Assembly: GCF_040954645.1 (NCBI RefSeq)
Contig: NC_092804.1
Coordinates: 42,127,753-42,191,752, forward strand
Reading direction: 5' to 3'
Origin: Diabrotica undecimpunctata
Taxonomy: Eukaryota; Arthropoda; Insecta; Coleoptera; Chrysomelidae
Length of the DNA stretch: 64,000 nucleotides
Both the position numbers and the translations under genes were made by a program. Under the pieces are notes generated by a model. It ran no database searches. It saw only the letters and a list, made by a program, of their open reading frames with translations, and was not told where the DNA came from. Positions 1 to 64,000 of this stretch are shown piece after piece. Every line of letters begins with the position of its first letter. The stretch's first letter is position 1.

Positions 1-990
1 CTGTAGCCTCATAAATCGTAACTGGCTTTCTAGGATAATGCATTAGCCAGCTATCTACGGCAGCATTATAAGCTAAGCTGAAAGGCTTAAAAACGCCTAC
101 ATCTAAAAGCTGCAACTTATTCGTTGAATGCGCTGGAAAGGTAACGATAGTAACGCCATTTTCTTTGGCCACCTTTATCACTTGGATAGACAGGTGGCTT
201 TCATGATTGTCATAGAGTAAAAGATTTGGGTTTTCCTTTGAACTGGATGTGTTCCATTATTTTGAAAAATAGCTCAGCATTCATCCACTCAGAAGGAGGC
301 GCAAGTCCTAAAGTATCGGGTGGAGCACCAACAATCATATGCTCCTTAAAATGGACACCTAGGAAAGCCATTGCAGGTGGGAGATGATTTCCCTAAAGCA
401 CTTCAAATTGCACATGTTGTTACAAGCGCGCCCTTTTCTCCTCCTCCTTTTTCACATTTATTTAGGTTGTGCCGATTAAATGATGTAGCCCTTGATAAAC
501 TACATGGTTCTCATGGACATGATTGCATTTCTCCGTATAAAATTTCTCTTCAATTCTTCTCCTGTCGTTTTATTATGGGACCATGTCGGTGGCGTTTTCA
601 AATGGTTTGTGGATGCCAATTTGTACGCCAGTTTCCTGCAATCAGTAAGAGGTAATCCTTAAGAAATCGGAGCATTTTATAAGGTAATCTGCTAAGACTT
701 TCTCTTGCTCGGTACGAACTACCTTATTTACAGAATAGTTAGGTGTATACCTAATGGATTCATCTGCAATGTTTTTTCTTTTTTGACATATCTGAGAACA
801 GTTAGTATCTTATGACTATCTGTGAAGTATTAATGAGAGTAATTATTAGTTACCTAGACAGGGATTGAAAACTTGATTTTTCCCGTTTTGCAACAAATCT
901 AATACTGCAACCTCATATTACATATCCTCAGAGAATGTTCCGCGATTAGTTTTCCTCGGTGGATTTCTAGGTATTTTAAGTTCCTTTTAA
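1..990 (-). pseudogene. pogo/Tigger DDE transposase, decayed and truncated
   Basis: The minus strand gives pogo/Tigger/jerky-type transposase segments in family order but in shifting frames. A basic N-terminal helix-turn-helix stretch is recognisable near 900-990 (PRKTNRGTFSEDM). A CENP-B-like segment lies near 540-650 (RKLAYKLASTNHLKTPPTW). The catalytic domain follows at 440-1: GEKGALVTT, then GAPPDTLGLAPPSEW, then the second aspartate motif LLYDNHESH near 205-230, then NKLQLLDVGVFKPF. The enzyme would cut and paste DNA at TA dinucleotides. Frameshifts and stops (for example near 395-420) rule out an intact product. The third acidic residue and C-terminus lie off the window. Family assignment is firm; exact ends are not. 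Confidence 0.85.
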
Positions 991-1383
991 AGATGTCTAG
1001 AAGAAAAATGAAAAATATAATTTTTTTAGATCTATAGACAGTGACACATTATAATTTGCATTATTTAAGAATTACATCGTGTTAACTAATCCAGACACAA
1101 CATTACAGGAATGCTACAAAACTGCTGATATTAAACAAACGTTTATAAAAAATTCTCAAATACCTTTTTTAATTTACTTTTCGTCAACCAAACACACACG
1201 ACCACTTCCAAACATAAACTAACGCTGCTTACTGCTTATTCACTAAACATATTATAAATCGACAGTTGGCGATAAAACAGACAATCACAGGAAGTGTCAA
1301 CTATGAAACCTGAATAGGTCGGAAGATATTTCAAATGTCTCACTGTTACCCATGTCTCATTGTTATTGTTACCCAGGCTCCCC
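1..1383 (-). mobile_element. pogo/Tigger-type DNA transposon, cut by the window start
   Basis: A decayed transposase is read on the minus strand. To its right lie two direct copies of a subterminal motif close to GGGTAACANTGAGACAT (about 1340-1378), then an end GGGGAGCCTGGG at 1383 followed by TA. This parallels the better preserved element at 55667-58387, whose end is GGGTAGACCGGGG next to TA with repeated GGGGACAATTGAAAC motifs. The left end lies before base 1, so no TIR pair or TSD can be confirmed. Confidence 0.65.
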
Positions 1384-2435
1384 TATCTACTGTAAATGCG
1401 TACTATAGCTATAGATTCTCATCAATGTAGTCATTTATATTTAGGCGTAAGCTTAATTAAAGCTTTCTTTAAACCCTTTGTTTTTATGTAGCGTTAGTTT
1501 TGGATGTACGTACCTATTTAAATTTATAATTTGTTTAAATTTTTGTAATGCATATTTACAGTGCCGAAAAACTATTTTCCACTGTATTCAGGCTTTTTAT
1601 ATTTTTATGTATTTTTTAACATTTGGAGACACACGTAATTTTGTATTTCAAAGTATCCTTTGAATATTCATTATTTACATGTGTATTTTATCTTTTTAAA
1701 TTTTCTATAAAAAAATAACCTTGATCCTATTATTTATATTTCTAATGTTAGTAAATTTTCGCCTTTATCTGAGCGTAGATAAGTACGAGATTTAGTCAAT
1801 TTTCGATCATCTGACAACAGTGGCCGGAATTTAACTTTACTCTAGTATTCCTGATTTAGCTTTGTTGCGCGTAGTAAACGCAAACGCAAATGCGATCGCC
1901 ACCGCCAGTGATAGCAAACGATCGTCCTCTTTACGTTCTGAATTAGTAAATAGAGATGTGCGATATTTCATTAACTGTGATTTTTTCACTTATCCTAAAC
2001 AGACTGGCGCTGTTCTCAATATTTTCTCCTTATAAAACCCACTTTTTAAAAAGTTTCCTTTTAACACCCACAATAAATTAAAACCCTCCACTGACAACAT
2101 AGTTGACTATAAATAATACTATTAGAGTTAATAAGACTTACAATCGCAAACTTGCGTAAAAGTTTGCCGTTTATCAAGTTCATTTGAAATGAACAATATT
2201 AAAAATGTTGTGTTATGTTGGTCAAATTTTGACTTCGATTGGAAGTTACTATAAAAACAAGCATACGTGCTCATAGCCAATATTAATTGTAACTTCAAAG
2301 TAACAAAATATTCACAAGCAGTTTATTAATAAAATAAAATTGCATCAATTAAAACAGTAAAACAAAGGTTTCTGTGTGTATTTTTGAAATTTTTGAGTCA
2401 CTTATAGATTATAGGTTAGAAATATAGGCACCGTC
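1384..2435. other. No gene recognised
   Basis: A+T-rich sequence with a short G+C-richer patch (about 1866-1940, GCGATCGCC). No domain, TIR pair or tandem repeat recognised. Confidence 0.5.
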
Positions 2436-2699
2436 ATATACATATAATACAAGATAGACTGATCGTTGCAATACCAGCCCGTTCCCGTAGTGCAACAGAA
2501 AAGAAGTCCCTGCATCTCTTTCTAACTTGCCAGGTTTATCAACCATGTGATGTAAATAACCAATGAGAAGGTCACGTGGTCGGTAAACCCGGTCCAATAG
2601 ACAGAGTTACAGGGACTGCTTTGCGTCAGTTTTTTCTGTTGCACTGGGGGAACACGATTGTATTGCAGCAGTCAGTCTATCTTGTATTATATGTCTATG
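2436..2699. repeat. Foldback MITE with ~80-bp imperfect inverted arms
   Basis: The left arm starts with ATAATACAAGATAGACTGAT near 2445 and the right arm, reverse complemented, starts with ATAATACAAGATAGACTGAC near 2689. The arms match on through a TGCAACAGAAAA block and a GTCCCTG block, about 80 bp in all, leaving a ~90-bp centre. No coding capacity. TSD not resolved. Confidence 0.8.
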
Positions 2700-2734
2700 T
2701 GCTATCAGCTATCTGTAGGAACCATAAACATTTA

Positions 2735-2912
2735 TAATATAAATAGACTGACTGTTGAAATACAGTCCCGTTTCCCAGTGTGATAGAGAAAACTGACGCA
2801 AATCAGTCCCTGCATCTCTTTCTGATGGACCAGGTTTCTTTGGTCATTTAGGCGCGTGATCGATAAACTCGGCAAATTAAAAAGAGACGCAGGGACTGCT
2901 TTGGACTAGACT
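2735..2912. repeat. Second, diverged copy of the 2436-2699 foldback MITE
   Basis: Starting at AATAGACTGACTGTTGAAAT this stretch follows the same order of blocks as the MITE 40 bp upstream: a TGATAGAGAAAACTGACGCA block, GTCCCTGCATCTCTTTCT and the GGACCAGGTTT centre, then AGGGACTGCTTTG. Its right arm is shortened. Adjacent copies suggest repeated insertion or local duplication. Confidence 0.7.
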
Positions 2913-3660
2913 TGAGCCGCAAAATAAATGTTTCAAAATTGTTATTAGTACTAATAAAAAGTCCATTCACAGTTTATTATACCAGTGATAGTTAATAGCA
3001 CAAAAACATTTACACTTAACTTAAAGGACAAATAAGCCAAGAGTATAACAACATGTAGTAACAGTAACAATTTAATAGAGAATGGTCAAAATAGCAAAGT
3101 TTAGAGATATCTAAAGTAGACAGTTTCAATTATTATTGTCGTCTCCGGTGTAATTAATAAACGTATGAAAAACTGATTGCAACTTGGTACAAGTTTCCAT
3201 GTTTATTAATTTGTCCAACTATTGCGCAATATGGTGTTATATTGCGTAGTTGGCCGGTACGCTCTTATTGTGGCATTATCTTGAAGAAACAATGCCATTA
3301 TGGTTTTATTAGGTGGTGGAAATAAAACACATTCTTTCTAAGAAGAAAAAAACTCAGCTTCAGAGTCTTAGAAAGAAACAGAGCCCTTCGAGCAAAGTGC
3401 TCTAGGGAGCTACCCTACACGGGTAAAACCATGAGTTAGACACTACTGACACTACTGACTTGAGATCCGAAAATGTCCCATATTCAAAGACAAATCAACT
3501 TCCACGTGAAACTCCTTCATTTCTCAACCAATCAAATTTAATTATATGTTCCAGAAGGAAGGGCGATGAACATCGAAGTGCGTGATTGGTGGCACTTGAT
3601 GACATTATCAATTAGGTTTTGTTTGTTAAATTTTCTGGTGGGTTTGTTTTACATTCGAAT
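2913..3660. other. No gene recognised
   Basis: A+T-rich; short CT/GA-rich runs near 3330-3370 only. Confidence 0.5.
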
Positions 3661-3663
3661 ATG

Positions 3664-3880
3664 TCTTCTTCTTCTTCCTGATGTGCCTATCCGTTACGAA
3701 TGTTGGCGATCATCCTCGCAATCTTTATCTTATCTGCAGCAGCGCGGAAAAGCTACACAGATGTTGTATTGAACCAGATTCTGAGGTTCCTTAACCAAGA
3801 TGTTCTTCTTCTTCCTGGACCTCGTTTTCCAAATATTTTTCCTTGCAGCATGGATTGAAGGAGAGCATATCTCTAGCAGC
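3664..3880 (-). pseudogene. RTE-like non-LTR retrotransposon, 3' end fragment with (GAA)n tail
   Basis: On the minus strand the reading is close to LQGKIFGKRGPGRRRTSWL followed by RAAADKIKIARMIANIRNG, the extreme C-terminus of RTE-like pol proteins. It ends in a short 3' UTR and a GAAGAAGAAGAAGA tail (TCTTCTTCTTCTTCC on plus at 3664). The same ending occurs at 47590-47783, 49941-50330 and 44069-46046, so this is one repeat family. It is a 5'-truncated copy with at least one stop. Confidence 0.8.
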
Positions 3881-4424
3881 TAGAGAGCATATTAAAGGTA
3901 TATATTTATTATAAATTAATCGATTGTCTTAAAAAACAACAGAATAAATTTTTAAACTGCCAATTCTATATTCTCTTTTTTTGTAATATATTTTTATTTT
4001 TTATACTAACACAATATTAAATCAGGATAGTAATCATTATCTCCAAACCGCATTTTATTATTAGTTATGTTACAATATCACGGGAACCAATTTTACATTT
4101 CGGAATCCCCATCTCTATACTGAACTTTAAAAAATGCTCCTTGAGAGCCCACGACTACTGGTAACTGGTAAATTTATTCGCTTCTCGCTCGTGAGCGTTC
4201 CGCCTTGAACCGCTAAAACCCGGCAAAACCAGCTGTAACCGGTTAATTCAAAACATATCCGAACATAGCCCGTTCTTTCGTTTGTTTAGTTCATATAATA
4301 GCGTTTGAATTGGGAGACTTTAATGAAATTAAATCAGTGTTATCCTAGTATGATCTTACGTTGACGGCAATAAAAATAGTTAATTTTAGTGTTGGTGGAT
4401 ACAAGTGGATACTCGGAGGTTTAT

Positions 4425-4926
4425 ATGATCGGTACGTTCGATTATTTTGATGGTACAGGAATGGTGGCAACGATTCCCTTATTTTTTGATGTCACTAAAA
4501 ACGAGCATTTACAAAAATATCGTCTATACCAATTTATGGTCGCACAAGATTTTTTACTCAGATGACAAGAAGTATAGCCTCCTAGGGGCTTGCAGCAATT
4601 GGAGAGATTTGTACTTTTGTCACGGAAGAACGTCCTTAGCCCTTATTTGAAAGTAATATGGGTGAAAACAATAGTTTTTTCTTGTTAATACACACCATGA
4701 CAATTACTCAGACTGACTGTGTAGTACAGGCGCAATTTTTTCACACTTTTTCTGGAAACTTGGAGCAAGCAAGACTCGTGGGAAAGAGAATGAGTCTGCG
4801 AGTTCATCCTCACTTGAGAAATTCCAGACACAAAAACTCTTTGCAAAGATTGAATTCGCCGAATTTGCGAACTTTGTTGAAGAAAAATGCCATTAATGTC
4901 AAACACCATCTACGGACAGTGCATAT
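4425..4926 (+). pseudogene. Coding-like relic, unrecognised
   Basis: Several overlapping frames look coding-like rather than random. One begins MIGTFDYFDGTGMVATI at 4425 and stops at 4563-4565. A shifted frame continues SLLGACSNWRDLYFC, and another holds KENESASSSSLEKFQTQ about 4785-4905, ending in a stop. A protein with two or three frameshifts would explain this. I recognise no family. It may be a processed pseudogene or an unknown TE protein; chance open frames cannot be excluded. Confidence 0.3.
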
Positions 4927-4930
4927 GTAG

Positions 4931-6150
4931 GTATTGCTGTTTTTTTTATTTTCTTTCATCTAAAAGTAATTCTTTGGCATAATTTTATTCTTACATGATA
5001 TATTTACATCTTTTACGCGATATTTGATGACCGTTTTAAAGGTTTATATTTATATAATAATTTTGATAATTTATAAAGAATATGTTACATAAAGAACAGT
5101 TTGTAGTTTGTATACAATATTGTAGCCTAGACATGTAAGACTATGAAAAGTAAAAACGTGGCAACGTTGACCTTAGAGGCGTGTTAAAACATTTAAATTT
5201 TTTATCATGACCTTTGTCAATATTACAATTACATCGCAAGTAAATAGCAATAATTTTTTAGGTGTAAAAACTGTAAAATTCTGCTCTAATCAAATGTTTA
5301 TAAATGAGCTAATACATTTAACTAGTTTTTTTTCTAATTTTTACAATATCTACTATCAATATCCACAATTATTTGTTTTATGACTGAAGTACCTACCTCT
5401 ATTTTATTAAGTCTTTATGTATAATAATAATATAATATTAAAATTAAATAAGATATTTTTTTTATTTTTATATCACTTCATACCACTTAGCTTTATAATT
5501 ATTGCACAGTCCTTCATTATTGCAATTTTAGAGATAAGAAACAAATAACAGTAGTGTAGTGTAGGGAGGTGATAACTGATAAATTGTTAGAGAAAGAAGA
5601 AAAAATATAGTGGTTAATATAATTGCTAACTACTATCATATTATGGTGATACCAATTCAAAAGAACCACTCATCATCCTTGGCACATTGTGGGTCATAGA
5701 CTGTTTCAGGATCAGTTTTCATTCCTTTTTATTATTTTCCTTGGATTTTTATTTCCTTGGTACAATAATAGGCAGTTGAAGTGTAACACTGGCCCTGTTA
5801 CTTTCATTGTATATGGTAGACTCAAAAAAATAATACCAGACTACCCTTTTAAATTCTTAAGCTGCATTAGTGGTATAAAGGGATGATGCCTAGGTGACCT
5901 AGAATGCTAAAGCATATCTCACTAATATTTTTATTCATCTGGATGTCATGAGAATTCTGATTTCTGGTCTTATAGTACCAGTAGTAAAGAGAATAATACG
6001 TATCATATTATGGATCTGGATATTTTCCATTCTCCATTGTCTCATTATTTATATCTCAAGATCTCTATATTTGTTCATATTGAACATCTTGTTGTATTTA
6101 GTTTATTATTTATTATGAAATCTGGTTTATTATGTATCAGTGTTTGTGGG
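4931..6150. other. No gene recognised
   Basis: A+T-rich with long T runs. The open frame at 5689-5886 is 65 codons, hydrophobic and of no recognisable family. Confidence 0.45.
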
Positions 6151-6155
6151 CATAG

Positions 6156-6199
6156 TATCAAAGAATATAGACGCTTATAAGCGTCTATATTCTTTGATA
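6156..6199. repeat. Perfect 44-bp palindrome
   Basis: The sequence reads TATCAAAGAATATAGACGCT, then TATA-centred, then its exact reverse complement; the symmetry point is 6177/6178 and every base pairs. There is no spacer, so it can extrude as a cruciform or form a 22-bp RNA stem. No larger inverted repeat continues on either side (G at both 6155 and 6200). Confidence 0.95.
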
Positions 6200-6535
6200 G
6201 TATAGTGTCAATATAGCTTATAGTTGTCATTTTTAAGTAAGGTATTGATATATTGGATATATTTATAATACGGGAGATGGTCAGTTTGGAAAAGTCCCAA
6301 TTTGTTTGGCTAGTTCTTTATGAAGTATCTTTCCTACTGAATAATGTGGTTATCGTATATTCTTTTCTGATAGATATCTGACAACCCCCGTAATATGGAT
6401 AAGTATTTATTATTAGATAATTTTTTTTACAAAATTCACTCTATTTGTCTGTACTTTCTCAGTGTGCAGATATTTCCTGGATTGGAAATGCCCCTATAAA
6501 AATAAAGTTATTAATCTATTTAAATAATTTTTTTA

Positions 6536-7101
6536 GACGTTTTTCACATTTGGTCCCAGTGAAGATAGCCCCAAATTAGCTGTCAATTAAGTTTCACAGA
6601 AAGAAATATTGCGTTGGCAGTGTTGCCATGCCTTTATAATGTATATGTTATATGCTTCAAATACAAAGAGATAAAGCTTTTAAAATGTACATTTTTATTA
6701 TATTATTTTATGGGTTCTGCAATTTTATACCTTATATAAAACATTAATGAATTAATATTTGTTTCGTTTGATATTAATTTCAATTAATTATTGGAATTTT
6801 TTTTTGGCAATTGCTCTTTGATAGGCTAGCATATAGATTTAGCAATAGAGCCAGGAACCTCAAACCACCAGTTGCCAGATTGCAACAGATGTCTTTTTAA
6901 CTTCATCATTTATACCGCCATTTTACTATTTACTTTTTCTTTTTTTGGTAATTGTTAAGTATTAGTTTTTAAATATCTTATTGCTTTTGGTTGCGTATGT
7001 TTCATTTGTAACGTAAATTTCAACACTGCCAAACACCAATATTTCATTCTGTCAAACCCATTTGAGGCTATCTTCACTGGGACCAAATGTGAAAAACGTC
7101 C
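6536..7101. mobile_element. Non-autonomous TIR transposon, 566 bp, with 8-9 bp TSD
   Basis: The ends match over 34 bp (ACGTTTTTCACATTTGGTCC onward through AGTGAAGATAGCC) and weaker similarity continues to the GGCAGTGTTG block, over 80 bp in all. ATTTTTTTA flanks both sides (6527-6535 and 7102-7110), consistent with an 8-bp hAT or 9-bp Mutator-like duplication. No open frame. The interior shares a core of about 370 bp with the element at 8818-10809, although the terminal arms differ. Confidence 0.85.
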
Positions 7102-7737
7102 ATTTTTTTAATTACATGTAAAAACAGGTTACGGATCACTTGAAAACAAAACGAAAAAATCATAAAAATTTTTATTTTTCAATATCTCAAAAAGTGTAGG
7201 TTTTTTTATTTTCTATTTGACGAATCTTGTTTCTAAATGACATCGGGAGTAAATTCGCTGTTTTAGTTTTGGAGTGCACATATTTCTTATTTAAAATCAT
7301 TCTAGTGAAGAATCTAGACATTAAAAATGAAGTTGTTCTAACTTCCTTATTAACCCTCAACTGGATAGACCCTATTTTAATACACACAGAGAGACATGCC
7401 GTCTGACAGTCTACAATGTAGGAGAGGGGATAAGAACTAAACTTACAAACTTTTTTAATATATTTAATAGTACTCTAAAAGCTGTTTGTATTTGCATTTG
7501 AACACAGTAAAGAAACTCAAAATATCGTGAGAGTATAAAAAAATAACTACGACTTTCTAACAGCTAATCATTTACAGTTCGTGACAGTCACATTTTTTAC
7601 TTTTCATTACAGTGAAAAAATAAATATACATCAAGTAAGTTTTTTTATATGAAAAGCACTAACACATACTGGATTACGTAAAAATTAACTCGCGAAATTA
7701 TTTTGATGTTGAAAAAAATGTCCAGCAACTGTAAAAG

Positions 7738-7960
7738 TTACATACAATCGGTACAAATTGGTTTCGTACACTGAAGACACACAGGTTTTCTACATCGGCC
7801 ACAAAGGTATTTTGTCATACGGTTCTTCTTGCGAGGGCACAAATAACATCGCTTCTCTAGTACTAATGGCTCGTTATCATCTACTTGGTTATTCTCAGGA
7901 ATTCCAAGAATACTCGCTATACTATAAAATTACCCATTCTTCGCTTCATATGATCTTCTA
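7738..7960 (-). pseudogene. piggyBac transposase, C-terminal Cys-rich finger remnant
   Basis: The minus-strand frame reads EKRCYLCPRKKNRMTKYLCG then RCRKPVCLQC, TKPICTDC, and a stop at 7738-7740. The repeated CxxC spacing is that of the C-terminal cysteine-rich domain of piggyBac transposases, which binds the transposon ends. It lies between the same TIRs as the N-terminal remnant at 8067-8213. Confidence 0.85.
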
Positions 7961-8066
7961 CTAATTGTTTTGCTAATATTTTAGCAAAAGCAGATTTTTT
8001 TGGTATTTTAGAATTGTTTTTGTAACTTTGGTGCAGCATGTATGCATTTACGCTATCAGATTCTAT

Positions 8067-8213
8067 TTATATGCTATCAGATTCCAAATAAACATCATCT
8101 TGTACTTGATCAACATCACTAGCGTCACTATCTAATTCGTCAAACCACTTCAAAGCTGTATCTTCAAAATCAGTATCGGTAAAACGGATTTTTTTTTTTG
8201 ATGGACCGGCCAT
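8067..8213 (-). pseudogene. piggyBac transposase, N-terminal remnant
   Basis: From ATG at 8213 the minus strand encodes a basic start (MAGPSKKK) followed by an acidic Asp/Glu/Ser stretch (LKWFDELDSDASDVD), then a stop at 8067-8069 after 48 codons. Acidic N-termini are usual for piggyBac transposases. The next recognisable part is the C-terminal finger at 7738-7960, so the DDD catalytic core has been lost. Confidence 0.7.
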
Positions 8214-8900
8214 GATTGTAACAAATACGCGACGTTTTCAATGAAACAAAATGTAACCTGAACCTAGACGGGTCGTCTAACAGACGTGTCGTCTAACTGA
8301 TTTTCGGGTATAACTTTTCCAAATATGCGTATTTCTTTACCTAAGTCGGGTCACTAATAGTCAACGAATAATATAAAGAATATATGAAGTGATGTGCCGA
8401 TGGGCGGAGTTATTTGTACAGAGTGTTAAAAGTTCTTTATGCTGTAGTCTGTCAGACGGCACGTCTCCAGTTAAGGGTTAATAAATATATGTTATGAACA
8501 TTAAATTTAACCACAGATATTTGGAACGCTCTGAACCCAGTGGCAGAGTAATTTTTTTAATAAAATATTGTTAATAAGAATACTTATTTTTGGCTATAAA
8601 AATTATTCTTTTACCTTGAAAATTGGATTAGATATTTTAGATTTTTTCCCGAATTACATATTTTATTACTTGACCTTAAGGAAATATTTAAAACCAATTA
8701 AAATCTTCAAATTTTACAAGAGGACTTCCAATCTAAATTGACCACAAGTGGAAATATCAGACTATTAACCACATATAAATTGGATAGAAATATAACTTGA
8801 TGTTTAAATTTTATTTTGGTTGAGTTTACCGAAAGTACAAGCTGATTATATCCGCAAATGTCAAACATGGATCAAAAAATTTCGGTTTAGCAGTGTTGGC

Positions 8901-9229
8901 ACATAATAGTAAAACAATCAGAATGCCCACTCTGCTTATCAAGATAAGTACGCGCATCTCGTTCGCGCAGACGGAATCAGCCATGTTTTAAACGGAACCA
9001 GTGCTGTTCAGTGAAATTTTATCTGGTGTGTATAGAAAAATTAACCCAGTTTAATTGATTTACGGCTACCATAGACATAATATGCAATTATTTCAAATTT
9101 ACTAAATTATTAATCTCTAAAAATTTCTCAATCCGAGTCTGTGTTTCCGTTTAAAATATGGCGATCGCGTGCTGACACACTTCAAAGGCGGCATCTGAAA
9201 GTGGGCATTCTGGTTGTTATTTATTCTGT
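8901..9229. mobile_element. MITE with 9-10 bp TSD AGTGTTGGC(A)
   Basis: The ends are inverted repeats: ACATAATAGTAAAACAATCA and, from the right, ACAGAATAAATAACAACCAG, both continuing GAATGCCCACT. AGTGTTGGC flanks both sides (8892-8900, 9230-9238). It sits inside the left arm of the 8818-10809 element. A second, truncated copy is at 34334-34612. The TSD length fits a Mutator-like group, which is inference. Confidence 0.85.
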
Positions 9230-9315
9230 AGTGTTGGCATGTTTTTATAATGTAGATGCTGTATGCTTCAAATATAAAAAGATAAAGCTTTAGAAAAGTG
9301 CATTTTGTTTATATT

Positions 9316-10363
9316 CATCATCATCCAGTCTCAAGAGTCCACTGCTGAACATAGGCCTCTTCCTCATGTTTCTAACCCCGTCTATCTTGCGCCGCTCTCA
9401 TCCAGTTTTTATCGAGTCTTCTTAAATCGTCAGTCCATCTTGTAGGTGGTCGACCGACGCTTCTCTTGTCTTCCCTTGGCCTCCATTCCAATAACCTCTT
9501 TGTCCATCGCCCATCTGTCATTCTGGCTATGTGTCCTGCCCATCTCCATTTTAGTCTGGCTATCTTCTCGATGATGTCAGTCACTCCGGTTCTTCTCCTG
9601 ATGTCTTCGTTGGTTATTCTGTCTCGCAGAGTTATTCCTAACATGGACCGCTCCATTCTTCTCTGCGTGACTCTCAGTTTGGTAGCTGCTGCTTTTGTTA
9701 AGGTAAGTGTTTCTGCTCCGTACGTCAAGACTGGGAGGACGCACTGATCAAATACCTTTCTCTTTAGGCATGTGGGCAGCTCACTTTTAAAAGTTTCTCT
9801 CATGCTGCCCACCCAAGGCCGATTCTTCTCTTCAGTTCATGAGTCTGGTTATCCCTGCCAATCATAATTTCATGTCCCAGGTATTTATATCTATCTACGA
9901 GTTCTATTTCTTTTCCACCAATACTGATGTTCTGGTTGGGTACCAAATTGGTCATGATTTTTGTTTTCGAGATATTTATATTTAAACCTACACTTTCTGT
10001 AGCCACAACGAGTGCCTGTACCATCTCTCTTGCCATACCTAGATCTTCAGCTATTATAAGTATATCATCGGCGAAACGTAAGTTGTTTAGATATTCTCCA
10101 TCTATTTTTATTCCCTTTGTCATCCAATCCAAATTCTTAAAAGCATGTTCTAGCACCGTATTAAAAAGTTTAGGTGACATTGGGTCTCCTTGTCTAACCC
10201 CCCGTTCTATTTTTATGCGATTACTGTTAGTATGTAATCTGACAGTGGTTGTTGCCTGCAGGTATATTTTGTATAATAATTTAGTATATCTATAATCTAG
10301 CCTGCATTCTTTAAGCGCCTGTAATATTTTGCTTAGCTCAACTGTGTCAAAGGCTTTGTTTGT
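9316..10363 (-). mobile_element. Non-LTR retrotransposon, 5'-truncated, 13-bp TSD, GATGATGATG tail
   Basis: Read on the minus strand it starts within the reverse transcriptase palm and ends with a short 3' UTR (CTATGTTCAGCAGTGGACTC) and a GGATGATGATG tail. TTTTGTTTATATT flanks it at 9303-9315 and 10364-10376. 5' truncation plus a target duplication is the signature of target-primed reverse transcription. The insertion interrupts the DNA element 8818-10809. The tail resembles those at 32680-32805 and 61956-63335. Confidence 0.9.
9372..10360 (-). pseudogene. Reverse transcriptase (RTE-like clade), C-terminal half, one frameshift
   Basis: The frame opens with NKAFDTVELSKILQ (motif A region, start missing). 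It continues through IERGVRQGDPMSPKLF (motif B) and RFADDILIIAEDL (motif C, catalytic Asp-Asp present), then to the thumb and C-terminal segment LPVLTYGAETLTL...RWAGHIARMTDGRW...RSVGRPPTRW. It ends at 9372. A one-base frameshift near 9800-9812 separates RRIGLGWAA from MRETFKSEL. The protein would copy its RNA at a nicked target; this copy lacks the endonuclease and is inactive. Clade is inferred from the C-terminal motif style and the GATG tail. Confidence 0.9.
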
Positions 10364-10817
10364 TTTTGTTTATATTGTTTATATTTTGTTTATATTATGT
10401 TATGAATTCTGCAATTTTTGATTTATATAAAACAAGAATGAGTAAATATTTGTTTATTTGGAGATTAATTGCAGTTAATTAATAGAAATTTTTTTTGGCA
10501 ATTACCCTTTGATAGATTAGGGGATAGATTTGACAATTCCCAAATCAGCAATTGCCAGATTCTAACAGATGTTTGCAATTAATCTCGAAAAAGAAAAATA
10601 TTTACTCATTGTTGTTTCATATAAATTAAAAATTGCAGAATTCATAAAATAGTATAATTAAAATGTACTTTTTAAAAGCTTTTTCTCTTTATATTTGAAG
10701 CATAAAACAAATGCATTGTAAAAACATCCCAACAGTGCCAAAACGAAATATATTATTTCATGGTTGACTTTTGCGGCTAGATTCGGCTTGTACTTTTGGT
10801 AAACTCAACATTTTTTT

Positions 10818-12233
10818 AAGGAAGAGTTTTTTGTGTACCAGCAATGGAGGTTTCCAAAATATCAAACTTAGAAAATGTGTTTACATTTTTTGCTTAGTTT
10901 CGAGATTACCTAGACGATTAGGCATTAGACAACATTGTATAGTCGTAAAACCTACATATGAACAGATGATCTTTGATGAAAACATAGGAAAATTCTTATG
11001 CAGCTTATTAGATTCTCAAATATGAATACTAAGGAATGTCACAATATGGAATCAAAACAATCAATTTATTTCATTTAATTCCATCTTGACACAGTGTGTT
11101 ACACTTTCTAAATCTATATTTAGCTTCAATTTAAATTAATGTAATTTGAATCTAAAAATACGACGTAATAAACAGGATGGAGGTCTATCTGTTTGATTGT
11201 TAAATTGCTATGTCGTTAACGTTTTTTGTGTTGATATTTAATTGATGCAAACACTGATGGTCTCATGTTCAATGGAATGCACTCTTACAGGGCAAGCTCA
11301 ATGTTTTAGCAGCCTGAATTCAATATATTTTGGATTTTAATTTAGAATTAAAACACACTGTCTTTAATATTAAGTTAAAAATAGACATTACTATCTAAAA
11401 ATAAATTATATAATTAACAAAATTGAATTTATTATTATACTAGAATATTTTAAATTTTATACAGTAATATAAAGATTCCAGTGTGAATCAGTAGTTGTGC
11501 GATTTTATTTACTGTTTTTTTTATAATTTTTCATTTTTCCTCTACAATATACTCTTCTCGCATCCCTACGTTGCTCCATGCAAATCTACTGTGCGAATTG
11601 AATCAGTGCTCAACTTGTGGCAGACTGTGGAGTAGTTGTGCAGATTTTTGTTTTATGTTCTCTCGTGACTTGTGGTGGATTCCTTTCAAACAGAATTTGA
11701 TTTTTGGAATATATAGAATATGCAGGGTGTTAAATCTGACGAATATTGTAGGTGTCCCATAACTGTGACCTGGTTTTTGGCTAAATACTCCTTGAGTTAA
11801 GGTCTTGTGTACAAATAGAGTGCTTGTTGTCGTGATGGAGGATCTAGGCGTTTCCTCATTTTGTGCATCTTTTTGCAATTTTTTTCACGGAGTCTTTATA
11901 AAACCTCTAAATAGTAATATCTATGAACTGTCTTACCTGGTGGTACCCATAGATGAACTACACCCTAGATATTGAAGAAATAATTAACATCGCATTGAAC
12001 TTGAATATTTAGTGACTATCAACATTTAGCAAGTATGCCTACTGTTGTAATATGAACTACAGTAGCAGAGGTTTTAAAATTGGTCCACTTAATTTGGTCT
12101 TGAAAATATCCCAAAAAAAAAATAATAATTTAACTTTCATATGCTCATTTGTTTGGTTATCATATGCCCCCCTTCTTTTATACTATTTTCTGAGGTATAA
12201 TGGAACGGGATATAATGGATAAATTTTAGGAAC
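10818..12233. other. No gene recognised
   Basis: Open frames at 10771-11025 (84 codons) and around 11571-11878 on both strands match no family I know. Composition is otherwise A+T-rich intergenic. Confidence 0.4.
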
Positions 12234-12670
12234 GGCAATATGTATCACTATTGCCATAAAGTTAGTAGTTTTTTATATTTAACATGTTCAAGCCAAATAA
12301 TTAGTAAAGACAGTTTCAAGTATGTTTAAATTTTAACAGCAGAAAAACAGTATTAATTATTTAAAAAAAAAATAGTTTAATTAAGATGCCCAAAGTGCAT
12401 TAATAAGCCAACCTTAAGGCGGCGCCAGATATGCGGTATTTGGTAAATACTGAACAAGTGCTTGTTATTTGCCTATTAGTGTGGACGGGTCCGTACGTTG
12501 TCGGTCTTTTCAACACTTCAAAGTAAACAAATATTCGCCGTTTGAATATTTTTATTTACATCCACTTATTCGTGCAAGCATAAGTAAGTTTTTGAGTGGT
12601 TAAAGTTTATATCGTTTATTAAAGTAGTTTTTTCCATAGCTAATGTTAAAGTGTTGCTATAACAAGTGTT

Positions 12671-12745
12671 TTGAGTAGATAAAGTATCACTTTAACGCAA
12701 GGGAAGATAAAGTGACACTTTAACAGCAAGAGTAGATAAAATGTT
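12671..12745. repeat. GATAAAGT palindrome cluster, left of the recombinase gene
   Basis: Two short palindromes, TAAAGTATCACTTTA (12680-12694) and TAAAGTGACACTTTA (12708-12722), are each preceded by a GA dinucleotide; GATAAAATG follows at 12734-12742. They lie just beyond the 3' end of the recombinase gene. Similar motifs reappear beyond its 5' side (13973-14085). Paired short inverted repeats are what a tyrosine recombinase could bind; function is inferred. Confidence 0.6.
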
Positions 12746-12787
12746 TGAACTTTTTTTTATTCAATAAAATTTACAAATTCAAACACA

Positions 12788-13760
12788 TTAAGGATTAAAA
12801 ACAACTGAAATTTTACAATTAACATTATTAGAAATATCTATTTTTGGAGCATCACAACTTGTACTTGTTTGCTTAAACACTTGATTCGAGGTACTGGATT
12901 GATTTTCTGGTCCGCTAAGTATACACTTGGATACAGCAATCTTATTGCTTGTTGACTCTTCAATGTAAGATACTGCAACAATGCCCCGTGTACATTTCTG
13001 AATTTGCAAGTTTCAAAAAATCTGCAATCTTCTTGGGGATATTATATATAGTGTTAATCCCCACCGGTTGAGTAGTGCACTTTTGCTGTCGGTAATTTAC
13101 AAAAAACTTACTGTGAGGTACGTTTTTTGGGCGCAAGGCAATATACTTTCTCACAATTTCCAAGAAACTCAGTCCACTTTTCTTCTCAGTAATACAAAGC
13201 GACCTTTCCTGTTTGGTTTTAGTATCAGATAATGAAACGATTATCATCGATTTTCTGTCGTCCACGTTAAACACTTCTAACTTGTACAATTCATCGGACC
13301 TAGTCGCTCCATGCACACCAAAAATAGCAATAACCTTCATCAACAAATAGACGTCATCAGGAGCTTCTGTCAGAAATTTAATAATGTCATCTGACTCCAG
13401 GATTTTGGACTTTTTAGCTTTGTATCCTCCACTCAGGTTTTTTAGTAAGGTGGTTAACTTGCTGAATTTAGAAATGTCACAATTTTCATTCACCAACAAC
13501 GTACGCTTCAGAATCGAATAATACGACCATAATGACGATGGCATCGCTTTCTTCGACTTTTCAGAAAAATACGCCAGAAGTATTTTTTCACACACGCCAT
13601 TGATATTTTTAATGCTTTTCCACTTTTTAAAAGACTGGTATTCTTTCTCATACATCATTCTAGATTTGTGTGCCCACAATAAACTTTCTGCTTCCAACGC
13701 TGCATTTTCTACATCTGATGGCAGGTTTTCCTTTTCTTGTGTCAATTCTTTTCCGTCCAT
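12788..13760 (-). pseudogene. Crypton-like tyrosine recombinase, active-site deletion
   Basis: The open frame extends up to 13880 but the better start is Met at 13760 (MDGKELTQEKENLPSDVEN). An N-terminal helical DNA-binding half (KSRMMYEKEYQSFKKW) leads to the catalytic half. The first catalytic arginine is in GVHGATRSDELYKL, and a beta-hairpin lysine lies in SDTKTKQERSLCI. Family blocks ALRPKNVPHSKFF and QPVGINTIYNIP are intact. After MYTGH the frame shifts directly into VAVSYIEES, which contains the candidate nucleophilic tyrosine. About 35-40 residues that normally hold the HxxR motif and the H/W box are missing. The enzyme would cut and rejoin DNA at short sites; this copy cannot. Downstream the second frame stops at 12788. 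Confidence 0.85.
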
Positions 13761-13972
13761 TTCGTATTTATTTACTTTGTACACAAAACGCAACAATATT
13801 CTCCGCAAAAACCAAAACGTAACATTTGTTTGACATTTGTTGACAAAGTAATTCATATCCCTAGCAACGGAGCAACACAATTGCGATTCTTGTGCTAAAA
13901 ATTATAATTTTCTTTGAAATTCTATTTTTCTCCTGAACTTGAAGTCTTGCTATAGAAAAAAATGTTGTATTG

Positions 13973-14085
13973 CACACGACGATAAAATCGCATTATCTTC
14001 TCGAGCATAATTAGCGGCTCGACTGATGTCTGGACGCTAAAAAACGCTCTCGAAGATAAAGTACAATTTTATCGTCTTGTACAAT
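13973..14085. repeat. Inverted repeat of ~35-bp arms with GATAAA motifs, upstream of the recombinase gene
   Basis: GACGATAAAATCGCATTATC at 13978 and the reverse complement of 14046-14080 (GACGATAAAATTGTACTTTA) pair, and pairing continues into TCTTCTCGAGC / TCTTCGAGAGC. The spacer is about 40 bp. The GATAAA(A/G)T core is the one found at 12671-12745. This could be a recombinase end site or a promoter hairpin. Confidence 0.6.
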
Positions 14086-14104
14086 AAATAACTATTAGTT
14101 ATTG

Positions 14105-14672
14105 TCACAGAGTGTAGAAAATACTGAAAATAGTAAATATGGAGTGGACCAATGGAAATATTTTACAATTTTTGGATGCATATGAAAATAAACCTGAATA
14201 CGAATCTTTTATGCCAGGGCACTCATTTGCTGGAATTGCATTTCTCCACTTTGTATTTTTCTTACTAATTATTGGTCGCACTTTAGAAAGTAGATAAGTA
14301 AAATCTTCACTGGACATTCGACAAAAATTTTGAAATTTTCCAGATAGTTCTTTTAGCAGATCTGCCAATAAGTTTGTGCCACTGTACCTAAATCCTATTA
14401 TCTTGTTACGTACATGTAAATAAAACATTCTGGCATTTTAATACTTACCGTTGTCTACTTTGATTATCTGACACCATCCACCATCTTATCCTTCTTCTTG
14501 GCTTTTTTTTGCTATTTAATAATAAACTTCTACCAGACATAATGACAAAAGCAGCTGAATTTAAAATAAGCTCTGTATCACTATCCATTCTGTATCTTAT
14601 TTGCTCAGTTAGAATATATTTGTTGTTCTCATAGTGACTCGATACACGAAAAATCTCGAATATGTGGTGCAA
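14105..14672 (-). pseudogene. PIF/Harbinger transposase, N-terminal fragment
   Basis: Two frames, separated by a shift near 14430-14445, give the start of a HARBI1-type nuclease. The first reads SKKKPRRRIRWWMV, and the second GTNLLADLLKELSGKFQNF then CRMSSEDFTYLLSKVRPIIS then KKNTKWRNAIPANE. The usual LTLRFLATG segment after the last motif is deleted, and the frame jumps to DSYSGLFSYASK and ends at 14105. No catalytic DDE block is present. It sits at the right end of the TTA-flanked element 12417-14773. Confidence 0.85.
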
Positions 14673-14789
14673 CGTGCTTGCCGTTTAACGAACACTTTAA
14701 CAAGCACTCAAATATTTGATATTTAGCAAGCACTGTTCAGTGTTTGCTAAATACCGCATACCTGGCGCCGCCTTTACATGTATACGTGT

Positions 14790-15000
14790 TAATGTTGCCG
14801 AGAGGGGGCATTTGGGCCTGTAGGACCCATCGCCGGCTCTTCGGGCTTCTTCCTATCCCCGGAATTGGATCGGGTATTCACCATCTTTGGTTTGTCGCTG
14901 GTAGAAAGGTTAAATGCTACCGCTGTTATAAATAACAGTTCCAGTGACAAATATCTGTTATAGGTAACGGTTCCAAGGAACAGTTACAAAGTAACAGAGC
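14790..15000. other. G+C-richer patch followed by short perfect hairpins
   Basis: Bases 14800-14900 are clearly more G+C-rich than their surroundings. From 14922 come small stem-loops: CTGTTATAAATAACAG (14922-14937), CTGTTATAGGTAACGG (14954-14969, one mismatch), GGTTCCAAGGAACA (14968-14981) and CAGTTACAAAGTAACAG (14981-14997). They lead straight into the array at 15031. Confidence 0.6.
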
Positions 15001-15030
15001 AAAAATGGAAAACAGATAGGTAAAAATGAT

Positions 15031-15832
15031 CTAAGTATTCCTTGACTTACGGAAGGAATAACTTAGTAAACAATTAAATTAAATGGTATAAAAATATAAT
15101 GCAAAGAAAAAAATGTTTCTAAGTGTTTCTTGACTTACGGAAGAAACAACTTAGGACAGAAATATAGATAAATGAAATATGTAAATGTGAGAGTAAAATA
15201 TGGAAATATTTCTAAGTGTTTCTTAACTTACGGAAGAAACGACTTAGAGTGGAAAAATAAAATACTCAAAATATAAAACGTGAAATGCAAAAAAAATGAA
15301 ACAGATTATAGAAATATGTCTAAGTGTTTCTTGACTTACGGAAGAAACAACTTAGAATAGAAAATAAACAAGAGAATCAAATAAATGCACAAATATTTAT
15401 AAGTGTTTCTTGACTTACGGAAGAAACGACTTATAAAAGAAAATAAGAAAAATCAAATATAGAAAAGATGTGAAAATATTGCTAAGTGTTTCTTGACTTA
15501 CGGAAGAAACAACTTAGCATAAAAGAGAAAATGAAAGAAACAAATGTATTAAGTATTTTCTTAACTTAAGAAAGAAAATATCTTAGATAAAATATCGGAA
15601 ATAATAATGCAACAATGATTATGAAAATATTTCTAAGAGTTCTTTGACTTACCGGAAAAGAACGGCTTAGACAAACAATTAAAATAACAAGTCAAATATT
15701 CAGAGAAATATTTCTAAGAGTTCTTTGACTTACCGGAAAGAACTACTTAGACAAAGTACAAATCAAAATATAAAATAGAAAAAGCAAGATAAATATTTCT
15801 AAGTGTTCTTAACTTACGGAAGAACAACTTAG
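15031..15832. repeat. Array of ten imperfect 34-38 nt palindromes with co-varying arms
   Basis: Units start at 15031, 15119, 15212, 15320, 15399, 15482, 15549, 15633, 15714 and 15799, spacing 67-108 bp. A typical unit has arms CTAAGTGTTTCTT and AAGAAACAACTTAG around loop GACTTACGG, giving 13 base pairs with one bulged base. Arms change together: ATTCCTT/AAGGAAT in unit 1, GTTCTTT/AAAGAAC in units 8 and 9, GTGTTCTT/AAGAACA in unit 10, ATTTTCTT/AAGAAAAT in unit 7, and a C-G to A-T end pair in unit 5. The loop is nearly constant, while spacers are A-rich and not conserved. Structure rather than arm sequence appears to be kept. Confidence 0.95.
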
Positions 15833-16059
15833 ACACAAAATACAAGAAAAATAAACAATCAAAATAACCAATTAAAATATCAAACAATCAGTATATGAAC
15901 AAATATAGATCAAAATAATATTCTAACCTGAAAAGGTCTGAATATACAATAATGCTAAAATAAAAATGGTATATAAGAAATCAGAAATAAAACAATAACT
16001 TAGTAGGAACAATAATAGCACCGACTAGGTCTACAGTAGAAGAGGCAAGCTCGACTGAC

Positions 16060-16285
16060 CGATGAGGGAAAATCTACCTGCTTTTATGTAAAACAAATCC
16101 TTTGTTTTACGTAGCGAAAGTGGAATTTCCCTGCATCGAATCAATTAGAAATTTGGATTTGGTCAACCTTGGAATTCCCAAGTATTTTAACCGATATCCA
16201 AATTCCTTGATGCGTCGAGGACATTAATAGATGCAGACAAGCCACATCATGTAAGCTCTAGAAGTTTATTCTAGAGCTGTATTCT
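16060..16285. repeat. Cluster of stem-loops downstream of the array
   Basis: Three structures are visible. GTAAAACAAA/TTTGTTTTAC lies within an outer GATGAGGGAAA/TTTCCCTGCATC stem (about 16060-16139). GAAATTTGGAT/ATCCAAATTCC lies with TCGA-ended outer pairs (about 16136-16220). AGCTCTAGAA/TTCTAGAGCT is at 16255-16279. Together with the array this makes 14.9-16.3 kb unusually rich in potential secondary structure. Confidence 0.7.
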
Positions 16286-16497
16286 AGAATTCAAGCAAAG
16301 GTTGCCTTATTACCAGGAAGTGAGGAGATTTTAATTTGAGCATCTTATTTAAACGATTTTTAGTTAAATAATAAATACTTTTGCCTCTGCTGTTAAAAGT
16401 TAAATAGTTTTTTGAAACTGACCAACTAATTATTTGACTTTTAGCACCTTGTATAAGAAAAACTACTAAATTTAGGGCAATAGTAACACATATTGCC

Positions 16498-16915
16498 TTT
16501 CATAATTTATAATTTATAAATACATATTACCCTTTCAGACTTTATATAGTGATATATCAAATGTAGTCATGAATTCCTGCATGATGTAAAAATGCTTCGT
16601 TAAACCTAAGTCTATTGAGAACTGTTATCTCGAGTTTTCTGTATAGCTCTATGAAAGGGAAGGAAACCTTTGAACTATGGGTTATGTAATAATATGTACT
16701 GCAATAAACGAAATGGAACAAGAAATAGAACAGGAAAGAACACCACCTTTAAAATCACATTTATCTTATCCACCCGGAATATTCTATGAGAACTATAAGT
16801 TATAACCTGTTTCAAATGGTAATGTAAAGAAGAGTATAACGAAGAAAGAGTTGTGGCATGAGATGAAAATATAAAAGATCTCACTAAAGAACAAAAATTT
16901 AAATATATATGTTTC
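16498..16915. other. No gene recognised
   Basis: A+T-rich spacer right of the long-TIR element; nothing identifiable. Confidence 0.45.
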
Positions 16916-17139
16916 TAAAGATTTCCGCGGTTAGTACAATTAAACCTAGAGCTAAGATTAATACTATTACAAGAATTAATATTAAACTCAACAGTCTTCC
17001 TGGTTAAACCGCGTCGATTATCATTGCGCCGAGCTTTCAACATCCTCTTTGATGTCTTCTTCAGGGCTTCCGAGGTCTCAGTCTCCCGAGTCCCCAGATA
17101 CTCCACCCGCCAATCAAAATCCTACTGTCAACACTAAAG
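16916..17139 (-). pseudogene. Penelope-like element, 3' fragment, partly inverted
   Basis: The minus strand encodes RETETSEALKKTSKRMLKAR then RNDNRRGLTRKTVEFNINSC, matching the post-endonuclease segment of the Penelope-like copy at 18800-19500. The following CAATCAAAATCCTACTGTCA (17114-17133) matches that copy in the opposite relative orientation, so the fragment is a rearranged junction. Stops end it at 16915. Confidence 0.65.
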
Positions 17140-17489
17140 GAACAAAACCCCCATAAATTGTTTATGGGGTGCACAAATTTCACTGTTATTTTTTTAAAAG
17201 ATATTCGTGCCATAAGAAAGCCACATGACCAGTTTCAGTATAAAATTTCTAACAGTTTTCGATATATTGGAAAAAATCGAGTTACATTTTATAACTTCAA
17301 GGGGCTGGGCTGTAACTTTTTTATGTGCACATTTGTACTAAGATAAGTTAGGTCCAATTGAACTATTTTTGGTCCCAGAATACGTGATTTAATTTATGAC
17401 CTACCTTTTTGTTACATCCTGTATATATATATTTAAATTTAGAATTTGTCACCTTGTGGTGTACTATTGAGGATAATGAAAATTTATAA

Positions 17490-17696
17490 TTAAGACTCGG
17501 TTCTTCCTAAACATTTACATATTTTATTTCGAACTAGTTTTAATTTAGAAATATCCATCCAACTGCGAACCGCTTTCTGGTGGTTAGTTCCTGACATTTC
17601 TGCAACAATTTGATTAAAAATTGAAGTATATTCGTCTTTAAATCTAGTATTATCTGGTGCAACAACCTGTAGAACTTGAAACAGTATAATAAATTG
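17490..17696 (-). CDS. Exon-like open segment, unrecognised
   Basis: After a possible acceptor (CTAAAACAG, cut at 17696/17697) the minus strand is open for 68 codons: QFIILFQVLQVVAPDNTRF, then KAVRSWMDISKLKLVRNKIC, and a stop at 17490-17492. Codon content looks protein-like. It could be the last exon of an unknown gene or a TE relic. No partner exon was found and no family is recognised. Confidence 0.3.
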   Translation of the reverse strand, partial: QFIILFQVLQVVAPDNTRFKDEYTSIFNQIVAEMSGTNHQKAVRSWMDISKLKLVRNKICKCLGRTES

Positions 17697-18323
17697 CTGT
17701 TTTAGATAATCAAAAATTTATTTTTAGAACATGTATCTCATATTATGCTTAACACTTAAAATATTGCGTGGATTTTTTTAAATTCTGGTTTTACTCAAAT
17801 TAATTTACTGTTTACTAAAACTAGGTTAATTAATTAATCCGTTTGTAATAAGTTAATATATTCAAATTAACATTTTTTTGGATGTTTTATTTATATAAAT
17901 ATTTGAAAATGAATCTTGATTACTATATTATTACCGCCTGATTTCTTCATGATTTAACAGTAAGTTCAAATAGTCTAAAACACAATTCTAAATTTAAACC
18001 TGGCCAATGTCGTATATTTCGGATCCAAGAGAGTTTTTTCCTCCCGACTCCGCGTTTTCATTTAATTTTGTCTGATATGAGTCGCGGGAGAAAATATTTC
18101 TGATTCCTTAAAAGGTGTCCAGGGTATGATGTTTTGCGTCCTTTGAAGGTGTGGCTGCATTCCTCCGCTTAAACGATCGGAACCTGTTTATGTGTTATAT
18201 GAGTAGTCCAGGGAATTTTCAATATTGTCTGATGTGTGGGTCGTATAGTAGCCTTTCATTTGCATGAATACGCCTATTGCTCGTTCAATTTTGCATTTAA
18301 TCTCGAGATTCGGGTCCAGTTGG

Positions 18324-18749
18324 TTATTTATCTAGCAACTCTGATACTTTACCATTCGATGTGATACGCATTGGAACATTCTGACATCGTGAAAAGGTCA
18401 CCACTTTTTTCACAGCCTCTGCTGAAGATTGCTTCAAAGCACAAACTGAATAATATAGGTAACAACACATAGCCCTGGCGTACTCCTTCATTAATAGGAA
18501 CTTGTTTGACAAGTTGTTATCAATTCTGATTTTTGCTGTTTGCTGCCAGTACAGGTTTTTAATTAGCCTTACGTCTTTATTGTCCCATGCCATATCTTTT
18601 TGTATTTGTAAAAGTTTGCTGTTGTTTACTTTATCGAAGGTCTTCTCCAGATCAACAGAACATAATATAAACATGTTTTCTTTGATCGTGGCCTTTTCCC
18701 AACAGTAATGCCATTTGTAATATAAAAAGAGCCCTTGTGCACAATCCAC
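18324..18749 (-). pseudogene. RTE-like reverse transcriptase fragment
   Basis: The minus strand reads SVDLEKTFDKVNNSKLLQIQ (motif A), WDNKDVRLIKNLYWQQTAKI and a degraded motif B region (MKEYARAMCCYL, where the family has a GVRQGC-type block). Downstream text is scrambled by indels. It is a short, dead internal piece of non-LTR pol, abutting the Penelope-like fragment. Confidence 0.75.
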
Positions 18750-18799
18750 TCCGGTAATCGAACTGATCTAAATTGAAAGCTTCACGCTTTTGAAATATC

Positions 18800-19500
18800 T
18801 CCTGTGCATATTAAACCTAGAACTAAGATTAATACTATTACAAGAATTAATATTAAGCTCAACAGCCTTCCGGATTGAACCGCGTCGATTATCATTGTGC
18901 CGAGCTTTCGACATCTTCTTTAATGTCTTCTTCAGGGTTTCCGAGGTCTCAGTCTCCGGAGCCCCAAATACTACTACACTGATAACTTTATGAACAGAGT
19001 ACGGTTCATTTATACCGTAGATGGTGACGCGGTTTGGGTGGAGCTGGGCGTGGGGATTGGCGCGAGTATTGGCGCGGGGTTGGCGCGAATATTTCTGACA
19101 GTAGGATTTTGATTGTCGGGTGGAGAAGACGATATTTTCTTTATGAAAGGTCTCCATGTCGAAGGTAACCGTATGCCGTCATCCCTTTTATTGAGACAAT
19201 TTATTTTTTTTTTCAATTTCTATGGCTTCTCGGATAATTCTTGGTTTATAGAAACGGATTCGGGCTATGGTTTTGGAGTTTTCAAAATCAATTTTGTGAC
19301 CAGTATGAAGATGGTGTTGACCTAGAGCTGAAATTGAGTCGGAATTGCGAACAGAAATGGAATGTTCATAAATCCTATTTTGGATTCTACGATTTGTTTG
19401 GCCTATATAGGATCGCTGGCAGTCTGCACAAGGAATTTCATAAATTCCGTGTGCATAGACGCAAACCAATCAGAACATAACAGATTTGCAAGTCTGGTCT
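18800..19500 (-). pseudogene. Penelope-like element, GIY-YIG endonuclease end
   Basis: The minus-strand frame at 19469-19188 begins VCVYAHGIYEIPCADCQRS and continues YIGQTNRRIQNRIYEHS, the GIY-YIG nuclease core with its CxxC-type zinc pair as found at the C-terminus of Penelope-like polymerases. Next comes LPSTWRPFIKK, and after a frameshift SEALKK-type text (ETETSETLKKTLKKMSKARH). The reverse transcriptase part upstream is absent apart from about ten codons (VKTRLANLLCS). The nuclease would nick the target DNA for priming. Frameshifts make this copy inactive. Confidence 0.85.
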
Positions 19501-19993
19501 TGACAATTTCGTTCTCGCTTATATTACTATTTAACCGGTGATGCGTTTACGTAACACATCAATTTAAAATTGATTAGAAAAAAGTTCTTTCTTGTATATA
19601 CTTATTTACATGAAGCACATCACTTTCAAGATTTTGTCAAGTAAATAAGGGTAAAAAAATACTTTTACAGAAGAAATTACTCTTATTTGAATTTTACATG
19701 TTCAAAAGTTCAAATTATTCCCATTTTTATGAAAATACATTCTATACACATTTAAAAAAATTATAAACTTCATTCATTTTTCAATAAATGGTAAACTGTA
19801 ATTTTGTGAGAACCACCTACATTATCCTCGTGAGTAGGTTCTGCCAATTAAAAAAAAAATTATTTAAGGTGTTGCGTAAACTTATTACCGGCACAAAATG
19901 AGTTAACTTAGAGACAAATTAAAATCTAATCATGACATAATTTCTTTTTCTATAAGCAATGCCAATCGTTATTTACTTGATTTATTTTTTCAG

Positions 19994-20117
19994 TAACCCT
20001 CCAGTTCAGAATAATAATTTACTGGTGTCCAAGGCAGATACTTCGGCAGATAGTGGGAAGATTATTCCTAAAATATCAAGTCCCGGGCTGGAACATAAGG
20101 AAGTTGTACATACCAAC
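19994..20117 (+). CDS. gem: CP2 factor exon: linker before the SAM-like domain
   Basis: Acceptor TTTTTTCAG ends at 19993 and donor GTAAGT starts at 20118. The frame reads NPPVQNNNLLVSKADTSADS then ISSPGLEHKEVVHTN and leaves in phase 0, as the next exon needs. Low complexity and poorly conserved; identified by its junctions. Confidence 0.7.
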
Positions 20118-23100
20118 GTAAGTTAAAACCATTTTTATGTAAAGGAACAGATAAAAAGATAGATTTTCATGCATCACAAATTATAAAAGCTGCGAGAAGC
20201 AGTTGTGGCCTCTTATATCAATGTAGTAGTATCGTTAATGCAGTTTAAAAGTAGACGGCTGTAAGCAATGGCCTCTGAAATATGTGAATCAATGTTTGAT
20301 TCTCACAGCCTGAAAAGTGAGTTCTAACGTAGTACCCACAATCAGTTCAATTCCTAACTTTCTATACCACTTTACTCCTTTTCTCAATGAAGTGGTGTAT
20401 GTATTCATTTGGTCAGACAGATCGGTGTATGTTTTATGTTTATTTTAGTCAGTTACAACTTTTGGTTTTGCCTGCCTTCTTGAGTTCGGCAGTGTGTTTT
20501 GTATTTAGAGTATAAACATCGCATTTTTCTTTCATTTTTGAATCACCACTCCTGTATTACTTTCAGCTGCAACTGTTGGTCCTAATTTGCAATTTTGTAT
20601 CTTTGTATCTTTTGCAGAATATCCAGCTAACTCAATATTCCTCCCCGGAGGAAACCACGAAGTGGTTGTCCCTGAACAGATTCGAAAAGTACTTGGACAC
20701 ATTCGAAAGATTTTCAGGAGATGATATGTTCAGGATGTCCAGAGAAGATCTTATTCAAATTTGTGGCAGTGCCGACGGCATTCGCTTGCACAACGCAATT
20801 CATTTGAAGTAAGTAGGAAATATCTATATAATTTAAATCGTGATTTACGCATTTAAAATAAGTAAATAAAATAAATTTAAAGGAATATTCATTTTTTGTG
20901 TAAAAAGGACAGTAAAGATTTGACTAGATTTAGTCCAGCTAGAATAAAATGTGTTAAAGTCGATTATATCTTCTTCAAAAATGCGATCTATCCATTAAGA
21001 ACGGGTGTCCATTAATTTTCGCAGTGTTTTATTCATAATCCTTGGGGTTGCTGCATGGAACAGTTTACTACCAATCTTTGTCACAGCGCACTGTCATAAT
21101 ATTGTTTATTTTTTTTATTTACAAACTCGCATCAGCCATATGGCATTAGCAAAAGAAAAAAATATTAGGATCCATAGAATAGTACAACAATCAAATTTTG
21201 TACAAATAGTTTATTGCTTTTAAATATTGAGTAATCACTTTAGCACCACACTTCAGGAATAGTCCTTTCAAATTCTCCGAGATTCCGAATTCACCTCTTT
21301 CCGCACTATGTAACGGGCACTCCACTAGAAGGTGTTTTATTGTTAGCGGGGTCTCGCAAGCATAACACTCAAGTTGGGGATCTCGTGTCATCAGATGTCC
21401 TTCATAAGGCAACTATAAGCTAGCCGCAGTTGCGTGATGATCACCACGATTGATAGAACTGTCAGACCATGGTTGAAATGGTGATTTTATCTCAAATAAT
21501 TTCGCCTGTTTTTTTGTGCCATCTGCTGCATATTCATCTGTCGGATCGTTTCTCGTGATTCCAATATGAGATGGCACCCACTGGAAAGCAATGTTTGTGT
21601 GATTTATATTGTGCAATTCTTATCTAATGAGTTTGGCAACAATGTAGGCAGATATTTTAGACATGATTTCTAGAGAATTTAGTGAGTCTGTAATTAGGAA
21701 ATTATTTCAGAACTTACTGTAATGTCACATATGGCTTTATATATTAATGCACAATGTTCCGTTTGACATCTATCGCTAAATAACGGTTTGATATTTAGAA
21801 TTAATTAAATGACGATTGGATTCTTTCTTATTTTCTGACAACAGATCTAAGTTTATCTGAGGAGAAGATATTAGCCAAGGAGGGGGAGTTGACATCTTGC
21901 TAGGACCGATTTCGGGGACCTTAAGGTTTAATTCATTTATGATTCTTCTGCATCTTTTATAAAAGGGAATGTGGGTTTTTTCGTTCTAAATATTTGAGGA
22001 GCGAATGATTTGGTGACATTGTAAAGAGTACCGCTTCGCTGCATATGAGGGTATTAATTCCTGTCTTCTTAATTATAATGGTAGTTCACCGAGTTCGGCC
22101 TCAAGACTTATGATAGGAGTTGTTCTAAATGAACCGCATATTATACTAAGAGCGTTACTTTGAATGGTGTCTAAAATTTGGAGTTGTTGTTGAAGCAGAC
22201 GAGTATGCATGACATCCACATTCGATCTTGTAGCAGATTAGATTTTTATATAATGTGAGTAGAGTTCTACCGTCCGCTCCCCAGTTCGTACCAGAAAGGT
22301 ATTTCAAGAGGTTTAGTATTGTTTGACATATTGCTGAAATATATTTGATGGGACCATTCCAGGTTAAAGATTGATCAAATATTAAACCTAGATATTTAAT
22401 TGGTTTTACATATTCAAGTCTCCCAAGTTTTAAAGTAGGTATTTCCTTTATCTGCTGTGGTCTCTTTGAGAATATGATGCAGCGAGTTTTACATGAAGCA
22501 AATTGAAAACCACTTCTTTTAGAACTTGCTATAGATTTATCGAATTGATCTTGTAGTAAAACTTTGCCATGCTCTGTATATTGTTTCCCTTTAAGAATAT
22601 TATAAGATCATCCGCGTTCAATCTTGCATTTCATTGATTCGATTATATCGTTAATAGCTATAAGGGAAAGCGTTGGGCTAATTACCGAGCCTTAATGTGT
22701 GCCATTTTTTTTTGATATACACTATATATACATTACTTACTTTTACATTGAAATTTTTATTTAGGAGAAAATTTTTAATAAAAGCATTATTAATATGTGT
22801 TTCTATATCTACTAAATTGTCGGTGGTTGATTGTCTAATCCTCAGAAGTGGGAGATGGAAATATTTTGTGTTAAGGAAAAATCAGACTTTGTATTGTCAA
22901 TCCAGGCATTTTCGATTATCTCAAAATTCGTAGGGGTATTGAGAGGCTGAGAGAGGGATGGGTTTGACAGTTCTGGATTTTGTGTCGAAGATGGTTCAGA
23001 CATATCTTTGGGTACGTTTTGTTTTATTTGCGAGCTGTGTATGATTGTGTGCTGATTGTGAGCTGTTGGAAGAAGAAGCTGTAGTGATTCCAGCAATAGG

Positions 23101-25935
23101 AGTTTGTGGAGTTTGGGCAAGAGATTTGTTACTGATTGAGTATTGCTTACTGAAGATAATATATACAAAGGTAAATGAGGCAGTGCAATTTGAAATGTCC
23201 TGCTTGCTTGCTTTTGAAACAATTATGGCTGTCTAATGTTAAAAATAGCCTGTTTAATACTCCATCTTGTTCTATTTCAATAAATTTAGGAATGTATGTA
23301 TTTACAGGAGAAGAAATGCAGATTTTTCTTCTCAAACTTAATATGTGTCTAAGCTGGATCAGTAGCTCCAATTCCCAGTGGAGTCATTGGCGATAACAAT
23401 GTTAAGCCCAAATTTTGTAAATGTCATGTTATACCCTCATTAGGAATTGTCGAGTTTACATTAGATACTAGCAATCTTTCTGATGGGGCAATTAATCGCC
23501 GAGCAACTAGACGAGTGTTGTTAATTGTGATGGCTACATTATTTTTAAGAAGATCGTCGACAAACATTTTATCTCTCAAATATATGCAAACTCAATTGTT
23601 AGATGTATGTGAACAATATATTATATTTTGCAACCATCTATCGATGTAAAAACTATAGCTTAATTTCTATTTGGTAATGGAGTGGAGTTTTGAGCGAATG
23701 CTGCTTAGTATGATTTAAATGTGCTGTTGACATTCTGTGAAGTAATATTGACATTTAAAGAACTTTAAATAAGATTATCCATTTTTTGCTTTCTTTCTGA
23801 GTTTCTTCCAAATCATTTAAACTAAGTTCGCCTCTGACGATGAAAAACCACAGTTGATAGTGGGAGATGGTCGACTTAGTTGATAATGCGAGAAAAAAAG
23901 AAATCAGTTGATAGATAATCACCCACAACAGGTGAATGGAATGATGTTATTGATTTTTGTTGATGTTATTAGTATTATGATGTAAATTAAATACTCGCAA
24001 ATCAGATGTTATGTAATATTTTGACACTTCACTTTTTTCCAAATTTAGTTAGAATATAATAATTATAAACTCGTTAATATTAAAAATCAATTATTACTAA
24101 TGATCGTGTTTACTCTTCGAAGGTTCGAACGAGACTCCAATATTGTTTTTATGGACATTTTTATTGTATGTATCCTCTCCCGGTTACCGATTGTTTTTGA
24201 TCTTTAGTGTGTCGTATATTTCTGCTTCTGTCATCTCGTGATACATCGTCAGATCTTTGGTTTTGTACTGTTTCCATGTTGTGCCATTTTTATCTGGTTA
24301 GAAAACTTTGGTAGTGGTATAATTCTTATACAATTTGAATTAGTCTCTCTGTTTGATATTGGCGACCACGTTTCTAAAAGTTTCTCTGTCATTAGCAGCG
24401 TGGAATAATTCTTCTACATCCATATTTGTCCAGTCTCGAATTATTCGCAGTCATGGCTTTTTCTTTCTACCTATTCCCATTTTCCCATCTACTCTACCTT
24501 GCATGATGACCTGCAATATACTGTATTTTTCATTCCGTCATATTGAATTTCATATTGTTCTAAACATTTTTTTTCTCGACCTATCCTTCTCACCACTTCT
24601 TAGATGATGACTGACCGTCCAGGAATTTAGCATTCTCCGGTATATCCAAAGTTCAAAGCCTTCGACCTTCTTAATTGTGTGCGTTTTTAACGTCCATGTT
24701 TTCATCCCGTACAGTAGTTGGGGCCAGATATAACATTTAGCAAACCTCAGTCTTAGCGCAGTATTAAGATTTCTGTCATATAATAATAGTCTAGCGTTCA
24801 TTAAAATACAGCGACTTAGATGGGCCGGACACATAATACGAATGTCTGACAACATGATTGCTAAACAGCTAACGACAGGATCACCTATAGGAAGAAGAAG
24901 CAGAGGCTGACCGCGAATTATGTGGTTAGATGGAGTTGAGACAGATTTAGGGATACTGGAGATCAGAAGATGGCAACACTTTGCCAGAAAACGAACAGAA
25001 TACCGAATAATCTTAGAGCAGGCCAGGATCCACAGAGGATAGTCGAGCCAAAGATGATGAATAATAGCCTGGATTTTAAGAACGCTGTTTTTGCTATTTT
25101 TATTCATATCCCGATCTCCTGGTCTAGATACAATTCGGAGTTCATGTATGCTCCCAGATATTTATAGGACGTTTCAATATTATCATCGGCTGAGTCTTAT
25201 CAAAGTTAATGCCAAGTTTCATTTGGATGAATTCACTTTTTACTGCATCTAGTAAAGTTCGTAGCCCTTCCATAATTAGCGTCTCGTCAGTAAATCATAT
25301 GGTGTTTATTATTTTGCTGCCAATTCTCATTCCTGCTGTTCGTTCCCATAAGGCTTCTCTGAAGATGACGTATGAGTATACGTTGGAAAGCGTCGGAGAC
25401 AAGACGGATCATTGCCTGACTCCTCTCCCAATCAATATACTCGTATTATTGGTTTCTACCTCGTTCTCCTTTACGCTTTCTGATTCCAATATGATTTTAA
25501 TGTCTTTTTTGTCTAAATTGATGTTTTTTAGTTTGTCTATGTATATACTATACTCTATACTTATACTTTCTGTCTTTGAATTTGAATATTTCTTTTTTGT
25601 CATTTACATATTTTGGATATACACTCATTTATTTATTTTTTTGCAGAATGATTGCACCAAAATTGAAAATCTACGTATGTCGAGAAAACTCCTCAATCTT
25701 TAATGCCATCTTCTTGACATCTCATAGCAATGAAGAACTTATACTAAAGCTTTCGGCATTCATAGGAATGTCGCAAAATCAAATACGTGACGTCTATTTG
25801 GAAGGACCTCAATCGATCCATATTCAGTTAAATAATGATGTTTTGGAGCACATCAAGGAAGAAACGATGTTTTCCGTACAAGTTATTTCACAGGAAAGTG
25901 GTTATGTATTACTGCTTAAGCGGAAAAACAGATAG
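19994..25935 (+). CDS. gem: TFCP2/UBP1-type (CP2, gemini) transcription factor, three 3' coding exons
   Basis: Three exons join in phase: 19994-20117, 20618-20808 and 25647-25935, each with AG before and GT after. They encode a Ser/Pro-containing linker, a SAM-like oligomerisation domain (TTKWLSLNRFEKYLDTFERF, then SREDLIQICGSADGIRLHNA) and the C-terminal ubiquitin-like fold (APKLKIYVCREN to EGPQSIHIQLNNDV), ending RKNR-stop. CP2 factors bind DNA through an immunoglobulin-like domain encoded further 5', which is not in the window; the SAM-like region mediates assembly. The protein acts in the nucleus. The 4.8-kb last intron is filled by retrotransposon debris on the opposite strand. AATAAA at 26383-26388 may end the transcript. 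Grainyhead-type proteins are related, but the closer match is to the TFCP2 branch. Confidence 0.88.
20618..20808 (+). CDS. gem: CP2 factor exon: SAM-like domain
   Basis: Acceptor TTTTGCAG ends at 20617; donor GTAAGT starts at 20809. The exon begins NIQLTQYSSPEETTKWL and contains the family signature FSGDDMFRMSREDLIQICG followed by ADGIRLHNAIHLK. It ends two bases into a Lys codon, completed by the first base at 25647. Confidence 0.92.
21191..23640 (-). pseudogene. jockey-like non-LTR retrotransposon, decayed ORF1 to RNase H
   Basis: Read on the minus strand, parts appear in element order. A gag-like ORF1 lies at about 23400-22842 with one zinc-knuckle remnant (KQAGHFKLHC) and a Ser/Thr/Asn/Pro-rich segment. 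Next come reverse transcriptase pieces: LRIRQSTTDNLVDIETHINN near 22840-22760, GSVISPTLSLIAINDIIESM near 22690, and a broken YADD region near 22600. GRLEYVKPIKYLGLIFDQSL follows near 22420-22370, then the RNase H end FQWVPSHIGITRNDPTDEYA at 21590-21530 and a terminal CPLH segment (TIKHLLVECPLHSAERG). Many frameshifts and a deletion in the palm leave no function. It lies in the last intron of the CP2 gene. Confidence 0.8.
23641..24355. other. CP2 gene intron, nothing recognised
   Basis: A+T-rich; no TE or exon motif seen. Confidence 0.4.
24356..25600 (-). pseudogene. RTE-like non-LTR element, decayed, split by an opposite-strand fragment
   Basis: The minus strand starts near 25600 with KLKNINLDKKDIKIILESES (after motif A) and GRGVRQ-stop-SVLSPTLSNVYS (motif B). 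A mutated motif C, FTDETLI, stands where FADD-type text belongs. The thumb is cut by plus-strand DNA at 24806-25072 and resumes with RNLNTALRLRFAKCYIWPQL then VEGFELWIYRRMLNSW, ending with DWTNMDVEELFHAANDRETF near 24380. Stops and shifts are scattered throughout. Confidence 0.8.
24806..25072 (+). pseudogene. RTE-like 3' fragment inserted in reverse inside another copy
   Basis: The plus strand reads KIQRLRWAGHIIRMSDNMIA, then LTTGSPIGRRSRG-stop-PRIMWLDGVE, then RWQHFARKRTEYRIILEQAR. This is the C-terminal tail of a non-LTR pol of a different subfamily from the minus-strand element around it. The minus-strand element resumes on both sides, so this is a later insertion or an inversion. Confidence 0.75.
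25647..25935 (+). CDS. gem: CP2 factor terminal coding exon: ubiquitin-like C-terminus
   Basis: Acceptor TTTTTTTGCAG ends at 25646. The frame gives KMIAPKLKIYVCRENSSIF, then LSAFIGMSQNQIRDVYLEGP, then MFSVQVISQESGYVLLLKRK and a TAG at 25933-25935. The length (96 codons) and motif order match the C-terminal domain of TFCP2-family proteins. Confidence 0.9.
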
Positions 25936-26489
25936 AAAGGACAGCTTTTGTCTTTCAAAAATATAAATACTAGAAGGAGGCAGTATATAATATTAAAAAA
26001 CAGTATTGAAACACTTCAGAATAATGTTGCTAGTTATGTTTTAATTATATTACAACATTAACTTATTCAAATTGCTGTTTGTATGACCATTTGTTGTAAT
26101 ATTAGTAAACTCACTGCTAGCATTTCTTTATACATTCAGATAAACTCTGTATTATAAGGGTATTGTAGTCAATGAAAGTCCATTTTAGAGGTTTATAATT
26201 CTTACTAATATTTTTGTGGATGAAATCCAAATTGTGACAGTAGTTGTTAAGATAAAACAGAACTTAAAGTTTATTTCTCAAAATTAAGAATGTCTCTTAA
26301 CTGGGAGTATAATTGAAATATTTTGGAATACAATTTACTTAATAACGTTTCGTATCATTGACATTTAGCATTTTTGAATGGTAATAAATGATATACATTG
26401 TCTGACGTTTGGGAGCCTTGCGCATTGACTAGAGATACATTGTGATTGACACAAACAAATGCTTTCCCACTGCTACATTTTGCTGCTAT
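25936..26489 (+). other. gem: Probable 3' UTR of the CP2 gene
   Basis: No coding signal follows the stop. A possible polyadenylation signal AATAAA is at 26383-26388. The extent of the UTR is inference. Confidence 0.45.
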
Positions 26490-26830
26490 TTGTTATATCA
26501 GTATCACTTATTCGAAAATTCTATTTAAACTTGGTTTACTAAATACTAGGTTGTGTAGCGTACTTTTTACCCAAAGCACAATGTTAATAATATGGTCATA
26601 GTCATGGTAGATCGGGACAGGACCAATTTGTGAGAGCTGACACTTTGACCTCCTAAGACGGTTCCGTTGTATCACCCCTATCATCCGAACTAGGCCCATA
26701 AGGACCTGGTCAAGTCGAAATGGTAACATCTACGCGTCCACAATAACTTTTGATCGCGGTATCATTCGCGTCCATTCCTTCCTGCCGTTGTTTTTGCCTT
26801 TCTTTCCGAGTACTTCAAGTAATTAACGAG
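26490..26830 (-). pseudogene. R1/jockey-like RNase H end fragment
   Basis: The minus strand carries NNGRKEWTRMIPRSKVIVDA then FRLDQVLMG and RLRRSKCQLSQIGPVPIYHD then DYDHII. This resembles the zinc-finger-like tail after the RNase H domain of R1/jockey pol proteins, with several key Cys/His changed. No intact frame. Confidence 0.5.
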
Positions 26831-29800
26831 CGAATTTCAATACCTCCTACATAAATATTGGTCATTCGAGCCGAATCACAATATGTAAATACATACTAAA
26901 TACTTTTCCAAAAAATATCAATGCTCTATATCATTAATGCGAAATATTACAGTAAATAATTATAGTGCCTGAAGTTAAAGGGTATTAAGAGGAATGTATG
27001 AAATGTTGGGATTTTTAGAGATTATGTAAAAAATTAGTTATATAAGGATAGTTATAAGAATTTATGTGTTGATACTATCAGATTTGTTAAGAAATATATC
27101 ATAGTTGAGAACAATGTATTGGATTATTGTTTTTATCGTTTTTAATTGTTGTTTATTATGTTTTGCTATGATTATTGATGTTTTGTTTTTTATTAAAAAA
27201 AAACAAACTTGTACTTGAAAAAAATGTTGAAATAATTTAAATAACATTGATTTTATATTTCTCCTTTACAGTTAATATATATTAATCAAGTCAAGATCCT
27301 CTAATCTAGCTAAATGTAAAATATTTACTGTCTGTGTACATACAATAGGCAAAAGTCGAATCGTGGCTACGCCACTGAGAGAATGCCGAGCTTTACACAG
27401 ATCTTCTGATCTAGATGTATAAATATGAACATTTTTAAAATATGCTAACTAGCATTTTCGTGCCTTTACTTATATTGCCTTGTACATTTCAACTTTATGG
27501 TCTTAAACAATTAGGGTGAAGTTTTCTTGATTTTTTAATCCTTTAAAAACGTCAAGTGGATCTATAATTGATTTGTTTTTTATACAATTCAATAGATAAG
27601 CACATATACTGTACAAAAAAAATCACTAATAATAAACAAATAGCATGTGACATTTAGATCTGGTACTGAAGTCCATTATAGTTGGTCCTCTGGATCTTTG
27701 CACCACCGTTATCATTCATATTAATGCGAATTAAATCAAAGATTTTAAAAGTAGGTTCCTACTAAGCATTGTGCAATGCCAAATAATCAAATGTCAATTT
27801 AGAGGTTACAAAATATTATTTCTCGTTATTAATATATTCCAAGAACATTAAAGTAATAGAAGCTATTTACTTTTTGAAAATGCAGGTCATGAAATTGGAT
27901 TAAAATTTCAAATACGAAAAGCAAATACAGTTACTTGTTGATTACAAATCTCAAAATTCAGAGTGTGTGACTGAATCACTACACTTCGTCATATTGCTGT
28001 CTTTATTTAATGTTTTCTGTTGTGCGTGATACAAAAGAAAAATAAAAAAAATAATTCAAGAATAACGTCTTACTTATACAAAGATCCAACGTACAAACTA
28101 TTGATAGACTACAGAGTATTTATTGCCATAAAAGAAACTATTAAGAGACTATATTTTTGATCGACTAATAGGAAAACTTATACCTAAATTGCTCAAAAAT
28201 CTTTGAAAAAACTACGAAGAATTTAAAAAATGTCGATTGGACAGCACGTCCAGATCGTAAAATTCTATTATAACGTTTATATGCAAATGCTTGCATCTGG
28301 AAATTTTTTGGGTCAATTCAGCAGTATATGAGTTGTGTTTTGTAGTCCATAACAAAGGACAATCCATAACAAGTGGTTTTGAAAACAGTGATATACGAGG
28401 TTTGTTAAAAAAATGTGAATTCAAATGTGTGCTATGTTAAAACTTATTGCTTTATGTAGTACACTACGGATTATGCTGTGGTATGCAGTGTGGACTTCCA
28501 AATCGAATTCATAACACAGTTTTAAGCCGCATAATCTTAAAACTAATGTAATAATGTAATAAAAAATATAAATTAGTTTTGTTTATCTTTTAAGTCTTTC
28601 TAATAGATGGTACTACTAGATTAGATTAGCTGTACCTATGTACTATATCCTTAACATTTCGGGCAGATAAAGGCGTGACTAGATCATGTCCAGTGCCCAG
28701 TTCATTAATTGCATTATTACTATGTTAAACCGGTCATGTTGAAATAAGATAGTCAAACTTTACTGATTGTGGTTATTAAACAAGGTTTTATTGTAGTGTT
28801 GTGAACTGTCTCTTTTCTACAACAAAAGAAGGAGATGAAAGAAAGAAAATGAAACTGGCTGAATATGAAAACTTGGATTGAAGAATCCTTTATGAAGTCG
28901 AATTGATAGTAAATAATATTTGCTGATTTTAAAACACTTTATTGTATGTAGCACAATGACAAAAGTAATTTGTTACAAAACGTATTTGATATAACTACGT
29001 AGTGTCTAGACGCTATGCTAATATATAATGACTTTTGGGGCCTAGCGCCCGGCTTGTGACGTGGAATATAGAATGCATAAATTTCTGTTTCAATCCAACA
29101 ATTTGTAGGAAAAAAGCAAACCGCTAATTACAGCGACTTTAACGAATTTTCATAAATGAGTTATTTCTTGACATAATTTCGGCAATAAACCATTTTTTGT
29201 CATATAGGTACGAAGAAAATGCATAAATAAAACAATGAAACTGAAAGATTTGTTACCTTTTAAATAAGGATACCAAAAACGATAAAAACTACGTACTTTC
29301 GAGTAACCATTTATACCTGTTTTCTAGCGAAAGCAATCTGGATCAAATTCGAAGTGTTAGGTTGCAAAAAGGGAAATTTTCGACTGATTTTAATTTGAGA
29401 AGGTATATCGTACGCAAACATGGATATCGAGGCGTATTTTAAATTATTAATAATTAAAAGATTCTTGATGGTATATTAAGACACTGTAACGTGTAGAATG
29501 GTACAAAAGTGTGACCTATTAAATTATTCTGCTATAATTGTAGATTGCTATGTAGGGTGAACATATTTAAAAGAAGCAATTTAATGCCAACAAAATAACT
29601 AATTTTGTTAGCAGTGAAGTTAAAAGAAAATATTAGCAGAATGTCATCAAAAAAATTAAACTTGATTGTAGCATGACAAACAATTTTTAACGTTTTATTA
29701 CATCTTTCTTATTTAAAAAAAAATCACACAAGAGATTTTTGAGCAGTTTAGATACAAGTGATATTTTATTTGTTTATGTTTATTTTATTTCACTAATAAT

Positions 29801-31090
29801 GAGAAATTACACAATTTGATTATGTAGTTATACAAATATACTATAGTTTGCAACAAAATAATCAATATACATGTTAGATTTATATTTTATCACTCAGACT
29901 ATATTAGTTAAGGTAGTAAGTAGTCTCGCTTACTTTTAATGATCATATATCGCCTTTAATAGTGCATATTAATAAAATAATGTGCTAAATCATGAGGAAT
30001 TGATAGTTTTATTGGGTGCTCTATTTACCGTAAGGACCATAAACATTTTTTTAATGATCAACTCTTGAAAGTCATTGAATACGTACCTATTCCCGATATC
30101 CCTTGATCTTGATGTACAATCGGCGTTATTAGTAGTATATTATCGAGTAAAAGGGCCCTTCCTTAGTATTTTCCCTATTTATTAACATAAATGAGACAAG
30201 TAAATAGGGGTGACGACAACTCTGTTGATTGCAAATAGTGTTGTTTTGGTTGTATTTTGAGCCGCAAACTTTTTTGTTAAGTTAATATTGCCTCCTCTTA
30301 TTTCGTTTCAGGCAACTACGGTAAATATGACACCACAGAATATTTACATTAATATTAATCATTAGCGTAGTTCGCTAAAAATTATATTTTGATATTCAAA
30401 ATAATTTCTGTATGGTACTCTATTTTTTCTACTGTATCGTCTTTGTAGAAGATAAAGCTATTGGTGCTATTATGGAGAGGCACAACTTTTGTAATTAATC
30501 AAAATATAGAATAGTTCGCTATGATATTATGAGCTAAAAGAATAATTGAAATATTTACGAACTGTTTATTCGAATTAAGATATGATATCCAGCTATTTAA
30601 TAGGTTAATAAAATACTTTATACAAATATATCTTTTGCATAAAACTAGAGATAGTAATATAATTATGTATAAAATTATCTTATTTTTTGCTATAAATGTA
30701 TTAAAAAGTCAACAACTGAGTATCAACGATATTATTATTATGCGTCAATAAATGAGTTAGAAATATCAGTTTGTCAAACCAGTTCTTACTGGATTCTACT
30801 GTATTTTCATACGTAACATTTTTAGAAACCATTGCCATTACCTACACTGTATTATTTATCATATACTTATCGTATACCGCAAATATATTTTATGTTATTA
30901 ATACAATTGTTTTATTGATATTTTTATAGACTATTTTCTTAATTATTTAAATATCTCCACTATATCGAGTGGACTATAACTGAAAATACAGCTATAAGAC
31001 ACTAGAAGAACATGCTGACCGTCAAGAATCTAGAGGACTTTCCTCAAAAGTCAAATGTCTAACAAGAGAATTCAAACCATAGACAGACCA
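26831..31090. other. Long A+T-rich intergenic stretch, no gene recognised
   Basis: About 4.2 kb with only short, non-protein-like open frames. I find no TIR pair, tandem repeat, tRNA-like structure or TE domain. It separates the CP2 gene (+) from the PAN gene (-). Regulatory DNA may be present but cannot be identified here. Confidence 0.5.
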
Positions 31091-32377
31091 TCTATCTATA
31101 TAAAAGGCTAGGACGACAACTCGCACTGTTTGTCCGGTACGATAACTTCTAGCTCCACATAGGAAAGAAAACTGAACTACTAACTGACATTTCAATCAAA
31201 TTTTGTTCTTGAAACGACACGGTTGATTTATTGCTAATTCATTCTAAAAATTAATGATTCAAATATTTTTGGGTGTTTTGTGGTGGGGGTAGAATATTTC
31301 TTGGGGACATATGATACATAATTGAAAAGGAGATAGGTAGCGAATATGTTAGACCGAAAAAACACATGGCGGCACTGCCTAGAGGTCTTTACATCATATC
31401 TCCGTTTTTATTGGTCAGATTGGAGCGTGTGACATGTTAAATGAAAGGAGAACGTATGACGAATATTTTAAGATAGAAAAAACAAGGCGATTACCAAAAG
31501 GGCACTACCAGCATCTTCGTTATTAATTAACATCTAGCGACATTAGAGATATACGGCACTATGGATAAAAATAGGTTAACTAAAGGACAAATCTTGATTT
31601 ATTGACTTAAAGAAGGCTTCTTGCTGAATACAAAATAAACAACTGATCGAATCCTAACATACAACATAGCAAATGAAAGGGGAGTATATAACGAATATAT
31701 TAAGATAGAAAAAATAAACAAGACGACTAATAAAAGCGCATTACACAGGATCTTCATTATTAATGAATGTATAGCGACATACGAGAAATCATAGGACACT
31801 GGATAAAAATAGATTTGCTATAAAACAAATTTGGATGTATTGACTTAAGAATGCTGACTGAGTACAAAATAAACAACTGATCGAATCCTAACATACGACA
31901 TAGCAAATGAAAGGGGATGAGATAACGAATGTATTAAGATAAAAAAACAAACAAGGCGATTACCAAAACGGCATTACACAGCATCTTCGTTATTAATGAA
32001 CGTATAGTGACATACAAGATATCACATGACACTATGGATAATAATAGATACACTATAAGGCAAATTTGCTTGATTGACCCAAAGAAGGCCTCTGACTGAG
32101 TACAAAATAAACAACTAGCCGAATCCTAGCATATGACACGTCAAATCCAACGACGTGAGACGTATAGTACATACAATATAGTATATAGCGTGCCATCAAA
32201 AAATATATATGTACAGGATATAGTAAAAAAACATGATGTCAGGTTAGAAGAATACCAGATAATACTTTATAATTACTTGGTTTACATGCAAGAAGTATAT
32301 TATTTTAAAAATTTAATGAGTGATTGTAGATGGCAACTGATTGGATCCCCCGTAGCATGCGACGGGCAAAATACTAG
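31091..32377 (+). mobile_element. Non-autonomous Helitron
   Basis: The element begins TCTATCTATATAAAAGG after an A (31090) and ends CTAG at 32374-32377 before a T, so it sits in an AT target without duplication. Seven bases before the CTAG lies a hairpin: CCCGT (32349-32353) pairs with ACGGG (32362-32366) around AGCATGCG. A 5' TC, a 3' hairpin, CTAG and AT insertion are the standard Helitron marks. There is no Rep/helicase frame. Most of the interior is a tandem array. Confidence 0.85.
31321..32150 (+). repeat. Tandem repeat, ~234-bp unit, inside the Helitron
   Basis: AAATGAAAGG marks unit starts at 31438, 31671 and 31905 (periods 233 and 234). Each unit repeats GCATCTTCGTTATTAAT-like, AAAATAAACAACTGATCGAA and TCCTAACATA blocks in order. 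A diverged copy precedes (from about 31321) and the last breaks off near 32150, giving about 3.5 copies. Confidence 0.88.
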
Positions 32378-32679
32378 TTAAAGATAACAGTGGAAACACC
32401 ATAAAAAACCCAGAAGGTATCGCAGCAGTGCTGAAACAATATTCTCGAACGACAACACAGACAATACCAAGTTTTATAACCACAACTTTTTTGGACCACC
32501 AAAGTGGCCAACTGTTAGAGCCAGTCAACTTCAGTTGGCTTCCTTTTATGTTCTAGTGCATTGTTTCTACTAATTTTGCCCTGAATAGACTTTCTTCCTT
32601 ATCTTTTAACTCCAACACTTGATTTTTTGTGGTCCTCTTCAACATTTTGGTTTAGTTTCTCTTTTTTACTTCGATATTT

Positions 32680-32805
32680 AGCACAATCAGATGGATCAGA
32701 TGGACTAACTAGATGCAAGCAGCATAAGGCAGAGATAGATGGAAAGAGCCGAGGGAGACCTATGTCCAGCAGTGGACGCATGCAGGTTGATGATGGTTAT
32801 ATCTT
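32680..32805 (+). pseudogene. Non-LTR element 3' tail with GATGATGG end
   Basis: The text AGACCTATGTCCAGCAGTGG followed by ACGCATGCAGGTTGATGATGG is the 3' end of the same kind of element as at 9316-9370 (there reversed). The pol tail just before it is too short to classify. Confidence 0.65.
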
Positions 32806-32809
32806 CTTT

Positions 32810-33375
32810 TATTATCATGAAATAGTCTATTTGGGAATGATTTTGTCAACTTTTATATGTGATAAGTTGACTTTTTCTTTTGAAACAATGTGTTAATGAT
32901 TGCCATAGTTAATCCTTTTTCTAATTCTATAGCATATCATCTCCAGCTTTATTTTTAGTCCCAAAGCCTAGTCATCCACGTATTGCTTCATATTCTCTGT
33001 TTGATTGGCCCACATGTACATTAAAATCACTTTTTAGTATGATAGACCTTTGATGAAATATTACTCAGTATGTCTCTTATTTGATCATGGAAAGCTTTTT
33101 TCCACTCTTATCCAGAAGGAGCATACACACAACATGTAACACTATCGAGCACAAATTTCACAATCAATTTCAAATCGTTCTTATAACTTTTACTACGTTA
33201 TATTTCATTTCTCTATCAGCAATTATGCCTAATGATATTATTATATAACTCTATTTCTAATGTTATTTTCTCTACATAGTTCTTTGGTCCTTTGTCTTTT
33301 AAGCGTATCTAAAACTTTGTACTGTTATCTGTAAGACTTTCAAGATTCCAAGATCCTATCTTGATTTATCTAACC
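32810..33375 (-). pseudogene. Non-LTR element, APE-type endonuclease remnant
   Basis: The minus strand gives KIGSWNLESLTDNS near 33365, then CVYAPSG and KKAFHDQIRDILSNIS near 33130-33070, then LEKGLTMAIINTLFQKKKST near 32930-32870. These follow the endonuclease order of RTE-like elements (start strand, YAP motif, late NT motif) with stops between and the catalytic DFN block unreadable. Confidence 0.65.
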
Positions 33376-33855
33376 TTTAATGGTGTTTCCCTGAAATAAT
33401 CATCACTCGGAATTCCGAATGGAGGCTCCGTATTCTTCCGGAACGTTTTACCTCACTATTGCATTACGCTATTGCTAGACTTGGTAACTCAAAGAACATG
33501 ATAAAAATAAATTTCCACTACGTTTTTATCTTCAGACGGATGCGAAAGTCAAAATAGTAACGAGTAACGAATAATGGTGAACGAATCCCAACACAAACAA
33601 ATTTTTACCAATGAAAGTAGTTTATTTGCAAAGAATTTTTCAATCAGTTTGCTATAATGGTTGGAAATAAACTAGATTTTACTTCGACTGCTGTGCATAA
33701 TACATATTATGTTATTATATTCTCATACTTATGAGGTTTTTTTAGCTAAGAAATATAAAAGAATCATAATAATCGTTTATAGGACATCAGAGCAGCACGA
33801 AACAAACCGTTTGATTTTTATATAAGTATTATTGAAATAAATATAGATGGTGTAG
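33376..33855. other. No gene recognised
   Basis: A+T-rich spacer between a non-LTR remnant and the proposed terminal exon of the PAN gene. Confidence 0.4.
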
Positions 33856-33859
33856 AATT

Positions 33860-33971
33860 ATATAGAAACTTTATTTAAAAATAGTGAAGTTTTTTGTATA
33901 AAATGATGTTCACGAACTTCATTTTCTAGGCATTCTTGAACTGAGATCTCCGTAAAGGTTGGTGCTGGAAC
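33860..33971 (-). other. Possible 3'-UTR terminal exon of the PAN-domain gene
   Basis: The minus strand shows TTGTTTTAG then GTTCCAGCACC at 33971, and AATAAA at 33875-33870 about 100 bases on. A strong donor (CACG then GTAAGT, cut at 35154) lies 21 bases after the PAN gene stop, so this exon would be untranslated. It could belong to a different transcript; RNA evidence is lacking. Confidence 0.35.
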
Positions 33972-34333
33972 CTAAAACAACAGAACTATTATAAATCAGG
34001 ATTCAAACTTCCATATTTTTTAATTTAAGAACATTTATTTTAAAATTTTTGTTTAGATACATAATAAATAAGTCAACAAACGCATTTATTTAATTTTGTT
34101 ATTATTTTCTCAAAATTTGTTGTAAGTACTTTAATAATGTTTTCGCTCTCATAGGTTTTTTTATAGAATGATAAAATCTACTTTGTAAGATATATAAACA
34201 AAATGAAAGGAAATGAACATCATTAGTCACATAATATGAACTTTACTACATTTACTTTTGTGTAAGTACTTACAAGAAAACCGGAAATTAATATGCGTTT
34301 ATTTTATTACGAAATGTTAATTATACCAAAAGC

Positions 34334-34612
34334 ACAGAATAAATAACAATCAGAATGCCCGCCCACTCTGAGATGCCGCCTTTGAACTGTGTCAGCACGC
34401 GATCGCCATATTTAAAACGGAAAACACAGGCTGGGATTGAGAAATTTGTGACAAGCTACGAGAGAACCGTAATTTAAATTTTAAGAGGTTAATAATTTAG
34501 TAAATTTGAAATAATTTAATCTATTCTTCAACTAAAAGTACGACATAAATAGATTGCATATTATGTCTATGGTTGCCGTAAATAAATTAAAGCGTGTTAA
34601 TTTTTCTATTCC
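34334..34612. repeat. Second copy of the 8901-9229 MITE, truncated
   Basis: ACAGAATAAATAACAATCAG and the following ATGCCGCCTTTGAACTGTGT, CAGCACGCGATCGCCATATT and GCATATTATGTCTATGGT match the reverse complement of 9229-9040. A block of about 40 bp is extra in the middle and the far end is missing after 34612. Confidence 0.85.
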
Positions 34613-35153
34613 TGGATTAACATATTATACTTGGAATGTACTGAATTAAAATATAGGATAGAAAAAAGATAGATGTTATATACAATACTAGAAATAGATG
34701 CATACATATGGATTAGGATTACTTCCGTAGTGAACATAGTCCAAATATTTTTGATAGTGTGAAGTGAACATCACCTAAGATGCAAACCAAGTGTATCGTG
34801 TTAAAAAGATCAAAAGCGGTAATTGTAACTGTTACCGCAGTTTAATGCTAAAATATGTTACCGTCTGATTGCTTCATGTTCGATGGCAGCACCTACTGGC
34901 GGTTGAATATTGATATAATTTTTTCAAAATAATATATTTTCATTGATTTTAATTAGCAATTCAAAACGTCTATTTTAGGCGGTTTCTCATGTAGCAGACA
35001 ACATTTTACAATTCGAGTTTATGTCCAACAAACTATTTGAGTAAGATTCTCCTAGATGTCGTGCTCGTCATAAATGCTTTTAAGATGAACACTTATCACA
35101 GTACAATGTATATAGATAAAGAATTCTTCGTTTAAGCATTAAACTGCACTTAC
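34613..35153. other. No gene recognised
   Basis: A+T-rich; part of the proposed last intron of the PAN gene. Confidence 0.35.
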
Positions 35154-35722
35154 CGTGTTTTGTGCTAAAAGTCTTCATTTGGAACGTCTTCCGTGTGTGG
35201 TAACATTGGCTCTTTCTACGAATCCTCTTCTGTAGATCGAACTTGGTCTTGATATTTCTACGAACGAACTCTCCGGTGCCGCTGTTGTTTCTTGTTTGGT
35301 ATTCCACTCTACAAAACGTGGCCGAGATGTCTGGAATTGTTGCCGATTAATGGTAGTATCTTCTTCAGTCACAAACTGTGGCAACGATTTTTGAAATCTC
35401 CTTGATTCTATGGCGTCATCGTCTAATGTAATAGGCTCTAAATCTATTGTGTAGTTTGTTGAAGGGGTTGTGGTATTCTCGAATGTGAAATTTGTAGGTA
35501 AGGGTATTTTAACAAAAAGGACGTCATCCTTATTGTTAGACTGATTCGTTATATGATATTGTACGCTTTTTAGGTCGTTATTTTTTATTACATCTATCAG
35601 GTTTTGTATTGCAGAGTATTTTGTATCTGCTGTCATTCTCATCAGTCGGGAGTCTGTCATATTTGGCGGCATTTCTTTGTGTAGATATGATACCGGCCAA
35701 TGTCGCGGCTGTCCAAGACCTC
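35154..35722 (-). CDS. PAN gene exon 11: Thr/Ser-rich C-terminal tail and stop
   Basis: Starts GLGQPRHWPVSYLHKEMPPN after acceptor TATTTTAG. It contains several Asn-x-Ser/Thr sites (NQSNNK, NFTFENTTT, NYT, NVT) and ends THGRRSK with TGA at 35177-35175. A good donor, GTAAGT, follows 35154, so the exon probably runs past the stop into a spliced 3' UTR. Confidence 0.85.
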
Positions 35723-38700
35723 CTAAAATATAAATATGCTTGTTATATAATATTACAATATTCACCATCCGAATTAGTTTTATGTTATAAAATTTAGTTC
35801 TTACCAGAACAATAACCATCTAATGGACATTAATTTTTATAGTATTACGATATCAACACCTTTAATAAAAAACGTAAAGCAAATTTAGAAAATGAAATAT
35901 ACCTAATACAAAAAAGAGGAAGAAAGAAAGCTTAAAAAACTTGGTAATATAAAAGCTTTAATTGGCAAAATAAAAAAAATGTAAAAACTAGCTAGGAAAA
36001 GATAATAAATACTGGTACATTAAAACACGTAGTTCATAAGTAACGAAGAGAAATATGAATTATCCTAGGTTATCTATTATCCAAGGAAAAATTGCCGTCG
36101 AGAAAGGACGAAAGGACCGGGAAGAAGAAGAATCTCGTGCCTTAATAATTTTCTGAGTAGTTTGAAATAACGTCAACGGCGTTGCTTGAAGTCCGAATTG
36201 CATTGATTATAGTCAACGATTTATATTTTACCAAGTAACTAAAAGTCACATAGATTTTTCATCTAATTCTGCGTACAAATAAAGCTAGAAGAGGAATATG
36301 CATTTGGAAGAGTCTAAAAATAGCATATTGTAAAAAGGGTCTACTGATGGAGAGGTGAAGTACTTTAAGTAGTAGTCGCTTACCTGGCTTCGGAGGTTCT
36401 AAGAATTCCTCATCAAATATCATTTCGTATTGATCAAGACTTGGCCTAGGAGGTGGTAGTGGGTTTTGCGATGGTAACCTATCGGGTCTAAAGAGTGGAG
36501 GCCTCCAAGGCCGACTTTGGCCAGGCGGCAGATATTTTCCATCGTCTATTCTATCTGTATTATGTATATAAGGATAATATCTATCGTTACATCTTCGCCA
36601 TTGTGTCCTGTCTGGTCCAACATAACACCTTAAATATAAAAGAAATATATTAAAATGAAATTTTTATTGATTATAAGGTATTTAATTCGATAATTGATGG
36701 GCGTGCAAAAGGAAGCATGACGGTCGCATATTTCACGAAATTTACATCGAATGAAAAATCTGAAAAACACGCGTTCAAAATTTTTTAAAAACCCAATTGA
36801 ATGACACCAAACAGAACCCCTTACACCATCCGACAACTTTAAAATCTTAAATAGGAACCCTCATTTTTATTGCAGATTCGGATTGATTTATTCAAAAATA
36901 TGTAAGTAACTTTTATTCGGGACGTTTGGTGAAATTATGGAAAAATTTATCGAACAACATCAAACACGACCCCCATCCCATCTCTAAGGATGGGGTCGGG
37001 GCAACTGTGAAATCTTAAATGGAACCATAATTTTTTACTGCATATTCGGATTCAGTACCATAAAGTTTAGTTTGAAACTTCTGATCTGTATTTGTTTTTC
37101 TGTGAGACCAGTGCCAATTATCAAAAAATAGAATCAAAAATATTCAGTTAAAACTTGTTTACTTTTTCACTTGGAATCGTAATCTGCAATAAAAAAATGT
37201 AGTTTTTCATTTAAGATTTCTTAATTTCCCCCTGCCCCACCGCCAGGTATATCACACTCCTCCCCCTCTGCGATTGCTGCGATCAAATCTATAAAATCTA
37301 TAAATATATAAATTATCAGAATTATTTTGTGTTAGCCAAGTTTCGGTTATTAGCATTATTTTAGGTTTTAAAACCTGAATGCAACATAAAAGTTCATTTG
37401 ATTAAGAATTTAGTGTCGCTAAATTGGTATAAAAGCAGAGCCAGTCGCAAAAGTCAGTTTTTTTATTATCATTCTCGAAAATTAGTAATTCTTGGTATAC
37501 CACGTATTTAATTTATTTTTAAATTTTGCTCTCAGTTTTCTTTTCTAGTCTCTAACTCAGATCGCAATTCTTTTAAAAAATAATTTTCATGTGTTATCAT
37601 GAACAATGTCGCTTTACATTTTATTGTGTGTAATATTTCTTCAAAAAATTTTTTCTCTTGACCTTTTTTAGTTTGAATATTGCCTGCAGATTCTGGTACT
37701 CCTCTGACAAAAACATTGCCAGTAGATGATAATTTAATTTCTAGATCTTTGGATTTCGTTGTAATTTCAGCAACCTTTCCATCTATTTGACTACTTTTTA
37801 ATTGTAAATCGTCATTATCATTATCGCGATCATCAACACGTAGTTCGGTGCATGCCAGGTGAATCCCATTTTTTCAGACATCACATTGTAGGGCAGAACG
37901 GTTTACGGTCGTCGATTGATTTCGCACGGTTAGCGTAGGTCTGACCCATGTTGGCATGGTGGGAGTGATAATAAATGTCTTCTTCTTCTTCTTCTTTTTA
38001 TGTAGACATGACTGTCTGTTTTTCCATGTGATTCCAGTAAGTTGTCGTTCCAATCGTTTTCGTGGTCTTCCTATTGATCGTCTTCCTATTGAGGAACCGT
38101 CTCTTGCCTTCATTCGGCTTATATGATCGTTCCATTCTACTGTTCTATTTCTTACCCAGTCCTTGATGTTCTCCACTTTGCATCTACGTCATATATCTGT
38201 GTTTCTAGCTCTGTCCCATAGTGTTTTATCAACAATTTTTCTAAGTGTTTTCATCTCTGCTATTTATTTTTGTCTTCCCTGTGTCAGATCGTCTTTCTGC
38301 CGCGTATGTCATTATTGATCTGATGACTGTTTTGTAAATTCTGCCTTTCATTTCTTTCTCGATATTTTTATTTCTCCATATTTTTTCAATTTAGGCAACC
38401 TGCGGCTCTATTTGCTCTATTCACTTCACTTATAATAAATGTAAACAGAAAAATATATCTGACCTTGCAATACTATGAATTTAGTTAGCAAACAGGTCTG
38501 GATGCACATTCATGAGCCACATTCACCAAACAGTATGAAAAACATTTAACTTTTGTGCACTACTGTGCAGAAAATTTAATTTCAGAAAGTTTACTACTGC
38601 TAATTCCAAAACTACACAGACTATCAAAATAAGGTGTCTACCTTTTAACAGGTGAACGTATATGTTCAGCTGTATATTGATAATATTTTATACCTGGAAA

Positions 38701-41700
38701 GATTATGTAGTTACCCATATTATTTGTTTATTAAAATTATTGCAATATTTGAGAAGAGAAAATTTATAAAATAATTTTAGAATTCTTCCTCACGTGTTTA
38801 TGACATTACGTTGGGTATTATAGGTGTCATAAAAACTGTGCTATCAATAATTTTCAAATGAAGTATAACGATTTTTTTGTGTGTAATACACTTAAGCGTG
38901 AATAGTAATTTTTGTTTAATGTCTTTTTAAGATTTTGTATTATTATAAATATCTTATACACTTACCATAGGTAAGGGTATCCATTGGAAGCACCACACTG
39001 ATGATCCGGTCGACAACAGTAATCCCAAGCACCATGTTCACCACCTTCAATTTCGCAGAACCAAAATCCAGTACGTACGTTTTCTTTACACAAAGCTCCT
39101 CGTTTGCATGGCCATCCGTTCACACTGTAAACACGCCACGTGTCAAGGGCCTGAGAAAAGTCTAAAAGAAGATGAGATTATAATCAGATTTTCGAATTTT
39201 ATCTTTGGAGCGCCACGCCAGTGTAGTGGACGATAGCTATGATACTTCATTATCATTGATTATCACTTTAAAAAGAGTTTCGGTTGTTTGTGTATTCTAA
39301 TATCGTAAGTTTTTAAGTCACGAAATTCTTTTAGTTTCTGGATCTTCCTTTTGTAGTATATTTATCTGCATAACTAGATGTTGCAAGTAATCAGGATATT
39401 CAGGATATAGTAACATTATACATGAAATTAAGGATATCGAACGCATCATTTATTTCTGACGATATTGCACCCAGATATAGACCTAAAGTACTTTTCCAAG
39501 TAGATATTTGCCGAGGAGAGGGATGGTGAAGAGAGGGATGGTGACGAGAAACCACTTTACCCAGACTGCAGAGATATCCCTAATACACAGACGGGTCTAA
39601 AACTGTAGAAAGGTTGGGTGCAGGTATATTCAGTAGTGGTGAAAGTTTACATTTCTATTTCCCTAGGAGAATATACCTCTGTATTTCAGACAGAGAGTTT
39701 TGCACTCTTTTAGTGTGCAAGAGAAATTAACATGAAGGCTTTCGAACGTAAGAGGATCAATATATGTACAGACAACCAAGCAGTTATGGTCGCTTTTTTA
39801 AGCCCTAAGGTGGGCCCAGGGCTAGTGTGGGAATGCCAAGAGAAACTCTACAGGCTGACAGAACATAATAATGTCACACTGGTATGGGTTTAAGGTTACC
39901 GGGAATATACTGCAATGAAAGAGCTGAAGCATTTGCCAGAGCCCGCCGTGGGAGTACAAAATGCATCGTCTGCGACCGGAAAAAAGCCTGGATCCGAAGG
40001 CAACATAACTCTCACTGGTATTGAATAAAACAAGTTACATTTCCGTAAATGCTTTACTACGTGGGAAAAATACGTTATTTTTCTTGCTGTAATGGTCTTT
40101 GTAATTATTTTAACTTGTTTTATTCTAATTATCGTCGTTTCAATGTATACCCAAACATTACGCGATATTATTTTGTAGCACCCTAATTCAAAAACTTAGT
40201 GGAAAGGTGGTTCCAACCATTATTTCTTTTGCATCTTAATTAAGCTATGTAGCAAATTCTTTAAAGTGCTTGACTATTAACTTGTAGGCTGTCATTTATA
40301 TAATTTGTCCAATTAATGTCTATTCTTTAACGTCGTATATAATAATTATTAGAGAGCATGTTTAGTATTTTATCACCTGGTATTGAATATTTTAAATTAT
40401 GTTTTTAAGAAAAGTCTCAAATAAGTAAATCAACTGGAAGGATATCAACGGAACGAGACCCACGAAAACTTTTGTCAAACAATCTGATGAATCGAGAAAT
40501 AATCTGATGAATAAACAGGCAATTATGCCCTACAAGATAAAGAAGAAGAAGAAGATCTACAGAAAAATGTTTTTGATTTCAGGAACTTTGATCTTATATG
40601 CCGTTATTTCTATTTCTTATTTATTTTAAGAATAATATAAAAGGGCGAGAATAAAAATATTCTTCGGCGAGCTCAGGATGATGGACAATACGGAGATCTA
40701 TTTTATTTTACTTTACTTTTGCGACGACTAATTATAATTGAAGGGTTTGGTTCAAAAACCGGTCAAAGACCATTTTTGTCGAAATTGAATTTATCGCAAT
40801 TCTTGCCTTCAAAAATACCTCCGCACAGTTTGGAGCAAAACCCGTACACGTATTGTGTAAAAAACTCAATGTAGAATAACGTGGATGGTTATTGCACGAA
40901 AAATGTTAATAGCATAGTCCTTAGGATCGATGGTACTGAGATCAATAATCAGCCATGTGATTTACATGACCGGTTTTTGCGCCCAAGGCTGAGGAAGTTC
41001 TAACCTCACATTTTCCTCGTTTTTAAAGTGCAGTGTGTATATCGCTCCGCGAAAATGGCTAGTTTTACTGAGTTTTCTGGTGAAAGTGATCCATACCATG
41101 ATTCCGATAATAGCGATGCTGACCCACATTATGTAATGGAAGAAGAAAGTGGCAACAAAAGACGCAAAAAGTATGCTTTAAACAAAGGTAACAAAAAATA
41201 ACAATAACACTTAATAATACACTTAATTCTAACGTTAGTTAATTATGTAGTATTATAAATCGTTATATATTAAAAAAAAATTAATATCTTACAATCTCTA
41301 TCAATCGGTCCTCCTGATATGTGATTGGTGTGGACGGGATCGTTAGCCAGTAACACGCAATCGGGATTGTAGTTGTCCCAAGCAAATAGCAATGCATTCG
41401 GGTCGTAGACGTAATCTAATTTCGCCAATAAATCTCTTTGATAAATGTCAGAGAGATAACAGTTTGGTACATTGCGTGAACCCTTGGACCTATAATAAGA
41501 AACAAGTAGATATAGGTATATAAAAAACTACCAATCAGTTCAATTCAACTATTACACATATTATTATACAAATCAAGTAATGTGAATTAATTTTTTAACT
41601 GAGGTTATTGTTACTAATTATTTTTAATTTCTCAAAACGCTAGTAAAAACGTACATTATAATATTATGTGGCATTGAAAATGCAATATTCGTAAAAACGT

Positions 41701-44700
41701 TTTTACATACGTTTACATTACCTACATTTTTGGGCCAATAGAAAAAATATGTTTTATTATTAATTAATATGTTAATTATGACTTTAAGCCAAAAGATCTG
41801 ATCTTGCAATAAACTGATGATAGGGGAGTCGTCTTTCCTGATAGAGATAACCATTCTTGATAACCATTGCTCATACCGAAAGGTGAAAAATAGATATTTA
41901 ATGGAATTTAACCGCATGAGATGTTACTCTCAGTCTATAGTTCTTCGAACAGTCCCAGTACCTCTTCAACGTTGTTAACTTTACTCTGCTATAGATTTCG
42001 TGAACATTATGATTGGCGAGTCGACGGGGAAACTACTTTTGTCTAAAAATACCATTAGTTGCCATACCCAATACCCAATTTGGATTGCAGCTCGATATGG
42101 TCACAGATAGTAATAGGTAAGCATACTTGATTTGTTACGTACGGTTCTTAGACGGTAATTTAATTGTAAAAGTATTACAGGAAGTTCAATGGCTCAGGAT
42201 TTATTCGAGCTTCTGAATATATTTATGTTTTTGTACTGATGGTGGTCGTTCGATGTCCGGCTCTTATGGACGATTTCAGGCACCTTCCTAGAATTGGCAG
42301 GATGGACAATGAGCTAAGGGTGACAGCTCCCTGGGAGGATGCACAATGGGTCAATTGTGGCCTAAGTGCTGTGAAACTTAACTCGCCCTCCCTACTCTAC
42401 AGATACAGACAGATGGTGTATATTACATACAAAGATTTTAGCGAGTAACAAATTAACGTAGAGTCGTAAATGAGTTTTATAGTAATACATATGCGCATGC
42501 GCAATTTTTGCTCAGCTATCTTTTTTGACTTAACAGCAGCTAGTTAAAAACTTGGGTTAACTTTCCACTAACCATTTTGACCAAGTACCTAAATTAAATA
42601 AAATCTTTCGTCAAGAGATTTTATGGGATAAATACATTATAAATATAAATACATCCATAAATAATTTATCTCGTTTATCAGTTTAAATGGGAAAACCCGA
42701 AATACTAAACCTAATAAGCAAACAAGTGCCAATTGTATAATATTACAATTTACCTTCTTTCCGATTTCCTTTGGCTTAGATAAGACCATTTAAAAAAGCA
42801 ACAGAAAATTTTCTTATATAAAAGATACCAAAAGAAGGTTTTAAGGAGTTTTATGGAATGACACTTTTTTACATCTTTTAAGAGAAGAAGGAAAATCTGC
42901 ATACAGACACCTGTGACTCAGCCAGGTAGTGTTGGGTTCTTAATACCCTAAAGAGGTTGTGCCAGGACGAGATGCCCGAGACGGTCGGCGTTTAACTAAA
43001 AACCTCTCCTCTGTCACTCCAGACATCAGGATGGAAGGGATGGTTAAGGCAAAATACCTCTCTTGATGCCCTGCTATCCCCCGATTTCCATTATTTCTCC
43101 CACATATTCATCAGGAAAACTACACCCACACGAACCATCAAGACCATCAGACTTTCAGTGAGAACTGTAGGTCTTTCAAAGACCCCTGCTTTAGTGAGAC
43201 TGTTACTTGCTCGTTTCAAAATTCTGTTGCGAGTTCCGTCTCCTCTCGTTCGTTTGAAGAGAGCAGCTCCCTGATAAATTTGTGGATCCGTGTCCACCGC
43301 CACTCATCCCTCATCATTTTTTCCACCATTTCTCTCACGGAATCAAACATTCTACAGTTACACTCTCTTACAGAATGTTACAAACGATAAGGTATATATT
43401 AATTGTGGTGAATTCCTTAATTTAGAGAATATACTTACCAGAAACTAAATGACATGCATTGAAACAGTGACTTCAACCTCGCTCTTGTACATTCCTCTTT
43501 ACATTCCAATTCTGAAGATACATGTAGTGATTTTTTAATAGCTTGTGGTAGCAGTCGAGCTGGTGAACCAAATCCAATGTAACAAACTAAAAAATTAAGA
43601 ATTGACATACATATTAAAAATTCTGTGTTGTCTTTCTAGAGACGATTTACGTATTTATATATTTATTTATATCTGGAAATGTGATCTTAGGTTAGGTGGT
43701 GTTAGGTTAGGTATCTATTACTACAGACTAAGTTTCTGGAAAGACCATTTTATAATTATTTTCACTTACGTTGATCGGGGTTTAGTTGTTTGGGCTGATT
43801 GTCGAGATGACCTCTAATGCCAAAGTGACCAGTTTCGCAACCATGACCAAAACTGCCCCTCTCGTAAACTTCAAATCCTGGTTCAGGTTCAAAATGAGCT
43901 CTGGGGTCTAGCTCATAATATGGCCAATCCGTTAACTGGCAGTTATCAATTGAGCCTCTAATTATGGGTGGACCGTATCTAAAATAAATGATACCATGAT
44001 AAATTTGATTTTTATAATGTACCAAGTATATTAAATACGTTAAATAAAATGAGAATACAGTATGGATGGAAAAAATTCGAGACAACATCACACAAGTATA
44101 CAATATACCAACAGTCGAAGAAAGATGGGATAACATAAAGAATGGTATCATCGATACAGCAACGCAAAGTGAAACTGTCACCCATTATAAAAAGCAAGCG
44201 TGGATGAAAGATGAAATAATCGAAATGATGGACGAAAGAAGACAGCTTAAAAATAGAAATAACTCAGAGTATAAACGAAAGCATAATCTGATTCGAAGAA
44301 AAATCAGGGAAGCCAAAGAGTTATGGATGCGAGCAAAATGTAAGTAATTAGAAGAATTGCAACGAAAACATGACAAATTTAACACACATAAGAAAATAAA
44401 AGAAGTTACAGTACACAAAAGAAATACACCCATAACATTAACGAATAATGAAGGTCATGCACTATCCCTAGAAGACGAAGTAATGGAGGAATGGGAAAAC
44501 TACATTAAAGCATTATTTAAGGATGATTGAGGATCACTACCTAACTTAAGTGCAAATACAGGACCATCAATTTTAAACGCTGAAGTGGAAAAAGCCACGC
44601 ACCAAGCCAAAAACAACAAAGCCAGTGGACCAGATCAAATATACAGCGAATGGCTAAAATTACTCTAAAATGACAATATAAAAGAACTGACTGTACTTTT

Positions 44701-47700
44701 CAATCAAATATATGATACCAGTGAAATTCCATCGGACTGGCTAAAATCGATCTTTATTCCTCTACCTAAGAAACCAAAAAAATACTGTTGCATATTCTTC
44801 TAAACCGAATTAACAACAAGTGCGAAGAAATAATTAGTCAAGAGCAGTTCGGGTTCCGGAGATGCCTTGGAACTAGCGAAGCACTATTTTCTATGCAAAC
44901 ACTCCTTCAACGATGTTGGGAGGTAAGAAAACCCGTATATATGTGCTTCATTGATTTTGAAAAGGCATTTGATCGCGTTAAGCATACCAGACTAATTACC
45001 GCCTTGCAGAGCATCCAACTAGATGAGAAAGACATCAAACTTATTGCCAAACTTTACTGGAACCAAACAGCCATTATTAATACCAACAACAGAGAATCAA
45101 AGCCAATCAGTATTGAACGAGGCGTAAGACAAGGCTGTATACTATCTCCCATCTTCTTTAACGTGTATTCTGAGAATATATTTAGGGAAGCTTTAAAAGA
45201 TCAAAAAGGAATTATCATAGGAGGAGAAATAATTAACAATATACGGTAAGCCGACGATACTGTGATTCTAGCTGAAAACATCGACGATCTGCAGGAGCTA
45301 ATCAATAGAGTTGACATGGAATGCACAAATTGGGGACTGTCGATAAATATCGATAAAACTAAATACATGGTGACCAGTAAAGTGGATATCGGCGCAACCC
45401 AACTGATATTAAACCAACAACCGCTGCAGAGAGTTCAGAGATTCAAATACCTTGGATGTTGGATTACCCAAATTCTAGATCCATCCTTCGAAATTCGATG
45501 TAGAATTGAACAGGCAAGAAACTCATTTCAAAAATTCAAGCCTCTATTATCCAATAACTCATTAAATTTGAAAATCCGTGAAAAGTTTACAAGATGTTAC
45601 GTGTGGTCTGTACTTTTGTATGGATGTGAAACGGACTTTAAACGCCGATATCATGAATAAAATCGAGACATTTGAGATGTGGTTGTATCGAAGGATACTA
45701 AAAATTTCATGGACTAGCAGAACTAGAAACGAAGAAGTTCTTCGAAGAATGGGACATCAACGAACTCTATTAAATATTATTAAGAGGCGTAAACTAGAAT
45801 ATCTTGGACATATAATCAGAGGACCAAGATATGAGTTCCTTCGGCTAATTTTCAACGGTAAAATCTAAGGAAAGAAATGGATAGGACGGTAGAAACTCTC
45901 TTGGTTGAGGAATTTGCGGCAGTGGACAGGTTTGACAGCGGACCAATTGCTACACGTAGCGCAAGACCGAGATCAGTATAAAAATATTATAAGCATGGTA
46001 GTCGCCGACGTTCCGTAGGGATATGGCACTCTAAGAAGAAGAAGAAAGTATGGATGTTAGTTTACAGTATTAATAAACAGTACTTTTGCTTGAACCTGTA
46101 AAAATTGACAGTGTTATTTGATAAACATTGACGTTAGCTTTGGTTAGGTACACTAAAATGTTTACAAGTTACATGTACAAAAATGTTATCTACTGAAGAA
46201 ACCGTTTATAATTGAGTTATAGATAGACAAAATAGTCCAAACATATTAAGGTTTTTGTTTAGCAAAGCAATTCGATAAATACGCACCAAGTAATGTTAGT
46301 GTACGGAACATTACAATCAAACTGCAAGTGTGCTAGTACACCAAGGAAAAGGTTAAGATGGACGAAGAAAATCAGTGGATATCAACAAAAATCGCGAACG
46401 GATATTTAACCAAATGTTGTACGCCGTAGTCAATGAAGATCTACTAAAGTACTAAATATGAATAGATAGAACTTTTCTGAAGTTACAAATTACTTTACAA
46501 ACTACGTTCCAAACAAGTTACCATTCATGTGTTATTCAGACGACCCGCAATCGGGAATGGGTGATTTGCTGCTAGTTGAATACTATTGTATAATATTTGC
46601 AATTTGTATCAAATAATACAACAACAATGAAACAATACAATCATTTGTACAGCACACACTACAAGAACCTTTCTGCGAGACACTTTTGGGTCAGATTTCA
46701 CATATCACCGATTTTTCATTTCTATTTCACTTTCTGGACTTTACATCATGCAACTATTTTGTGGTAAGTACACACAAACTATACGGGACAGCAGTGGCGG
46801 CTGGTGTGGTAAAATTTTGGGTAGGCCAAGCCAGCAAATTACATATAGCTATGTGTAATCAGTGGCGGGTCCAGAGGGAGGGGTCACGGGGTCATGACCC
46901 CCCCCCTAAAAATATTTGAAAACCCACTTATCCTATTGGTGGTAAGACTAAAAGTGACCTTACATCAGAGAAAAGTAATCACCCTCAAGATCCATGACCT
47001 CCCCAAAAAAAAATTCTGTAGCCGCCAGTGTGTGTAATACATATTTTTTTTTTGTGAGAGTGGGAATCTTTTTTTTCGAACTTTACGATTTTTTTTAAAT
47101 TTATTTGGGCAACCGTGCACTTGTTTGCAATTGTGTTGTTTGTTTAAAAATATGTTACAATTGTAGATTATGTTACATATTTTTTTATCACAATTTAAAA
47201 GAAAATTTATATTACAATTCGATAATTACGTTACAAGTGACAACGATGATCGGCGTAGGCCCGATCGTCGGGTGCCTAAACAGCAAGCATAAACACGACA
47301 ATATAAATCGTTGTCCGGCAAGCTGCTTACCTTCAAACGCTTTTTGTACGGGGATCTTATGTGAACTGGGTCGGCCAGTTCCGATTGGGCCTATTAATGA
47401 TATTTAAAATGCCTGAATACGATTCGATGCTTTCTGTGGTAATATAATAACATAGTTGTTTTAACGGACGCTAATGTATTAAGTAATTCAGTACATTTAA
47501 AAGTTATTTACACGCATTAACATAATGTTTGAATATATGTTTTTCAATTTTAAAGCTCTTAAAATTATTAGGTAGGCCTGGCCTATCCTTCTTCTTCTTC
47601 ACGTGTCATCTCCGCGACGGAGGTTGGCAATCATCATGGCTATTCTGATCTTAGATGCTGCTGCTCTGAATAGTTCAATTGATGTGCATCCGTACCATTC

Positions 47701-50700
47701 CCTCAAGTTACGCAACCATGAGATTCTTCTTCTTCCTACACTTCTCTTGCCCTGGATTTTCCCTTGTATAATCAATTGAAGTAGCCTATCCTGCCTACCC
47801 CCAAAAGCCGCCACTGCGGGACAGTTATTTCGCGTACCCGGACAGTTGTTTCGCTTCTGTCCTATCTACTAAAATCGTTTCTATACACATTTTATTCCAC
47901 ATTTCTTAATTTCTGACACGGTCTAATAATGTAACTTAACAATATTTTCTATAAAACTGTTTTAAATGTAATAATTTTTTTTTGTTCTCTTCTGATAATG
48001 TCCACCCTTCTCCTCCGTATGTTGCAGTGCTTTCTACCAACGATCTGAATAACTTTTTCTTCGATTAATTTGACAAACTTTTATTATGTATTGGGAAAAG
48101 TAACTTTCTTGTTATAGCTTTAATTCTTCCTATTTTCATTTAACTGAAATCCTTAGTATCAGTAATCCTCTTAAGTGGGCAGAAATATTTACAGAGATGT
48201 ATGTATTTCTGCCCACTTCTGGGGAGAATTTTTTTCTGTATGTGTGAATTCTTGTTATTGTCAGAGATATTTATTAGTGAAAAGCCTAACTTTATAAGTT
48301 GCGTAATATAGGCGCTATAAAACAAAAACGGAATTTGTCGATCAGCCCACTGTATCTCGAGCCGACGACGCCGGCGTGAAGGGTCAAGAGTAAAACACAC
48401 TGCTTATTATCCATTGAGTTAGAATCTAGATTCTAACTCGATGATATTATCGTATCGCGAAAAGGAATTGCTTCTGTTTACACTTGTTGTTACGCTAGGT
48501 GAGGTGTAATTCTAATTTTAGTAATAAATGACATATATTAGTACAATATTTCGAAGTTCGTGCTAATGTGCAGATATTTTAAAATATAAAATATAAAAAA
48601 TTTTTATTTTTTTTTACAATAAGTTACTTACCTATAGCTATATGCTCGGCACGTAAATTTGGTAGATGTCAAACATTCCACTTGACAATCTACAATAGAA
48701 TTTGCCTTCAATGAGTCTCTAACAATTTTTTGATGTAACCGTTCACCACTCCTGACTCGCCAAAAGCAATCTAAAAAGTTATTAGATTTTTAATGAAATT
48801 TATTTTTGTTATATACAGTAATCATGCAAATATCAGGAATAAATTCATTATTTCAGAATCGGACGACTTAAAAAAATCTTACACGTAAATTTCAATTTTT
48901 TAATGGCCATCAATTGCTATATATTATGTGTTGGACATTGCGTCATAAATGTTGGCGTAATAAAGTAATTAAAGATTTTTTAAATACAAATGGAGGTCAC
49001 GGGACACCTCATTTGAAAGGTCTGCTAATCGTCTTTGCAACGATGTATCATTCAAATATTTATTTCTACGGGGTTAACCAAACTTACAGTAAATACTCAT
49101 TCACTAAACTAAATTATACTACGAACCTCCACTGCGAATAAAACAAAGATGTGTTTTTTGCTGGTTCTGAAAAAAGAAATACATTGATTGATATAAATGC
49201 TACATTCTAATTTGAAATTAATTATTGGAGTATCAGTCAAGTATTCAAAGTTATTTTCACAAAAATATTTAAATCAGTATTGTCATTGATTGGTCGTTAT
49301 TGTCAATGATCTATACATTGGACAACTAATAGACGTACAATTTTTACTGTTTAAGTTTTTTACGACATATTTTTTAATTGCATATACTATTGCCGACAAT
49401 AATAACAGGATGAAACAAGATTGGTTGTGGAAATAAACTGAGGACTTAGGCTGAAGTTCGTAATTTATTTTATGCTAAATAACCCAATCGCGATTTCTCA
49501 ATTAACAATTAGCAAAATTGACAAAAGAATTGATAAAGGGGCCATATTGGAGATCTCCTCAGAAGCCGTATAAAATCCATACCCCAAGCCAAGAAAATCC
49601 CCATACCAGTTTGAGGCAGGTCGCACTAGATAATAATGTCCACCAATCATGGACGTATCCACCAATCAACTATTGTTAGAGTGCTAAAAAAAGAAGAAGT
49701 GGCATCCGTACAATGTACATCTGGTCCAGGAGCTTTTAAAAGATGACTTTGATAGAAAAATCGAATTCTGCGAAACCATTATTGAACGACGTAACAGGGA
49801 TCAGAGTTTCATAGAAAAGGTACCTTTTTCAGATGAAGCCACTTTTATGCTTAACGGTCACGTAAACCGCCAGACATCGATACTGTGCAAGTGAAAGCCA
49901 GAACAATATCCTGAGAAGGAAATGTTTGGACCGGCATTATCTTCTTCTTCTTAAAGTGCCCTCTCCTCAATGGAGGTTGGCTACTACAATTTTAAAATCT
50001 TCTCTATCTTCAGCTGTTCTTATTAGCTGTTCAAAATTTAGCCATGTCCATTGTCGGATGTTTCTGAGCCACCATAGTCTTTTCCTTCCTAGGCCTCTCT
50101 TTCCCTCGATTTTTCCTTTCACTATACGTTGGGCATATTGGTACTTATTATTTCTCAGTATGTGGCCTAGGTATGATGTTTTTCTAACTTTTACTGTGTT
50201 AAAAAGTTCTCTTTCCTTGCCTATTCTATGCAGCACTTCTTCGTTTGAGGTATGCGATGTCCATGAAATTTTGAGCATTCTCCGGTAGATCCACATTTCA
50301 AAGGCCTCCAATTTATTTACGGTTGATATTACCGGCATTATAAACAATCATATTATAGGGCTATATTTTTTTGGGGAAAACTGAACTGCTCCTCGTTATC
50401 TGTCATTTTTTCAGGATTATCTAATGCTACAGCTGAATTAGCTATTTCCAAATAGAAATGATCTGTGGGAAACAAATGGGGGTCTCCTACGATACGGCAT
50501 TGAGGTACAAGATAACTTAAAATAAATTTTCTCAGGTAGGTAGATAGGTAGAAGGGAATCTATCGAATGGCCACCGAGGTCTCCAGATTCGACTTGGTTA
50601 GACTTTTTTATGGGGATATTTGAAAAGAAAGTGTGTCAAAGTTGATCGCATAATGTAGAAGAGTTGAACGAGCGCATCGGAAAGGAAATTGAAAAATAAC

Positions 50701-53700
50701 TCCTGAAGTCATCGAAAACGTTAGAAAAGAATTTACTGCCCGTTTTTCTAGTTGTATCATTGCTGAAGGTCGTCAATTTCAACATTTCTTATAATTTGAT
50801 TGTATTTTACTAAACATTTATTATAAGTTAATTGTATTAATAAACCAAAAGTTTTGGTTAACCCTGTAGAAATAAATATTTAAATAATTGAATCGTTGCA
50901 AAGGCGATTAGGAGACATTTGATATAAGGTGTCCCGTGACCTCGGTTTGATTAACAAAAAATGTCAATTACGTCATTACTCCAAGAAGACGTAATGTTCA
51001 ATACATATATAACATTTAATGCCATTCTATAACCAACATTGACGGTTTTAATATTTTGGAAAAGTCGTCTGTTTCTGAAATAATGAATTTATTTTATAGC
51101 CTCCTTAGATTTTGATAACAAAATTTGTTATCAAAAACCAAAGTGATTAGAAAATTAAAAAACTTTTAAAATAGATCATACTAGTACTGAAATGATAAAG
51201 CAAAACCAAATATATAAGATTGTCTGTGCGTATGAGCCAGTCGATTGTTCTTTGGAAACTGGCTACACCATTGGTAACACCAAACGGAATACGACAAAAT
51301 TGGTACAGTCCCAGCGGCTTAAAAAGCTGTGTACATCTCTTCATGTGGAAGTATTGGAACCTGATGTTATGCACTTTGGAAATCTATTGCACTAAAGACA
51401 GTGAATTCTGATACATTGGACACCATTTTCTTCATATTTGGCAGTGAATAGGCATCAAGTTGAGTGAATCGATTAATTGTTTGAGAATCAATGACAATCC
51501 GCTTCTTGTGAGTTTCGTTTTTGGTGATAAGCACTTGCGCTCTCCTCTCTCTCCTCTCTCTCTCCAAGGGGACTGACTTTCTTCAATAATGCCATCATTT
51601 AAAAGCTTCTTCAACTCATTTTTAATAAAAATCTGATCTTCAACACTATGCCTGTGCGATTTTACTGCGATAGGTTTACAATTTGAAGTCAGATTACGAA
51701 ATAAAGGAACTGCAGGTACTGAGGCTTCAACTACACTACATACCTTGAATACTTCTTTAGGTCCTCCAAATTCAAACTCTAGACTTAAGTGGTTAGATAG
51801 AACATCTTGACTAATTATAATATCAGCACAGAGATTTTTAACTATAAGTAAATTAATATTATCGTACGAGTGGTTACCAATTTTAATATTTTGATTAGTC
51901 ACATCTTTAAATTCAGAGGTGTGTGATAATGACGTCATAGAGACAGTCTGAGTGCAAGGCTTCCTAGGGAGTTTGCACTGGTTAGCAAAGTCTTGATTAA
52001 TAAAACTGATAAAAAATGAGTATCTATAAGGGCATCAGCACGAATGCCTTTTATAGATGCAGGTACTATAGCTTTCTTCAATGAAGCAGGAGTAGCAGCA
52101 ATAATGTAGGCTGTGCAGTTATCATAGCCTTCAAATACGTTGGCAGATGCACTAGTGCTCTTGGAGCGGCAAACCTTTGCAAAGTGTCCCTTTTTATTAC
52201 AGGATTTGCAGATGGATTCCCGAGCAGGACAGTTCTTCCTTTAATGTATTGAGAGTTGAGTTCTGCCATTTCCATTGAAATAGCTATATTGTAAGTTTCT
52301 TCTAAAGTTAGTGTTAAACTCGCTAACAATCTCGATCGTATCTTTGTGGATGTCATTCCAGCGATAAAAGCTCAACGAATCGTATCATTTTTATTAGTAT
52401 CAGCATCTACAGCAGTAAAATTGCAGTTTTTTACTAACTGTTTTTAAGATTGCATGTAAGAATCGATAGACTCATCTGTCTGTTGTCGTCTAATGGTTAG
52501 TATATGACGAGCATGAATAGTATTGTTTGGTTTGATGTATATTTTGTCAAGAGTTTGAATGGATTCGTTGTAAGTTTATTGTATCAATTGCTTATATATG
52601 TATGTACTCGTGGCGAAATATGATTTATTAACAGTTGTACCTTAGTATCATTAATATTTAGGGGTGTTACAGTAGCACCATCAGCAGAAACAGCGGGAGT
52701 GACAATATGGACAGCTAAAAAGTTCATAAAAGTTCTCTTTCAATGGTCCCATTCCTTTGATGTTGATTTCACAAATGGATCCCTGTCGAACCTCTCGTGT
52801 CTTAGATACGTCTCCATTTATGTTGATTAAATTGAAAATTAAGGTAGGTAGGTGTATGATAAAAGCTAAGAACAAAAACGATGTGGGGAAAAGGAACAAA
52901 AACATTGACGATCATGGTAAAGCAGTAACTAAAACATGAATAAATTATCAGTTGAACCGATAAGAGGTTAAAGCAGAAATAAAAGCATTTATTTTTTCCA
53001 ATATTTATGAAAAACAGCCAGAATATAGAGCAAATATTATCAATGATTGTAGCAGAAGAAATGCAGAAATAATTGATGGTAAAAACATCCCGTTTTTTTC
53101 AAAGTAACAAAAATTTAAAATAATCTAAACTTACCACTGTCATCTCTTCTTTCTATCGCCGGTAGATTACATCGGTTTTTGTTATTCATGGTGTAGATAT
53201 CAAAATCTCTATCCGGCTCTAAATCCGTGTAATGGTCTAGCTCTTTATAGTTTAAGTTACTTAGATAACAATTATCTGTAGGTTCCGATACAGTTATAGT
53301 ATAACTGAAAAAAAGCAGTAATTAATTTAACATTTTTTCAACATTAAATTTGGAGTATTACCGGTATGCGTATGATTCACATACAAAAGCTCTTTCCTTA
53401 AAACATAACAGCTCACATTCGTAAATGTTGGGAACTGCAAAATATTGCTTAACAATTCTTTTGTGTAGCTTAAATCCAGTTACACTCCTGAGAGAGCAGT
53501 CTACAAAAAAAAAATTAAATAAAATGTCAATCAGAATGAACATATGGTGATCTTTATCTTTTACCACTTCGTAACAGCTTAAGGGAAAGAGATTCAGTCC
53601 CCAACCCTTCTATATATTTTAGTATTTTTTTCGTTTTTCATTAGTGAAAATGGACTATAATTAAACGGATTATTCTCTGTTCTTTGTTGGCTTACCCAAC

Positions 53701-56700
53701 GAATATGTATTTATTTTATATCTATTTATTTATGTTTTTTAGAAAAGTATATTTTTTGTATTTTCCTTGTTTTCTTTTGTTCTTCAAATTTCTATTATAT
53801 GTAAAAGTATTTATATCAACAAAAGGATCATTAAGGATCCTTGCTTTGCTAACGGTTATGGATTTGATGTTTCTATCATCAACACTGTCAAAAAATCGTC
53901 AAGAGGTATTCTTAAAATGAAGAAAAAGTACACCAATGAAAATAGACCCATTCATACATATTATTAAGTGATAATATGTGAAACAGCAAATGCTGTGCCA
54001 GTTGTAACGCTGGCTAGCGCGTTAAATACTTCAATCCTTTTAATGCATTGGAGGAAAATTAAATATCGATCTTAACAAACATCCCACCTGCCTCACTACC
54101 CATACCTCAAATAAACTCTAATCGATTAAAGCGATAATCTTTAATGCCTTGAAGTGCCTAACGAATAAAAAGGTTGTTGACCACTTTATGACAAACTACG
54201 GTCAGATAAAAATTCGGAATGTAACGGTTCAGGTTAGAACGTTAAACACATTTGCGGAACTTTATCTGACGTTTCGATTTCTAGTTCGGAAATCGTGTTC
54301 AAAATACAAAACGTTATTTTAAAGTAAAATTGTGCCTTATTCCCAATAGAAAGAAGAAAATAATATAGCTTCAAAACAACAATATTAAAATTTTACAATT
54401 CAGAGCTCATATTTAAAACACACATAAAATTTTTGGGAATGTGGTTGGATCAAAACCTGTCTTGGAAAAACATAGATCAACTCGTCGCATCCTGCAATAC
54501 GAGATTAAATTAAGAACATTATTTAACTGGGATTGGAGCTCTGATTTTGATACTCTAATTAGCCTATGTAGAGCAGTAATCAGATCTAAAATAGAATTAT
54601 ATTGAATTCTTTAGCATTCAACTGTGGCATTACTAAGCTTTGTCCTGTGAGTATTTCGAACAAAATCGGTAGAAAGTTTGTACAATGAAACTGACGAACC
54701 ATGTTTTCTACACCGTCGCATTTACGCATGCAAATTCTATCGCATCTAATTCAAAGGAACCTTCTTTTGATAGTAAATTTGAAAAATGTAACAATGGTTA
54801 TACGGAATTCACTTGAAAACAAATTCTAATGATGATTTTGGCCTGCTTTATATTAGTAATATTAACTAAAAATTTTTAGCTATTTACCTTCTTGAATATA
54901 ATTATATATCGGTCGTCTATGTTCAACAGGGAGCAAAGCACTATCAGGAACTCTAAATATACCAGTATTATCAGCTGGTTTGGCTGCTGGCAAATAATTT
55001 CCAACAGCAGGTGGAATCAGCTCGGGTTCTGGAGGCAAATAACCACCATGAGGTAAACCATAAGTACCTCCATATTTATCGAGACCCCAATGGCTGAAAT
55101 TATTTTGAAATTTATGATACAGACCCCAGTCCAAATCGTTAATTGAATCATCCGTTCTTGAAGGTGGAAGATAAAAGTTCTTCTTGGGCACTGGATAGTC
55201 GTAACCCTCACCGTATCGATGATGGTTGAAACCCCAGGGGAACTTTTTTTCATACTTGTAGTAAGTCAGTGTATCGTATACTTTTTGACGATAAGGAGGC
55301 GGTTTTGGTGGTAAAATATGTTCGTTAAAATACCTTCTATTATTGTTGTTTCTGTCATCCTGATTTGGACGTGGAAGGTAAGAGTGATCTAAAACGAAAA
55401 AAATTGAGTACACATGAGGGCTGAGAAGTTAATAGGTATAAGTGACATATTTAATCAATTCATGTTTTGATAGGGGAAAGCAAATAAATACAATGTCATA
55501 TACTGAGTTCTCTCACCCTACTAAATATATATCACAGTAAAATATCCACAAATCCTTTAGAAATTACATACTATAAAACCAGGAGTTTTAGCTCAAGCCG
55601 ATTATAGGGTAAAATTTCATATAACAAATTAAATAATGAAATGGGTAATAAAAAAAATGGTAGGTAGGGTAGACCGGGGACAATTGAAACATTTCTGCAT
55701 TTTGATTTTTTTTCTCCGCATCTATTGCAAATTTATAAATTACGAAATTAGTTATAAAAAGCGTATCCTATTGTGTTTCCATATATATCATTATATTTTG
55801 TCTATATAATGTCATTAATAAGATATTAAATAAAAACTTGAACTTGTTGTCAAGTTGCTTCAATTGTCCCCGTGGCAGGGACGAATGAAACAGATACCTG
55901 GGACAATTGAAACAGCACTAAGACATAGAAAAATAGTGTTTATTCTAGTAAAAACATACAATATAAAATATTTTTTATTCTGAAAGGCAATTGTGGCATA
56001 CGTATAGTTCTTCTTGGCGAGTACACTCTTCATGGGACCAATGACGACACTCATTGCACTGCACCCATTTCTCTCCAGGGCGACTACTACGATATGCTTC
56101 CAAGCAAACCAGACAATAACAATCATCCTCTTCGTCGCTATCACTCTGTTGCTGATTGTTCTGGCATTGTTTGGTTTTCTTGTATTTTCTAAAAGTTGTA
56201 TTTGATTCGTCGTTTAACTCAGTCACTTTTTTCTTAACCTGTTTTTTCTTTTTTGCGTCATATTCCTCTTGGATAGCATTTTTCTCCGGCGTATCTGTAT
56301 AAACTGCAGACTTCCTCAATTTTCGTTTGCCAATTGTTTTTCTAGGGAGCGCTTTCGGCAACGGTCTAACTGCTTCTGGTGAAAATACAACCTGCGATGC
56401 TTGAGCAATGCAAGTGCTTGGAGACGCTGGCGGTGTGTGATTTTGTGGTGATGTTGGCAAGATATCAGCTCTCTTAGTATGTAGAGGATCTTCACTAGGT
56501 GCTTCTTGAAGAACGTCAGTGGCATATGGTGTCGTGTTATTAAGAGCTGGTCTATCCGTGACATATGAAGGTGCAAAATCTAGTTCCGTAAATATGTCTC
56601 TGTTAAAGAGATATATGCCTGTGCAAGCAAATTCAACTATAATATTTGATTGCGTGAGGGCCAACGATAGAGATAATTTAGCTATGCTGGGTATGTCGTA

Positions 56701-59700
56701 AATTGTCATCGTTTTTCCTGGATTATTTCTCATCCAAGAATCGCAACTTGAATTGAAAGCCTTTTTGAAGGGACCGTAGATAGAACGATCCAGAGGTTGC
56801 AACTTATGCGAACAGTGCGGGGGAAATGACAAGACGACAATGCCATTTGTTTTACAGAAATCCAAGCAGCGTATACTTATGTGCGACTGGTGGTTATCAA
56901 GTAAAAGCAATACTTTATTTTCGGTTGAAGCGTTAGTATGCTTTTGAAAATGATTAAGGTATACCAAGAACTCTTCCTCTTGCATCCACCCGCTCCAATA
57001 CACCCCACTGAACCGTCACGGACTAAGTGATCCTTGTATCTTTTTCGTGGAAAAATAAAAATGGGCGGTATACTGTTACCGATAGCATTGACGGCTAAAG
57101 CTATGGTCACCAATGTTCCCCTCTCTCCGGATGTAAGTGCTCCCACCTGTCTTGTCCCCTTTTCGGCAACAACTTTACTAGGTTTTTGAACCGTCGTTAC
57201 CCCCGTTTCATCAATATTATATATATCTTTTGGTTCAAATTTGTACTTATCCATTACATTAGCCAGGTTATCATAAAAAAGTTTTACGTTCGTTACATTG
57301 AAACTGGTTGCTCTGGAAAGACTTGTGGCTTGAGCGCAGCGGATTGAAAGTTCTGGATTGCGTTTCATAAATCCAGAGAACCAATCTTCTCCTGCCATAG
57401 CATTTTGTCTCCAGGTATCAGGCATGTTCAATGAATATTTCACGGCCAATTGAAAGGCTAATTTCCGAATTTCTTTAGGCGGTAACCTGTAAAATATATG
57501 TGCCGCTTTGATTATGTATCCAGCAACGCTTTTCTCCTGGTCTATCTCAAATACTCGTCTCACGCAATGATAACCCTTTGTGACTGGAGTAACAAATCCT
57601 TGCTCAATTGCTTTTTTCTTTTTTTTGATAAATCTACTTAATGACACGTAGTGTAGATCAAATTTAGCTGCAGCTGATCTTATGGATGTGTTATTTTCAG
57701 TAACCTTTTTATAGGCTTCTTCATAAACCAAAACGGGTTTTAAACCCCTTTCCGTTTTTCTCACTCGTACTCGTGGCATCCTAAAACAAACCAAACAGTT
57801 AATAGGGCTCGTGCACAAACTACGTTGACAATTTTTCCAAATTTTTTCTACAATTTAATCTAAATTATCTCACATGAATTTGAGGGGGGTATTAATAACG
57901 CCCCTAAAGTGTTAACCATTGGATACTCTACTACAACGTACAATAATAAATAACATAAAAGACTACTCTGGGGACAAGTGAAACATGTTTCAATCGTCCC
58001 CTATACTATTTGTTTTAATCGTCCCCACGAGACATTTTTTCGTAAACACTTAAATATCTTTTCACTCTAGGACAATAGTAATAATTTAAACTGGCCTTCC
58101 TAAAGAAGAAATGCCAATTTAACTACAAAAATAGTCGAAGCTGCATACTTACGTTCCGATATGTTGCGTCACCTTTTGTTGTTCAGTGCAAAAGTTTACT
58201 TCGGTAGAGGTAAATCACGCTAACGAGAATGTACTAATGCAAACGACAATCAATGGCTGACTGATAGAGACACTGGGCTTCTAGAGGCGCTGCGTTTGCT
58301 ACAAGCGCGCGCGGTTTTAATCACGGAATACTACCAATATGGCGGCTGTTTCAATTGTACTTTGTTTCAATTGTCCCCGGTCTACCCTACTGTAGATTTG
58401 CGCGAAGCTTCATACTATGTTTTCTGTATGTATAAAATTTAAATATGTTTAAAATTGAATAAAGTAATTTTATTATTTATTGATGAATTATATTTTAAAC
58501 AAATTATATTATATTATAACAATTCAATAAATGAGTGGCTTCAGATCAAAGACGGACATGTGTCAAAAAAAAAAAAAAAAATTAGTTAGGACTGGTGTCT
58601 TATAGAATTGTTACTATTCTTCTCAACGGTGATAATAGTTTCCTTCCAACACGGACGCAAATGCGTTATTTTCAACTTCACAGTTGAAGGTCTGTTTCAA
58701 AAACGGACTCATGCTATGAAGGTTTATTTCAAAAACGGACATCTCCCCAACAGCCAATGAGAATGCTGTATTGTGATCACATGACTGAGAAATCAATAAT
58801 GGCCGCCATTGCTTTCAACTTGTCTGATGTTAATCGTTTTATTTGTGTTTATCACTAGTTTAACTGTTTTTTTTGCATATTATTAGTTTACAAAGTAGTT
58901 TCATGGAGTCAAATATATCTGTCAATCCAGGGTCGACGCATAAGAGGAAGAGCGATCCCGAAAAATGGAAAAAAAAAACATCCAGAAACGACAAAGGTAA
59001 GTCTAATCATTGAACTCAATCATGTACTTAACATTTGATTGCTGTAACAAATTGTCAATAGGTGGGTGGAAGTTTGATATGTCAGAAGTTACTGTATATG
59101 TTCATCCGAGTTATGAATAGTTTTTAAGTGCTATGATAATGTCTGATTTTAAAATATGAAGCTTGAAAGTTGGCTGTAAAAACATGACCAGCTTAGTACC
59201 ATTTGCTAAAGTTTTTCATAAAATTGAGAGATTCCTCATGGAAATTCTGACTATTGACTTGAATGAATAGACTATTCAATGAATTAACTAAAGTTTAATT
59301 AATTCCTCCTTTTGTATGTTCATGCAGGTACTCAGCCAAAGGTCTTCCTTTATACCCCACCTGTGATCACCGAGTTGGATACCAGTGCCAACTTTTAACA
59401 ATGCATGATGTCATGGAGTTCCACAAAGCCTTTTACTTCATCCCAGAAAAAAGCAAACAAGATGCGTTCATTTTGAAATACTGTCGGGCTGGTCCACCCA
59501 ACCCCAAAAGAAAGAAGCTTGTATTATTTCTTGGATGGTGAGTGGCTGGTTTAGACAATTTTACAATACCACAAAGAAAAGCATTTTGTGCTGAAACATT
59601 AGCTATGTTCCAGAAATTTGTAAACATAGCTTTCCTTTCTCCTTGAGAAATTTTTTGACTGCATTTTCCCTGGCATGTACACTCCCTGTTATGAAACTCT

Positions 59701-61914
59701 TTCGCCTTTATCAACTTTTTCGATGTAGCAACATATTGTTCTCCACAGTTTCTTTTTTGTTTTCGAACATTCTTGATATGTTTACTTGGCTCTCTATTTC
59801 GCTTTCTGCGGACATGCTTGGTAGTTGATCCCAATACCAACTTCGGACGTTTGTCAGCTGAAACAAACGTGCAAATAAAATATTGCTATTCACGCTTTTG
59901 ACGTTGTGAAAGGGAATAAAAAAATTTAAACTTACCGCTATCAGAACTAGATTTTGTTGAATCGTCGTCATTTTCTGGCTCGTACTCGCTATCAATAGCA
60001 CTAAATGGCTGTTTTACTGATTCACTAGAACTCATTTTACCACAAGCAGACGTGACACTTATAACAAACTCGTGACAGATTTTTTGACAGAATGGTCTTA
60101 ACACGGCAAACTTCATAGCATTTGACATATATCACAGTAGCGTCGTCTGTGAGTGAACGGATGCACTAATATTTTTCAAATTTTGTAGTAAAATAGAACA
60201 CTGTTAGACAGAATTATATATCGAGAAAGCGCGTAACGGGAAATTCTTGACTTAGACCAGTCTGGTTTTCAACGGCTCATATATAATGTTGAGGCTCCTA
60301 TTAATAATTGGAAAAGTTGTAGAAATTTTAGGTAGGTAATTTTGGGGTAGGTTTAGAGGGAAGCCGGAGGTAGGAGTGACAAACTTTTTTGCATCTTTTT
60401 CGGGTTCCAAAATTTACAATTGACATTCTCAGTTAAATTCAGTTTTTGGAGATAAAATTTCTGACGACTGGATTAATATGGCCATTATGTAAAACATTAT
60501 TTTGGCCTAAATACTATGAAGTATATTTGAAATGAAGTGGGAAAATATCTTAATGGAAAAGCATAAAAATGGCCCAGAAACAAACGAGAAATTTCAATGG
60601 ATTCTTCAGGAAGAATAGCAAGATCTCTGGAAAGGTGAAATAGCCAACCTAATTCCAAGTACATGTCACATATCATTTAATTTAGTTTATATTTTTTTAT
60701 TTTTCAAATGTTTTAGAATAAACTGATGGTTTTTGTTAGTACATATGCTAATGTTTTAATTTTAATAATATTTTTTAAACTTCTGTTCTATCATAAACTT
60801 GATCTTTAAACTTCTTTTGTTACATCTAATCACTAAAAATACCAGTTTTACATAGTTTAATGTTATTTTATTGATAATAAATTAAGTAATGAAAGAAATT
60901 AATAACAAACCAATATAAATATGTCACTTCTACCCGTAAACTTCTCAGCCCCCTCATTTTATATCTTTTTATATAATATCTAATATTACCTATAAATATA
61001 AAACTAAATAGACTGTATTTGTTTCTTTATTACCTGGTATTTGTGAAGATATGGGTATGATTTTTTATTTGGTATATTCATATACAAAATTTATTAACTA
61101 GTATAATACTAAAACGCAGACTCCTAGATCCATCAAATCAAAAACATACAATTTCAAATAATCTGTACATCCCACCCAACAGTGGGATGTACATATCAGT
61201 GTACTGATTGTGACAGGAAATGGGTAGTCTTGACGAGGCGAAGATCTAATTGTCCTAGGGGGTTACACATGAATAGAAAATAAAAAATGTTTAAAAAACT
61301 CACTTGTATTTTGTCGCTGCCATATCAATTATCTGAAGTACACAACGACTTTTTGTCACATGTTTAATAGTGTCTGCTACAGTTGCAGGCAAAACGTTAC
61401 GAAGAAATAACTATAAACCACGGTATGTAAATCCCAAAATTTCCCAAACAATGCATCATTATTTGGAAAGGTTGATAAGCGCCATCTATTCCATATGTCT
61501 CGCGATGAGATATCAGATAAATATTATGCGCTGCTAAGCAAAATATATGTATGGGATGATTTTTATAGGAAGTAGGATTAATCGAGAAATAATTATTTGT
61601 AAATTATTTAATTCAAAAATTCGTTTTACACTTCACATTGCAACTGAATAAGTTCGTTAAGATACTATATTTCTACTACAAAATACTTATTGAATGCCAC
61701 AATAATGTCTCTTATGTTGGAACTTTGAGACATAAAACATCCCAAATTATACTATCAGAGAGATATTTACCTCCTCTTCGCCTATTGTCTGGTCCGTAGT
61801 CATATCTTCTATCGATTTCAGGACGCATTGGTTTTCGATAATATTCGTCGTTCCTCCATCGATCTGCTCCTCTGTAATCGACAGAGCCGTGGTAACTAAC
61901 AACGGGTCTGGGAG
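35154..61914 (-). CDS. PAN/apple-domain extracellular protein, eleven exons (5' end outside)
   Basis: Minus-strand exons: 61914-61771, 55388-54888, 53500-53362, 53304-53135, 48770-48632, 43978-43770, 43586-43439, 41489-41293, 39161-38966, 36628-36384 and 35722-35175 (stop). All junctions are AG/GT and the phase closes every time, giving about 878 codons. A Tyr/Asn/Pro-rich N-terminal part (residues 1-215) is followed by three PAN/apple domains (about 215-318, 319-434, 435-549). Then come a Cys-rich module (550-696) with WDYCCRPDHQCG and CYVGP...WRRC, and a Thr/Ser-rich tail. PAN domains are disulphide-linked modules for protein or sugar binding, typical of secreted or cuticle-associated proteins. 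No membrane segment or ZP domain is seen, and the signal peptide would lie upstream. I cannot name the orthologue. The introns are full of TEs. Confidence 0.88.
36384..36628 (-). CDS. PAN gene exon 10: end of Cys-rich module and Pro-rich linker
   Basis: CYVGPDRTQWRRCNDRYYPY supplies the last cysteines, then PPGQSRPWRPPLFRPDRLPS and a proline-rich linker ending FLEPPKP. Acceptor ATATTTAAG, donor GTAAGC; phase 2 to 1. Confidence 0.88.
36830..37225. repeat. Dispersed motif repeated three times, one inverted
   Basis: AAATCTTAAATNGGAACC followed by TTTTTANTGCANATTCGGAT occurs at about 36840-36885 and 37010-37055 and, reversed, at about 37165-37212 (AATCGTAATCTGCAATAAAA, ATTTAAGATTTCTTAA). Looks like a foldback or MITE cluster in the intron between exons 10 and 9 of the PAN gene. 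Confidence 0.55.
37532..37876 (-). pseudogene. Coiled-coil open segment, possibly LINE ORF1-like
   Basis: The minus strand is open for about 110 codons from a stop near 37880 to TGA at 37532. It reads LACTELRVDDRDNDNDDLQL, then QIDGKVAEITTKSKDLEIKL, NVFVRGVPESAGNIQTKKG and EKKFFEEILHTIKCK. A coiled-coil followed by a VRGVPE-type strand resembles the L1-type ORF1 (transposase_22) arrangement. No start codon in frame upstream. It sits in a PAN gene intron beside an RTE-like fragment. Confidence 0.5.
37979..38425 (-). pseudogene. RTE-like 3' fragment with (GAA)n tail
   Basis: The minus strand reads KEMKGRIYKTVIRSIMTYAA near 38340, then VRNRTVEWNDHISRMKARDG and IGRRSIGRPRKRLERQLTGI, and ends in a GAAGAAGAAGAAGA tail at 37979-37993. 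Indels break the frame several times. Different subfamily from 44069-46046 (EWNDHISRM instead of YLGHI-type text). Confidence 0.7.
38966..39161 (-). CDS. PAN gene exon 9: Cys-rich module, first half
   Basis: DTWRVYSVNGWPCKRGALCK then GFWFCEIEGGEHGAWDYCC and RPDHQCGASNGYPYLW. Six cysteines in a compact module distinct from PAN, which I cannot name. Phase 1 to 2; donor GTAAGT. Confidence 0.88.
39590..40020 (+). pseudogene. R1/jockey-like RNase H domain, decayed
   Basis: The plus strand reads TDGSKTVE-(shift)-RLGAGIFSSG, then INICTDNQAVMVAFLSP, KVGPGLVWECQEKLYRLTEH and NNVTLVWV-stop-GYREY, then NERAEAFARARRG in another frame. The TDGS start, TDNQA strand and WV-G-(R/H) motif define a non-LTR RNase H. 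Several indels. Confidence 0.75.
40030..41050. other. PAN gene intron, nothing recognised
   Basis: A+T-rich intron DNA. A short (GAA)5 run at about 40537-40555 may be another RTE-type tail without recognisable body. Confidence 0.4.
41055..41187 (+). CDS. First-exon-like segment of an unrecognised repeated gene family
   Basis: From ATG at 41055 the plus strand reads MASFTEFSGESDPYHDSDNS, then an acidic run and NKRRKKYALNK, leaving at a GTAACA donor in phase 1. The style and exit phase match the first exon at 60035-59936 (MSSSESVKQ...EPENDDDST). It is probably the start of another copy of that family; no second exon was found nearby. Confidence 0.35.
41293..41489 (-). CDS. PAN gene exon 8: second half of PAN domain 3
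   Basis: SKGSRNVPNCYLSDIYQRDL then YVYDPNALLFAWDNYNPDCV. The NCYLS strand and late Cys match exons 4 and 6. Acceptor TATTATAG, donor GTAAGA; phase 2 to 1. Confidence 0.9.
41490..42900. other. PAN gene intron, nothing recognised
   Basis: Open frames at 41624-41917 (-) and 42239-42448 (+) match no family I know and have no splice support. Confidence 0.35.
42905..43370 (-). pseudogene. R1/jockey-like C-terminal fragment
   Basis: The minus strand reads VREMVEKMMRDEWRWTRIHK then FIRELLSSNERRR near 43340-43240, similar to the helical tail after RNase H in R1/jockey pol proteins. The rest is broken by stops. Confidence 0.4.
43439..43586 (-). CDS. PAN gene exon 7: first half of PAN domain 3
   Basis: CYIGFGSPARLLPQAIKKSL then SSELECKEECTRARLKSLFQ and CMSFSFW at the junction. 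148 bp, phase 1 to 2; acceptor TTTTTTAG, donor GTAAGT. Confidence 0.9.
43770..43978 (-). CDS. PAN gene exon 6: second half of PAN domain 2
   Basis: YGPPIIRGSIDNCQLTDWPY then PEPGFEVYERGSFGHGCETG, closing with NQPKQLNPDQ. Acceptor TTTTAG, donor GTAAGT; phase 2 to 1. Confidence 0.88.
44069..46020 (+). pseudogene. RTE-like pol: reverse transcriptase with stop in the YADD motif
   Basis: A helical linker (WMKDEIIEMMDERRQLKNRN) opens the copy. The fingers follow after a stop (KATHQAKNNKASGPDQIYSE and IPLPKKPKKY in other frames). The palm is well preserved: FGFRRCLGTSEAL, CFIDFEKAFDRVKHTRL (motif A), GVRQGCILSPIFFNVYS (motif B). Motif C reads R-stop-ADDTVILAENI, the family tyrosine being replaced by TAA at 45247-45249. 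The thumb follows (NWGLSINIDKTKYM, FKYLGCWI), then EMWLYRRILKISWTSRTRNE and YLGHIIRGPRYEF. At least four stops or shifts make it inactive. It would reverse transcribe its own RNA at a nick. Confidence 0.92.
44069..46046 (+). mobile_element. RTE-like non-LTR retrotransposon, ~2 kb, 10-bp TSD
   Basis: AGTATGGATG flanks the copy (44059-44068, 46047-46056). The 3' end is GGGATATGGCACTCTAAGAA plus a GAAGAAGAA tail. The 5' end is truncated within or after the endonuclease. It lies in the intron between PAN gene exons 6 and 5, transcribed opposite to that gene. Confidence 0.93.
46057..46783. other. PAN gene intron, nothing recognised
   Basis: No motif, TIR or repeat noted. Confidence 0.4.
46860..47030. 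mobile_element. hAT-type MITE, 171 bp, TSD TGTGTAAT
   Basis: Ends CAGTGGCGGGTCC and (reverse complement) CACTGGCGGCTAC; TGTGTAAT flanks it at 46852-46859 and 47031-47038. It contains a C8-9 run in CATGACCCCCCCCCT. Nested in the 46792-47816 element, whose TIR begins with the same CAGTGGCGG. Confidence 0.92.
47590..47783 (-). mobile_element. RTE-like 3' fragment, 9-bp TSD GCCTATCCT
   Basis: GCCTATCCT flanks the fragment (47581-47589, 47784-47792). On the minus strand it encodes LLQLIIQGKIQGKRSVGRRR then ISWLRNLREWYGCTSIELFR, with a GAAGAAGAAG-type tail at its 47590 end. This is a 5'-truncated TPRT product of about 194 bp inside the hAT element. Confidence 0.92.
47825..48631. other. PAN gene intron, little recognised
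   Basis: A minus-strand trace of RTE-like text may lie near 48000-48060 (reading close to LFRSLVESTATYGGEGWT), too short for a separate entry. The rest is A+T-rich. Confidence 0.35.
48632..48770 (-). CDS. PAN gene exon 5: first half of PAN domain 2
   Basis: DCFWRVRSGERLHQKIVRDS then VDCQVECLTSTKFTCRAYSY. Same length (139 bp) and phase (1 to 2) as exon 3. Donor GTAAGT. Confidence 0.9.
49560..50795 (+). pseudogene. Tc1/mariner-like DDE transposase, decayed, split by a retrotransposon
   Basis: Plus strand: YNVHLVQELLKDDFDRKIEF-like text, then CETIIERRNRDQSF and FSDEATFMLNGHVNRQ, which holds the first catalytic Asp. After the inserted RTE fragment it resumes with NNHIIGLYFFGE and, in another frame, ESIEWPPRSPDSTW, FFMGIFEKKVC and a C-terminal FTARFSSCIIAEGRQFQHF. 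Indels and stops occur throughout. The order matches insect Tc1/mariner-superfamily transposases that cut and paste at TA. Confidence 0.8.
49941..50330 (-). mobile_element. RTE-like 3' fragment, 11-bp TSD ACCGGCATTAT
   Basis: ACCGGCATTAT is duplicated at 49930-49940 and 50331-50341. The minus strand reads VNKLEAFEMWIYRRMLKISW, then TSNEEVLHRIGKERELFNTV, VRKTSYLGHILRNNKYQYAQ and NFEQLIRTAEDREDFKIVVA, then a short UTR and an AAGAAGAAGAAG tail. This frame is open for 126 codons without a stop, so the insertion is fairly young. Confidence 0.95.
51150..52700 (-). pseudogene. Ty3/gypsy-type gag-pol fragment (LTRs not seen)
   Basis: The minus strand shows a gag end near 52700-52200 (AVSADGATVTPLNINDTKVQ), a CCHC knuckle (CKSCNKKGHFAKVC, about 52220-52180) and a protease-like stretch starting ALIDT near 52045, which continues through NLCADIIISQDVLS. 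The reverse transcriptase start follows (KSHRHSVEDQIFIKNELKKL, LNDGIIEESQSPW, TVFSAIDFQSA, FCRIPFGVTNGVASFQRTID). The frame is lost at an expanded CTCTCC/GGAGAG run (51538-51568). The catalytic YxDD region and everything downstream are missing. It lies in the intron between PAN gene exons 5 and 4. Confidence 0.85.
53135..53304 (-). CDS. PAN gene exon 4: second half of PAN domain 1
   Basis: Starts YTITVSEPTDNCYLSNLNY (the NCxLS strand of PAN domains) and ends NRCNLPAIERRDDS. Acceptor TTTTTCAG, donor GTAAGT; phase 2 to 1. Confidence 0.88.
53362..53500 (-). CDS. PAN gene exon 3: first half of PAN domain 1
   Basis: DCSLRSVTGFKLHKRIVKQY leads to YECELLCFKERAFVCESYAY, the N-terminal helix and CxxxC...C pattern of a PAN domain. 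Acceptor TTTGTAG, donor GTAATA; 139 bp, phase 1 to 2, like exons 5 and 7. Confidence 0.9.
53505..54410. other. PAN gene intron, nothing recognised
   Basis: Open frames at 53684-53967 are low-complexity hydrophobic and not supported. Confidence 0.4.
54415..54700 (+). pseudogene. jockey-like reverse transcriptase thumb fragment
   Basis: The plus strand reads FLGMWLDQNLSWKNIDQLVA then SCNTRLN, WDWSSDFDTLISL and RAVIRSKIEL, typical of the segment after the polymerase palm in jockey-like pol proteins. Stops and shifts present. Confidence 0.6.
54888..55388 (-). CDS. PAN gene exon 2 (Tyr/Pro/Asn-rich segment)
   Basis: 501 bp, phase 1 in and out. It reads DHSYLPRPNQDDRNNNNRRY, then HILPPKPPPYRQKVYDTLTY and a C-terminal SALLPVEHRRPIYNYIQEG. 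No cysteine. Low complexity suggests an extended matrix or cuticle-type region. Confidence 0.85.
55667..58387 (-). mobile_element. pogo/Tigger element, 2.7 kb, TA target, nearly intact
   Basis: TIRs start GGGTAGACCGGGGACAATTG and match exactly at both ends, next to TA (55665-55666, 58388-58389). The subterminal regions carry extra copies of a GGGGACAATTGAAAC motif (near 55860-55870, 55900-55915, 57970-58030, 58365-58380). A transposase gene fills 55975-57779 on the minus strand. It lies in the intron between PAN gene exons 2 and 1, same orientation. Confidence 0.95.
55975..57779 (-). pseudogene. pogo/Tigger transposase with C-terminal PHD-like finger, one frameshift
   Basis: Start MPRVRVRKTERGLKPVLVYE at 57779, a psq/CENP-B-type helix-turn-helix (SIRSAAAKFDLHYVSLSRF). 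Then RKLAFQLAVKYSLNMPDTWR and GEDWFSGFMKRNPELSIR. The DDE domain has YNIDETGVTTV (first Asp) and, after a one-base frameshift near 56990, KVLLLLDNHQSHISI (second Asp) and HKLQPLDRSIYGPFKKAF. A basic Lys-rich linker precedes the end CLVCLEAYRSSRPGEKWVQC then NECRHWSHEECT and CHNC, a PHD-like zinc finger. Stop at 55975. Full family length is present; the single shift appears to be the only lesion. The enzyme would move the element by cut and paste at TA. Confidence 0.93.
58390..58900. other. PAN gene intron; short repeat near 58690-58745
   Basis: TTTCAAAAACGGACNNATGC-like text occurs twice (58693 and 58728), with a related AAAGACGGACATG near 58545. An A17 run is at 58566-58582. No gene before 58903. 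Confidence 0.4.
58903..59541 (+). pseudogene. Two-exon gene of an unrecognised repeated family, frameshifted
   Basis: Exon 1 (58903-58996) starts MESNISVNPGSTHKRKSDPE and ends at donor AAAG/GTAAGT. Exon 2 (59328-59541) follows ATGCAG and reads YSAKGLPLYPTCDHRVGYQC, then LLTMHDVMEFHKAFYFIPEK and SKQDAFILKY, ending LVLFLGW-stop. The exons join in one frame only if the A10 run near 58970 is shifted (KNIQKRQR then YSAKG). The pattern KWKKNxxKR, Cys pair, F..FY.....KQDAFIL is also present in the minus-strand gene at 59560-60035. I recall this as a widespread uncharacterised insect family, often linked to TEs; its function is unknown to me. Confidence 0.55.
59560..60035 (-). CDS. Second member of the same unrecognised family, convergent
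   Basis: Exon 1 is 60035-59936 (MSSSESVKQPFSAIDSEYEP, acidic, then STKSSSDS), with donor GTAAGT. Exon 2 starts at 59857 after TTTCAG: ADKRPKLVLGSTTKHVRRKR, then SKHIKNVRKQKRNCGEQYVA, AKEFHNRECTCQGKCSQKIS and FTNFWNIANVSAQNAFLCGI. The phase closes at the junction. The frame then runs antisense through the 3' end of the plus-strand member, stopping at 59433, so the true 3' end is unclear (a donor-like site is near 59540). Basic region, Cys-x-Cys-x3-Cys segment and F-W helix; unknown function, possibly DNA binding. Confidence 0.5.
60130..61770. other. PAN gene intron, little recognised
   Basis: At 61304-61412 the minus strand is open for 36 codons (LFLRNVLPATVADTIKHVTK, then SRCVLQIIDMAATKYK) between TATAG and a GTGAG donor. 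It may be an unplaced exon or TE piece. Otherwise A+T-rich with a small hairpin CCCACCCAACAGTGGG near 61170-61190. Confidence 0.35.
61771..61914 (-). CDS. PAN gene exon 1 in window (Arg/Tyr-rich)
   Basis: Acceptor TTTAATAG is followed by CTCCCAGACC at 61914; donor GTAAAT follows 61771. It reads APRPVVSYHGSVDYRGADRW then RNDEYYRKPMRPEIDRRYDY. It leaves in phase 1, completed by GAT at 55388. An earlier exon must supply its first base. Confidence 0.75.
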
Positions 61915-61955
61915 CTATTAAACAAAAAACATATATTAAAATTGTAAAATATATA

Positions 61956-63335
61956 GTTGGGTGAGGGAAACAGACGAGAGGGAGGAGGAACCACTAACGA
62001 TTCTTGAAGTTAAAGATGAAATTAAAAAACTAGCCAGAAACAAATCACCCGGAATAGATAATCTCCCAGCTGAATTATATAAAGAAGGTGAACACGATAC
62101 CATAATGGCATTATAGCAGCTTATAAAAGAAATATGGACACATAAATCGCTCTCCAATGATTGGAATATTGGGATACTTTGCACCATACACAAAAAAGGA
62201 GATATCTTTGAATGGTCTAGCCACAGAGGAATTACGCTTCAAAATGCAGCTTATAAAATATTTTCCACAGTACACTATAGCACCATATGCAGAATGCAAT
62301 GAAAGAGCTAGAAATACCAAATCAGGTGGTAAATTTAACAAAACTAACTCTTGAAAAAGTTAAATGTAGACTACGAATTCAGGGGGAACTGTCTGAACCT
62401 TTTAAATCAAATAACGGGATGAGCTAGGGAGACTGTATACTGTTCAATCTGGCTTTGGAAGAAATTTTATGTATGTCACAAATCACAACCATTGGTTTAA
62501 TATATAATAAATCAGTTCAAATCCTTGTTCATGCTGATGATATCAATATTATTGGGAAAACGGAAAACGCTGTACGAAAGACGTATGTAGCATTAAAAGA
62601 ATCAGCTACAAAAATGGGTTTATTAATAAACACCAACAAAACGAAGTATATGAAAATAAGCACGCAACCAAAAATCCTATGACCACTTGTTATAGAAAAC
62701 GAAGTCATCAAAGCAGTGAACGAATTTGTATACCTGAGAGCGCTACTTAATACTGAAAATAATACTACCGCAGAGATAAACTGCAGAATTTGTACAGCCA
62801 ACAGATGCTATTTTGTGCTTAATCTCCTCATTAAATGCACAATTATATCGAGAACTACAAAAATAAAATTCTACAAAACAATAATACGCCCAGTCCTAAC
62901 TATGTCCTAATATGGGTCAGAGACCTGGACAAAAAGTAATGAAAACATGTTAGGATGTTTTGAAAGAAAAGTACTAAGGCGAATCTATGGAGCAGTGAAT
63001 AACAATGGAGTGTGAAGACGATACAACTTCGAACTTTATAGAATATACCAGGAACCAGATATCGTAAAACATATTAAGATTTATACTGAGGTGTATAAAG
63101 CATGTAAATCGGATGGAACAAAATGACCCAGCTAGAAAAACGCTCCGTGATAGACCTATTGATCAGAGAAGAAGGGAAAGAGCCAGAACAAAGTTGATTG
63201 ATAACATCAATGAAGACATGAGAAATATGGGAATACGTGTTTGGCGGAGGAAGCCGATGAATAGGGATGACTGGAGAGAAATTCTTGAGGAGACTAGGAC
63301 CCACGCTGGGTTGTAAAGCCAGCATGATGATGATG
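61956..63335 (+). mobile_element. RTE-like non-LTR retrotransposon, 9-bp TSD, GATGATGATG tail
   Basis: AAATATATA flanks it (61947-61955, 63336-63344). Plus-strand pieces in order: EVKDEIKKLARNKSPGIDNL (fingers), WNIGILCTIHKKGD, HRGITLQNAAYKIFS, then a broken palm with VHADDINIIGKTEN (motif C) and KMGLLINTNKTKYMK. The tail is RMEQNDPARKTLRDRPIDQR then MGIRVWRRKPMNRDDWREIL and CATGATGATGATG. 5'-truncated, many stops. Confidence 0.9.
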
Positions 63336-63589
63336 AAATATATAAAAGATATTTAGGATCTGTTTAGTATTTAGTACAGGCCTACTTTCAATACGCTCAA
63401 GATCCCATAAAATATTTTTACGCCGGAAACAAATCAGCCTCTTTACTTTAACGCTTTCTCTCTAATTTCGCTTCGATATTGCCATCAATATATGTTAAAG
63501 GATAATCGATAGTTGACTGGCTTCAATCTGTGTTCGATTATCTGCATCCCAACGAATACTAGGAAATTTATTGAAAAGTGAGTCTCATC

Positions 63590-64000
63590 ACGCACAACCA
63601 ACCTAGTAACGCCAATGGTAACACCAAATCAAGTAGCGTCCTACATAATGTCTACCTCAAGAGCATCCCAAAACCGCTTACACACAAAAATATTTAAAAA
63701 ATGCCTCAAAACTTTAAATTCCATTGGTCTACTTGAAACAGAGTATTCCGGCCCTTTCACCTGTGAAGCTCTTAATAAAATGGAAACAGGAAAAGCCCCT
63801 GGCTTTGATAGCATTCATGCTGAGTTTCTACAACACAGTAGCAAATTTACTGAAGTTGCAAACTTCTTCTCAAACATTTTTCAGACGGAAAATGTTCCCC
63901 ATCAACTAAAAAGAGCAAAAATCATCGCCATTGTAAAACCACGGAAAGCTACCGATTTATCAAAAAAAATTTGCTGCACAGACCAAGTCCTAGCACTGAC
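63590..64000 (+). pseudogene. Non-LTR reverse transcriptase start, cut by the window end
   Basis: The plus strand reads TPNQVASYIMSTSRASQNRL, then FTCEALNKMETGKAPGFDSI and HAEFLQHSSKFTEVANFF, then VPHQLKRAKIIAIVKPRK. This is the fingers region of a jockey/CR1-type reverse transcriptase, in a mostly open frame from about 63616. It continues past 64000. Confidence 0.8.

Follow-up and report, generated by a model that had tools for sequence, protein, structure and literature searches.

The genome of Diabrotica undecimpunctata carries a row of ten imperfect palindromes, which raises the question of whether these units have been kept for their letters or for the shape into which they fold, and what sort of element would carry them. 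We analysed the palindromes together with the rest of the 64,000 nucleotides of contig NC_092804.1 in which they lie (the window). An earlier note on this DNA had described them as short palindromes with a near-constant loop, matched changes in the arms and unconserved spacers. The two arms of the stems vary in concert around a nearly invariant loop, which suggests that the folded shape matters. Coordinates of the array and of the features around it are collected in Table 1.

Table 1. Features of the hairpin array and its surroundings, in positions of the window
Feature	Position	Strand	Basis
Left arm of bracketing inverted repeat	12211-12394	+	Alignment with right arm; weaker similarity on to 12415
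Harbinger-like insertion (putative)	12417-14773		Terminal inverted repeats, 45/51 columns alike; TTA at 12414-12416 and 14774-14776
Structured left flank of array	14777-15030	+	RNA fold of 14776-15030
Eight-base 5′ flank, first copy (diverged)	15023-15030	+	Consensus AAATATTT; listing and information content
Array of ten hairpin units	15031-15832	+	Individual folds, pair counts, covariance model
Hairpin units 1-5	15031-15066, 15119-15154, 15212-15247, 15320-15355, 15399-15434	+	
Hairpin units 6-10	15482-15517, 15549-15586, 15633-15670, 15714-15750, 15799-15832	+	
A-rich, T-poor spacers and A-rich tail	15067-16010	+	Composition; spacers not alignable
Structured right flank with several hairpins	16011-16297	+	Fold of 15833-16330 as one piece
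Right arm of bracketing inverted repeat	16335-16518	-	Alignment with left arm; weaker similarity on to 16298

The listing and the individual folds bear out ten palindromes of 34-38 nt at intervals of 67-108 bp, as previously claimed. All ten lie in the same orientation, with start-to-start spacings of 88, 93, 108, 79, 83, 67, 84, 81 and 85 bp. Each folds alone into a stem of 12-13 bp, made up of an outer stem of 4-6 bp and an inner stem of 6-9 bp, which is closed by a loop of 9-11 nt and carries an extra base on its 3′ side. Folding energies of single units range from -7.8 to -11.9 kcal/mol as RNA and from -6.1 to -7.4 kcal/mol as DNA, in the same shape. The most frequent form is CTAAGT-GTTTCTT-GACTTACGG-AAGAAAC-A-ACTTAG. 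The loop reads GACTTACGG in five of the ten units, AACTTACGG in two, GACTTACCGG in two and AACTTAAGA in one, and its core ACTTA is present in all ten, in agreement with the near-constant loop described before. The extra base between outer and inner stem is likewise found in 10/10 units (in unit 8 as one base against two). Arm pairs that had been singled out, such as ATTCCTT/AAGGAAT and GTTCTTT/AAAGAAC, are present, as is the change of the terminal C-G pair to A-T in unit 5. Unmatched changes also occur, as an A/GG internal loop in unit 8 and as an outermost T.G pair with a one-pair register shift in unit 7.

No other such unit was found in the window. An exact-arm hairpin scan, with settings picked after the array had been seen, returned ten matches, namely nine array units (unit 7 was missed) and an unrelated palindrome at 6159. 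A covariance model run without filters scored the ten units at 44.5-64.2 bits, with 12.2 bits for the next best place in the window, and found the same ten units again on the minus strand at 16.8-26.9 bits. Neither this model nor self-comparison of the window revealed a second copy of the array.

Letters and pairing are retained in the units, while the intervening spacers have lost alignability. Mean likeness among the palindromes is 84%; among the nine spacers, taken without their last 8 bases, it is 54.5% vs 53.0% (sd 6.8) for shuffled spacers, and the spacers are thus as unconserved as had been claimed. The limit between conserved unit and spacer is sharp on the 3′ side. Directly 5′ of the unit stands AAATATTT, which is exact in five of the ten cases (units 3, 5, 8, 9 and 10) and has at most one mismatch in eight; this partly conserved flank and the constant bulge are absent from the earlier note and are added here. 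Within the unit, the kept letters are those of the loop core, the loop-adjacent stem pairs and most of the outer arms, and the middle of the stem keeps pairing alone. The nine spacers (439 nt) are 58% A and 24% T, and the tail after the last unit (15833-16010) is 57% A and 22% T. The AT skew of 15001-15900 amounts to 0.31; since it is equalled near 44 kb (0.34), in sequence that is retroelement-like by eye, skew alone is no proof of a past as RNA.

Pairing was assessed on an alignment of the ten units comprising 8 distinct rows, 13 pairs and 102 cells. Standard pairs fill 97.1% of the 102 cells, vs 43-67% in six slid versions of the alignment and a mean of 90.8% in shuffled ones. Eight of the 13 pairs are invariant, four have changed on both sides and one departs through unpaired cells alone; a T.G is the single wobble pair in the 102 cells. 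In three measures (paired cells, cells altered on both sides, covariation score) the observed value was reached by 0/500 shuffles and by no slid version, to be read with the proviso that kinship among sequences can make them exceed such shuffles. On the other hand, 9/500 shuffles reached the count of pairs changed on both sides (4), and 480/500 reached that of further pair types, which at 5 does not exceed the shuffled level (mean 6.1). By eye, matched events number about eight. Unit 1 has two, units 5 and 7 have one each, unit 10 has a paired deletion, and three are common to units 8 and 9, the third of them fully valid in unit 9 only. Two or three places lack a standard pair. The matched arm changes reported earlier therefore stand, although units 7 and 8 also hold unmatched places.

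The spacer comparison and a simulation of decay were added because related sequences may exceed shuffles. The simulation applied unconstrained substitution to ten copies (130 pairs) in 4000 runs and treated the units as independent, which they are not. At 6% per site, a mean of 12.4 of the 130 pairs was broken, and three or fewer were broken in 0.25% of the 4000 runs. With 7% substitution, a run had on average 0.28 pairs altered on both sides, and 0/4000 runs had seven or more. The rate of 6% is half of the divergence between the ends of a nested insertion (45/51 columns alike), which is later than the bracketed element because it sits inside that element. The decay argument hinges on the assumed age, since at 3% the mean falls to 6.4 broken pairs and three or fewer are broken in 12% of runs. 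Pair statistics, spacer comparison and simulation together support the earlier structural inference that pairing and loop were kept while the spacers were free to change.

The context of the array, absent from the earlier note, consists of a bracketing inverted repeat, a nested transposon and structured flanks. The two arms of this repeat, one taken as its reverse complement, are identical in 147/189 columns (78%), and their local alignment score of 157 compares with a maximum of 34 among 290 random pairs of 350-base stretches; self-comparison likewise matches 16335-16398 to 12331-12394 in reverse. The repeat encloses both the hairpin array and the nested insertion, and we infer that it marks the ends of a transposon. 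Alternatively, the arms may be two opposed copies of another repeat. They are disfavoured as separate hairpin MITEs because they fold no better than usual (z 0.3 to -1.6). Around the outer ends, which are not sharply defined, no target-site duplication was seen by eye.

The nested insertion, which we take to be Harbinger-like, is so named from its terminal repeats, the TTA on either side and a protein fragment at 14108-14437 (-) recognised by eye; a Pfam search of this fragment found nothing. Pfam relates an ORF at 12963-13901 (-) within the insertion to phage integrase, though below threshold (18.5 bits against a cut-off of 27.1; E 0.0018). This ORF, weakly tyrosine-recombinase-like, perhaps belongs to a presumed Crypton-like element nested in the Harbinger-like one. 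By subtraction of the insertion, the outer element measures 1948 bp, with the array in its middle, and no coding sequence was recognised in that part. Because the inverted repeat brackets array and insertion alike, the array seems to be the inner part of an old element of ~1.95 kb that is apparently non-autonomous. Tandem arrays inside transposons are already known.

Both flanks of the array fold more stably than shuffled sequence. The RNA fold of 14776-15030 has a z of -3.89, with 0/200 shuffles equally stable; that of 15833-16330 has a z of -6.15 on the plus strand and -4.34 on the minus strand, with 0/100 equally stable shuffles on either. Among 798 segments of 160 nt on the plus strand, 26 have a z below -3.2 and 11 of these start at 14881-16081; some segments outside the array region fold lower still (2641: z -10.96). 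The right flank fold includes two long imperfect hairpins, at 16055-16140 and 16145-16215. Strongly folding stretches at 2481-2960 (z to -10.96) are perhaps MITE-like hairpins.

When 15001-15900 is folded whole, the mean pair probability of the units is 0.79 on the plus strand and 0.80 on the minus strand. Unit 8 hardly forms its isolated structure in this context (0.03 on +, 0.01 on -), and unit 7 reaches 0.31 on +. Shuffled spacers give 0.76 (sd 0.10), as good as the real ones; the value falls to 0.72 (sd 0.13) with spacers composed like the window and to 0.62 (sd 0.11) with T-rich spacers. Folding in context was rejected as a means of picking the transcribed strand, as it shows no strand preference.

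A TFCP2 protein used as query hit two exons on the plus strand, one for the SAM domain at 20639-20800 (E 2e-14; Pfam SAM_3, E 4e-21) and one for the C terminus at 25615-25920 (E 2e-8); the CP2-domain part of the query had no match better than E about 1 within the window. On the strength of these exons, the array is probably located within a long intron of a TFCP2/gemini-like gene that runs in the plus direction.

The earlier note had drawn a parallel with viral hr-type sequences, which gained no support in our searches. Three pattern scans of IMG/VR returned 1, 21 and 9 loci (31 in all), with one match in each. The covariance model, run on all 31, matched 24 at E up to 1, each partially and at the searched word alone, and found no full unit in any; in one of these loci (L001), the 601 bases around the match contain no hairpin array. 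A 21-base pattern of the unit gave 0 matches in prokaryote contigs. A viral origin was not supported by the four pattern scans (three of IMG/VR, one of prokaryotes), which gave no viral or prokaryotic relative and may omit records from the genome of the window itself or from a near one. By eye, the ORFs of at least 95 residues in the window comprise transposon and host fragments and no recognised viral gene, and Pfam found nothing viral in eight proteins of the window except the weak phage-integrase match in the transposon-like ORF.

Rfam gave 0 matches in the window at gathering score; with E up to 5 allowed, it gave three in 14700-16600, the best at E 0.018 and each well short of the gathering score. 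One weak match, at 16124-16168 (-), is to an astrovirus frameshift element (21.2 bits vs a gathering score of 70); most of the hairpin is absent, and the match is probably due to chance. A tRNA search returned none. Insertion of each hairpin as a mini-element was rejected for want of a consistent target-site duplication, the longest flanking repeat being 0-7 bases per unit with shifts allowed, in A-rich sequence. We found no description of this hairpin unit in the literature searched. Papers on insect lncRNAs with tandem hairpins or on U1 decoys, judged by title and the opening of the abstract, offered no fit besides the one on roX.

Several known systems share part of this organization. The best functional parallel is offered by the roX RNAs of Drosophila: according to PMC4719309, the lncRNAs roX1 and roX2 carry a short motif in several stem-loops within ~500 bases, are otherwise little conserved and function in correlation with repeat number. 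Unlike roX, the array lies in a transposon-like element and has ten nearly equal units, whose constant motif is in the loop. In also joining inverted repeats to a short tandem array without coding sequence, the present element resembles the Tetris foldback element, whose monomers of ~220 bp lie inside the terminal repeats (PMC4079207), and the Helentron HINEs, with monomers of mostly 140-180 bp in oyster (PMC7492417); the conserved unit here, in contrast, is ~44 nt long and hairpin-forming, and its spacers are unconserved. According to PMC3116915, bacterial REP/REPIN palindromes are similarly short, show compensatory changes and at times stand in tandem arrays, but they are RAYT-linked and present in hundreds of copies per genome, whereas the array is one ten-unit cluster in the window searched.

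We tentatively favour a reading in which the array forms a module within an old transposon and its hairpins are docking sites read in folded form, probably as RNA. The element would be old, apparently non-autonomous and equipped with long terminal inverted repeats, and would sit in an intron. Its ten hairpins would be repeated docking sites recognised when folded, through letters in the outer arms and in the constant loop with its ACTTA core; mid-stem positions would require pairing alone, and the A-rich spacers would keep the hairpins apart. Most likely they would act in a transcript, as a multivalent RNA platform resembling the roX stem-loops. Such a platform would imply folding in vivo, a binder and the choice of one transcribed strand.

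Kept letters in loop and outer arms, next to a mid-stem that keeps only its pairing, are what one would expect if the hairpin is recognised as such. A docking platform is further favoured because the matched arm changes outrun shuffles in three of five measures, because the hairpins are alike and the spacers are not, with a sharp 3′ boundary, because unconstrained decay at 6-7% predicts more breaks and fewer double changes, and because both flanks fold better than shuffles. The single orientation, the asymmetric bulge and the one-strand A-richness of the spacers lead us to lean towards RNA. Against the platform stand the further pair types at shuffled level, the double-changed pairs met by 9/500 shuffles, real spacers that help folding no more than shuffled ones, and the fact that neither a second copy in the window nor, by eye, an outer target-site duplication was seen. 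The RNA reading in particular is weakened by a single T.G in 102 cells, fewer than expected from stepwise change in an RNA, by the about equal folding of both strands and by the poor formation of units 7 and 8 in context.

Another account, which we regard as somewhat unlikely, is mutation without function. Local tandem duplication followed by replication template switching, which copies arm onto arm, would let a single event produce matched changes, with no selection acting on the folded molecule. PMC8794818 proposes that hairpin stems arise and are maintained by template switching, through one-event multi-base compensatory changes, and regards maintenance as backed by circumstantial evidence. 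The one wobble, the few one-sided states and the inner stems common to neighbouring units (8 with 9; 2 to 6) all suit this account. Template switching alone, however, leaves the constant loop and outer-arm letters beside unalignable spacers unexplained, an objection that is weakened if A-rich spacers diverge fast through slippage; moreover, stem-perfecting events should tend to erase the extra 3′ base, yet 10/10 units keep it.

One G.T pair in 102 cells is also consistent with a DNA-level element, in which palindromic protein sites or cruciform-prone sites would serve as enhancer, insulator or replication origin in the manner of hr. AT-rich imperfect palindromes of ~36 bp at a spacing of ~80 bp argue for it, and precedent comes from the similarly AT-rich, imperfect and similarly sized hr palindromes of AcMNPV, which according to PMC6669502 are 30 bp long, bind IE-1 and act as enhancers and origins. 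The period given for hr in the earlier note (~30 bp palindromes in ~70 bp repeats) is matched by 34-38 nt at 67-108 bp. We nevertheless consider this reading unlikely. Unlike baculovirus hr, the array has matched arm changes, which are needless for a dimeric DNA site, a constant bulge and one-strand A-richness, both left unexplained, and no recognised viral genes; spacings of 67 to 108 bp fit, by eye, no helical repeat, and hr cruciforms form only if the palindromes are made perfect, per evidence cited in PMC6669502. More doubtful still is host use after insertion, with the array retained as an intronic regulator of the TFCP2-like gene. The likely intronic place, from the SAM and C-terminal exons on the plus strand, points in this direction. 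So does the pairing in the array, which has decayed less than the bracketing repeat and the nested insertion have at their ends, a comparison that is only suggestive, since those ends may never have been identical.

A cluster kept in shape with a constant loop would, if true, make this a mobile element equipped with a structured, multivalent platform for docking. Neighbouring sister units have freely evolving spacers between them that serve as an internal control, and the same matched changes, if found in copies elsewhere in the genome or in related species, would offer a natural test of hairpin selection vs template-switch mutation.

ACTTAC, which occurs in nine of the ten loops and 16 times elsewhere in the window on the plus strand, is the complement of the splice-donor core GTAAGT and thereby recalls U1 and donor sites. 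Conceivably, yet very improbably, the loops present this complement (+) or a donor-like GTAAGT (-) and so bind U1 or hide donor sites, as a multivalent U1 platform; if true, the transcript of the element would be shielded from premature polyadenylation or held on chromatin. The likeness was noticed after the fact and is taken as a lead only.

The roX box has the consensus GTTNTACG. It is found in none of the ten units; on the plus strand of the window GTTNTACG occurs four times and CGTANAAC twice, the nearest at 16104. There, within the right-flank hairpin at 16055-16140, GTTTTACG is roX-box-like, which could easily be chance. Elsewhere in the window, a GIY-YIG-like fragment at 19191-19469 (-), a sub-threshold Pfam match, possibly derives from a Penelope-like retroelement, a 234-bp tandem repeat spans 31439-32133 in three copies with 80% matching, and a further stretch at 48081-48320 folds strongly (z -6.76 and -6.44).
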